Assembly: GCF_000001735.4 (NCBI RefSeq)
Contig: NC_003076.8
Span: 20,835,835-20,899,834, forward strand
Length of the DNA: 64,000 bases
Source of the DNA: Arabidopsis thaliana
Lineage: Eukaryota > Streptophyta > Magnoliopsida > Brassicales > Brassicaceae
Reading direction: 5' to 3'
A program made the translations under genes and the position numbers. Under the pieces are notes generated by a model. The model was not told the origin of the DNA. It saw only the letters and a program-made list of their open reading frames with translations, and ran no database searches. Position 1 is the first letter of the stretch. Each line of letters begins with the position of its first letter. This document shows positions 1 to 64,000 of this stretch, piece after piece.

Positions 1-2428
1 TTGACAATGGGTCGGCAGCTTGGATCATTGTGGAAAGACCAACATCTCCTACTTTGCTGACAAAGTTGTGATTAAGCAAGATGTTAGCAGGCTTAAGATC
101 GCGGTGGATGATTGGTGTCGGTTTTGATTTGTGGAGGAAAACAAGCGCTGATGCGACTTCCCAAGCGATTCTTAACCGCACGAACCACGGGATTGGTTGA
201 CTATCGTTGACTTGGAACAGTCTATCTTCCAAGCTACCGTTTTCCATGTACTCATACACTAGAGCGCCATGATCAGGACATGCTCCTAGAAGAAGAACCA
301 AGTGCGGGTGCCTGATCTTGCTCAAGATTTCGAGCTAAGAGGTTAAATGGTGAATACAAATGTCAGTTTTTTTGAAGAAATCAGAGAAACATTTCAAATA
401 AGAATTATGTTTTGATTGGTTACCTCTTGATCGAATTGCTTGGATAGACTACTTTCAGCAGAATGCAAAACTTTGACAGCGGCGATTGTATGATGCAGAT
501 TGCATTTGTAAACATCCCCGTAAGCTCCCATTCCGATCTTTAAATCTTCAGAGAATGATGAAGTTGCGTTAATAATTTCTTCCCACGTGAACTCTTGGTA
601 TTGCAGCTTAGGAGCCACAAGGGAACTTTCTTCAAGCTTCTCCTTCTCTTTGGCTTCATGGGTTGCTTTCATCTCAGCTTCTCTTCTTTGTGCAGCTTCT
701 CTCTCTTCCCTTCTCTTCTGCTCAAACTTCTCTGTTTCCTTTTTTGCTATCCCCTTCGTTTCGTGCTCCAGAAGCGTTAGCTCTTCAAACTTAAGCTCGT
801 TTAGCTGAAACCATAAAAAAGGGGCAGATTTATTAGACACACAAAGTATGCTTTATCAAACACACGTTATCCTTTTCTAGAGATATTTTCAAGCCAACCT
901 TACGAGAAGCATCCAACGTTTCAACTTGAGCCACTGCATACATTTCATGAGCGTGTCTAAGCTCAGCTCTCAACTTCGAAATTTCATTAAGCGTGTCCTG
1001 AAATCAATGAAAAACATATCAATCCCAAATGCTTTCGATCTCACAAGAGGTTTACAAAAAATCTTATCGAACCTTAGTTTACCTGGTTGTCTGTGAAATA
1101 GTGTCCAAGGGGAGTAACAACATTTCCGTATTCAAAGTTGCTAGACATGGAACTCATAGCGTCTTTTCTCTCGTCAAAATCTCTAAACTGAGGATTCCAA
1201 GAAACACTACGTGATGTTTCAGGGCTACTTCTCTTGCTTGCTTCCTCTGCAGCATCCGAAGACCTCTTTTTAGTTTCATCTGACTCAGTAGAACTAGTTT
1301 CCATAGGAACAGAAACCCCTCTTACTATTGTCGGGAGATTTTGCATTCTCTTATTGGACAGAGTGTGAGGGTTAGATTTGAGTGCATTCGACATAACATC
1401 TAAAGAATGTACAAAAGAAAAGCGAAGAAAAATCAGACTCATAAATCACACATCAGTTTCTGGTAAAAAGATTGGTGAAAGCTCCAAACCTGAGTTAGCT
1501 CCTGAACCAGAAGAACAGCTGGAGGAAGTTCTCTCAAAACCAGATTCTATTGAAGTGTCATTCCTCTCCGTGTCTGACGTGTCTTTTGCAAGAATATGGA
1601 CTCCTCCGTTTGAGACAACATAGACTGTGCACAAGTTTGACACAGATGCTGATATCGACGCTGTAATATCATAATTCCTGGAAGTAGTTTCAACAGATAT
1701 ATTCATTCAGAAAACTCTGTGCAATCAGATAATGAAACCGAAAAGATAATATTCCATGCCATACCTCGAGGAGGCAGCTTGAGATGAGCGTCCAATGATA
1801 AGATTGCTGATCAAATGCTGATTAACCTCTTTGGTTATCGCCACTGCAACACTATTTGATTCAAGCACTTGAAGTTCTACTGCAACCTTTGTCAAAGAAG
1901 ATTCAAAACGAGTTTCATCGATCTTTAGCTATATAACATATCTGATAAAGGAAGACCAAGAATGACAAAAAGTTAAATAAAAACCTTTTTCCGCTCGCAC
2001 ATTTTCTTGAAAGGTTTAAGAAGAGTTTCTTTTGTCTCCTGCATCACTTTTTGTCTATAAGCAGCCGCTACTTCCTCTAGTTCCTCGGATATAGAGACTA
2101 TGTTCCCCGCTAAGGAAGGAAACAGAAACCGGTATCAGGCTCTTAAGTAGTCACAGGAAGTCTCAGGTAGAGAAGAAAATCTTTGGAACTTACAAGCTGT
2201 AGGTAGAGTAGTAATCTTTGGATGGATGTGAATCAGCTTGAAAGTGACATTTTTGTCAGAACCAAACTTGTTGAGCGCCCACTTAATTACATTCTTGCTT
2301 TTAATGCTCCCACTAATAGCTAACGCAACGGTCATCGGTTCAGAAGGAGCCGCAAGATCAGCCCTCTTAGGAAGCTGGGCACGCACAGCCTTTGGGTCCA
2401 GATATGAGTTTTTGAAAAAAGAGTCCAT
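1..2428 (-). CDS. USP-domain protein kinase (RLCK IX / plant U-box kinase family), 3' part outside window
   Basis: Spliced minus-strand gene, truncated by the window start. Exons read from GT-AG joints: 2428-2194, 2109-1985, 1928-1765, 1677-1490, 1399-1083, 998-904, 804-424 and 334-1; the first joints keep frame exactly. The N-terminus (MTVALAISGSIKSKNVIKWAL, first exon) is a universal-stress-protein fold. A Ser-rich linker follows, then a Glu/Lys/Arg-rich coiled coil (about 804-600), then a kinase domain starting near FTWEEIINATSSFSEDLKIG with loop GMGAYGDVYKC, lysine in AAVKVL and catalytic loop HRDLKPANIL near position 100. This order is that of plant USP/coiled-coil/kinase proteins, many of which carry a C-terminal U-box E3 domain; that end cannot be seen here. 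I recognise it as the At5g51270-type gene. The ATG at 2428 is chosen because it opens the USP domain. A 5'UTR probably lies further upstream. Confidence 0.9.
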
Positions 2429-7811
<5,383 letters not shown>

Positions 7812-8417
7812 TCTTGTTTTGTTCCCTTTGCTAGTTATCTCATCTTAGCTGTTACCGAACTGTGATGTTTGTGATGTTTATCTTCCATATGTCACGCTTT
7901 TTACACTGAGTCGAGTTCTATCATGTCAAAATATTTCTTAGTTAATATATATGGTCGGATTCTTGAACTAAATTTTGTACACAATGTGCATGCGGTAAGG
8001 TGCAAGGTCTTTCGAATTGTATCCCTAAGGTTGCTTTTGAGTTTAGTTGTTCATTTTGGTGTCTCTTCTTTCTGTTGTTATTGTTACAAGTGCCCCTTTA
8101 CACCGTTGGGTTGTATTGAAGATACATTTTCATATCAGCGCTGAAAGGTAACGTTTTTTTTTTATGGGGAAAAAGGTATAGACTATTAATTACATCATAA
8201 TGATGTTTACAATGAGAAAGAGTAATATCATCTCCAATCTCCAATGGTTACATCTCGAATTTTTGGATACTATAATATGTTTGCCATGTTCTTTTTTTGG
8301 CAACATTGTCATGTTCACTATAAGACTTTTCTAGTTTCCAGTCTCATTTGGCTTTTTCACTTGGGTCACTAACTATGCACAAAAGCTTCATATAAAACCA
8401 CATTCACATGCATGTTG
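7812..8417. other. Convergent intergenic region (3'UTRs of RH35 and ACD5)
   Basis: About 600 bases between two converging stop codons. It contains AT-rich 3'UTR-like sequence and an A/T homopolymer run near 8153-8164. A short plus-strand ORF at 7923-8144 shows no motif or composition suggesting a protein. Confidence 0.6.
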
Positions 8418-11400
8418 TTATATCTCTGGACCAGATGCGAACAGAGGTATAAGGCCACGCAATACTTGGGCTGATAATTGGTGAGCCTCAAAGATCTCTC
8501 CGTCCAAATTCCACACACTCTCTTCCCCAAATGATGTAAACGTGAAAGCTCGCGTCTGCATTACCAAATATATTTTGATCAGGACCCAACCAAGTTAAGA
8601 AGATTAGAAAAGGAAAATGTTTTACAAACCTTGTGATATTCCACAAACTCGAAGTTCAAAGGTTCTCCACCTCTTTTTGCAAGCTCGGTTAGGTGCCTGT
8701 AACCCATTACAATCTCTGATATAAGCCTTACTCATAAAATGAATGACAATAGGAAAAGTCGAGACATTACCATAAGTACTTGGGACGAGAACAATCTTTT
8801 ATGAGTATGAGATGAAGGAAACCGTCGGAGAGGTGTGCATCCACAACAAGCCCATCAGGTGCTCTTTCATTTCGGTTTGACATCACTGCAGCACCTATAC
8901 TCAAAAACCGTCCTTTCGTTCTACACCATCTTGTTTTTTCTGGACAGGGGTTAAGTGTTGTGCTTGCACTGTTCCAACCAACCTTACTGTTACAAATCTT
9001 GCAATTTGCACGACATAGTATTTTCTCTGATCTTGTGGTATTTCGAAATGGCCATGTCTTACTCCGCGTATGTAGGGAAGCTTTAGAATTCTCTGATTCA
9101 GCTTCTTCAAACATTACCTCTGCCTCGTATGATCTTACATTAACATATAAATTAACAACTCAAAAAAACAGTGCTTTGCTTGGACGAAAAAACAAGGTAG
9201 ATCATTTGGAGGAAATTCCACTAATGTTTTCTTTTGGAAGTTTAAATTGGTAAATATGCTAGGGAAATACCTGTGCTTCAAGAATATCTTAGTTCCAACA
9301 TAGTCATAGCGTTTGGGACCCATCCACCGATATTTTTCACTTTCTGAAATGACATCACCATAAAACCCGTATCTGAACTAATCAATTGTACAAAACTCTG
9401 TTAGAGATTGGAGAAATCAAGTTTTCTTTCACAGGCACTAATGGTTAAAGATATTGAGGATGCTGTTAATAATAAGGAACTAAAGCTCCGGACTTGTAAG
9501 TGAAGGATGAAAAACAGAGCTTCATGACTTAACAAAATCTGCCTTTCCTTGTTACAGAACATCTCAACAAAAAAGGTTTAGTCCATTACCCAGCGAATGA
9601 GGCTGCATAACGAATATAAGGTTCAATCGTCGAGGTTGATGCTGTTTTCCACCGCACAACCTGCATTGCATCAAGGAAGAGCTTTCTACCTAGAATGATA
9701 TGCAGCGCTGATGTTACAGGATCACGAGCTCCTGTGGTGCTGTAACGCAAGAGCATAAATAGTAGTTTAAAACTTGAAGCTTATCAGAAGCTATTTTTAC
9801 TTTCCTGAAGCTATCACCAAATCTTTCAAAATTTGTATGTAGAAAAAGAGAAACCAGACAGTAGAGATTGAAAACGCATATGCAGTAGTTATTTATTTAG
9901 TAATCAACTACAGTTTATTTGCTGATACAAGTGAAACATTTTCCCATTCATGGTGCAGGATAACTTTTGCTAGTGGAAGGATGACTATGAATAAATGATG
10001 ATAAAAAAGCCTACCACATAACTATTGCATCAGTTGAACCTGCCGGGATGAGGCCGAATCGAGGCCTTTCACTACTGAAGGGATGATCGGGATCTTCAAT
10101 TCCTGCGAGATTGTCAACAAAAAGGAACAAGAAAAACAGAAAGGAATGCAATTTAATAAGAAAGGGTGACAAAATCAAACAATCGGAGCAGACAATGTAG
10201 AGAACTAAAATCACTGACCTTCACATGACCCATTGACTGTCCCTGTAGGTAAACAGTAACACCCAGATATTAAAACTAGTTACCTGTCCCCGCGGTTGAA
10301 CAAAGACGAGATAAAGTGATCAAATACATACTGAAATTCATGACCTCTTGAACTGAATCAGGAAGAAGAGGATAGTGTTCCTTTTGGTCAGTCTCATGAA
10401 CTTCATCTCCTGGTTCTGGAACTGAGGAGCTACCTCTACTTTGAACAGAATTGAAGGAATCTGAAGGACTAGGTGGAAGAGGGACTTTAAGTCTCGACAA
10501 GAGATACCCATTAAGGATTTCGTTGAAGAAACCATCCCCACCCTGACATAGGTTGATTTTTCAAGACATAAACAATCATATCATGAAAAGCGGAATGAGG
10601 AAGAAAATATGACTACTAACATCAGAAATGGAGAAGTTTCATCAACTTTTACTAATCCATATTTTGACTCATAGATGTAATGAATATGAAGGTTATGTCA
10701 CACCACAGAAATAATTTCACAAATGCGCTGATCTCAGTCACTACAACCACGGTCAAAAAAGATAATTTGGGTCAATGCAAGATAGAAAAAGCGGTCTACA
10801 ACTTACAACAGCTATGATGCCATCATATGTATGGAGCTCTTTGTTTTGGATAGATGCCATTACATCAAATGCATGTCCTGCTCGTTCTGTTACAATCACC
10901 TGATTTAAATGGTAAATCAAGAATATCAAACTAAGGACCTCTAGCATGAAAAATGAAAACATTTGTGTGTCATGATGCTATATCATCACTAGAAAGCAAC
11001 AGTGAATGGCAAAATTGTGGAAGTCATGTCGCAATTTCTGCTAAAGCAAAATAATATGTATATATAACACTTTCTGTACGCTCATTTGCTGCAAGTATAA
11101 ATTATGACTAGGGAAAAATCAATTAGTAACTATTGACTTTGATAAACCACAATGAAGCACATGATCAATATCAAATTTTCCAAAATTTTCTACTGTAGCA
11201 CAAAATCAAGTCAGCTACTCCAAGAAGCAAAATCCGTGTGCCTTTTTGTCATCAAAGAATAACCTTTACCCTCATAAAAACAATTACTAAATGATCTTTC
11301 TGCTAGTGATGCAATTAAATACAGACCTTTGTATTAACTTTAGCGCGAATGAAAATCTTGGAAACAGTTTCCCAGACCTTGGAGCCATTTCCTTTACCAC

Positions 11401-12323
11401 TTTTTGGATGGACAAATACCTAAAGAAGTGGGAATCAACTTTTTCAAAGCATTCATGCAAAATAGGAGAAACAAAGTGCTAGAGAGCCAGAACAGATAAG
11501 ATTTTACCAAAAGATTTCTTGGTCTTTCTACCTCCTTGATCAAAGAGTAATTCAATTGATCCATCCAACTCTGGCACGTCTGCAAATCCATATGTCCAAA
11601 AGTGAATGCAGCAAGGTTCCAAAGACAAGGCTCTTTTGGTGAACTTTGAAATCCGTGGACAGTGAACCGATACATCTACATCAAAGCAGAGAGACTCATC
11701 ACACTGCAATTAATCTCAATAAGCAAACACACAAGAAACGAGAGCTGAAACAAAACCTCTTGAGTATTTAACAAGCGTTCCCGGAAACATTCTTTGGCAT
11801 GTCTAAGTCCTAACTTTGGACTATGCACCAAGCCATAGCTAACAAACTCCACAGCATAAATATCAGAGAATTTGATCTCAGTTTCGGAATTCTCGCAAAT
11901 TATAATTCCCAAACAAGTTGTTCCCTCCTGTCAATATAGAACAAGAAATTGGATTAGATCAGTAACATAACAATCTATGATCTACTAGGTAGCAATAAAG
12001 AAAGAGAAGCTCCAACATCAACAACAACAACAACACACACGACACTAATTTTCAAAATAGGATGAATTTTGAAAAGTCTAGAGTCAACGAACACAGTTGC
12101 GTCTGATGAACCTGAGGAAGTATGAATGAATGAACACATATGCCATTAACGAGAAAAATCTTACACAATCTGAAGAATCCAAACATTTCCAGGACAAACC
12201 ATCATGATTTCGAGAAAGCAAAACTTGGCCAACATGATCCAAGAAAAAACAACCGCTCAATCCACCGTCGCGATCGCCGGAATTAGAAAAACTACAATAC
12301 TCGTCGTCACGACCTTCCTCCAT
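8418..12323 (-). CDS. ACD5: Ceramide kinase (ACCELERATED CELL DEATH 5)
   Basis: Multi-exon minus-strand gene. Exon 1 is 12323-12165 (53 codons ending at SDC); exon 2 begins at 11927 (EGTTCLG). The product starts MEEGRDDEYCSF and ends PLFASGPEI at the TAA at 8418-8420. The N-terminal third is a PH-like lipid-binding region. The DAGK-type catalytic domain follows: nucleotide loop HPKSGKGNGS (about 11383-11409), GGDGFFNEIL with the catalytic Asp (about 10511-10543), and GLIPAGSTDAIV (about 10020-10060). A Cys-rich block (CRANCKICNSK, then NPCPEKTRWC; about 8940-9020) is the CxxxCxxC signature that separates ceramide kinases from sphingosine kinases. The enzyme phosphorylates ceramide; loss in Arabidopsis gives ceramide build-up and spontaneous cell death. 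The start is the first ATG, and the gene is complete with no broken motif. Some internal exon borders were not individually fixed. Confidence 0.94.
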
Positions 12324-14046
12324 TTCGAAATCGGTATTAGCTTGAGCTTAGAAGATTCAACAAAATTCGATTTTTTGGAAGTTAAAAAAGAAAATGAAAT
12401 GATTTTGTAAAATATTAACGGAAACCGAACGGCGGAGCCAAGACGGACGGAAGATTGGCTACAATTTTGTTGATCTGCTGCATATGAGCATTATGGGCCA
12501 ATTGCATCACTAGGCTCGGCCGAAGATTGGCTTCAATATTTGTCCATATATATTATCTAATTGACAATAAAAGTCCCCAAAAAATAAAAGACATTATTAA
12601 CTTGGAAAAGTCCAATACACTCATGTTGAATTACAAATCCGTTATACTAGAGGATTTATGTTATTGAACATGATATAGTGATATTTATATTAATTCATTC
12701 CAAATAAATACAATCTCATGTTAGTCAATCATATTAATATCATTCTAAATCAACTATATTATTAAAAACTTAGCAATTCTTTATCAGAAAGCTACTAAAA
12801 CTGATTTTAGATGATTTCCAATAGTCTTTTGTTGAAAAATATTGTTGAAAAGAGATTGTTTCGTTTACTGTTTTGGAGTTTGTATACATATCGCTGCCAG
12901 AGATAAGTGATATCAAATGTCGAGTACAATGCTTTTCGTTTATCATATCATATGATACTGCCCAATAGTCCCTAAACAATTCTATCATATTACAAGGGTT
13001 AACTCCCACAAGTTCCACGATCTCCATGTGTCTACTTATATTTATTATTTTCAGAAAAAATAGAGGGAATTTTCTCTCCATATTCTTCATCTAGAATTTT
13101 TTTTCAATATTTCACGCATCCGAATAATAAGCAAAATATTTGTACAAGCCACTGAATTGAAAATTTGATATATTTTATGCCAGATACTATGACCCTGCAT
13201 AGCAGGGGCCATAATGCTAGTAGTCCTACAAAAGAGCAGCAATTATTATCAGTAACATTAATAAAATTCTCATGGCCTTTCTGCAAAGGCAATTGTCTGA
13301 ACAGGGAGCTTCCAGCCTGAATCTCTGCATATTTCACAACAGCATAGCAAGGGTTAGGATGTGAGTCCCAAACTTCCAACAAGAAAGATGTAAGAAATCA
13401 GGGTACAAGATCTCCAAGAAACATCACACCTGAAAAAAATTAACAATGTCAACAAAACAAAGATTCGTGTTAATGAGATGTATACAATAACAGGGGCAAA
13501 CTTTTGGATTCTATTCTAGTAGCAGTTTAGATGTTGTAAAATAGAAAAAATGATTAGTGAAAACAAATTCTTTTCATGTGGGATAGAAAACACATTAAAA
13601 GTTACTGAATAAAACATAGAGCAAAAAGGGTAGACTGACAAAATTCGAACATCCAACTCCCGGATTCTATGTTTCAGAATTGAATACCAGGACAGATGCT
13701 CCTGTAGCTGTGGCATTGCTCACAAACACATCAGTGACCATATTATAAGCTATAGCAGTTAGTTATTATGTGATAAAACTAGAACAGATATATTACATGA
13801 GAAGGAAGGCTTTCGAGAACAAAATTATGGACAAAAAGTCAGTATCCTGCAAACTGGAACTCTAAATATATGAGGTTGAGAAAGATTTTTTTTTTTTTTT
13901 TTTTTTTTAAACGTTGGAACTTTTTTGATCCTATGTTGAAAGCCAGTTGATTCGATTTCAAATTTTATCCTACGGAGAACAAACAATAACATCAAATGAG
14001 GACATCTTACCTCTCCACTAAGGAGTTTCTCATCAGAACACGCATG
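12324..14046. other. Intergenic / SF1 3'UTR region
   Basis: Between the ACD5 start and the SF1 stop. The right half (about 13100-14046) is probably SF1 3' untranslated sequence; on the minus strand it contains intron-like borders (a T-rich stretch ending in CAG near 13430), so the 3'UTR may be spliced. A 23-base T tract lies at 13886-13908. The minus-strand ORF at 13104-13382 and others nearby match nothing I recognise. ATGGGCCA near 12490 is a site II-like element of the ACD5 promoter. Confidence 0.45.
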
Positions 14047-16461
14047 CTACTTCATCTCAGCCATGAACTTCTCATACTCAGACTCTCCAACAGAGGATGG
14101 ATTCTCTGCAGGAGGCTGTACTGGAGGTTTGGGAGCCCAGGGTACGTTCCCCATGCTCTGTGAATAGCCAACAGTGGGTGGCATAGGAGGATTAGGTGCC
14201 CAAGGTGCATTAACAAGACCTTGTGAGTGATCAGGTGTTGAGACAGAAGGATTGTTGGCCCATGGCATGTTACCCATGTTTTGGGAATGATCAGTAGACG
14301 AGGCCGGTGCAGGAGGTGTTGGAGGGGGAACAGCATTGTAGTAAGACGGATAACTCATATATGGAGGCTGTCCAGGCATAGCCGTGACTGAGCTACCATA
14401 GACATTTGGTGGTATAGACGACGTAGCAGCACCACTATCAGCTTGTACTCCTGGTGGGAAGCTTTGCTGGGGTTCACTAGAAGATGGGTTTTGAGTAGTG
14501 CCAGGTGGAGGTGCTTGTGTCACATGAGGTGGTGGTGGTGGGTATTGCATTCCATAAGGAGGCATATGTTGACCATGGACAGGATGGTAAGAACCAGGAG
14601 GAGGAGGGGGAAGAGCATATGGAGAATAGGAAGGAACAGGAGGACCCCAAGGAACTGGAGCTGTTGAATAACCACCAGTGGCATACTGTTGAGATGGATA
14701 GGCACCAGGCGGCTGGTTTGAGGGAGGATAACCTTGAGTTGGTGGTTGAGGAGCTGGAGGTCCTGGAGGTGCAATAGGCGGTGGCGATTTGCCTGCAATC
14801 CTGACAGCGAGTGTTCGGCCTTCGAAACGATAGCCATTCATTGCCTGAACAGCAGTATTAGCCATCTGTACATCAGCGTACTTCACAAAACCATAGCCTT
14901 TGCTCAGCCCAGTCACACGGTCCTTGATTACCTTTGCCATCACAATTTCACCAAAGGATGAAAAGAGATTAATCAAACCATCGTCCTCCAGCATCGGAGG
15001 TAAGAACCCAATGTACAAATTTGTTTCGTCATATTCTTTGGAGGGGGGTTTAGTCGGAGTTGACCCTAAGCCAGGATGCGCACTTGCACCATTCCCTGCA
15101 TTATTAGCCCATGGAGGATTACTTCCCGAACTTCCCGGACCAAGAGCTAAGGTAGCACTCTGTTTGAGAGAAGATTCAGGTACAGTTCCTCCTAACTCTG
15201 CCAAGAAGTTCTGATATTCATCATCCATTTTCTTCCCAGTAGTACCCTTCACCGGGCAATCAATAGTAGGGTGTCCACCATCACCACAGATCTTGCAAAG
15301 AACATCACTCTTAAAGGTATTCGTACGAGAAGGACATGCATACTGTCTATGTCCTGGCTCACCACACAGTCTACAGAATTCTTCATCCCTTATTGTCCCA
15401 TTCAAGGTTGCAAGTTCCCTGAGCTGTTGCCTCTTGTGCTCGTTGAGCACTTCATCAACAGGTTGCAATAGCTTTTCAACCATACCAGCAGCAGCTTCAA
15501 GAGCTTCCTGAGTCTCAGCCTCGACTAAAACATGCAAGTCTTCATTCTCAGAAGGGTCATATTTCAAATCCTTTTTCTGCTGATGCCTACCTTCTTTTAC
15601 AGACCCTTTACCCCGAATTACAATTTTTGCACCAGTCTCCCTCTCCATTCTCTTCTGAGTATTACCCCTGGGACCAATAATCAGACCAATAAAATTGTAA
15701 CCAGGAAACTCCTTCATTGGAATGAAAAGCTTCTTATGGAGCTTAGGAGGTCTATAATCTGCCGGAGGTTTAAAAGCAGGATTCTTCTTGATAATCTGAG
15801 CAATAATTTCTTGTCTTTCTCTATTCAACCTCTCCCTCGCTCGATACTCCCTAGTGTTGATCCTAATTCCCATGTTATCATACACAGGCTCTGGTGAAGG
15901 AGACCTCTGTCCTTCTGGTCTATCATCCAAAGGCATACCAGACTGCAACATCCTACTAATCTCAAGTAACCTACTATTCAAAGCTTGAATCTCAGGATCA
16001 AACTCAATACCTCCAGTGAAATCCTTCATGAAGTCAGGTAACTGAATTTGCGTCCTCGGCTCATCATCTGCCCATCTCGACTTACGCTTCCTAGTCCCAG
16101 TACCGGAATCAGTACCCCCTTCGGCGCTAGGGTTATTAATGGACTCAGAAGGCGGAGGATCCCACCGACTCCGACGCTTCCTCCGGCTTGTAGTCTCTTC
16201 CTCTCCACCAGACTGATCCTTATCGTTACCACTCAGCGTCTTGCTAACACCGTTCTCCGATAGCAAAGGACGTAAGAGCTCAGGCTTTGCTGATGAACCA
16301 TTAGTATCGGGGATAGGAGTAGAAGAACCGTTTAAAGCCACAGACTCCGAATTCTGAGGATTCATATGATCCAATGCGAGTGGAGCAGTGTCTCCGTTGG
16401 AGGAAGGAGGAGGTTGATCTAGGGTTTGCGAATTGGGATTGTTCATTTCGACGGACTCCAT
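14047..16461 (-). CDS. SF1: Plant splicing factor 1 (branch-point binding protein)
   Basis: Single-exon coding region of 804 residues. The frame stays open upstream to a TTG at 16473, but the first ATG is at 16461 ([12 protein letters not shown]), so I start there. Two tryptophan-containing U2AF-ligand-like motifs ([11 protein letters not shown] and [10 protein letters not shown]) lie at about residues 95-135. A KH-QUA2 domain follows ([17 protein letters not shown]; residues about 235-360), then two CCHC zinc knuckles ([28 protein letters not shown]). An RRM ([14 protein letters not shown] ... KGYGFVKY; about 480-560) is a feature of plant but not animal SF1. The tail is Pro/Gln/Gly-rich with repeated W-A-P/W-A-N boxes. 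It recognises the intron branch point with U2AF early in spliceosome assembly, in the nucleus. A telo-box (16477-16486) sits directly upstream. Confidence 0.96.
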
Positions 16462-16476
16462 AGCAAAACTCAAGAG

Positions 16477-16582
16477 TTAGGGTTTCAGATCTAAGACAAG
16501 AAATGTCGCGACTTACATGAGAGAGATTATTATCGAAAACGATATTGAGCAGAGTCGCGGAATTTGGCCCATTATAAGCCCA
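16477..16582 (-). promoter_or_regulatory. SF1 core promoter elements (telo box and site II)
   Basis: On the minus strand AAACCCTAA occurs just upstream of the ATG (16477-16486). GGCCCA (16566-16571) and AGCCCA (16577-16582) occur on the plus strand about 110 bases upstream. Telo box plus site II pairs are a known promoter type for plant housekeeping RNA-processing genes. Assignment rests on motif and position only. Confidence 0.4.
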
Positions 16583-17019
16583 AATAGTTAAATTCAATTT
16601 TCTTACACTTTTAGTTAAGAGAATGTTTTAATTTTTAAACCATTTTGTTGATAAAAAAAAAAAAAGTTTAAATATTTACATTTTTATAAATAAAAAATCA
16701 ATTAATACCTAAAAATTCTAAGCTAATAAAAACAGATTTTAACATTTAAATTTTTAAAACGCAATGTTAATGTTAGTGTATATGCTAATTTTGTCTAATA
16801 TAAGATTTTAGGAGAAATGAGATATGAAACTGGTCTCCAACTTTGGTTCACATCTATGCATTGAATCTCAAATATTCTAGCATGTTTAAACATTATCAGC
16901 CTATTTATGACTAATTTTTTGTTTTTCTGACTATTTCGTATCTTGGAAAAATACACAAATATACTCAGTGTATGTCAAAAAAAAATTATTAATATTATTT
17001 CATTTTAGGGAAAAATTAA
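16583..17019. other. AT-rich intergenic region
   Basis: About 440 bases of AT-rich DNA with A runs near 16658-16670, between the SF1 promoter and the 3' end of the 2OG oxygenase gene. Nothing coding or repetitive was recognised. Confidence 0.5.
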
Positions 17020-18884
17020 TTAACGACGGTCTTCAATTCGTGCAAAGTCTTCGACCGTGTCCCCAACCTTCTCGAACTTCCCTTTCTCATTACTCTCTCT
17101 AAACCTCAAATAATCCCCACATTTAAATGATCGAAATACCCTCATACCCTCACAACCTCCGACGACTTCATCAGGGGCAAACACGACTTTCCCATCGTCA
17201 AAGCACCAAAAAAAAGCAAGTGAGAATCTATTACCAACGAAACCACGTCGTTTCAAGATAACTCTGTGTTGAGACGATCTCAGCCGTCCATTGGTCCATG
17301 CATGCAATAGATCTCCGACGTTGACAACGAGTGCTTCATCTTTAGGGTTGATATCCATCAGACCAATCCCATCTCTGGTTCTGACTTGAAGACCTCCGAT
17401 GTCATCTTGGTCAACGATCGTGATGCAACTCATGTCAGTGTGCATTCCTAGCCCTTCGATCAAATCTTGCTCATCACCGTTGTGATGATCATCTTCTTGG
17501 TCTGAAGGGATTGTGTAGTTGTTGATCCTGAAGTAGCCATGACAGTTTCCAAACTCAGATTCGTAATACTTGTGATGAAGATCGTCTCCGAAGCTAGAGA
17601 GGATTGCTTTCATTATCTTCTCACATAGTTTCGTCATCTTTTCTCCATATTCTTTCATCAACCCACTTTTTTAAAAAAAAAAGAGAAAGGAACAAAATCA
17701 TTTAGTTAACAATGTAAACAATTGGTTTGGTGTTCATGCAAATTGTTTTTCCAAAACATCAACACATCATTAAAAATAATAAAAATGCATAAAATTAGAA
17801 ACCAGTAGAAAGGTTTTGTAAAAATTGATCAAAAAGACGAAGAAAAAAAACAATTGATTTGGTTTCAAGTTATATTCTTATAACTTTCACTAGTAATGCT
17901 ATCGAGGAGATTAGAGATACCTTGTCAGTGGTGAAAACAAGTCTACTTCAACATGGTTACATGGAATGGAACCAACTTTAATCAAGGAAAAGGTTGGACC
18001 GGTCAACTATAGTTATTATTGTCTTAGATTTCAGTGGGTTTATCAGTAAACTGTCAGCAAAACTAGAGGACCGGTCCTGAAATGGTTAAATACATCACAA
18101 CATCTCTAACTTTCACATTATTTAATGTACCACGAAGACATAAAGAATATGTGAGTGCATGCCTAGATGCTTAAAGTGAATGCAAATATGCAATGCGCAC
18201 TAGTGAAATAAAGAGTGACCAATATAGTTGGAATCAGATTTGGTTTTTGTTTGACATTCATATTATTGTCACAAAACCGTTCTACTATTGTTAATAATTT
18301 ATGTATTGGGAAAACAATGTGCATGAACGTTTCTCTAGGAAAGAATAATCTGAACATTAAGCAAAAGGTGGATATAAATTGGTTGAGAGGACAGCTTAAT
18401 TGGTTTCTTAAAAAAAAATAAAATATGAGGCGACTTTTAAATCAAGCCATATTAATGACATCGTTTTGGGGGTTCCCAAAGAAAATGTCAACAACCATGT
18501 TATTTATATATATTTTTATATATACAACTCTATATCATATATATGTATATACCTGAACTCTTCATCGGTAGCTTGGTCGGAAAAAGCATCAACGGAAGAC
18601 TTGGCCGAGGCATAGAAATCGGGACCGGAGACACGAAGGCTTTCAAAGAAAGGCGATGCGATGAAACGGGGAGTGTAATTAGACGCTCCCATTTTCATTT
18701 TCTCCTCATCTTCTAGCTCGAAAACTCCGGTTGAGAATCTCCGGAGTTTCTTGTACATGTCGCGGGAGACGCCGTGGTTGGTTACGTAGAAGAAACCCCA
18801 CTCCTTACACGCATCTTGTAGTGACGTCAATGATGACTCGCTTAGAGGCTTTGAAATGTCAAACACCGGAAGTTCCAGAGACAT
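17020..18884 (-). CDS. 2-oxoglutarate/Fe(II)-dependent dioxygenase
   Basis: Two exons, 18884-18553 and 17665-17020, join in frame (EEF-SGLMKEYGEKM) to give 325 residues, the usual size of plant DOXC enzymes. The N-terminal DIOX_N part shows LPVFDISKPL and the EWGFFYVTNHGV block. The C-terminal double-stranded beta helix carries the iron ligands in HTDMSC (H and D) and SSQHRVIL (distal H), and the 2OG-binding R-x-S in NRFSLAFFW. All three metal ligands are present, so it should be active. The substrate cannot be read from sequence; it resembles gibberellin-20-oxidase-like/AOP-like enzymes of specialised metabolism. The frame extends upstream of the chosen ATG (18884) to another ATG (18938), but MSLELPVFDIS matches the normal family start. 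The intron is 887 bases. Confidence 0.9.
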
Positions 18885-19793
18885 TAATGACCCCCAAATG
18901 ATGATTATGAATGTTGCATTTTGTGTTTGGGGATACAACTTTAGTTTCGTTTAGTTCTCCAAATAGGTTTAATTCGTGTGTGTATATATATTGCATCAAA
19001 AGTTTATAATACTAGTATATAACTTCCACTATTCAATTTATATAATTTGGTTGAAACTCTTGCATATAAATCTAGTATTTATTTCGTATAATAATCGGAA
19101 ACTCTAGATGCTATTCCTAATTAATCTGTGTCTTTGCCATAATCAAAACCAACTATTTTTACATTTCAAGATGTTTGGCCCGGCCCTTAAAGAATGTTAT
19201 GAATAATTTAAAAGAACTCGAGATTCTTGTTTACATTTTAGTGGGATTATATATCGCTAAAGTCAGGGGAAAGTGCTTAAATATTAAGCTTTTGAAAATG
19301 GTTACTGCATCAGCTTGCGTGCGAAAATGAGATCCCATCACCCTTGAACATGAAGGTAGTAAGTCACCTTTTTAACCCCAATTAAACCGATCACATTCGA
19401 AACAGTTTGAAAAACCAAAACTATGGAAGCCTAACAAAGATACAACATAAGTAACAAATATTTTTCTTTACAAAAATTTTAGAGTTACATTTCGAAATTG
19501 TAGTTAGTATATCATTTATGCACATAAACGCTAGGCCTAGCTAGATAGATGGTCATCTGACTTTAATTTGATAAAATGATTTATATTTGATAAAATGAAA
19601 AGAAATTGAGTGGTGGGCTAGCACTTAAAAAACATCTAAATTAATCACTTCTCATAAATATTTAATCATAAGATTCTTATGAATATATTAACAATGTTAA
19701 GTAAGATAGTTATTATATGATACAAAGTCTTTAAGCAATGAAAACTTTGTTTATTTGTCCCCTTGACACAAAGCAGTTTTTAATTGTCACTAA
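18885..19793. other. Upstream region of the 2OG oxygenase gene
   Basis: About 900 bases of AT-rich promoter and intergenic DNA between the oxygenase ATG and the transposon at 19794. No ORF or structured element was recognised. Confidence 0.5.
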
Positions 19794-20935
19794 GGCCCTG
19801 TTCGTTTGATCAGTCAGATGGATCATCTGGATGAAAATGAGTTTTGATGTTCGTTTGGTGCCAAAAACGGTTCATTCAAATGATCCATCCAAATGAATCA
19901 TCTGGATGAATTTGAAAATTAAGGCTAAATTTTCAAACTCATTCGGCTGAACTAAATTGGATCATTTGGATGGAGATGATTCTGTCAAAAATAACAAATG
20001 ACATAAATATCCTAATTATTTCAATTGATTATTTAGATGTATTTTTAGATACAAAATAAATAGACTAAACCTTATTTTACAATTATTTTTTTAAAAAAGA
20101 AAAATTAAATTTTTCTCTAAAACTGCAAAATCAAAATTTTCCGCTAAAACCGTAAAATTACGTTTTCCCGCCAAAACCACAAAAATCATATTTTCCGCAA
20201 AAACCGTAAAATCATGTTTTCCCGTCAAAACCGCTTAATCACGTTTTCCCGTCAAAACCGCAAAATCACGTTTTACCGTCAAAACCGCAAAATCACGTTT
20301 TCCCGTCAAAACCGCAAAATCACGTTTTACCGTCAAAACCGCAGAATCACGTTTTCCCGCCAAAACCGCAAAAATCACGTTTTCCCGCCAAAAACGTAAA
20401 ATTTTGTTTTCCGCCAAAACCGTAAAATCATGTTTTCCCGCCAAAACCACAAAATAACGATTTCCCGTCAAAACCTCAAAATCATGTTTTCCCGCCAAAA
20501 CCGCAAAAATCACGTTTTCCCGCTAAAAACGTAAAATTTTATTTTCCGCCAAAACCGTAAAATCGAGTTTTCTTGTCAAAACCGTAAAATCACATTTTCC
20601 CGCTAAAACCATAAAATAAATTTAGAAATATAAAAAACTATTATTTGAAATTCATTTACTTTAAATATATTTTAGATTAATAATTAAAATTAATATGTTT
20701 ACAAGTAATAATAAAAATATAATTAGATGAAATCATGGGTATTTTAGGTATTTGTATTATTACAAATCATTTGGATGAAGATTAGAGATAAGCAAACGAA
20801 CAACATCTCATTCATATGATTTAGTCAAATGAACCGACTGAAAATGAAACAAACAAGAATCAGATAAATCATCCAGATGGACATGTTGAATGGATTAGTT
20901 GGATAGATCAGTCAAATGGAGAAACGAACAGATCC
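19794..20935. mobile_element. Non-autonomous Harbinger/Tourist-type DNA element with TAA target duplication
   Basis: The left end GGCCCTGTTCGTTT (19794-19807) and the reverse complement of the right end, GGATCTGTTCGTTT (20922-20935), match at 12 of 14 bases. The element is flanked by a direct TAA at 19791-19793 and 20936-20938. A 3-bp TAA/TTA duplication and a GG...TGTTCGTTT terminus are hallmarks of PIF/Harbinger and Tourist-like elements. Subterminal regions (19805-19970 and 20760-20925) carry many copies of GATCATCTGGATGA-like words in both orientations, as expected for transposase-binding sites. There is no transposase ORF. The centre is a 27-bp tandem array, listed separately. Family naming is inference; the boundaries are seen in the sequence. 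Confidence 0.82.
20115..20616. repeat. 27-bp tandem array inside the transposon
   Basis: About 18-19 degenerate copies of a 27-bp unit built from TTTTCCCGTCAAAACCGC followed by AAAATCACG. Units vary at CCCG/ACCG and GTC/GCC and in the A run. A higher-order repeat is visible: the segment from 20366 recurs at 20501, exactly 135 bases (five units) later, sharing an odd unit with a TTTTATTTTCC-type variant. Because 27 is divisible by three, reading frames stay open on both strands (for example 20214-20399 plus), giving repetitive SRQNRKITF-like peptides; I regard these as artefacts. Confidence 0.9.
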
Positions 20936-22917
20936 TAACTCAGCCGAAATAAAATGGTTAACGCAAAGCCTACCGTTGTCTTCGAGTCGAAAAATAGTCT
21001 TTTTTCTTTAGATAACGTGAATATGAACATAACTTGAATTATTAAAATGAGGTTAAAAACAGTTCTTATAGTAATTATATAATAAGGTCAAACATATACA
21101 GCTAGCTGGTCTGCTCCATTCCGTCTCTATAGGAAAGTTTGGAACTCCTCATTCTCGATAATCTTAAACAAATTATTTCTGATGTGGTTGCATCCCAACT
21201 TTAAACTATTTCTCATATGTGGTTGCCCAATTAACTCTCTTATCTTTCCCATTTTCACATTACGTTAAAAGATTAATATAGATTATACAGAAAAACACTT
21301 GTAGTAGAGTAAATACATTTCATTTGCAACATATACATTTCCATGCTAAGACTTCAATTCGAAAGCTACTGAATGCATAATGGTGTATTTCCACATAAGC
21401 CAATTAGGGTGGGATGCTTTGAAATTACCATTATATAATATCAAATGTAAGTGAAATTCAGTCGACGGTTATATACAATTTATGGATAAAATATACAAAT
21501 CTTATAATATAAGGTCGGGGACATGATGATGCTGTGCTGGCCATTTTTTTGTAACCCCTTTCGTCAAATTTCTTTGCGCACAAGTGATTGACTATCAGAC
21601 TGATGAGACTCTTTCTACATAAATATGATAATATTTATTTATATTTATAAATGATTTTTATGTTTAAAATTTACTAGTTGATACAAATAAATCACAAGTG
21701 GCTCCTAATTTTTTTTAAATACGCCATAATATTTAAAATTGTCAATTTGGCAAATAACATAGTTGCTTAATTTGTTTTAAATTTGTTTCTCACTAGTTTT
21801 ATTACTAGCTATTCTATATTTTAGATATATAATTAATTTTTTTTTTTATAAAAAACTTGTTATGTTTTTTGGCCGGATATATACACAAATATTATACACC
21901 ATATCATAACATGACTTTGTGCAAATTTCTTTGAAAATAAAGTTACTCGAGTGTTGCATTAACCATATTGAATGACCATTGTTTATTTGACGTGGATTCA
22001 AGTAATATTGGTGACTTGGTGTGTGTCGTGTTTCGCAGCAGAACTAGTCTAGAGAACGGGTTTGGACGTTTGGTTTTAGGAGAGCGAGCGAAACTTAAAC
22101 CTGCACCACCAAATGGTTAGGAAATCTCGAAATGAGAAAAAAGTTTTTTTTTTTCTTTTCTTTCTTCCTTCTTTAATGGTTCTCGACGTTCAAATTAGAA
22201 CACATGTACTACAAGATCGGTCGAACAACAAAACGCGGGAAGAGAAATGGAAGGAAAAAGATAATAATAAAGTATTCATATTGTTTTTTTCAAATTTTGG
22301 AAAGTATAACATTCGTATTATTAGATAACCATAAGTCACAAAATTTATCGGCAAACTCATCCCAAAGACCAAGATTTTAAAGTGAAACTGGTCAACCCGC
22401 AGGAACTTAAACATACTTTTATAGTTTGTGCTTAATCGCAAAATATGATTTTTATAGATCAACGGGACATAATTCATATGCGTAATACAAGTTTTTCAAA
22501 ATTAATCAACTACACGAAAATAATATATTTAAAATCAAAAGCGCTAGGAATTGAATAATAAGTATATATATATATATATAACTGTATCATTATAGAAATT
22601 GTTCAGTAATACAGAATATGATGATCCCTGTCTTTCAAAAGAATATATTCCTATGATAAGCCTCTCTATTTCAAATCATCTCTCTCTATATATAATTAAT
22701 AACCAGAGACGTAAAATCCCTAAATTAAAGAGGAATAATTTCAAAAAGTTGCCAAATTATTCCCATAAATATAGTTCCTTATATAAATATAAGTGGTACT
22801 TTTAAATACCTGCTCGCTTGTAAGTTATTATATATTTCATGGAAGAGACCTTACCAGTTCACATCAGCTTACTTGTAGGGAAAGTAAGATCTGATGCATC
22901 AGTTTCCAGTGACAACT
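20936..22917. other. AT-rich intergenic region downstream of SWI1/DYAD
   Basis: About 2 kb without a recognised gene. It holds an (AT)n microsatellite at about 22563-22580 and several A/T homopolymers (for example around 21838 and 22143). Short ORFs (22113-22328 plus, 22190-22477 minus, 22599-22805 plus) show no motif. The part adjacent to 22918 is probably the SWI1 3'UTR. Confidence 0.5.
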
Positions 22918-25846
22918 TCAAACGTTGAAGAGATTCTTGGGAGCTTCTTCGGGTATGATGGTGAAGGGAAACGTCAAGCCAAGAGGACGCTTAGCTGCAA
23001 GTGGCTTGACTGGAAAAGGGGATGGGTAGGCTTGTCTGTGACTTGGCGAAGAAGCATTAGTATCAGTAGCAGCAGCAAGAGCAGGCAATTGGGGCCATGC
23101 GAACATCCCCACAGGCCTGCAGATTCTGAAACCAGTGTTGCTTATTAGTGAAAGTGGTGATCTTTCTTGTTGATCATGCTTCCTTCCTTTTTCTCTGTTT
23201 TGAGGTGACTCTGTGATTTGGTTACCCTTGTTCACCACCTTCACTTCTCCTTCTAGTGTCTGTATTGGTGGTGAATCCTCTAGTAGCAAAGGTGTCTCTG
23301 TTGAGTCTGGCTTTTTAGGATAGTTCTCGTCCACTGTTTTCTTAAGCCATCCCATGTCTTCCTGCAATATTTGCATTTATAGTAACACAAATGTTTCATC
23401 ATTATTCGACTATCAGCAAAGTGGTCTCTCATAGAGACAGAGGAAATCATTTATCACATACGCTAAATGGGCCCATTTTACATGGTTCACTGTTATCCTC
23501 CAAGGGAGTTTCCTATGACTACTTGTGATAGTTACTAAATCAAGATTTTACATTTTAAGTAAGGGTTTGTGTCTACTTGGAAACTCAATCTAGGGATATA
23601 CATACCTCCATTTTACGCAAGGTTTCTCCAATAATCACTAGCTGGTCCTCAATTTTGTATTTCTTTTTCAGCAGATCAGCGTAGATTTCCTAAGAAAAAG
23701 CAGCAGAGATGTTCACAAAGTAGCATAAAACATTTTCACAAGAGAGAGGCCTCAGCTATTGTTTCGAGCTCTTACCTTTGCTGGAGTCATCAGATTATCA
23801 TTCTGACTAGTAACACAAGAATTAGGCGTAGTCATGATAACAAGCTCCTCCTCTTCCTTCTTTGACGCAAGTTTCTTCAATTCTCTTCTCAAGACCAAGA
23901 CAGACATGAGTTAAAATTGCAATAAGACAACTAAAGGGAGATGATCGTATAACCAATTCAATAACTTTTCTACCTTTTCAGGCTAGCTAATTCTTCTCTG
24001 ATGTCACGGATTTCTCCAGCGCAGACAGGATCTTGAGAAGGGTTGTCACCAAGCTTCCAACCAGGTGGAGGAGTCCAGTAAGGATCTTTAACTCCTGCTT
24101 CTTTCCTTATGTGAATCAAATCAGAACTCTCCAACCAATACTCCATTGCCCCATCTGCATTGTGCTTTCTCATAAACCTATCTTGACCTCCAGGAGCCAC
24201 CTTACCAGCCATGTGCTTAAGCAGATGATCCAATAGACCTGTGTCACCAATCAGCTTCCTTGCTTCTGACCTCAACTCTGGCCTGAGTATGGAGTTGCCA
24301 AACACTGCATTCTTCTCCTTCATCACTTTTAACATGTTCCTCTCAGCTAGTTTGTACCTTCAAAATTAACCACAATCAATCAATAGAACCAAGGAAAATC
24401 CAAATTCAGAGATCATAAAATTCGTTAATTTTTATGCATTTTACCTCTCAACAGACCATCTATCAATGAACTTCCTCTCTGATTTCCTCTTATAAACCAC
24501 AATTTGAGTTTCCTTCTTCTGATCATAAACCTTAGCTTTCTGAGCGAGTCTCTCAGTACTTGATTCAATCAGCTTTCTCTTACGATTTCCATTAGTTATC
24601 TCCTTTGCCTCTTGTTTAGTGCCTCCTATTTCATTCCCATCATCATCATCCTCTTCTTTCTCCATCTCTTCTTCTTTGTAAACTTCATCCTTCACTCTAG
24701 AACTCTCCTCACCTTCCTTATTCTTCCTAGTATCAATATGCCGACTCTGATACTGCACACGCAATCTCCTTCCCCACTTGATCATCCCTCCCGATTTCAG
24801 CTCAGACGAGCACTTTCCCTCCGGTGAAGCAGCGCGACAGAGACGAGTATTGTACGCCGGTTGAGAAACCACCTCCCTTCTTGGAAATTTGTTCCTGCGA
24901 GAAGAACTAGAAACCCAGAAACCCCAGGAATTTCTATTCATAGAAAGTTCATGAGGTGCGATTCTTCTGTAAAGCAAGTCTCCAGCTAGCTCCGAAGCCA
25001 TCACATGACTCTCGTCGAAAACAGGAAGAAGACCACCACCACTCCTCTTCTTCATCGGTTTATTCCGGTTCATCCTACTGTAATCGAAATGCGATCGGAG
25101 TGAAAACATGCTTGGGTACCGGAGAGACACGTCACTCGCCGTGATTTTGCTCACCTGCATCAATAAACCTTAAAAAATCACTCGAAAACCCAGACGAACA
25201 ACAAAAAACGAGATCTGTCTATAATAAAAGGTGAAAAAAGCAGAGAATCGAGTGAATACCATGACGACTCTAATCGATTTAAGATTTTCCGGCGATCTCT
25301 GAGGAAGAATCGAAGCATCGATTTCGTAATAAGATCCAGCTCTTATATGCGCGACTGCAACTGTAAGAACAAACCCAAACCAAAAATTCAGAAATTAGAA
25401 GAGAAGCGAGAAAATCAACAAAAACGAAGAAACTATAGCTTCAGTAGTTTACCATTCAAAGTCGGTGACGACGGCGAAGAGATTTTCCCGGCGGTGGTTT
25501 CTCTAATCGGATTCCGTTTCACGAACATCGTACTCTGTAGAACAAGAGAAAAACTAAGAGAGATATTTTTTTTCTGGAGAATCAAAAATTGTTATAAGGA
25601 ATAATGAAAAAATCGGTTTGTTGTTGTTGCTGCTGCCTGGAGAGAATATATTTGAAAAAACCTGACTCTGCGAGTATAACAAGAAACACACACGCGCTTT
25701 CTGGTACGCGCGTGGGAGACACTAAGGAAACAGAATCAAGCGGTGATGAGTTTTATTTTTCTCATCATGAGACTGATAGTGACTGAGCCATTTATATCAC
25801 AGCGAAAAAAAATAAAATCTGAGAGCGAGAGAGATCTTACACTCAT
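22918..25846 (-). CDS. SWI1: SWITCH1 / DYAD, meiotic sister-chromatid cohesion protein
   Basis: Multi-exon minus-strand gene of about 640 residues. A six-base coding micro-exon ATGAGT (25846-25841, followed by GTAAGA) joins the exon starting AGTACGATGTTCGTG near 25534, giving M-S-S-T-M-F-V-K-R-N. Skipping the first ATG would start at the internal ATG (25528), four codons later. Later exons give AVAHIRAGSYYEIDASILPQ, VSKITASDVSLRYPSMF, an acidic Lys/Glu segment (about 24720-24600), the conserved plant-specific core (DRWSVERYKLAE; EYWLESSDLIHIRKEAGV; WTPPPGWKLGD) and a coiled coil (EIRDIREELASLKRELKKL). The stop is TGA at 22918. SWI1 is known to act in meiosis, where it is needed for cohesion, axial elements and recombination and protects cohesin from WAPL. 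There is no enzymatic domain. It is transcribed away from MAU2/SCC4, its divergent neighbour. Confidence 0.94.
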
Positions 25847-27759
25847 GATTTTTGCTCTCGATAATCTTCGTTCCTCCTTTTCACTGGATTAAAAAAATCA
25901 AAATCAGCAACGGAGAAAAAAAAACATGGACGCGGATGGAGAAATTAAAGCATTTCTGAGAAATAGAGAGAAAACATAAACCCAGAAATATTTGAAGAAT
26001 TTTGTTTTATACCAGAAAATCTTTTTAATCAGCAGAGAGCTTATGGGGAAGACAGCAAAAAGAAAAGTTTTGAAATGTCGCATTTAATGAATCTGGGAGG
26101 TGGCTTTATATATGAGGTTAGAGAGAGAGAGAGAGTGGTGTGAGTGTGTGAGTCTTATATGCGTGTGCACGGCACGTGACTATATTGCTTTCGCAGCAAG
26201 TTGGCGTATATTGACAGATTTGCCCTCAAACTGTATCTAAACTGTAAACGTTCGCGGAAATTGGTGTACGAAATCATCTACAATGAAAGATTGAAAGCAG
26301 ACGTAGTGATATTACGGATTGATGCCACGTGTGTCATTTTGAAAATTTAACGGTGATAAGACCTGAAGGTTAATGTAATTGGCCGTAGCGAATAAATTTC
26401 GTGTTACACGTGCGGAGAAGGCATCATTAAGCTACTGCTACTAGAGTGGGGACCGACTACACACGTGAGGAATTGTTTTTTTTTTTTGTCACAGTGATTA
26501 TTCTTACATATGATTATTTTCGGATAATGATATGTGATTTATGATGTTTTATTCACATTAAATTGTTTATGATGTAAGGATTAATGTCTCTAATGTATCG
26601 ACCAATTTTATACTCCAATGATAACTGAATCTGTTTTTCTTTATTGAGCTGAAGCTTTTTTAAAATCAAAAAGCTTAATTTACGTAATAACATGATATAA
26701 TTGATATTTTTTTTATAAAGTATTTAAACCAATCAAAACAAATAATAAGCTTGAGGACTTATGACCATGATTATTTGCCCAATACATTTAAGTTATATTT
26801 TTTTGTTGAGTCAACAATATTTTTAATAATTTAAAAATATTTTTTTCTTAATTATCAAAAACAGTCAACAATACATTTAAGTTATATTTTTTTGTTGAGT
26901 CAAATATGTATAATGTAAGATGTTAAAAAGATAATTAAGAAAAAAGTAAAAAACTGTAAACGGGCCTAAATGGGCCAATCTAAGCTGAATTTTTTTGGGG
27001 ATCCGACTATGAGATGGATCAAAATAAACGGGTCTGGATACCTTCATAACGGGTCGGGTCTGATGAGGAAAGAGAGTGATTTTTTCGATCGCCGAGAGAT
27101 GAAAGGTCAGTGCTTTGTCGTCTTCTACCGTCTCCGGACCAAAGAGCTCAAGTCACGCAGCTAACAAAGTACAGATTTTTCCCTTGTTTCGATTGCAAAA
27201 GCGCATAAGCTTCGTACTTGCCAAATCTGAAGTCAAACCAAATACACTGGTCAAACAAAAAGTCGACGAGCCCCAGATTCCGATAGCAAAACCAGTCGGA
27301 CCCAGGATTTCGATGAGCCACACTGGTTAGCTTCCGACCCAATTCACGTCCTAGGTCACCGAGAACGTGGTATGTGTTTTCTAAGGCTTTCGAAAGGGTT
27401 TAGGTTATAGTTTAGCTTTAGCTAAGGGATTGGGTTTTGTTGTGCGTACTTATTGTTCGATGAAACTTCTGAAAGAGTTTTGGTCAATTGATAATGAACA
27501 AAGTAGAAAACTTTATCTCCTTAAAAGTAGTGACATGGGAGCTAATTCTCCTGTTTGTGTTTCGCAGAAACTGTGTGAGCATTTGCAGTTTCTCTCTTGT
27601 GGTTGAGCTAAATAAAAATCATTGTACATTTTCAAGAGCTAATTATTTCTGATCATTGTTATGTGATACTTTCTTTTGCAGACTTCTTTGCATGTTTTGG
27701 TTTTGTTGAGTCGGATGAGTTTTATTTTTGGCTTCTCTCTCGACCAGTAGCAGAAAGCT
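25847..27759. promoter_or_regulatory. Bidirectional interval between SWI1/DYAD and MAU2
   Basis: About 1.9 kb separating two divergent start codons. The left part (to about 26150) is the SWI1 leader and promoter with GA-rich stretches (26120-26135). Four perfect CACGTG palindromes follow (26173, 26326, 26407, 26462). From about 26500 to 26950 the DNA is AT-rich. Site II-type GGGCCTAAATGGGCC (26962-26976) marks the MAU2 promoter. The MAU2 5'UTR probably starts near 27000 and is spliced (donor-like GTATGT near 27370; acceptor within 27680-27750). An upstream ORF (26970-27164) lies in or before this leader; no conserved peptide was recognised. Confidence 0.5.
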
Positions 27760-30700
27760 ATGGAAGGTGCTGCTGTGGCGGAAGGGCTGTGGGGATTAGC
27801 GGATCACCACCAGAAGCTTGGTGAGATCGGAAAAACCATAAAGTGCTTGGAAGCCATCTGCCAGAGTCAAATCTCTTTCCTTCCTCTTGTTGAAGTCAAG
27901 TCTCGCCTCCGTTTGGCTGCTCTTTTACTCCGTTACTCTCACAATGTCAACCATGCCAAGTCCCATCTCGAGCGCTCTCTTCTTCTCCTTAAGTCTATTC
28001 CTTCCTCCTACGATCTCAAATTTCAGAATTATAGCTTGCTCAGCCACTGTTATCACCTCCTTGCTTCATTCCCTCCTCAACGCAACCTTCTTGTCAAGGC
28101 TCTCGAACTCGCATCTTCTGTCCCTCAGGATATTTCTGCGTACCTCTGGTCTTGCAATTTCAACTCTCAACTCGCTAACACGTTCATTATCCAAGCCGAT
28201 TTTCCTTCTTCTCTCTCCGCTCTCGAGTCTGGTTTTCTCTCTGCTTCACACATATGTTTTCCTGAGCTCCAGGTAGATAGTCTCTTTTTTATTTTTGCGT
28301 TAGAGGTTCAGGTGATCGATCTTTGTTGTTAATTATTTGAGTCTTTACAGATGTTCTTCACAGCTTCAATGCTTCACGTTCATATCATGCAATGGACTGA
28401 TGATTATTCAGTGGAAAAAGCTGTCCAGCGATGCGATGAGATCTGGCAGACCATTTCTTCAGACAAGGTATGTTACAGTACATATATAATTTTTTTTGTT
28501 TTACCCACTTAACTTCTTCTTGCTTCGTTTGACCTGAGTCAACTGATTTCCCTGTCATCTGTAGACTGATCGCTGCCCCGGTTTGTTCTTCTACAATGAG
28601 ATGTTGCATGTTTTCTATCGCCTCAGGCTCTGCGATTATAAGAACGCTCAGCATCATGTCGACCGCTTGGACCAGGCAATGAATGCTCATTCGCATAAAA
28701 TGCAGGAGATTCAGCAACTTCTGGATGAGCTCAGTTCGTTAAATCTTAGTCTCTCCCGTTACGACCTTCCCTCCAGAGAAAGATCGGCCCTCTCAGCAAG
28801 ACAATCTCAGCTTCAAGATCGTGTAAACGCATTATCTCCATCTTCTAGCACTGTTAACTCTCTGGAGCCCGCATACTTTGGCAACATAGATCGTGGATGG
28901 ACAGAGAAGCTACTGCTTTCACCATCTCCAATTGATGGAGAATGGCTACCAAAAAGTGCCATCGATGCTTTGGTCCATCTTATGGTTGTCATATCGGGAC
29001 GTCCAAAGGGACTCTTTAAAGAGTGTTCAAAACGTATCGAGTCTGGACTGCAGATCATTCAAGGTTGTTCTGTTATCCTTAGCAGCTGAAATTCCTGTTT
29101 TTTTCTTAATTCACTTCCTACTATTGCATTTTGTCTGCACTAGATACTCTCTTCTCTTTACTTTCGTTTCACTGAAATCACCAGAAAACCCACTTTACCT
29201 CAGATTCGAATCAGTGTAGTAAGTGATTCATTCTCTTAGAATGTGGCTTCTATGAGGAAATTAGCCACCTGCTTCTTAGGAACGCAATTACAAAACTTAG
29301 GGGATTCCATTTCATGGCATGACATGTGTGTTTGCTATGTTTTATGCAGATGAACTGATCAAGCTTGGAATTACTGACGAAGTTAGAGGTTCAATCTACT
29401 TCTCTGTTGTAACTACACTTAGTTGAAGCAACGGTTCTTAATGTTGAATCTCACATTTTCTTTCTTCATGTTCCTCTCTTACGGCAGAGGCTGATTTGCG
29501 GCACACAGCTATCTGGATGTCTAGGGTTTTTCTTATGCTACAGATGCAGTTTCTTGAGAATAGAGTGGCTTTGGAACTTACAAGGTCTGATTATGTCGAA
29601 GCTGAAGAGGTAAATCATCGGTTCTTTTTACCTATATTTGTTGTTGTCTCCCTTCACCACGCCATGCTGATATAGAGCCTGCTAATTTATCTAAGTTAAC
29701 GAGCTCGGTATGCAACTATGCATAATCGTTCGAGTTCCCCTCACATTAGGTCCTATTAGCTGTCTTCTCTGGCGTCATGCTTTCTTGAAGGAAACTTTGA
29801 CACTAAATATCGTTTGCGCAGGCTTTGGTTGATATGAAAAATTGGTTTACACGATTTCCAACGATTTTACAAGCTTCTGAGTGTATGATTGAGATGCTCA
29901 GGGGGCAATATTCTCATTCTGTTGGTTGCTACAGCGAAGCTGCTTTCCATTGTATTGAAGCGACCAAGGTAAAACTTATAACCATATGTGTATGATAGAT
30001 AGTTGCTTCGTTTTGGAATGAGGTGTCTTATGTGCCTATGTAATATTGGTCAACATGTTTGCCTTTTTGCTGCCCATGGCGATTTCTCATATGAAATGTT
30101 ATTTCAGTTGACAGAGAGTATTTCAATGCAAGCTTCGTGTCAAGCTTTTGCAGCTGTTTCTTACCTTACTATTGGAGATGCTGAATCATCATCTAAGGTT
30201 TGACATTTTCATGCAGTTAACTGGATGTTTATACTTGATTTACTTTATTGCCGGAGCTTAAGAAGATTGCTTTCAATCCTCTGATTTGTCTTCAGGCACT
30301 TGATTTAATTGGACCACTCAATGGAATGACGAATTCACTATCTGGTGTTCGAGAGGAAGCTAGTATTCTCTTTGCTTACGGTCTTCTCTTGATGAAGCAA
30401 CGAGATCTACAGGAAGCAAGGTATGTGCTCGTTTCTCAGTTTGTTAAAGGGGGTTTTTCTCTCCAAGTGTGATAATGATTATAGAAAACCATAAGAGAGC
30501 AGGATGATGCGCTTTATCTGTGTTCATAGGAAGAGAAAAAACTATTTCAAGAATATTCACTAAATTCATAGTATGTGAAAATATGATTTATGCTCCCAAT
30601 GTAATGTATGATATAAATGCAGAAACCGTCTTGCCAAGGGTTTGCAGATCGCTCATAATCATATGGGTAACCTGCAGCTAGTTGCACAGTATTTGACACT

Positions 30701-31337
30701 CCTGGGAAATTTAGCTCTTTCCTTGCACGACACCGTACAAGCCAGGGAGATCCTGCGTTCCTCTCTTACACTTGCAAAGAAACTTTATGATATCCCAACT
30801 CAGCTATGGGTTCTATCCATCTTCACAGGTTACTATTAGAGTTTTGTCAAAATAGAATTGAGTTAAAAGTATGTCCAAAGCTCTGAGCACAAAAATTTGA
30901 TTTGTTTGGTGAATACAGCTCTGTATCAGCAGTTGGGTGAGAAAGGCAACGAGATGGAGAACGAAGAATTCCGGAAGAAGAAATGGGATGAGTTGCAGAG
31001 TAGACTTGCTGAAGCGCGAGGATCAATTCATCACATTGAACTGGTGAAGACCCAATGATCCCTCTTCTGTGTGTTATTGCAATAAGTAAGATCTTAAGCA
31101 AGAATTTATATAACACACTCTACTTGTTACTGCTTGCAGGTTGCGAAAGCTAGGATAGAATTGTATCAGATCGACAACAATCCACAAGAACAGTCACTAG
31201 TAGCATCTGCGCAATCAATGCAAGGGAATCTGGATATTCCAGAGTCTGTTGGTATAGAAGGTCCATCACCTGCTCCATCATCTTCAAGGCTCGTTGGTTT
31301 AGACACCGGAAAAAGATGGGGAAAACGAAGGATGTAA
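27760..31337 (+). CDS. SCC4: Cohesin loader subunit MAU2 / SCC4 homolog
   Basis: Spliced plus-strand gene encoding about 725 residues from MEGAAVAEGLWGLADHHQKLGE to GKRWGKRRM. Exons read: 27760-28272, 28351-28467, 28565-29063, 29350 to about 29388, then further exons starting EADLRHTAIW, ALVDMKNW, LTESISMQ, ALDLIGPLNG, NRLAKGLQ, ALYQQLGEKG and AKARIELY. The protein is a helical array of TPR-like repeats (for example NYSLLSHCYHLLASF, QLVAQYLTLLGNLALSL), the fold of Scc4/MAU2, which wraps the N-terminus of SCC2 to load cohesin on chromatin. Length and the terminal GKRWGKRRM tail fit plant orthologs. It sits head to head with SWI1/DYAD. The start is the first ATG of the coding frame after a probable 5'UTR intron. 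Confidence 0.92.
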
Positions 31338-31585
31338 CTTTTAAAGACAGAGAGTACCTACGATTTTTGTATTAAGTGTGAGTTGTGTAGATGTGTTGAT
31401 TAAAATGTAACTGTTGTAGTTGTAGGACCTTCTAAGTTAGTCAGTGGTTAAATTGTATAATATATATGGAACATTACTACGCAGCAGCTAAATGCTTTTT
31501 ATTTAGCGCAAGGACAACACCGTTTTCTTTGTCTTTACTAGCTTCCTCACTCTGGTGTGGTCTACAAGTGTGACTTAGCCAACGG

Positions 31586-31729
31586 ATATAGTACAGTGCC
31601 AAAGCTGCAACTACCATTAGCAGAATAGAGACAAGACAAGCTACTAGAACAGACACAAGCTTCTTGAGCTGTAAGCTGAACATGATTTCAGAGGAAGCCC
31701 ACAGAGGTTTGCATTGTCCTCGTACGCAT
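31586..31729 (-). pseudogene. Duplicated fragment of the MOL1 transmembrane exon
   Basis: About 144 bases match MOL1 positions 32950-33094 in the same orientation with roughly nine differences, including a one-base deletion (CTTCTTGAG versus CTTCCTTGAG). It covers the end of the LRR cap region and the transmembrane segment (KLVSVLVACLVSILLMVVAA). An ORF through it (31477-31683) remains open: the transmembrane part runs into unrelated sequence (WLSHTCRPHQSEEASKDKEN) and has no ATG-signal peptide architecture. It lies about 300 bases beyond the MOL1 stop. Best explained as a partial tandem duplication, non-functional. Confidence 0.8.
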
Positions 31730-32025
31730 AATAAACAAGGTAAGTCAGTATATAAATCTAAGAATTTGGAATCTTCATTTCATTTAGATGACAAACTTAT
31801 ACATATATATCAAAACTGCAGAGAGACCATACCTTTTTTGAATGTATAGTAATACAAGAACAACATTATAACACAATGATCCGGAAAATAACTAAGAAGT
31901 CACACCTGTCGGTAAAAGAAATAAAGAGAACGTTTTGGTACAATACAATACTATATAAGGATTCCCTTTTACTATATCTATAGGGGAAGAGACACTATGT
32001 GCATTTTGAAATTTGTCCTTATTAC

Positions 32026-34787
32026 CTATTTGAACCTATTCTCTGCTTCAGACAATAACCTGAGTGCATCTTCCATGCAAGGACGGTCAGACTGGTCACT
32101 TCTTATGCAGAGAAGTGCGACCTCAACAACTCTTTTAACTTCTCCTTGTTTAAAATCACTTGAACTCACTTCGTTTTCTGTGTATACTTCTCTTAGAAGA
32201 CCATCCTTTGGCTTGTTCTGTATCATCAATCCACCGGCATTCATCAGCTTACCATTTGTTAAGATTTCCAAAATAAGTTGTCCAAAGTTGTAGACGTCCT
32301 TTTGCTTCTCCACTCTTATAACATCGTTCATCTGATCTGCTTTAGAGAGTCTAATGTTAGGAAAAACAAAGGATGATGTACTAAGAGATTTTGTGTTTCA
32401 TGGTAAGTACCTGTGTTCAAATGTAGCATGTATTTGAACCCAAATTCACCCAAGCAGGGCTCTATCTTATCGTCATCGAATAATATATTAGACGACTTCA
32501 CATCTCCATGAGGAATTGCAGGCAAACATTCATGGTGAAGAAAGCAAAGTCCCTTAGCAACACCAGTGATGATCCTCTTCTTAGTTTGCCAATCTTTCTT
32601 CTTTGTCTTCATTTTCTCAGCTAGAGTCGTCCCGGTATGCAGGTTATTATCATACAACACATACACAAGATGATTGTTGTAACAAAACCCGAGCAATCTG
32701 ACCAGATTTACATGTCTTGCATTCCCCATCTGCGTTAAAACGTTCAGGACAACACTCTTCTTCTTGTCATGCAACTCAATTTTTCTCACTATGACTGTTA
32801 TTCCTGTTGGCAGAACTGCTTTGCTCACTGAAGCTGGAACTGCTTCACTAGGTTCGGGTGAACCAAAGCTCCTCAAAACATCATCTGCTGTGAAATGAGG
32901 GAGTCCCGCGAAAGACACCATCTTCCATTGTCCTTGACTTCTTTGACGAATATAGTACAATGCCAAAGCTGCAACTACCATTAGCAGAATAGAGACTAGA
33001 CAAGCTACCAGAACAGACACAAGCTTCCTTGAGCTGTAAGCTGAACATGACTTCAGAGGAAGCCCACATAGGTTTGCATTACTCTCGTACGCATGTTTCC
33101 CCATTGATTGAAACACTTTGTCAGATGGTATGGCACCTCTCAAGTTATTGTGTGACAAATCCATCTTCTTAAGAGAGCCACAAGTGGAAACAGTTGGTGT
33201 TAACATCCCTGATATATTGTTATTGCTCAATTCAATAACAGTGATAGATTTGCAGGATTCAAACACAGGGAGACCACCAGAGATACTGCATGATGATGCA
33301 GAGAAGTTCTGAAGACTAGGCGCAGACCAAATATGCGGTGGAAGTTTGCCTCCTAGCTCAGGGTTATTGGAGATATTGAAGTAGTCAAGTTTTGTAGCTT
33401 TGGATATATCTAAAGGAATACCTCCTGTGAGTTTGTTTCTAGAGAGGTCTATGTATGAGATATCAGGAATCTCGCTAAAGCTAAAAGGGATCACACCTGA
33501 GAATGAATTATCTTCAAGCCGGATACGAACAAGCGTTGAACAATTTGAGAGAGATGGAGACAGAGTTCCAGTGAAGTTATTGGAGAAAAGAATGAGCTTG
33601 AAAAGAACACCTCTTGAGCAAATACCTTGTGGGATTTCACCTTGGAAACTGTTGGTGGAAACGTCCACCCATCTAAGCTTTGAATTCATCCCCAAGCTTT
33701 TGGGAAGTGACCCAGAGAAGTAATTGTTCCATATGAAGAGAGTATCCAAAGAAGGTAGCTGAGCAATTACTTCAGGGAGAGTCCCACTCATTTCATTGAA
33801 CATAAGATTCAAAAGCCTGAGATTCTTCAAACCTGAAAAACTCTCTGGTATGGTTCCAGAGATATGGTTGTCTGAGAGGTCTAAGTTAACAAGAGAAGTA
33901 ATTTCTCCAAGCTCCCATGGGATTTCTCTAGAAAGATGGTTCCTAAAGAGAAACAAAGATTCAAGCTTTGTGAGATTGCTGAAATGCTTTGGTAAGAAGC
34001 CAGAGAGATTAGCTCCAGCAATGTCGAGGTACTTGAGCTCACTCATGTAACCTATTTCCCAAGGGATTACTCCTTCATATGAGTTATATCCAATCTCCAT
34101 GTGAGTCAAAGTTGTGAGATTCCCAAGCTCTTGAGGTATGTGACCACTTAGTAAATTCCCACCAAGATGAAGAAACTCAAGATTCTTGAAAGATCCGTAC
34201 TGACTCGGAATCGAGCCAGTGAAGTAACTCCCAGCGAGATTCAGTACCTTGAGATTCTCTAACTGAGAGAGATGGATCGGTAATGGACCGGAGAAGCTAT
34301 TGCTCAAGGCGTCGAGAAAGATCAGATTCTTGAGACTTGAGTCACCACCGTTACCGTCAGGGAAACGTCCGGAGAAGTTGTTTCTGCTAATGTCAAGGCT
34401 TCTGAGATTGGTCATGTTGAAGAAGATCTCAGCCGGAAACTCGCCGGAAAACGAGTTGTCACTGATGTTGAGTTCAAGGAGTTCGGTGAAGACGAGGAAC
34501 TCCTTGCCTGATAAACTCCCAGCGAGATTCTTGGAAGAGAGATCGACGGAGACAACAGAAGTTGAGTTTTGGTTACATCGGACACCAGACCAAGAACAAC
34601 AAGCGACAAGATTGTCGGAAACTTCAGGAGTGTTGATGAACCAGTCTTTTAAGCTGTTGAAATTGTCGGTGAGTTGAGATTTTAAAGTGAGAAGAGATTC
34701 TGTTTGAGGCTCAGCAGCTGCAACTAAAGTCAAGAAGAGGCAAAGATAAAAGAAAGAACAGAGTTTATTATGCTTAGAAGACGCCAT
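32026..34787 (-). CDS. MOL1: LRR receptor-like (pseudo)kinase MORE LATERAL GROWTH 1
   Basis: Two exons, 34787-32411 and 32336-32026, join in frame (LHLNT-D-QMNDVIRVE) for 895 residues. The ATG at 34787 opens a signal peptide (LCSFFYLCLFLTLVAAA); the longer open frame upstream starts only with a TTG. An LRRNT with CCSWSGVRC precedes about 20 plant LRRs (LxxLxxLxLxxNxxSGxIP). A single transmembrane helix follows (VSVLVACLVSILLMVVAALAL), then a degenerate kinase domain. The glycine loop is absent, the catalytic loop reads HGDVKSSNILF instead of HRD, and the DFG position reads GEFGF. It belongs to the PXY/TDR-related LRR XI group and is recognised as the repressor of cambium activity MOL1. It should act as a plasma-membrane receptor through partners rather than by its own catalysis (inference). 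Confidence 0.95.
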
Positions 34788-35041
34788 TATAGTTTGAAGA
34801 AGAAGAAGAGAGAGTCTGAGAGATCTGTAAGAAGAAGCATATATAAAAGCTGATAAAGATACAAAAGATGATTGAAATGAAAATCTAAAACAGTGGAAAG
34901 AGACGAAAAGCAAGAAACTTTGATGGGGGAGTGTGCTTTTGAGTGAAAAGCTGTTCTCATTGATTGCTCGCTCATATTCACGGGAAATATTTTAGTTTAT
35001 TTCTTCTCTCTCTAAACCAAACCGAACCAAATTTCTTTTTC

Positions 35042-35157
35042 CGGTTTAAATCAGAACCAATTTCTTTCATAACCAAATAACCCAATTTCTTCAGGGACAA
35101 GTACGTCTAAAGGTTCTTGATTTCGATTTTCTCTTGTCTGAGAGACTTACCACGAGA
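35042..35157 (+). pseudogene. Chimeric fragment of the neighbouring F-box gene
   Basis: 35042-35090 (GGTTTAAATCAGAACCAAT...) matches the promoter of the F-box gene at about 36751-36800. From there the sequence jumps to coding sequence: 35091-35157 (CTTCAGGGACAA ... CTTGTCTGAGAGACT) matches 37133-37205 in the F-box exon with a short deletion. Both parts lie in the same order and orientation as the parent but without the 330 bases between. It looks like a duplicated then internally deleted 5' part of the gene at 36949-38358. Confidence 0.75.
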
Positions 35158-35230
35158 GGTTTGCTCATTTTGGAAACTCACCAAATAGAGGTTTACCTTC
35201 AATTTAGGATAAGCTCTTTGTTTGATTTGG

Positions 35231-35580
35231 ATGGACCCTGAGTCATGTGAACATATTATCTCTCAATATGATGAGGAATGGAAGATCGGGCCAACGTTTA
35301 TGACATTGTGTGAACATTTACTCGTCAGCTTTGCAATTCGCTTACTGAAACAGCAAGCCACTAAGGTCATTACAGGTCCAATACTGCAATGGTACCAGTA
35401 GTAGTTAGTGACAGTAAGAAGAAGAAAATCAAGTGGAAAGCTAGTATTGGGAATTTCGTGGCTCCAGGTATTGTAGCTTATATCGACGGACGTTTGTGCC
35501 GACAAATTCCTAATCTAATAGCTCGCCGGATCGTGAGTGGGTTTTTGTTAAGTTTTCTCGATAAAAGCAGTGAACAATAA
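35231..35580 (+). other. Possible small unknown ORFs (35231-35401 and 35389-35580)
   Basis: Two overlapping plus-strand ORFs in different frames: a 56-residue ORF (MDPESCEHIISQYDEEWKIG) and a 63-residue ORF (MVPVVVSDSKKKKIKWKAS ... GNFVAPGIVAYIDGRL). They could be exons of one small gene, a frameshifted pseudogene or chance. No domain was recognised. I list them because the codon composition of both looks more protein-like than the surrounding intergenic DNA. Confidence 0.2.
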
Positions 35581-36083
35581 TCACTTCCTCTGTATATATA
35601 TACAGTAGAACCATTACATAAAGTAAAAGCAATAAAGCTCTTTACGTTTTCTTCTTCTTATCTTCATCAATCACTATAATCAACATAGGACAATGAGACC
35701 GATTTCGAAGTCTTCTGCATCCGAAACCCAAAGGTGTAGTATATGGGGTTTAAACTTGGCCCCCAAGCAAACACATGTAATTTGTTGATCAGAACATAAG
35801 TTTTTTTTTTTTTAAAGAAAAATATATTTGGTTTTCCTTGTTATTTATTACAGAAAAAGGAAATATGTGGCGATCTCAAATAAACCGACGTAGATTGAAT
35901 ACAAAAAAATAAATTAAAAATTGGAATTTCCTTTTTCCGAAAATTGGAAACTTTAAATATGTCTATATAATCAACGAGGTAGTCCTCATCTCTCACATTG
36001 TTCATCAATCTCGCTCTTTAATTTTCTCTCTCAGTCTCTAGTTTCTTAAGTACTTTTTCTCTGCGTTGTTTTTCTCTCAAACA

Positions 36084-36443
36084 ATGGCTTTTTCCGATGA
36101 TCTCCCACCACCACCACGTGTGAACGATCATGTGAAGACGAGAAGAAACAGAAAAAGAAGAACGATCAAGACGAAGCAACTTGAAGAATTGATAAGCACC
36201 GCCACAAGAGCCGCTCATGTTGCAAGAGACAAAGGGTTTTACATAGTCTCTCCGGAAGCCATACAATGCGTTGAGATCCTTAGACATATGCGAACCTTAC
36301 CTCTAAACGCTCGTCTTATTACCAAAACCGACGGTTTACGCGTTCTTCTATTTCTCTCTAAGAACGGTAACCCTAAAATCAGGTCTGAGTCAAAGGCCGT
36401 CATTGATCACTGGAAAAGCATTCTCCATACCAAAGTTCATTAA
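36084..36443 (+). CDS. Small TFIIS N-terminal (LW) domain-like protein
   Basis: Single-exon gene of 119 residues. The frame is open to a TTG at 36066, but the first ATG is 36084 (MAFSDDLPPPPRV). A basic N-terminus (TRRNRKRRTIKTKQ) resembles a nuclear localisation signal. Residues about 60-115 (CVEILRHMRTLPLNARLITKTDGLRVLLFLSKNGNPKIRSES, ending VIDHWKSIL) match the helical bundle of the TFIIS N-terminal/LW domain: L-x-x-L, then G-x-x-V-L-x-L-x-K, then a closing W-K. That domain binds transcription elongation partners in TFIIS, elongin A, Med26 and IWS1. There is no TFIIS central or zinc-ribbon domain, so it cannot stimulate RNA cleavage by polymerase II; an adaptor or decoy role is inference. 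TATATAA near 35964 is the likely TATA box. Confidence 0.75.
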   Translation: MAFSDDLPPPPRVNDHVKTRRNRKRRTIKTKQLEELISTATRAAHVARDKGFYIVSPEAIQCVEILRHMRTLPLNARLITKTDGLRVLLFLSKNGNPKIRSESKAVIDHWKSILHTKVH

Positions 36444-36948
36444 TGGAAGAGAAGAGATTCACTGATCAGGACTACGAAGATTTCATCATCAATATGGAAG
36501 AGTATAAACTAGGGTTTTATTTTATATTTTTGTTTGTGACAAATTTTGTAAGAAAGTAATGTCATTTTGTTTCTGATTCAAAAGTTTATACATATGAAGA
36601 ACCAAATCGATCATTAATAAACGAAAGTAGCATAATTGAGGATGGGGGTTATATGTATCAAATTGAGAATTATGGGAAACTAAAGAGGTGATTGATTAAG
36701 CTGACGAATTTGACTGGGAGAACCGAATCTAGGTTTATTCTTTATAGTTTTTCGGTTTAAATCAGAACCAGTCTCTTCCATAACCAAATATCCTAAACCG
36801 GAACTAACCAAACCGAAAAAACTCGAAGACGAAGAGTTGATTTCTAGTCCTTGTCCAAAGAAGACCACTATTTCTGGGTTAAGACAACAACAATAAAGAC
36901 GCGCAAATTCAGTTAAAGAAGATATACAGCTGAAGGAGCAAACAAGAA
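36444..36948. other. Intergenic region and F-box gene promoter
   Basis: 3' sequence of the TFIIS-like gene followed by the promoter of the F-box gene at 36949. The segment 36751-36800 has a copy at 35042-35090. No other feature seen. Confidence 0.5.
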
Positions 36949-38358
36949 ATGTCTGAATTTGATAAGCATGTCCAAAACCACATCAAAAATGAGAAGCCTT
37001 TCAATTCAATCAAACCTTCAGAAATCGATTCAACTCTCTCTTTATCCGATTCTCTTCTCCTCAAGATCATCGAGAAGCTTCCTGAATCACAGAGCAACGA
37101 CGTCTCACTCGTCTGCAAACGCTGGTTGAATCTTCAGGGACAACGTTTACGGAGTCTAAAGCTTCTTGATTTTGATTTTCTCTTGTCTGAGAGACTCACC
37201 ACGAGATTCCCTAATCTCACGCATGTCGATTTGGTGAACGCGTGTATGAATCCGCGGGTCAATTCCGGTATTTTGTTCTGTCACAAGTCGATTTCTTTTC
37301 ATTTATCTTCAGACTCGTCGAATTGGGAGTTTCTTGAGGAGAATCTATTGCACAGTGACGTAATTGATAGAGGGCTTAGGATATTAAGCAGAGAGAGTTT
37401 TGATTTGCTTAACCTTAAAGTGATTAACGCTTCTGAATTGGGATTATTGAGTTTAGCTGGAGACTGCTCTGATTTGCAAGAGTTAGAATTGCATAAGTGT
37501 AATGATAATCTCTTGCATGGCATTGCTGCGTGTAAGAATCTGAAGGGATTGAGATTGGTAGGAAGCGTAGACGGATTGTATAGTTCATCTGTGTCGGATA
37601 TAGGATTAACATTCTTAGCACAAGGATGTAGGAGTTTGGTGAAGCTTGAGCTTAGTGGTTGTGAAGGTAGCTTTGATGGGATTAAAGCAATTGGGCAATG
37701 TTGTGAAGTGCTTGAGGAGTTGAGTATTTGTGACCATAGAATGGACGATGGTTGGATCGCTGCGCTTTCGTATTTTGAGAGTTTGAAGATATTGAGGATT
37801 TCGTCTTGTAGAAAGATAGACGCTAGTCCTGGACCGGAAAAGTTGTTGCGGTCTTGTCCTGCTATGGAGAGTTTGCAGCTCAAGAGGTGTTGTTTGAATG
37901 ACAAGGAGGGGATAAAAGCTTTGTTTAAAGTGTGTGATGGAGCAACAGAGGTTAATATTCAGGATTGTTGGGGACTGAGTGATGATTGTTTCAGTTTGGC
38001 TAAAGCTTTCAGGTAACTTGTCCTTTTTGCTTCATTGGTCTTCTCGGTGGGCTTTTGAATCATCATTTTTGTTCTTTGCAGGAGGGTGAGGTTTCTGTCT
38101 TTGGAAGGATGCTCAGTTTTAACATCAGGAGGTTTAGAGTCGGTGATTTTACATTGGGAAGAGCTTGAGAGTATGAGAGTAGTGTCATGTAAGAGCATAA
38201 AAGACAGCGAAATTTCACCAGCGCTCTCGTCTTTGTTCTCACTTCTCAAAGAACTAACTTGGAGACCAGACACTAGGTCTCATCTCTCGTCGAGTCTTGA
38301 AGGTGCCGGGATTGGAATTAGAGGCAGCAAATTCTTCAAGAAGAGTGTTTTACATTGA
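36949..38358 (+). CDS. F-box/LRR (RNI-like) protein, tandem copy 1
   Basis: Two exons, 36949-38012 and 38082-38358, join in frame ([12 protein letters not shown]) for 446 residues. The F-box ([33 protein letters not shown]; about residues 30-65) should bind SKP1/ASK in an SCF ubiquitin ligase. The rest is cysteine-containing leucine-rich repeats ([33 protein letters not shown] units), the presumed substrate-binding arc. The neighbouring gene at 40111 shares most of its sequence and the same intron position, so the two arose by tandem duplication. The substrate is unknown. The ATG at 36949 gives a shorter N-terminus than the paralog. Confidence 0.92.
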
Positions 38359-38570
38359 ACATATGTTGTGTAAGTGCAAACTCTTAGTTTATTATCTTCT
38401 TCCCTGGGGCATTACTACTCTCTCTTGTAAAATAACACATCCCAAACTCTTATGTATAGCAATGTATAGTATTAAAACTCTTGCGTTCACAATACTAAAT
38501 TTCAATTTTAGCTGATTAGAGATTTTAAAAAAAAAATTGTAAGGTTTGTAGTAATAAATCTTTTTATACA

Positions 38571-38876
38571 AGAGAAATACCCTAAAATACCACACTATTA
38601 AGTTTTAGTTCCAAAAGTATCATCATTAGTTTTTTTTCTTCGAATAATACTACAACTTTTTGTATAAAAATAATTGTTCAACCAAAATATATTACAAATA
38701 AAATATAAGATATTTTGGATTTCCTATTTTCAATTTTGGGTTTATATTTTTACTATTTAAAAGAGATTATAATTCATTTTAATATTCAATGTGTGGTAAT
38801 ATTGGGAAAAAATAATATTAGTGATAGTATTTTTAAAACAAAAACTTAAAAATGTGGTATGTTTGAGAATTGCTCT
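38571..38876. mobile_element. 306-bp MITE with long terminal inverted repeats
   Basis: The left end AGAGAAATACCCTAAAATAC (38571 on) and the reverse complement of the right end AGAGCAATTCTCAAACATAC (from 38876) pair along about 85 bases with mismatches, including a shared CATACCACA/AATACCACA block and an AAGTTTTxGTTxxAAAA block. TATACA flanks both ends directly (38565-38570 and 38877-38882), a likely target duplication. There is no ORF. Long AT-rich inverted repeats suggest a Mutator-like MITE, but a 6-bp rather than 9-bp duplication leaves the superfamily uncertain. It lies just downstream of the first F-box gene. Confidence 0.7.
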
Positions 38877-38984
38877 TATACAGCTAGTGTTGCAGTCATC
38901 GCAAATCAACCACAATAGTAAAGAAGTACCATATAAGTTATATTTGAAAACTCTCAACCTAATGCAACGAATTATAAACACATG

Positions 38985-39556
38985 ATATTCTCAACATGAT
39001 CCGTGACAGCCGATATTCTTGCTGACGACGTTCTAGTCTGAATTTGAACTCTTCTACGTCTATTTCGTTTTGGTAGTAATAGTAAACGTGTGTTGCATAC
39101 TTACTCCAATGATGGAGTATAACGAATTCATCACCAGCCACCAGGATGAGTGACATCCGCAAATGTGATCGGACTAATTAAACCTTGAAGCATGCCAGAA
39201 AAAGTAACCTTGGACCAATCTTGTTTCTCGGCATCCTCCATAACTCACATATCCGCATCCTCGTTGATCATGTTATTGCGAAATATCCATGCTAACTTCC
39301 CTTGGTAGTTTATAAGAGTGGAACCTCTATGGCTAATCGTTATGTTATTGGGAGTCTGGACATTGATTAAATATCTCAGACCTAACATCGAAAACTCACC
39401 AAAACACAACTACCGTCCGGATCCTTTTCTGTTGCTTTGTAATAGATTGCCCCGTTGATGCAAACTGCATTATCGAATGGAAAGTGACTTCCAATGCCGC
39501 ATTGAAAATTCTCCCATTTCTTTTTGGGATCTCCGAATGTAAGACTTCTATGCATA
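38985..39556 (-). pseudogene. F-box-associated (FBA_3-type) domain pseudogene
   Basis: On the minus strand the frames read HRSLTFGDPKKKWENFQCGI, AVCINGAIYYKA, then (after a one-base shift) DVRSEIFN, then INYQGKLAWIF, VMEDAEKQDWSKVTF and EFVILHHWSKYATHVYYYY. These blocks in this order are the classic F-box-associated type 3 domain of Arabidopsis F-box proteins (GDPKK, CINGxIYY, SFDVRSExFN, LINYQGKL, WVMEDAEKxEWSK). At least one frameshift and several in-frame stops (before VMEDAEK and after THPGGW) interrupt it, and no F-box is present. It is a decayed remnant unrelated to the F-box/LRR pair on either side. Confidence 0.85.
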
Positions 39557-40110
39557 TAATTTACACATTTTAAAAGGTTTGTTTGTTAATAATAATACCC
39601 ACGATCTACGAATACTGTATATTGTCCTTTTCTAATTCCCACACGTTGCCTTACCGAAGTGTGATATTATCTAAAATAGGTGTAATGTAATTATCATAAA
39701 TATACAAATTAAATTTTTGTAAAGAAAAAAATCAATTAATATTTTTCTTATCTTAAATCCGCATATTAAGCTAATCCTAATTTAATAATTAACAACATAA
39801 TTCAATGTTTTAAGGGTAAAGTATAGTAGTAGACCATTTTACACAATTTAAGAGATGTGCACAACACTATCTTTGTCTCATTCTAAGTCAAAAGTCAACT
39901 TAAAAATCCCACCGTGATTCCCATTTTCTTTTATTTTAGCCCAAAAAACAAATTAATAAAAAATTCGAAACACTCTCTTTTTCTCTTTCGTTATGTCTCT
40001 CTCTCTCTCTCTCCATCTCTTTCAATGTATCCGTTAGAACAGTTCGTAATCCGCCGCTAAATCAAACCAGCGAGAGAGATAGATCCAACGTGAAGAAGAA
40101 ATCGAAAACG
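39557..40110. other. Promoter and leader of the second F-box gene
   Basis: AT-rich intergenic DNA followed by a CT-rich leader (TCTCTCTCTC repeat at about 39993-40008) directly before the ATG at 40111. Nothing else recognised. Confidence 0.5.
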
Positions 40111-41945
40111 ATGACGTTTAGGGAGAAAATGCCGACGAGTCCTAAATCGCCTCTGAGAAGACGACGTTCGAGCTGGACCGGTACATGGTTAAACCATCAG
40201 ACGACGTCGTTTAAGCAAGCAGTCTCCGCCGTTATTCAAGCTCAATCACCAAGATCCAGGTTTAAATCCCTATCTTCTGATTTCTCCGACGTCGATCGAA
40301 CTCTTTCGTTGTCAGATTCTCTTCTTCTCAAGATCCTTGAGAAGCTTCCTGAATCTCAGAACGAAGATGTTTCACTCGTGTGTAAACGGTGGTTGAGTGT
40401 TCAGGGACGGCGTTTACGGAGTATGAAGGTTTTTGATTGGGAATTTTTATTGTCTGGGAGGCTTGTTTCGAGGTTTCCTAAGCTTACGAGTGTTGATTTG
40501 GTTAACGCGTGTTTCAATCCGTCGAGCAATTCAGGGATTTTGCTATGTCATACGTCGATTTCGTTTCATGTATCAACCGATTCGTCGTTGAATTTGAATT
40601 TTGTTGAGGAGAGTCTGTTGGATAATGAAATGGTTGATAAAGGGCTTAGGGTTTTAGGAAGAGGGAGTTTTGATTTGATTAAGCTTGTAGTGATTAATGC
40701 TACTGAATTGGGATTGCTGAGTTTAGCTGAGGATTGTTCGGATTTGCAGGAGTTAGAGTTGCATAAGTGTAGCGATAATCTCTTGCGTGGTATTGCTGCT
40801 TGTGAGAATCTGAGGGGATTGAGATTGGTTGGAAGTGTTGATGGATTGTATAGTTCATCGGTTTCTGATATTGGTTTGACGATTTTAGCACAAGGGTGTA
40901 AGAGATTGGTGAAGCTTGAGCTTAGTGGTTGTGAAGGTAGTTTTGATGGGATTAAAGCAATTGGGCAATGTTGTGAAGTGCTTGAGGAGCTGAGTATTTG
41001 TGATCATAGAATGGATGATGGTTGGATAGCTGCGCTTTCGTATTTTGAGAGTTTGAAGACTTTGTTGATTTCGTCTTGTAGAAAGATAGATTCTAGTCCT
41101 GGACCGGGAAAGTTGCTGGGATCTTGTCCAGCTCTGGAGAGTTTGCAACTCAGGAGGTGTTGTTTGAATGACAAGGAGGGGATGAGAGCGTTGTTTAAGG
41201 TGTGTGATGGAGTAACTAAGGTTAATATTCAGGATTGTTGGGGATTGGATGATGATTCTTTCAGCTTGGCTAAAGCTTTCAGGTAACTTGGCTTTAGATA
41301 GCTTCCCTATACATGTTTCACTTTAACTGAACTGTATCATAAACACTTAAACTTGGTGTTGGTGTTCCACATGATATAGTTAGCAAAAGACATAATTCCA
41401 TGCTATGATGACTGAAGTTGTTAATATGGATGATGAAAGGCATCGACTGTTTTTGCTTTGATTTGTGTGTTTGATACATAAACTATGGTTACTTAAAAGA
41501 GCAGAAGCCATCGTTTTCTATTGTTACTCTTAGGTCTTTTCACATCATGATCGCATCATTTAACTGCCAAAAAAGTGGAATGCAGCTTCTCTGAGAAACT
41601 AATGTGTTCTTTAACAGAACTATATCGTAAAAACTTAAACTTGGTGTTGTTGTTTTGATCATCTTTGTTTCTTGCAGGAGGGTGCGGTTTTTATCTTTGG
41701 AAGGATGCTCAATCCTAACAACAAGCGGTTTAGAGTCAGTAATTCTACACTGGGAAGAGCTTGAGAGCATGAGAGTAGTATCATGTAAGAACATAAAAGA
41801 CAGCGAAATTTCAGCCGCACTCTCGTCTTTGTTCTCCCTTCTCAAAGAACTAACGTGGAGACCGGACACAAGGTCTCATCTCTCATCCAGTCTTGAAGGT
41901 ACCGGAATTGGTAAGAGAGGTAGCAAATTCTTCAAGAAGAGATGA
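40111..41945 (+). CDS. F-box/LRR (RNI-like) protein, tandem copy 2
   Basis: Exons 40111-41282 and 41678-41945 join in frame ([12 protein letters not shown]) for 479 residues. The frame opens with a GTG at 40090; the first ATG is 40111 ([19 protein letters not shown]). Compared with copy 1 it has a basic, Ser/Arg-rich N-terminal extension ([20 protein letters not shown]) before the F-box ([30 protein letters not shown]). The LRR part is closely similar throughout, for example the same run ending [20 protein letters not shown] in both. It should act as an SCF substrate adaptor. The intron is 395 bases, against 69 in copy 1, and contains an internal duplication. Confidence 0.93.
41323..41657. 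repeat. Internal duplication in the F-box copy 2 intron
   Basis: About 45 bases at 41323-41367 (TTAACTGAACTGTATCATAA, then ACTTAAACTTGGTGTTG) recur at 41612-41656 with a few changes, 289 bases apart, inside the intron. This explains part of why this intron is much longer than in the tandem paralog. Confidence 0.65.
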
Positions 41946-42229
41946 TGTTCTACATTGAACATAATGTTATATAATGTAATGTAAGTCCTCGCATCTCATG
42001 TGCCCTGAAAATTCTTATACACACAAACTCTTCTTATTGTACGGGCATTATTACTCTGTTGTAAAATCTGCCAAATTTGTAGTCAATGTTCAAACCTCTT
42101 ATGTACTGCAATGTTCTATTGTTATGTATAATAATGAAACTCTTGTCTGTCGTCCATATAGTATCAATTTCAATCTAAAGAATTTACAAGATAAAGAAAT
42201 ACAAGAAACATTGTTTGTTGTTAGGGTTA

Positions 42230-42571
42230 TTAGTTTCGATCTCTAGAGAAAAAAAGTTTGAGAAAGTCAAAACATTCAAAACAAAAGAACCTTCTTTGTC
42301 TTCGTCTCGTATCTTGGATAGATTTCATAGCTTCGTTACTTCTATAAGCTCTCATGACCGTGTCTTGTTCCACTTCCTCTTCTCTAAACATCAAGTCTGC
42401 CACGTCATCTTCTCCATAGAAGATATCTCTCTTCCCGGCTTCAGCTAAGCTCTTCCGTCGACTTAACCCTTCAGCACTCGCCTGAAAACATGGTAGTGAT
42501 GCAGAAACTCGTGATTCAGGAATCTTTCCTCCGATCATCTTCTCTGGGGATGAAGTGGTCCTTTGTATCAT
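42230..42571 (-). CDS. Unknown small protein (113 residues)
   Basis: Single open frame with a true ATG at 42571 (MIQRTTSSPEKMIGGKIPES) ending at 42230. The middle has a charged segment (AEAGKRDIFYGEDDVADLMF, then REEEVEQD). The C-terminus is basic then Cys/Phe-rich (DTRRRQRRFFCFECFDFLK). I recognise no domain. It is convergent with the F-box gene whose stop is at 41945. Codon use and length suggest a real gene, and I believe it corresponds to an annotated Arabidopsis unknown protein, but function cannot be given. Confidence 0.6.
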   Translation of the reverse strand: MIQRTTSSPEKMIGGKIPESRVSASLPCFQASAEGLSRRKSLAEAGKRDIFYGEDDVADLMFREEEVEQDTVMRAYRSNEAMKSIQDTRRRQRRFFCFECFDFLKLFFSRDRN

Positions 42572-42949
42572 CTAATCAATAAAACGTAGGGCAGAGACTT
42601 GTATACCTAATTTCGTAGTTATCGTTACTTATAAGAAAAAGTTTGGTATTTTGTTATTTTAATAGGACTAGATATATAAGAATTATATAATGCAAAACGT
42701 GTTGCGATTTTTTCAAAGATTCATATTTATCCAAAAAGGAGAAATTTATCTACCTATAGAAATAATGCAAATCAGATATTTTAGGCATAGAAAATCTTAA
42801 TTTTGAGATAATGATAAATCATGATTACACAAGGAAAACCAGAATCCGAATCTATCTATATGAGTTTGAAACAAACCAAATCGGTTTACATATATAAAGT
42901 TAGATTCAGGCAAAACAAAACCTTGAATCTGATGGGGAACCATTGAGGA
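42572..42949. other. Short AT-rich intergenic region
   Basis: Promoter of the unknown gene at 42571 and 3'UTR of the PLAC8 gene, both on the minus strand. No feature recognised. Confidence 0.5.
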
Positions 42950-44123
42950 CTACAATGGCCTCATCTCAAGATCAGAGCTATGGTGTGAAACCGGAACAGA
43001 GTTGTGGTGGTGTTGGTCTCTGTCACCAGAAGCACTCATCTCTTGAACCGGTGGTGGGTTGATAACAGTCATAGGCATCACAAAGTTATCCGAAAGACGA
43101 TTCTTCATCTCACGGTGCTCTTGACAAACCGCACAAAAGTGAAGGCAACAATGCACCATACATGGATCACATGGAGCATTCTGTTTCCATCAAAACCAAA
43201 ACCAAAAAACACATTTTCAGATTCTTTTTTCGCAGTTTGATCGATTTTAGATGTTAATGAAGACTTTGCTTACCTGAAGATGATATTTCCTTTGTAGAGT
43301 TTGACGGACATTTCCAGTGTATATCCCACACATCCACCAAACAAACAACAAACCTTCCCATATAAGTAAAGAAGTATGCGGATCAATACCGGGAACACAA
43401 GCAAGCATCGATGCAGCAGTAAGACCGCCTTCTACTACAATGGAATGGCAAATACATGCTTTCTTCCACGAGGTTTCCTCATCACTCAGAGTTTCATAGA
43501 CACGTCCAAATAGAACACTTGGGCAGAAAAGTCCCAGCCAAACTGTAAAGAGCGTATAAAGACATGAGAAGCGAATCAAAACCGAAAGATCAATCACTTG
43601 ATGATGGATTTATTATACAGATCTGTGGAAACGTTTAGATAGAACTTACAACTATTCATGTCCTCAGTGCAGCCGAATATTCCGGTAGTCCAGGGCTCAT
43701 CAGCAGGAGCTTCAAAATTCTCAGGCAAAGGTTGGCCACACTCATTGCATTTGTGAACAGCTAGCTGCGGAGGAGTTTACACAGAATCAGAAAATTTCAT
43801 AGATCGAATTGGGAAATCTAGAGACTCTGATCTGAGAGTCACAAATCAGTCAAATTGACACAACCACAAATCAAAATTGATCATTTGAAGAAGAAGAATC
43901 ACGGATCTAATTCACAAATCACTGACATTTTCGATTGAATCGTGAACAGGTGAAATCGAAAATTGGGAAGCGTAATTGTGAAATTAGATCAGTAGAGGAA
44001 AAGAGACAGACATACATGAGAAACTTCAATGGGCTGATTGAGTTCACCGGGATGAATCTCATCGACCGGAGCTTGTTCCTTCGTCAACTTCACGTATCTC
44101 GACGGTGCTCCTCCGTCCGACAT
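42950..44123 (-). CDS. PLAC8 domain (cysteine-rich) protein
   Basis: Four-exon minus-strand gene starting MSDGGAPSRYVKLTKEQAP (ATG at 44123) and ending SSDLEMRPL (TAG at 42950-42952). Exon 1 ends after IEVSH near 44020; exon 2 begins LAVHKCNECGQPLPENFEAP near 43766; later exons give WLGLFCPSVLFGRVYETL and NAPCDPCMVHCCLHFCAVCQEHREM. The CPxxLFG block and the CCLHFCAxCQExRE block are the two PLAC8 signatures, with a hydrophobic segment between them (LLIWEGLLFVWWMCGIYTG). PLAC8 proteins include plasma-membrane regulators of cell number, cadmium resistance and calcium influx in plants; which role applies here is unknown. The C-terminus is His/Ser-rich and probably disordered. Confidence 0.88.
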
Positions 44124-45986
44124 CTGAAATCCAAAATTAGATCAGCCAAAATTGAATTGAAAAATGGAGAAAAAGAGAGAAAAAGAGATCTTTACGAACC
44201 ATATGAAGGATTGGAGAAACCGAAGAGTGTCCTCAAAGGTTCGTCGTCTTCACTATTTTTTTTTTTTTTGGTTTTATGACATTGAAACTTATTGAAGGGC
44301 TGTTTCTGTGCTTTAAACCAAACTGTTACCTAAACGAGTTTAAGACTAATTTGGTCTTCTTCTCTTCCGTTGACTCACTCAACTCATTAATTAAGCTACG
44401 CATTATGTAAAACGATGACGTTTAACTGCAGAAGAAATTTCCATAATTAAAATTTGTTGACTTCTTTCACATTGTTTTCCGATTTGATAGTTTTAGCCGG
44501 AGTTAAATTGGTATGGTAAGAAATTCAAATTTTAGTTAACCTCATGTCATTATAGGCACGATTCAAAATTATGTGTAAGTACGCCAAACAACTAATTTTC
44601 GTTTTATCCCTCCACGTACAAGTGGTTCTGTTTGCAGATTTGATGGTTTTGGCCAGATTTGAACTGTTAGTGTAAGAAATTCAATTTTAGTTAAATGATT
44701 TAAAGTTTTTTTTTGTATATATATGCCAAAACGATAAAGTTTCATTGAATAAATGGTTGTTAACCCGCTGATCAATGCATTAGAAAATTGGGCTACAAAA
44801 AACGTGAACTTTTTTAATCTGATCCCAACGAAACCGTCAAAGATTATCATTGGTATCCAACTATTGCATGCTCTTCATATCCAACTATTGCATGCTCTTC
44901 AACTCTCATCAACAACTTTTATTTTGACAAATGTTGCGTCATTCTTACAAGTTTGCCATATAAAAGAAGCTTATCTATAGCTGCAAACCAGGAGCCCCGA
45001 AACAATGGTTTCATATGCTGAGCTCTTGTTTGAATCAAATAGACTGTAGAGGAGAAATCGGCAAAAAAAAAAAAAAAAAAAAAGACAAAGTTGTAAATGT
45101 TTAGATCAGGATTTAAGCCAGGATTACAAAGACGCCATCCGGCTTTGTGGTAGACCAACAACACAGCTGTTCTTGGAACCTCAACACAGACCACCAAAAC
45201 AGTTCTTGCTCCCACCAGAGAATACCTTACCTACTGTTTTACTATAATGCTCTAGCCTTGGAGTTTGGAAAAGATTATTAAAAGTTCATAAACAACGGAG
45301 TGAGTTTACCCGATAGAAATCAGATATCATGCAGACCAATCCATTGAAGGCTAGATTCCAAGAAATGCAACAGTTATACCTAACCCCAAAGCCAAAGATT
45401 ATCATTCCTTCTGTGTATACACCTAAGTGCAGACAGAGAACTCGAAGAAAATAAACCAAATTCAAAACCCAAAACTTCTATTAAGGATGACTTCTGTTGT
45501 ATATTTGTTACCTCAAATAGATTCGTGTCATTCGATCCCAACAATCCCGATTCTGTATTCTTTAAATCAGAAAGGTATATCAAACTTGAAATGGTGTACC
45601 AAAAGACAAAAATAAAATAAAATGACGCTATAGCATCTCAAGTATCGAGAAATACAATGAAAATGTAAAAGTTTTACGGGTAATACCTACCTCAACGCTT
45701 TTGACCTCTTAACAAATAACCGATGAAGGAGAATCGGTAAGGTCTCAAACTCTTAGAATAGCTGTGATCCGGTAGAAAGACAAATTTTATCCATAAATTT
45801 TAACAAGGAAGTTCCAAAAGACAACACATGCTTATGAAACCAAAGGGGGTATCACATTGTCTACCTCATTAATTTGCAAAGTTCCTGGCCCCAAGACATA
45901 GTGACAACACCTTATCTCAAACTAGTACTGGCAAATGGTGCTTCTCAACACCCTTTCGTGACCAGACCTTCCACGAGGGTCTCAAA
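44124..45986. other. Intergenic region with small repeats; probable spliced LUC7 3'UTR
   Basis: About 1.9 kb. Two diverged 60-base copies lie at about 44481-44540 and 44637-44697. A perfect 24-bp tandem duplication is at 44854-44901. A 21-base A run lies near 45062. Minus-strand donor-like sites (GAG|GTAGGT near 45690, TAG|GTAAGG near 45230) suggest the LUC7RL 3'UTR is long and spliced. A minus-strand ORF at 44919-45215 has no recognised motif. Confidence 0.4.
44854..44901. repeat. Perfect 24-bp tandem duplication
   Basis: Two identical adjacent copies (44854-44877 and 44878-44901) of a unit containing CCAACTATTGCATGCTCTTC. Each copy holds a GCATGC palindrome. No coding context was recognised. 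Confidence 0.9.
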
Positions 45987-46045
45987 CTAGTATTGGCGAA
46001 TGGGGCTTCTCGACACCCTTCTGTGACCAGACCTTCCATGAGGAG
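45916..46045. repeat. 65-bp tandem duplication across the LUC7RL stop codon
   Basis: 45916-45980 and 45981-46045 are adjacent copies, about 85-90% identical, both starting CTCAAACTAGTA. The right copy encodes the last residues of LUC7RL (HGRSGHRRVSRSPIRQY, stop). The left copy lies just after the stop in the 3'UTR and has drifted so that the same frame would read HGRSG-like residues with changes (ERVLRSTICQY) before a matching TAG. Confidence 0.9.
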
Positions 46046-47743
46046 ATCGTGACCTGCTTCGATCTCGGTCCTCTCTCCCACTCCTCGATCTCCTGTCATA
46101 AGGCTTTCTATAATCTCTACCACGGTCTCTGTGTCTGTCACCATCTCTGTTTCGGTCTCGATCACGATATCTTTCTCTATCACTAGAACCACTCCTCTTA
46201 CTCTCGCTTTCCTTCTCCCTTGGTTTCCTCTTATCATCTGCTTCTTTTCCTCTTACTAGTCTTTCTTCTTCCTTTCCTTTATCTTTAGCAGCCTAGAATA
46301 GAAAAAGTAAACAAAGCATCACTATCCCCATTTTATAAGGAATGACAGCTCAAATGAAACAAGATTCAAGTATTAGTTCTGAGACTTACTTTTTGTTCAG
46401 CAATAAAATCCCGAACCAAGCCATAGCCAACATGTTGCTTTCCAGTGACATGAGACTGTGTTCTTTCTACTGCATCATTAGCCACAAGAAATGAACCACA
46501 AACCTCACACAATGCCATCTTCTTCTCCTGAGCCATCGCGAGTACCTTGTCAGTTGGTCGTTGTAACAACACTGTCTTCTCAGCATTTAGCCCTTCCACC
46601 TACCAGAGTTTCCAAATGATAAGCACTCAATGTACTAAATTTATGATCATAATAAAGGTGACACATAAGGTATAACTGCAAATACGGAGGAATCAAGCAG
46701 AACACCATATTTCAAGTTTCAGTATGATTTGTTAAGACTTCAAAAGTCTTCTTTTTTTAGAGAATGGTAAACAAATAGTACCTTCCTCATTAGCGCTTCA
46801 GCTTCATCCACTTTGCCTTCTTCACCAAGTGCTTCCACTTGTTCCAAAAGGTTCTTAACTTTCTCCTCCAAGACAGACAATTGTTCAGCTTTCTCTGCTG
46901 ATAGAGAAGGTGGTGGAACCGGTTCAACTTCTTGTGCAAGACGTTCTCGCCCACGCCTAACTTTCCTATCAAGATCATTCACCTGTAACCAATTCCAAAT
47001 CTTAGCATAGAGAAGAATCAAACTCTAAAGAAAAGAAAAAAAAAAGTATGACAAGCATTACACACCAACTTCTCGCAAAACTGTGCAAGCTCAGCCTCGA
47101 ATTTAGGCACATAGGAATCATGCCTCGGAGAGTTCTCGAAGCTGAAACAGAAATAATCAAAACTCATTCACATAAATGCGTAAAATGACATTCTAAGGTA
47201 AGCTTAGTCTTAACCTCTACAGATAAACATGCAAGATAGCCACATCTCACACGAATCGATTCAGATTTGTAACAAATCAAATAAATATAATGAAGAAGAT
47301 CTCAATAAAGCGTAACCTTTCTTTCAACTTTGGATCATGAATTCTCGAGCATGCTCCTGAAAACAACAATGAAGCTTAAGATAAGCTAAAGAAAAGCATC
47401 ATACAAAAAAGCAAGTAGATACAAATAGTGAGACTAACCAAGATCGCTTTTCGTGTTAACAAAGAGGTCATGAGGACAAAATCGAACCATATAGAATGCA
47501 CATACTTCTCTATCGTCCCACTTAACCTCCTTGAACCCTCTTCTCTCTTCGTCTGTCAGATTACGAGCTGCAAACAAAATCGAGAGCAATTTCAACAAAA
47601 ATTCGCTCAATTCTTAACATGGATACAGAAATTAAAGCTTTGGAGAGCTCAATTTCGAGGATTAAATTGAAAATAGATTTTGGTACTCGATTATTCTCAC
47701 CTGCGCCCATTAGTTCGTCCAACAGAGCTCGCTGAGCATCCAT
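45987..47743 (-). CDS. LUC7RL: LUC7-like U1 snRNP protein (LUC7RL)
   Basis: Multi-exon minus-strand gene with ATG at 47743 (MDAQRALLDELMGA). The first zinc finger is in CAFYMVRFCPHDLFVNTKSDLGAC (CCCH type, about residues 35-65). A coiled coil follows (AEKAEQLSVLEEKVKNLLEQ). The second zinc finger is C2H2 (ALCEVCGSFLVANDA ... QSHVTGKQH), then an acidic/basic stretch and an RD/RS-rich tail (RERYRDRDRDRDGDRHRDRG, RSRSRSPHGRSG) ending PIRQY at the TAG 45987-45989. LUC7 proteins belong to the U1 snRNP and help select 5' splice sites. Of the three Arabidopsis members this matches the LUC7RL type (yeast Luc7/human LUC7L3-like). The stop lies inside a 65-bp tandem duplication, so the C-terminal peptide was once duplicated. 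Confidence 0.92.
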
Positions 47744-48248
47744 GGCGGGCTAAGAAGAAATTGAAACTTAATCCAGAGAGAGATAAAGGAAATTGCAGAA
47801 TCAAATTGAAGAAATTTTGAAGAGGATGACGAACAAAAGTGGAGAAGTGATGATTAGGGTTTCGTTCGCCACGACGAATAAAAGGCGTTCGTCTATGGTA
47901 AAACTCTATGATTGCAAAATAAAAAATAAAAAACTCTATTCCCTATATAAATAATGAATAATCATATCAAGAAAAAGTTGAACTAAAAAATAATATCACG
48001 AAAAAACAAAACACTTAACGAAATTAAATTTTTAATAAATTCATAGACATAAGGCAATCACAAATTTAAGTTTTATTATTTTAGAAAACAAAAATATTGA
48101 TTTATATTATAGGGGAAAGAAAAATATTGATCGCTAAATACATTTATTTCAGATATTAGAACAGATACTAGCGAATAAAAATCAGAAACGGGCAATCCGA
48201 ATAGTAAAAAACACAACCTGAATTATTTTTGATACCTATTGATTTGAA

Positions 48249-48396
48249 TGGTGGCTGCGTTTTGCGGTGCAGGAGAAGTGCGGTGCGGTTCAAATAGTAA
48301 CGAAAATATATAGATACATATGTATATGTAAAGATTTTGATACTGTTACAGCACTGTTGCGGTACGGTTTTGGGTGCGGTCTATGTCACCATTAAT
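48249..48396. mobile_element. Possible small non-autonomous hAT-like element
   Basis: Left AATGGTGGCTGCG and right TCACCATT can pair over a short AATGGTG terminus, with GCGGTGCGGTT words just inside the left and GTTGCGGTACGGTT/GGGTGCGGTC inside the right. GC-rich GCGGTGCGG subterminal repeats are seen in Arabidopsis hAT-derived short elements. I could not find a clean 8-bp target duplication, so the boundaries are approximate. Confidence 0.3.
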
Positions 48397-49227
48397 GGCC
48401 ATAACGAAATGAAAATTTCATGTTACGAGATGGAATTCAGATTGGGTTAAATTCATGTAGCCATAAAAAAATTGTATGAAAATGTAGCCAAATTTACTTT
48501 TCAAGTATTCATTAATTAAGCTAAGAGTTGACTTTGGCAAAATAAATAAATATTCACTAATTTGACTGAAGATAGGTTACAAAATGAATTCATAAAACAT
48601 TTGTAGTTAAATTCACTTTTCAAACTATCACTAATTTGGATAAAGGTTGATTTTGAAACGCGTAAAAGTTAACTAGTTTGGCTAAGAATTGACTTCGGAA
48701 TAAAAGTTCACGAAATTCAACCCGTCTTAAAATGGACATGCCTACTAATCATCACCCGTCCTAAACTTTGTGACTATGGGAACGTTTTGTTTTGAATATT
48801 ATAGTGACTTCAAAACGTTTCCATAATCGTATAGACTTTACTAGCTAGAAAAATCAATGTACTAAAGACTTGTCAAACAAACCCTTAATTAAATGTACTA
48901 AAGACGTACGGAGAATGCTCTGTTCCAATGACTTAGTATTTGTGTGAAAACAAGAACAAGATACATTACTCGTTTTAACTCTTATTTCACATATGTATAC
49001 GTGATCACCTTGCATTCCCTAAAACAAAGAGCCATTGGAACGTCTCTAAACCTTTAGCAAGGACCAATGAGTATTTTGATGTGTTCTTTACATAGTTGCA
49101 TACACCAAAAGAGAACATGCATTCCAAATAAAAATGATATTAGCAAAAAAAAAAAAAACATGTTTAAGCTTTGTGACACATAAATCATACAGTAGCAGCA
49201 AGAACCTTGACGCGATAACATAGTGAA

Positions 49228-49272
49228 TCCTTGTTCTTCATCATGCGCGAGTTGTTTAACGAAGCCTTGTTC
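49228..49272. repeat. Inverted copy of the MBOAT 45-bp coding repeat
   Basis: The reverse complement of these 45 bases matches 49675-49719 at 43 of 45 positions (differences at the sixth base and inside AACTCGCGC versus AACTTGCGC). It lies about 360 bases past the MBOAT stop codon in the direction of MBOAT transcription, so a long transcript would contain both arms. Confidence 0.9.
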
Positions 49273-49584
49273 ATCTCTGGTTTTTTAACACATCCCTAGA
49301 TTGTAAGAAGGGCTTATTATCTTTGCTTTTCATATTGTAGAAGGTGAGATGCTTACCTTTACCGTTGAATTCAGCTGAATTCAAAGGCCATTTAGAGCCT
49401 TCGTTTTGCATCTCACACAAAATAAGAAATCTTTTTACCATTCAAGGGTAAACTAGTAAACTTATATAAATAAATAAATCACATTGAAATTGTAAAGCCA
49501 CAATTGTTTTGAAACAGAGAGAGATGATATGATAATCGAGCTACAGAAACACTTAAATCCCTTATATCATGATTTAGCAATTTA

Positions 49585-50892
49585 TCACCAGCCAAAAGTA
49601 AACAACTTGAGCTTGACGAAACCAATGAAGAACATGGCTTCGTTAAACAACTTGCGTATGACGAAACCAATGAAGAACATGGCTTCGTTAAACAACTTGC
49701 GCATGATGAAGAACAAGGAGGATTCGTTAAACAACTTGAGCTTGACGAAACCAATGAAAAACAAGGCTCCGTTAAACAACTTGCGCATGACGAAACCAGT
49801 GAAGAACAAGGCTTCGTTAAAAAACTTACGCATGAAGAACAAGGATTCGTTAAACAAGTTGCGCACGAAACCAATGAAGAGCAAGGCTTCGTTAGCGAAT
49901 CTCTGAATCTTGCCGGTCCTGACAAGAGGAGGGAAAAACAACCAACCAGCAGTCACAACGACAAACCCCATAACCATCACTTGTAATATCAAACACGGGC
50001 AAAATTCAAACCCTATCCACCGCGCAATCTTCTTCTTTAACCTGGCGTCGTACGCCACAATGCAAACCCCATGTAACACGAAGAACAGAGTAACCTCTCC
50101 AGTAGGCCGCTCACGAGTTATATAGAAGAAGAGAAACTCGTGAAGTGCACCGGAGACAAGGAATGTGACAAAAACTCCCAAGTACAGAGCATTCTCGGAG
50201 TTCATTTTCCCTTCAGTGATTCGCCGCATCCTAGCGTAGACGTCTGGCAGGAGGATCGTCGGGAGCATGAGTGTCCACCAGTGACCCCAGAAGTCTCGAA
50301 GAGAATAGGCCAAGTATGGTTCATTCAGCTGTGGCTCGAGTTCGCAATCAAGAGCTATAGAGAAGAAAGCGTTGAAGAGCTTTAAGAGAATCTCAAGTAC
50401 CAAGTATAGATGGAGTGGATAGAGAACAAATAGCACAATGGGATATATATGTTGTATGTGATTATACATATGTAACACTACACTCAAGATTACAACTTTA
50501 GTCACGAATTGGTTACTAAACAAAACTTCAATGGGGTATTCCCATTGGAAGAAATAGTCTCGGCGCTTAGGGTTTTGTTGAAGCTTGATGGGGAAGCAAG
50601 CGAAGCAGATGAATCGGGTGAGATTTGAGGGAAGTGGAAAAAGTGGGCCTTGATTGAAGGAGAAGAGTATGAGTTTGAAATTGGCGAGCCATGAGATGAA
50701 AAGCGCTGTGTAACCAGAGAGGTGAACAGAGGCGAAAAACAGAGGAAGAACACGAAACAGAGCACAAATTGGAAGAACAGAGAGAAATCTAAAGATACCA
50801 GGTTTGATTCTGGTTGGTACGTAGTAACAGTAAGATATGGAGATTATTACAGAAACCGAAACCTTGATCAAGTTCTTGAGTTCTTCCTCCAT
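49585..50892 (-). CDS. MBOAT wax-ester-synthase-like acyltransferase with C-terminal repeat tail
   Basis: Single-exon gene of 435 residues, ATG at 50892. The body has 7-9 hydrophobic membrane segments and the wax synthase landmarks: [31 protein letters not shown] and the MBOAT catalytic His in [11 protein letters not shown] (about residue 250). Plant wax-ester synthases esterify fatty acyl-CoA to fatty alcohols in the ER and are about 340-350 residues. Here the usual end ([14 protein letters not shown]) is followed by about 100 extra residues made of seven near-copies of a hydrophobic 15-mer ([19 protein letters not shown]). The repeats at DNA level are 45, 39 or 33 bases, so frame is kept. 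Whether the tail forms extra membrane helices is unknown. No intron or frameshift was seen. Confidence 0.9.
49597..49905. repeat. In-frame 45-bp tandem repeats (coding)
   Basis: The word AAACAACTTG (or a close variant) starts at 49600, 49645, 49690, 49729, 49774, 49819 and 49852: spacings 45, 45, 39, 45, 45, 33, all multiples of three. Units contain ACGAAACCAATGAAGAACA and GGCTTCGTT. They encode the C-terminal tail of the MBOAT protein on the minus strand. The opposite strand is also open but is only a mirror. Confidence 0.95.
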
Positions 50893-51209
50893 CTATCCGA
50901 TCTTTTTTTTTTTTTGTCTTTCTTGACTTTGTTATGACAGCTACACATTGTTAGAAGATTCGGACCAAGGAACCAGTTTTGCCTCTTCCTCTCACGCAAT
51001 GTTAGTGGAAGCCATTTCATCTATGATTTGGTCTTAACTAAAACGGCTTGTCACGAGTACATTTTATTTAAGTAACAAACTATTTTCTAAACAATAAAAA
51101 ACACGAAAAAACTACGTAACTAAAACATTAGACAATGCTGTAATACAATATGACAATGGACGAGCCGATTTGTTAGCAAAGTCTTATCGAAACCCAAGTA
51201 GATTTGAGA
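50893..51209. other. Short intergenic region
   Basis: MBOAT leader and promoter, then the 3'UTR of COG7 (both minus strand). T run near 50905-50917. No other feature seen. Confidence 0.5.
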
Positions 51210-54200
51210 CTAATCGAAACTGATACGACGCATCTTACAAACAAGATTAGCTGTAGGGCAGTCGAGTTCATTACCAGCTTCTGATTTCATCACATCTTTG
51301 AGCTCACCTCTCGGTGTAGCCAAACACGTCTGAAAAGTTGCAAGAACTGGCGGAATTGGCATGGACAGAGCCGAAAGCACATTGCTCAAGTACTCAATAT
51401 CTACAGAGAGTTGTTGTGCTCCTCGGTCTGAAATGTATTGGATTCCTCTCAATTGGTCCATGTACAGAGCGGTTGCTCCTTCTGCTACCTGTTGTTTTAT
51501 TAAAAAAAAAACACTTAGTGGTTAAGGTCTTAGCTTATTGCGATTCGGTTTGACAAAAGCTTAAATTAGACTTACCTTGAACATCCATTCGGTTGCAAAG
51601 AATTGTGCATCCTCGTTGTTTGAATCGCCGTTGGTTGAGATGCCTTCAGCTAGAGGCTCAAGCTGCTGCGGCAAAGTAAGGAGATATTCTCCAACACTTG
51701 TAACATAAGACTGCGGGTATGAGCTGAAATTTGGTAGAGGAAAAGCAGTTTGTTCCTCGACGGAAGACCAGATTGGTAGGCGAGATACTTCCCCTAGACG
51801 TTGCCTGACTTTTGATATAAGGACGTCATAGACAAGTTCATTGACTGTGTCGGCAAATGCAGCAACTCTCTGAGACGCCAAAGGCAGTGCGTGGAATCGT
51901 GGATCTTTGGACTGCAAAAAATCAAAGGGAAAAGGGAATCGATACGCATGAAATATCAAATAGTTAATTCAGAAACTTTGTAAATCAAGCCTACAGGTTT
52001 TCACTACCTGCTCCAATAGGTTTAATAGTTTGTGAGCCTTCTCCGGAACATCAACCAACCGAATAGCTGCCACATCCATGGAAGCTCGTCCAGCCATAGA
52101 CAAATCTCCAGCAGTTTGTTCACTTTTCAAATGTGATAGGTTGTGATCCAAATTTGTGCCAAATAATGAAATAGACAAGCTGGAGTTTAGTCTAGCTAGA
52201 GTTGCTCTCAAAGAGGCTTCAAAGACAGAAGACCTGCTCGTGAGACAATCAGCTACAGTAAGAATTTGAAGTGCTCCTTGAACAATGGACCATTCCTCAT
52301 TTGAAGTCAAATCCATCTTGCGAGAGCTCTCCCTTTTCTCTGCACTTGCATCTTTCTTTGAGCCAACTCCATCACCTGTACCATCCACTCCACACACAAC
52401 TCTCAAAGATTTGAGTGTTTCTTGAAGCATAGAGATATACTGCAACATTATGTCATCTAATGCAAGTATCAGCTCGTCTGCCTCTGACCCTCCAGTAAAG
52501 CCAATACACCTTTCAACTGCAGCTTCAAGAAGAACAACAACTTGGGGAATAGACTCTTCCATCCTACGCACTGTTTCACTGAGTTCAATTCCTTGAGCCC
52601 CAACACCACGAGTAACAGCCCCTCTCAGATCCACCACTGCAATCTCAGAGGATAAAATAGCACGTTCCATCTTCCCATACCTAAAGCATGATCAAACCTT
52701 ATGTCACAAACAGCCTTGAAGAACCACGACCCAAAAAAGTTTCATCAAAAAAATGGGACAATCCATAAATACTAGAAATGGATACAAGACATGGGGGAAG
52801 AGAAGTACACAACATGAAAACTTACTTTTGCTTAAACGATTCAAAGGGTGAGTACACGGCCTTCAGCGTATCTATTAAGATCCTAAGTTCAGATTCCGCA
52901 AACAGGTGCTGAATATTTCTTGCAAAGGAACCAGTTACGTTGTGCAGTTCAATCAGAGCCTCAAGATGCTTGGTCTGAATATTAATACCCTTGGGCAAGT
53001 CTCCAGATAATAGATCCATCACACCTGTTCAAGGAAAACATCAGAATTGTCAGTATTCTCCTAAATACACAAAATACAGATATAAGTCAATTGAAGATAA
53101 TCGTGCATTGTCTGGAAAATTTCCAGTGACTAAATGAAAAATGTAACAAATAAGTTGTTGTTCAAACTTCCTGCAAGTCTCTCTTGCATATTGACAGATT
53201 CATGACATCGGCCACTATGCACAAAAATTACAAACTTAACAAGAACAGCCAAAAACTTTAGCTCATGTAAAGGCAGAAAAAAGTGATACTCTTCTTACAT
53301 CTATCTACCCAAACATGAGGATGGTAGAGTAGAACCACTAAAGAAGCAACGCAATCCCAATTCAGCTGGGTAAAAAGACTAGACTAAGAAGGAAACCTAA
53401 TAATCAAACTGTACTGACATCATATCTAACCTTTGGCGAGTGCTTTTGTTTCAGGAACAGCATCTCCAGTTGCAAGGTTAAGACGAGAAACAAAACTAGC
53501 CCCCAGTACTCCCATGGTCTCAACCAACAGCTTTGGGACGAGAGTCATGTAGTCATCAGGGAAGGCAACCATACACCTAAACAATCATGAAAGCAAAAAC
53601 GTACAACAGTGATTGATACTTAAAGCTGCAATCACCTAAAGATCTGACATACTGTCACTGGAAGGGCCCGGAAAATATATACAGTTTACTGTAAATAAAA
53701 GTAAAACATTTACCATTTCCACTCTTGCTCAAGATAGAGTAGCAACTCGTCGTAAAAGCTTGTCAGCCAACTGGCAAATGATGTCTGAGATGATGTCGAC
53801 TGAAACTCATCGCCGCTAGACAACCTTTGACTTTCACTTCTCTCATTGGCAAGCTTGTTTGCCCTTTGCTTTGTGTCAAAATCTTCCCAGAGTTGTTTAA
53901 TCGGCTTTAGACGGACTTTTGAATATTGCAACTCCAGAGACTTGAATCTCCCAATCCGGATGAGAATTACTCGCAAATCTTGGGCGACATCAACCTGCCA
54001 AATTTGGGGAAAGGCTTTTCAGTCCAATAATGGCAACAGAGACATTACAACCTAAAGTAGTTGGGTTCTCTAGATATACAGGTTCCAACCTTGTGATATG
54101 TTAATGCATCAGTAAGACGTGGCTGCACCATCGCCTCCAGCCTATCTTCCAATACCTCTAGTTGCTTTCTCACATTAGCAAATTCTGCAACCTGTTGACA

Positions 54201-54961
54201 AAAATTGGACTTTAAGTGGTGACGGAAAAAGACTTAAATCCTCAGAGTACTGAAGCTGACATAAAACTACCTCTCCAACAGCAGACAGGCAATTTCGCAT
54301 GCTAGCAAGAGTTTCTGCAGCACGAGGAAGATCGCCACTAGCAAATACATCCTCAACCGTCGAGCTTAACTGAGTTAACCCTGCAGCATCCTGTACATAT
54401 ACCAAAAAGAAGAGAATCAATTGCAGATCTACCCCCAAGTGTCCACATAATGGATCACAAAATCACTATGAATACTAACCTGTAGTGTTTTGTAGGCAGC
54501 CTCCATTCTCTGTTTGACATTGTCCACTCTAGCAAGCGCAGCTATACAATCTGCTGAAGAACCCTCTGCCTGCAGAGTACCGAATTCGATAAGAGCACAA
54601 GTTTCAGGAATTTGATATAATCTAATTTTCGAGAAGAGATCCAAACAAAATCTCAGGAATCAGCACAAATGCGTACCTTCTTGAGCTTCTGGAGGATTCC
54701 AGCAACAGAACCACGCAGAGACACAGCATCATCACGGAGACGCAACACGTCTCGTGTGGCACGAGGAACACGGAGGAGAGCACCACCGCTCTGCTCTTCA
54801 AGAGAAGCTCCGATCTCCTCGGAGGCAATCTGAAGCTTCATTTCCAGATCCACAAGATGTTTCTCGAGTGAATCCTGTGGGTGACGCGCCTGGCACGACG
54901 AGTTAACCCATCGCTTCGCATCGAACTTCTCATCTGAGAATGGACCTAGATCCAGCATCAT
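51210..54961 (-). CDS. COG7: Conserved oligomeric Golgi complex subunit 7 (EMBRYO YELLOW)
   Basis: Multi-exon minus-strand gene of roughly 830 residues. The frame runs back to a GTG at 54976, but the first ATG is 54961 (MMLDLGPFSDEKFDAKRWVN), the typical COG7 start. The N-terminal part (HPQDSLEKHLVDLEMKLQIA, SLRGSVAGILQKLKK) is coiled coil as in CATCHR tethering proteins. Later exons read KQRMEAAYKTLQ, DAAGLTQLSSTVEDVFASGD, KVRLKPIKQLWEDFDTKQRA, FASWLTSFYDELLLYLEQEW, and the last ends LVCKMRRISFD at 51210. The COG complex tethers intra-Golgi retrograde vesicles; the Arabidopsis mutant is known for meristem and cell-expansion defects. Its promoter is shared with the divergent HSP23.5 gene, and TGGGCC elements occur at 55148 and 55163. 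Confidence 0.92.
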
Positions 54962-55407
54962 CCTTGATCCGATCACCCGATTTACCTTAGATTCTCTTCA
55001 GCTTCGACGATGATGATGTTGAAGAGAAGAAGATCCTCTGATTTCGCAGATACACTGAAGAAGAAACTAAACCAAATCGATCTAAACCGACTTTCAAATT
55101 CGACTTTAAAACCAAACCAAAGTAAACGGAAGATAAATTTACAAATCTGGGCCCCAAAGTGATGGGCCGTCACGGAAAAAGTTTTCTTCTTTCTTTTTCT
55201 TTATTTTTCTTTATTTTACTTGGAGACCACGCAGTTCTAGAACCATCCTTAAGCGACTCTCTAGCCTCTAGCAGCTTCTTCTACTCTCTGTTCTATATAA
55301 ACCTTTCTCTAACAGCTTTTTTTTCGTTCAAAGAGTATAAAAAATATCTCATCGAGCTTGAAAATAATTAATCACTTGCTAATTCTAAGCTTCTTCTCTT
55401 TCCAAAA
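54962..55407. promoter_or_regulatory. Divergent promoter between COG7 and HSP23.5
   Basis: COG7 side: TGGGCC at 55148-55153 and 55163-55168 (site II). HSP side: perfect heat-shock element GTTCTAGAAC at 55234-55243 (inverted nTTCnnGAAn), further TTC units at 55275-55281 (TTCTTC), and the TATA box TATATAA at 55294-55300, about 110 bases before the ATG. The layout is consistent with heat-inducible expression of the small HSP beside a constitutive Golgi gene. Confidence 0.7.
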
Positions 55408-56179
55408 ATGGCGTCATCATCGGCTTTAGCTCTCAGGAGACTTCTCTCTTCTTCCACCGTCGCCGTCCCTCGCGCCTTAAGAGCCGTTCGTCCGGTGGCT
55501 GCTTCATCTCGCCTCTTCAATACCAACGCCGCCAGAAACTATGAAGACGGTGTCGATAGGAACCATCACTCAAACCGACATGTTTCTCGCCACGGCGGCG
55601 ATTTCTTCTCACGTAAATCCATGGTTCCTCCGTCCAATTTCGCTATAGATTTTCCCAATTTGATACATGTTTAGTGATTTATGTATAGAGTACATCTAAC
55701 TTTGTTTTGGAGATCTGTTGAATCTGAAAATTTGGTTGTTTTTTCAAACAGATATACTCGATCCGTTTACTCCAACGAGAAGCTTGAGCCAGATGCTGAA
55801 TTTCATGGACCAGGTAAGCGAAATCCCTTTGGTATCAGCTACTCGTGGAATGGGAGCTTCTGGAGTTAGACGTGGTTGGAACGTGAAAGAGAAAGACGAC
55901 GCGTTGCATCTAAGGATAGATATGCCGGGACTAAGCAGAGAGGATGTGAAATTGGCTTTGGAACAGAACACATTGGTGATTAGAGGAGAAGGGGAAACAG
56001 AGGAGGGAGAAGATGTTTCTGGAGATGGACGGAGGTTTACGAGTAGGATTGAGTTACCGGAGAAAGTATACAAGACTGATGAGATTAAGGCGGAAATGAA
56101 GAATGGTGTGTTGAAAGTGGTGATTCCAAAGATTAAAGAGGATGAGCGTAACAATATTCGTCACATAAACGTTGACTAG
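55408..56179 (+). CDS. HSP23.5: Mitochondrial small heat-shock protein (HSP23.5)
   Basis: Exons 55408-55612 and 55752-56179 join in frame (FFS-H-ILDPFTPTRSL) for 210 residues. The N-terminus MASSSALALRRLLSSSTVAVPRALRA... is Ser/Arg/Ala-rich without acidic residues, a mitochondrial targeting peptide. The alpha-crystallin domain follows at about residues 105-205 (GWNVKEKDDALHLRIDMPGL, DVKLALEQNTLVIRGEGE, RFTSRIELPE), ending with the conserved NGVLKVVIPK strand. This is an ATP-independent holdase chaperone of the mitochondrial matrix. The single intron between targeting region and chaperone domain is typical of plant organelle sHSPs. A perfect HSE and TATA lie upstream. Confidence 0.96.
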
Positions 56180-57329
56180 AGTGTTTTATTTTGGATTGTT
56201 TGAGATGGAATGGAAGTAAGTGAGTGAATTTGTGAACTTTAAGGTGTCCTTTGGTGAATCAAGGAGAATGACATTTCCCACGGTCCTATGTGTTCGGGAT
56301 TTTGACTTTTTTCGTTACATCAATGATCTATGTACGTTTGACTACTTTCATATCATAGGTTCGGATTTTGTTTCCCAAATTCTTGATATCGGATTCTGGA
56401 TATGAATATCGTAGCAACTATGATATAGTTGAAGTTATTTGGATATTATTTATGGAGAAAAAGAGTCTGCTAGGACGATTTTCTATCATTATACCTATGG
56501 ACTATGGTGGTGTTATCAAACATGCTGGACAGAGCCATGATCAACGATACATTCGATGCTCATTCTCGATGTTCAAACTCGGTTTTATAAGGGGATGATA
56601 CATCAAATTGATACCAAGTAACTGATTTTGAATGTGCTGGAAATGTTGATATAGGTCTCAGCAACCAGAAGAAGGTTGTGGGACAAGACTATTAGAGAAT
56701 TTTGCTACCGTTTTTTTTTCACCTCTGTTTGGCAAAGCGCGCTCTTTATAGCTTTACTTCTTTGGAACCACTTCGGTGACCATAGAACTCGTTCGTGTCG
56801 GCATCGTCAAATTTAAGTAACTTTTTATTTACCGCATGGTTTATTATTTTGAGTTTTTTTCTTCCGCATTTTATATTCTTCATTTTTCCTTGTCCATCGA
56901 GAAAGAGAGACAAAAAGAGGACGCAATTGCCGGTGCTGAGGAGAATTTTCCAATCGCGAACTCAGGTTTTGATCCATTTCGCTCTCTGCAGAATCCACCA
57001 TTATCTTCATATTTTCTTCTATTGACCTCAATCTTTCAGCTCATCTCTCTCCTTTGGTTAATTGAATTTCCCAGTTTCTTCAATTTTACTTATTTAATAC
57101 ATATCTCTCTCAATTGCAGTATCCTATGAACTTCGTGATCATGGTTTTGAATTTTACTTGCTTCGATTGGCCTACGTTATAAAAAAATTGAAACTTTTTA
57201 ACTCAATTCTCTAACTTACATAAGCTTTTGGTTTGCTTAGCTTATGCAAAATCATGTTGATGCAGGGGACGTCATGCTAAATGAGAATCTGTGGGTTAAT
57301 TCGGAGTGAGAAGGCTATAATAGTTTCTA
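56180..57329. other. Region between HSP23.5 and RIN3
   Basis: About 1.1 kb: HSP23.5 3'UTR, then the RIN3 promoter and a probably spliced 5'UTR (acceptor-like CAG near 57265, exon-like sequence to the ATG at 57330). Short ORFs on both strands (56220-57129) have no motif. Confidence 0.45.
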
Positions 57330-60300
57330 ATGGGGATAACATATTTGCACATTTCCGTGGCAACAACAGCTTTGAGCTTTGTGGGTTTACAAGTCTGGAC
57401 GGAGTTGTCTCTTGATAGACTTAGAGCTGATGGGATAATCACCAAGAACATTTCTTTAGGGAATTCTGAGAATACCCTTGAGCTTCTTCTGAGTTCTCAC
57501 ACTACAATTGCATTGCTGGCAAGTTTTGTTCTCAATATCTACATTCTTCTTGTTCTTTCTCTCAAGGTAAGAGTGGTCTTTTACTTCCGAGGTTAAGTTT
57601 AAGCAATATTCGTCGGCTAGCTTTATTCTTACGTAGAATAGATATACATCTTTTGAATGGTTCTTTCCTTTAGATGGAATTCAATGTAAAGCTCGTAGTT
57701 TGGCTATTAGAAAATACATGAATTATAAGTTTGCACCTGCGGGTTAAGAGTTGTGGTGTAAGAACCAAGTATTTCTGACCTGAAGGATTTAAAAACTCTT
57801 GGTTTTCGATAGTTATAAGGCTTCCGTGAAACCAAATACCATGCTATTTGTTGCCTTAAGGGTCTGCACATACTTGTAGGGTAATAATAGACTAGCTGTT
57901 TTGGGAAATGTCTTTCAATCATTGTGTGAGGATCTGATAACTCTTAATATTCCCTGCAGACTCTGTTTTTTGGAGATCTATATGCCATTGAAACTAGAAA
58001 ACTGGTGGAAAGGCTTGCCAATTACATCATTTACAAGGTAGTTTTTTGTACTTTGATGAAAGACAGTAGGGTGCAACGGAAACCAACCCACAATTTCTGT
58101 CACTTATATAGTTTTATGATATCTGGGATATTCTATTATCTCCTTTACTGAATATATTGCAAAAAAGGATGAAGACGAAATCCTACTTAAAATGACAAGC
58201 ATTAATGGTACATGAGCATATATTTCTACCACATTATTCGATTGGATATCTGATCTGTTTGCATAAAATTAAGTTATTTGCAGATGTGTGCCATTTTCAT
58301 GTTAATAACCTTCTTGGTTACTCCTGTTTTTAGGGCACTTTTCTGCCATTCGTGGTTCCACGAACAGTATTTCAGGGGGTCCTATGGACAATCTGGTTGA
58401 CTGTTCTGTGTACTCTAAAGGTATGGTATACAGGTTGCATAATTGGCTTTCTTGATTTATGATCAGGAAGTGCTGATTTTTTTTTCTAGACACCCTAATG
58501 TGTAGTAAAATGTTGTGTAGATGTTTCAAGCTTTGGCTAGAGATCGGCTTGATCGATTGAATGCATCTCCTTCTTCGACTCCTTGGACATACTTTCGTGT
58601 GTATTCAGCACTGTTCATGGTTCTCTCTACTGATTTGTGCTGGTATTTCCTTAACTCTTTGGTATCATGTGAAATTTTGAGTTGCGGCTTTTTCAACCCC
58701 TTTTTTTTTTTTAATATGAGTGCACTATTTTCCTTCTTCTATTTCAAAATATGAGTGTAAAGTTTTCCTCCTAGTTTCTGTCTCTGGAACCAGATATATA
58801 TTCTTAAAATAAAATAAAGTATAGTTGTATATCAGAGGAGACAAAACAAATTAACCCTAAGTCTCTGAATGGTGCACATGACTTTCATGATGCATATAGT
58901 TCTAGTGAAAGCAGTGTAATTTTCTGCTAAGATAAAACAGAGGCTTTAGTATGTTCTGAGGGTGCATATGCTGTAGTGAGCGGAGAAAATATTGTGTTCT
59001 AGAGTTCCCGTATTTATTATACTGCAGTTCAATGAGGAGAAAATAGGGAGTTTTTAATTCATACACCAGACCCTCTGGATTATCATATTCTGTTCTAGTG
59101 ATTGAAGAATGAACTTGTTCGTCTCTGGATGTTAATTTTGTCGAATCTTGCAGGATAAAGCTTTCCCTTATGATATACAATACAGTTGGTTCGTCTGTCT
59201 ATTTACTGTTACTTTTTGAGCCATGCGGTATAGCTTTTGAGACCTTGCAGGTACTTGAGTAAGATAGTTGTATTCATTGTTTATGTTACCCTTCTTTGTA
59301 ACCGTACCTAGAAATATAGAGGGTTGATCAATCGCATAATGGATCATTTTTTTCAGGCGTTGTTGATTCACGGGTTTCAACTGCTTGATATGTGGATCAA
59401 CCACTTAGCAGTCAAGAATTCAGATTGCCAGAGATCAAAGTTTTATGATTCCATGACAGCAGGTTTTGTCTTTTTCTCGGCATATGATTGTAATTATGTT
59501 TTCTGTTAGACTGCAGGCGTGCATTATTTGAAATTTTTTGTCCTGTTTGGTGTTCACATTACTAACTTGACCTCTTACCCATTGAATAGGCTCGTTATTG
59601 GAATGGAAAGGCCTCCTCAACCGAAATCTTGGTTTCTTCCTAGACATGGCTACCTTGGTAATGGCCCTCGGTCATTATTTGCACATCTGGTGGCTCCATG
59701 GAATGGCCTTCCATCTGGTGGATGCAGTTTTGTTTCTCAACATACGTGTAAGTCTGTTAATTGACTTTCTTTGTAAAAGTGCCACTCTACTGGTTTCTTA
59801 ATAGGCACATACCTAATTGTTAAGTTCTTTGTGTGTTCCCGTTTGATTTTGACAGGCCTTGCTAAGTTCAATTTTGAAACGAATAAAAGGATACATCAAA
59901 CTGAGAGTAGCTTTAGGTGCTCTTCATGCAGCTCTTCTTGATGCAACTTCAGAAGAGCTACGGGATTATGATGACGAATGTGCTATATGTCGGGTAAGTT
60001 TCTGCTTGATAGTTATTGGTCTCCTTACTTTTTTTAGTAGCTCACTAATCTTGGAACCATTATGAATGATAGGAACCAATGGCTAAGGCTAAAAGACTTC
60101 ACTGCAACCACCTTTTTCATCTTGGCTGCCTACGATCATGGTATGCTAGCTCTGTTATGTTGGCAGCCTTGTGCTATTGCGGTTCTGTGAGAACTGTAAA
60201 TCATAATGATATTTTGACTCTGGCAGGTTGGATCAAGGTTTAAATGAGGTTTACTCTTGTCCTACTTGCCGTAAGCCTCTTTTTGTTGGTAGAACTGAAA

Positions 60301-61389
60301 GTGAGGCGAATCCTAGCAGAGGAGAAGTCTCAAGCGATGAACACTTAGCCCGTCAATTTGAGAGACAAAACAATTCTGTGCATGCACTAACCACTGGAAT
60401 GTTTCCAACTGAGACGCCAAATTTCACCGAAAGTGATCCTTGGAGGTTGGGTTCATTGTTCCATATGTTTTCTTCTTAAGTGCATTAAAGTAACAGTGTG
60501 TTCATAACAAGATCATCAACTTCCTGTGGTTTCCTATCCCTGAGCTAAAATACTATGCATTCTCTAATTTTGTCTAATTATACTTGGTTCTTTTGGGTAG
60601 CAAGTAATTGTTGGTTTTGTGAGGACCAAGCTTGTGCCCCCATTGATTTTCTTTTTAAAGACTGGCTTTCTTAAACGGGATTAGCAGTTCTCACCTTTTT
60701 CTCATGCCATATAGGAATTCAGAGGTGGATCCAAGCTGGCTGCAAACATGGTCAGATCAGGGTGTTGATGTTGTGGGTTCCTCTGCAGGCTCCAGATCCG
60801 TTGGGCTGGGGCAGGTTCAATTGATGATGAGGCATCTTGCATCTGTAGGGGAAGGTTCTGCTCAGACTACACTTGACGATGCTTCTTGGGGTCTCTGGCC
60901 AATGAATCCTTCGCAAGCATCGACTTCATCTACATATGTTCCTCCTGGTGCTGGAGGAAGAACAGGTGGTCTGCATCTAAGAACTGTCTCCCGTGCAGCA
61001 AATAACATGGCGAGTATACTAGCAATGGCCGAGACAGTAAGGGAAGTCCTCCCACATGTGCCTGATGAAATAATTTTTCAGGTAAATATTAGATGCATTT
61101 ATTGGTATGTGTCTGCTTTGACAAGCAAGCTACTTGCTGGGTTGAATTGCTAGGATATTTAGTTAGTTTCCTGCATCAAATGAAAGGAAAACATTTGTAT
61201 ATATGAATTTGTGAAGCAAAATTTTCATTAAGAAATTAATGGGCTCAATTTTTCTGAGTTTAATGGCCATTTGTTGTCATTTGTTTGCACACGCTGGGTA
61301 TTGAAGTGATGATTGATTCAATCTTCTTTCAGGACCTGCAAAGAACAAATTCTGTTTCTGTTACAGTGAACAATCTTCTCCAGATGTGA
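57330..61389 (+). CDS. RIN3: RPM1-interacting RING E3 ubiquitin ligase RIN3 (gp78/AMFR-like)
   Basis: Spliced plus-strand gene of about 575-580 residues. Exon segments read MGITYLHISVATTALSFV..., TLFFGDLYAIETRKLVERL, GTFLPFVVPRTVFQGVLW, MFQALARDRLDRLNASPSS, IKLSLMIYNTVGSSVYLL, ALLIHGFQLLDMWINHLA, SLLEWKGLLNRNLGFFLD, ALLSSILKRIKGYIKLRV, then the RING-H2 finger split over introns: CAIC...MAKAKRLHCNHLFHLGCLRSWLD...YSCPTCRKPL. The C-terminal CUE domain includes AMAETVREVLPHVPDEIIFQ and DLQRTNSVSVTVNNLLQM; TGA at 61387-61389. Several transmembrane helices precede the RING. This is the gp78/AMFR order (membrane part, RING, CUE). RIN2 and RIN3 are known to bind the RPM1 NLR and to promote hypersensitive cell death. 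All RING cysteines and histidines are present. Confidence 0.94.
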
Positions 61390-62534
61390 AAATTGGTTTG
61401 CCTAAAAGTAATTAGCAGTTCCATTCGATAAGATAGACGCATCAGGAAACATCCTTGTCTTTTAAGTTTGACTCACCACCACACATTTAGAAGCGTTGTC
61501 TGCTGTAAATAGGAGGCATTCTTGCAACAGACTTTGCAAGAGTAAGAGGCTCTAGAGTAGATTTTGTTCATTGCTCTTGTGGGATAAATAAAGCTCATTT
61601 AGTTGCATTGTTCAGTCTGATGTTGGAGGCTTTATTCTCTGGAGCTGGTAACCAGTCTATGGGAATGCACGTCTGAGGACTGATGCTACCTCCATTTGTA
61701 TAAGAACGTGTAATTTTACAATAAAACAAAAAGCAGAATGTATTGTTATTGATCCAATAGATCTTCTCAATTGCTGAACCGTTTCCTTAAAGCTGGGTCC
61801 TGCTGTCTACTCTATACCGGTTTCTTTAGCTTGAATTTGCAGGTTTCATGGCTTCTTGGAACAGAGGAAAGACATTCTGAGGGAACATTCTTGGTCCAGA
61901 TGTTGGGTTCTTGGTTCTTGAAGCTCTTTTACTTTGAACTAACATGTGTTATTTGTTTTAGAAACACGCAGGAATTGAGCAATTCAATAGGACTTTTTGA
62001 AGACAAGATGTCTCGGAGATTGTGTCAAAGCTCAAAAAGTAGTGTTAACAGTCATCGTCAACCTCCAAACCATCCTCGAGGCAGACAAAACCATTAAGGT
62101 AATTAAAACAATTGCCTTCAAAAAGTGCTTTAAGTTTTTCATATAATAATGCAATCCGAAACTAGCTTGCATTATCTTAATAGAATATTTACCGTGGTAG
62201 TCGGTAAGTTTTGGGGATTGGTCTCAAATGAGATGTGTAAGAGACAAGAAGTAGTAAATCACTCGTTTTTCACCGAGGTTTATATGTCCTTTTCCTTTTG
62301 TTGTTTCTTTCTCTCTTTTTGACTCATGTTTGGCTTTTCCCATGAGCTTTTCCAGCACATTCATCTGGATTGATTAAATAAAAAACTTGTTTATTCTGTG
62401 ATTTAATTCTTACATTCAAATACTTATGCGTGAACTTGCTCTTATTATATAGTCTCCTACTACCTATTAAGTCTTTTAACGGTTCATAATCCTCTTAGTC
62501 GTTGAGCCTTGTATGACTGCTTCTGTTGTGACCA
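61390..62534. other. RIN3 3' region and RGF5 promoter
   Basis: About 1.1 kb. It begins with the RIN3 3'UTR. A plus-strand open stretch at 61771-62097 starts only with TTG and has no recognised domain; it may be 3' readthrough sequence. The rest is AT-rich promoter of the peptide gene at 62535. Confidence 0.45.
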
Positions 62535-62920
62535 ATGAGCTCAATCCATGTTGCTTCAATGATCCTTCTCTTGTTTCTCTTCTTGCATCATTCTGATTCT
62601 CGTCACCTCGACAATGTCCACATTACAGCGTCTCGGTTTTCACTCGTCAAGGTTCTTGATCCACATTTCAATTCATCAACTTTTCATTTACTTTCATGTT
62701 CTTCGTATTTGCGGTATCTGTTTATCACCTTCTCAAAACTAAGGCTTCTTTTTGTTTTTCTGTGGCTTAGGATCAAAATGTTGTCTCTAGTTCGACATCT
62801 AAAGAACCCGTTAAAGTTTCTCGGTTTGTGCCGGGTCCATTGAAGCACCACCATCGTCGTCCACCGCTCTTATTTGCAGATTATCCGAAGCCGTCCACTC
62901 GGCCTCCACGCCATAACTGA
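62535..62920 (+). CDS. RGF5: Root meristem growth factor 5 precursor (RGF/GOLVEN/CLEL peptide)
   Basis: Two exons too short and split to appear as one ORF: 62535-62651 and 62771-62920 join between codons (SLVK then DQNVVSSSTS) for 88 residues. The N-terminal signal peptide is MSSIHVASMILLLFLFLHHS, cut near DSRHL. The variable middle leads to a basic stretch (RFVPGPLKHHHRRPP). The C-terminus is DYPKPSTRPPRHN followed directly by TGA: the RGF core with the DY tyrosine-sulfation site, hydroxylatable prolines and terminal H-N. The mature 13-residue secreted peptide signals through RGFR LRR receptor kinases to maintain the root meristem. The intron donor is AAG|GTTCTT and the acceptor TTAG|GAT. 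The start ATG is followed directly by the signal peptide. Confidence 0.93.
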
Positions 62921-64000
62921 AACCTCTCTCTTTAGTTTTTTTTTTTTGTCTTCATATTTAGTGTTTTTGTATGTGAGAGAGAGTACATACGTCCTTAACA
63001 GTTTTCTTAATATGTTTCCAAATGTGGAATTCTTTTGAAGTATAGGTTCATGTTTTCATTTCTAGCTGACAAAATCCATCTATTTTGAGTAAGTTTTGGG
63101 TAAGAGACGCATTCATAGCTGCTCAAACTATCACGAATTTGCTTGCCGGTTTAGGCCCATTACAGGTTAAAAGCCCAATTGTGGCTCATTTACATTCTCT
63201 ATCAATTTTGTAAATGTAAGCAAATGTGTGATTTTGCCCAAAAAAAAAAAAAAGCAAATGTGTGCATGCATGTAATGAATTCGCTACTAGACTACTACTA
63301 TAATTGAGTGTAACTTTCAATAGATAGTAATGAATTCGTATAACATATTGTTCTTAATTCATGTGACGTAAGACGACTGTATTCTTTGATAAACTATTAG
63401 GATATTAGTAGTTTATAGTCTAAAAATATCATGAAACTAAACGAAATTCAAGTTAAAAAAAATGGAGTTGTTGAGGCATGAACGATGGTCAAAGGGAGGA
63501 GCAGAAACAGCGGCGTCAAACAAGAGGATTCTGACTGGTAAATTTCAATTTCCAAAAGATCTTCCAATTTTTATACTCTACTACTATTAAACAATAATTA
63601 CTACTATATGATTTAACATAATATATCTTCATAAACAAGTTTCAAAATAAGTAAAATGAGTCGAGAATCCAACTGGTGAAATGGTCCTACCTACAATCTT
63701 CCCTCAATTGGTACCGAACGAACCTTACATCTCCTCGAAAAGCCAAATCTCCATATATATATTTTTTTTCTTACAAAACAGTCTTTCATTTTCCACTTCT
63801 AAAATTGGTTCCAATTTTTTGTCGTCTTCTTGTCAGAATCTTTGACCGTCTTCTTTGTAGTATTGCTTAAATTACACTGCCTCTCGTCAAAACTAAGTTT
63901 GACCCGACTTTTCTTTCTTTAAACAACTTCTTTGAGACGTCGGCTCTTTATTTTTATTTTCTTGTGTTCTTCTTCTGTTTAAACACCATAATCAAATTTG
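62921..64000. other. RGF5 3'UTR and promoter/leader of the next gene
   Basis: No CDS. Site II-like AGGCCCATTA and AGCCCAATTG occur near 63153-63180, an A13 run lies at about 63241, and a CT-rich pyrimidine-rich stretch (63900-64000) looks like the leader of a plus-strand gene beyond the window (in Arabidopsis a trehalose-6-phosphate phosphatase follows; this is from memory). Confidence 0.4.

Follow-up and report, generated by a model that had tools for sequence, protein, structure and literature searches.

Inverted copies of a gene's own sequence that adjoin the gene are known from PAI4-PAI1 and VIM4-VIM2 in Arabidopsis thaliana Cvi; both repeats are reported to yield siRNAs, and for VIM4-VIM2 a stem-loop RNA is described that arises from read-through transcription (PMC13213937). 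Endogenous inverted repeats in general are regarded as substrates of DCL2, DCL3, and DCL4 (PMC12825306). A review counts 885 inverted repeats in Col-0, of which 634 lie within 3 kb of a gene (Arce et al. 2023, via PMC12595863); about 486 of these 634 make 24-nt siRNAs, and about 68% of the Col-0 inverted repeats are likely transposon-derived. In the Allen-model MIRNA genes (MIR161, MIR163, and others), the founder is likewise an inverted duplication of coding sequence, and evidence of such an origin is given for 16 Arabidopsis MIRNA loci (PMC1790633). In another count, 11 of 142 A. thaliana miRNA genes fall into the inverted-duplication class (PMC3237417). A published MIRNA criterion is that the 20-24-nt reads are precise, at least 75% of them coming from one duplex, and a plant MIRNA foldback longer than 300 nt is flagged with a warning without being failed (PMC12594335).

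Here I describe a locus in a 64-kb window of A. thaliana chromosome 5 (NC_003076.8, positions 20,835,835 to 20,899,834), where an inverted copy of a coding repeat lies downstream of the gene that carries the repeat. The gene is an intronless ORF of 435 amino acids on the minus strand (49585-50892 in the list of open reading frames). A sequence-only reading of the window had called it an MBOAT acyltransferase gene, and this was borne out by the sole Pfam domain of the 435-aa protein, MBOAT_2 (PF13813; residues 186-272, E = 8.3e-16). The gene matches the MBOAT wax synthase At5g51420 in its 435-aa length and in the gene order around At5g51420, which I take to be that of the window gene. At5g51420 is the only protein of 435 residues among the 11 wax-synthase rows with a printed length in Table 1 of PMC9319179, where its expression maximum is 66.7 FPKM, in an inflorescence-meristem library. 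Since it is expressed in at least one library, At5g51420 is not constitutively off. The word "repeat" is absent from the main text of that paper, the only one of 5.39 million in which a full-text literature search found AT5G51420. The features of the gene end are as follows.

49858-49902, minus strand: unit 1 of the coding repeat array, 45 bp, diverged; in the alignment, the counterpart of the single unit of relatives
49825-49857, minus strand: unit 2, 33 bp, A-type, in the first higher-order copy (HOR1)
49780-49824, minus strand: unit 3, 45 bp, B-type, in HOR1
49735-49779, minus strand: unit 4, 45 bp, C-type, in HOR1
49696-49734, minus strand: unit 5, 39 bp, A-type, in the second higher-order copy (HOR2); a predicted partner of the arm
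49651-49695, minus strand: unit 6, 45 bp, B-type, in HOR2; a predicted partner of the arm
49606-49650, minus strand: unit 7, 45 bp, C-type, in HOR2
49284-49584, minus strand: spacer, that is, the 3′ flank from the stop codon to the arm
49225-49283, plus strand: inverted copy (the arm), which reads in frame on the plus strand as ESLFFIMRELFNEALFISGF

Coding minisatellites are in-frame tandem repeats at protein ends. The array is of this kind: seven in-frame tandem units of 45/33/45/45/39/45/45 bp, all multiples of three, occupy a single locus (49606-49902, minus strand) and encode residues 331-429 as units of 15, 11, 15, 15, 13, 15, and 15 amino acids. Seven coding repeats of 45, 39, and 33 bp had already been noticed by the sequence-only reading; their number and lengths stand, and the span was given there as 49597-49905. 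Units 2-3-4 (HOR1) and units 5-6-7 (HOR2) make up a higher-order period of 129 bp, and the first 37 nucleotides of units 6 and 7 are identical. Unlike ordinary coding minisatellites, this one has an inverted piece beside the array as an added element. Selection on the repeated peptide was considered and rejected; summed over the six pairs that units 3, 4, 6, and 7 form, there are 4.0 synonymous differences per 51 sites against 23 non-synonymous differences per 219 sites, and purifying selection is not indicated. Further open frames cross the array within 49585-49925: a 148-aa ORF on the minus strand, and on the plus strand ORFs of 125 aa and 137 aa (the latter from stop to stop). This is expected, because the repeat unit is free of stop codons. 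The hydrophobic seven-unit tail (49606-49902) makes the protein about 90-100 amino acids longer than most relatives. In the AlphaFold2 prediction for the 435-aa protein (mean pLDDT 70.0, pTM 0.53; five models, 55-70), the tail forms parts of two putative long helices, residues 328-384 and 390-432, with low to moderate confidence.

Is this tail found in other proteins? Among the 260 protein relatives found, 120 were listed, and 43 of those listed were aligned with the window protein (44 proteins in total). In this alignment, the seven-unit tail (105 residues from the residue-331 column) is present only in the window protein and in A. suecica P0001; the other 42 proteins have tails of 13-49 residues and no unit array. 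Camelina sativa P0002, which is 79% identical, has one unit. A protein search with the tail alone, from 1359 candidates, gave A. suecica P0001 as the sole match. Among the 120 of 260 relatives listed, the proteins named as those of A. lyrata or A. halleri are at most 63% identical, and thus the ortholog of these species may be missing, unannotated, or unlisted. In the A. thaliana genome, there are 12 further matches to the protein, 11 of which span at least 336 of the 435 residues and one of which spans 52.

The inverted copy occupies nucleotides 302-360 after the stop codon. Over 49228-49283 it agrees with the reverse complement of 49664-49719 in 51 of 56 bases (91%), and against 49793-49848, with a 3-nt gap, the arm aligns over 59 columns at 86% and reaches 49225. 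Two earlier observations hold: 49228-49272 matches the reverse complement of 49675-49719 at 43 of 45 bases, and the copy sits about 360 bases past the stop codon. When 45-mers of the 1-kb 3′ flank are set against the array without gaps, the best match has 43 identities, compared with a mean of 25.3 and a maximum of 28 in 200 dinucleotide shuffles of the flank. The arm keeps a 21-bp perfect run and an uninterrupted coding frame on the plus strand. In a scan for inverted repeats (at least 40 nt, 85%, within 1 kb), the arm-array pair was the only one in the window and appeared as three rows, each pairing the arm with different units. Two 10-kb stretches of the paralogue cluster were scanned in the same way; one held no pair, and the other held a single AT-rich one (47 nt, 85%), which is situated between wax-synthase paralogues at L026:3421-3830.

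A genome search with 49160-49310 (E up to 10) gave seven rows, all at this locus. With 49200-49910 as the query there was a single hit at another place, a paralogue coding unit at C5:22442381 that matches the array end and not the arm. No copy of the spacer was found elsewhere in the genome; this search missed weak paralogue similarity, so that distant copies could escape it. A transposon or MITE origin is disfavoured, since the arm and the spacer match only this locus in the genome (E up to 10, best candidates scored); the multiple genomic copies typical of a MITE were found for neither. A paralogue near C5:22.444 Mb has a similar 3′ end: over 126 columns, which take in the gene end and the first 61 or so nucleotides of the 3′ flank (49524-49584), identity is about 74%, and the detected similarity ends at 49524. 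The spacer itself has a small predicted hairpin at 49330-49425. On the minus strand its z score is -3.90, a value that none of 200 shuffles reached; on the plus strand it is -3.19, reached by 2 of 200, and folding within 49300-49440 gives just -2.20. This hairpin holds a 20-nt palindrome, TTGAATTCAGCTGAATTCAA, of which no other genomic copy was found.

When was the arm copied? The arm, HOR1, and HOR2 were compared in a hand-made three-way codon alignment. Private substitutions in the 56 shared columns number three in the arm and two in each of HOR1 and HOR2. HOR1 is without an ATC and HOR2 carries an additional TCC; the arm shares neither of these 3-nt changes and stands, in sequence, between the two copies. 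Because of the absence of both indels and its three private substitutions, the arm was probably copied before the present differences between HOR1 and HOR2. This comparison rejects the arm as a literal copy of 49675-49719, and the proposal of a young duplication of that present unit found no support, as the arm is without the changes private to either coding copy. In the simplest history, the arm would have been copied around the time of the 129-bp higher-order duplication. The copying may have come shortly before or after it, as three sequences cannot say which two are sisters, and gene conversion could distort this history. At a substitution rate of 7e-9 per site and year, 3 of 56 corresponds to a rough age of 7.7 million years (95% interval 1.6-22), which does not favour a very young origin. 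The decay of the arm has been about as slow as that of the coding copies.

Does the transcript reach the arm? Among 12 poly(A) motif patterns on the minus strand of 49001-49600, only GATAAA (at 49586, over the stop codon) and TGTAA (at 49092) were found; the scan is uninformative, because plant poly(A) signals are loose. A 3′ UTR of at least 357 nt is needed to include the arm. According to PMC4568572, Arabidopsis 3′ UTRs have a median of 169 nt (mean 183 nt) before they are extended and of 188 nt (mean 217 nt) afterwards; in genes with three poly(A) clusters, the third corresponds to 305 nt on average. Since the published median is 188 nt against the 357 nt needed, the main mRNA may end before the arm. 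Judging from genome averages and not from the gene itself, most At5g51420 mRNAs probably do so, and inclusion of the arm in distal isoforms is possible but would not be the default expectation.

RNA reaching 49228 is predicted to form the hairpin that had been suggested from the sequence, with a stem not of about 45 bp but of 52 pairs over 56 positions (49228-49283 with 49664-49719; sequence-perfect runs of 21, 17, and 5, the longest joining 49228-49248 to 49699-49719). The RNA from 49920 to 49200 has a minimum free energy of -222.8 kcal/mol (z = -8.07), and 0 of 20 shuffles were as good. When the arm was swapped for 20 shuffled arms, the mean was -181.7 kcal/mol (sd 2.6, best -185.6), so that the real arm is better than this mean by about 41 kcal/mol. 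For a longer RNA of 1693 nt, which begins at the start codon and ends at 49200, the mean probability of arm-array pairing is 0.92, and units 5 and 6 account for nearly all of it. All of these predictions assume naked RNA at equilibrium. The claim that the arm can pair with any repeat unit was too broad, because the diverged unit 1 pairs less well with it (-41.2 kcal/mol, where six other tested stretches range from -58.5 to -83.9). The foldback measures 492 nt (49719 to 49228), with 380 nt between the arms; unit 7, the stop codon, and all of the spacer lie in the loop that the predicted stem would close. The self-complementary arms expected of an siRNA-producing inverted repeat lie on one potential transcript.

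Does the gene silence itself? Long 3′-UTR isoforms would fold, and siRNAs made by DCL2/3/4 would hit the coding units both in cis and in trans; DNA methylation of the gene end might accompany this, and the PAI and VIM inverted repeats would be the precedent. The stem, its gain over shuffled arms, and its pairing probability are consistent with this, as are the siRNAs of gene-near Col-0 repeats and of the Cvi pairs. Nevertheless, self-silencing is rather unlikely. At 56 nt the stem is short, its pairing is imperfect, its arms are widely spaced, and a 3′ UTR well above the published median would be needed for it; the Cvi repeats are whole genes with near-perfect stems and siRNA evidence (PMC13213937), whereas the pairing here covers 56 nt at 91%, is known from its sequence only, and has a coding minisatellite as one arm. 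Like the gene-near Col-0 repeats, the arm lies within 3 kb of a gene, but it shows no sign of a transposon, unlike the majority of repeats in that set, and matches only this locus. In trans, the arm 21-mers were compared with 11 of the 12 other loci (L012-L022; the 52-residue fragment L023 was left out). In 0 of the 11 was there a match within 3 mismatches; the best match has 5 mismatches in four loci, and the other seven have none up to 5. This speaks against trans targeting of the paralogues, and thus, among the tested wax-synthase genes, only the parent could be hit. An elaboration would be a copy-number rheostat, in which a minisatellite carries its own antisense arm and siRNAs from read-through transcripts damp an expanding gene. 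If so, every added unit would be a further siRNA target and a possible stem partner. The slow decay of the arm allows such upkeep without demonstrating it, and I consider the rheostat improbable. A Dicer-independent role of the structure at the 3′ end, where it would influence translation, the choice of poly(A) site, or the retention of long isoforms in the nucleus, might be read from the predicted enclosure of the stop codon and the spacer; most transcripts may end without the arm, and such a role is very doubtful.

The inverted duplication had also been seen as raw material for a miRNA gene. The precedents for such an origin from coding sequence speak for a proto-MIRNA gene, and the 56-nt stem, with 5 mismatches in all, stays within the MIRNA duplex limit of 5 mismatches and no large bulge. 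This is weak evidence, because any long inverted repeat would do the same. On the other hand, the foldback of 492 nt exceeds the plant guide value of about 300 nt, its loop is branched, and, unlike in Allen-model MIRNA genes, the parent CDS itself is still one arm of a structure that is known at the sequence level. An Rfam scan of 47000-52000 (E up to 5) gave five weak rows, none at the gathering score and none inside 49228-49905, which rules against a known RNA family; a new miRNA locus needs no family match. With the long foldback, the distance between the arms, the Rfam result, and the lack of sufficient complementarity in the 11 paralogous loci, the miRNA proposal is weakened, and a proto-MIRNA gene is very unlikely. 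It was also considered whether the gene end once had a longer inverted duplicate, arranged tail to tail, of which everything but the arm was deleted or eroded. The retained coding frame on the plus strand would fit such a remnant, but a tblastn search of 45000-49584 with the whole protein gave E < 1 only at the arm (further rows, E 1.2 overlapping the arm and E 3.4 elsewhere). This disfavours a gene remnant, which is an improbable source.

The inverted copy is probably a by-product of the unstable coding repeat. In the fuller account, which I hold to be reasonably likely though far from assured, a coding minisatellite has left a drifted inverted copy, the arm lies mostly beyond the mRNA ends, and what is seen can be explained without a dedicated function. 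A 15-aa coding segment at the end of a wax synthase would have grown into the seven-unit coding minisatellite. Around the 129-bp higher-order duplication, an A-B stretch of about 59 bp was copied in inverted orientation to a place about 300 bp past the stop codon; the copy is plain from the sequence, and its route was perhaps template switching in replication or repair. The arm does not resemble a transposable element and would have been drifting since then, and most mRNAs would stop before it. When transcription reads through at least 357 nt past the stop codon, the arm and units 5-6 would form a stem of about 52 pairs with a 380-nt loop, which may be diced at a low level by DCL2/3/4-type activity. 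Against the by-product reading, the 21-bp run, the frame, and the slow decay of the arm could be explained by weak constraint; the strong predicted fold (z = -8.07) and the commonness of siRNAs at gene-near Col-0 inverted repeats may also count against it.

If transcription stops short of the arm, the locus would cleanly illustrate how an inverted copy can come from an unstable repeat array and be left drifting. If it is transcribed through, one arm of a silencing hairpin would still be working coding sequence, at a stage before a miRNA or siRNA gene separates from its founder.
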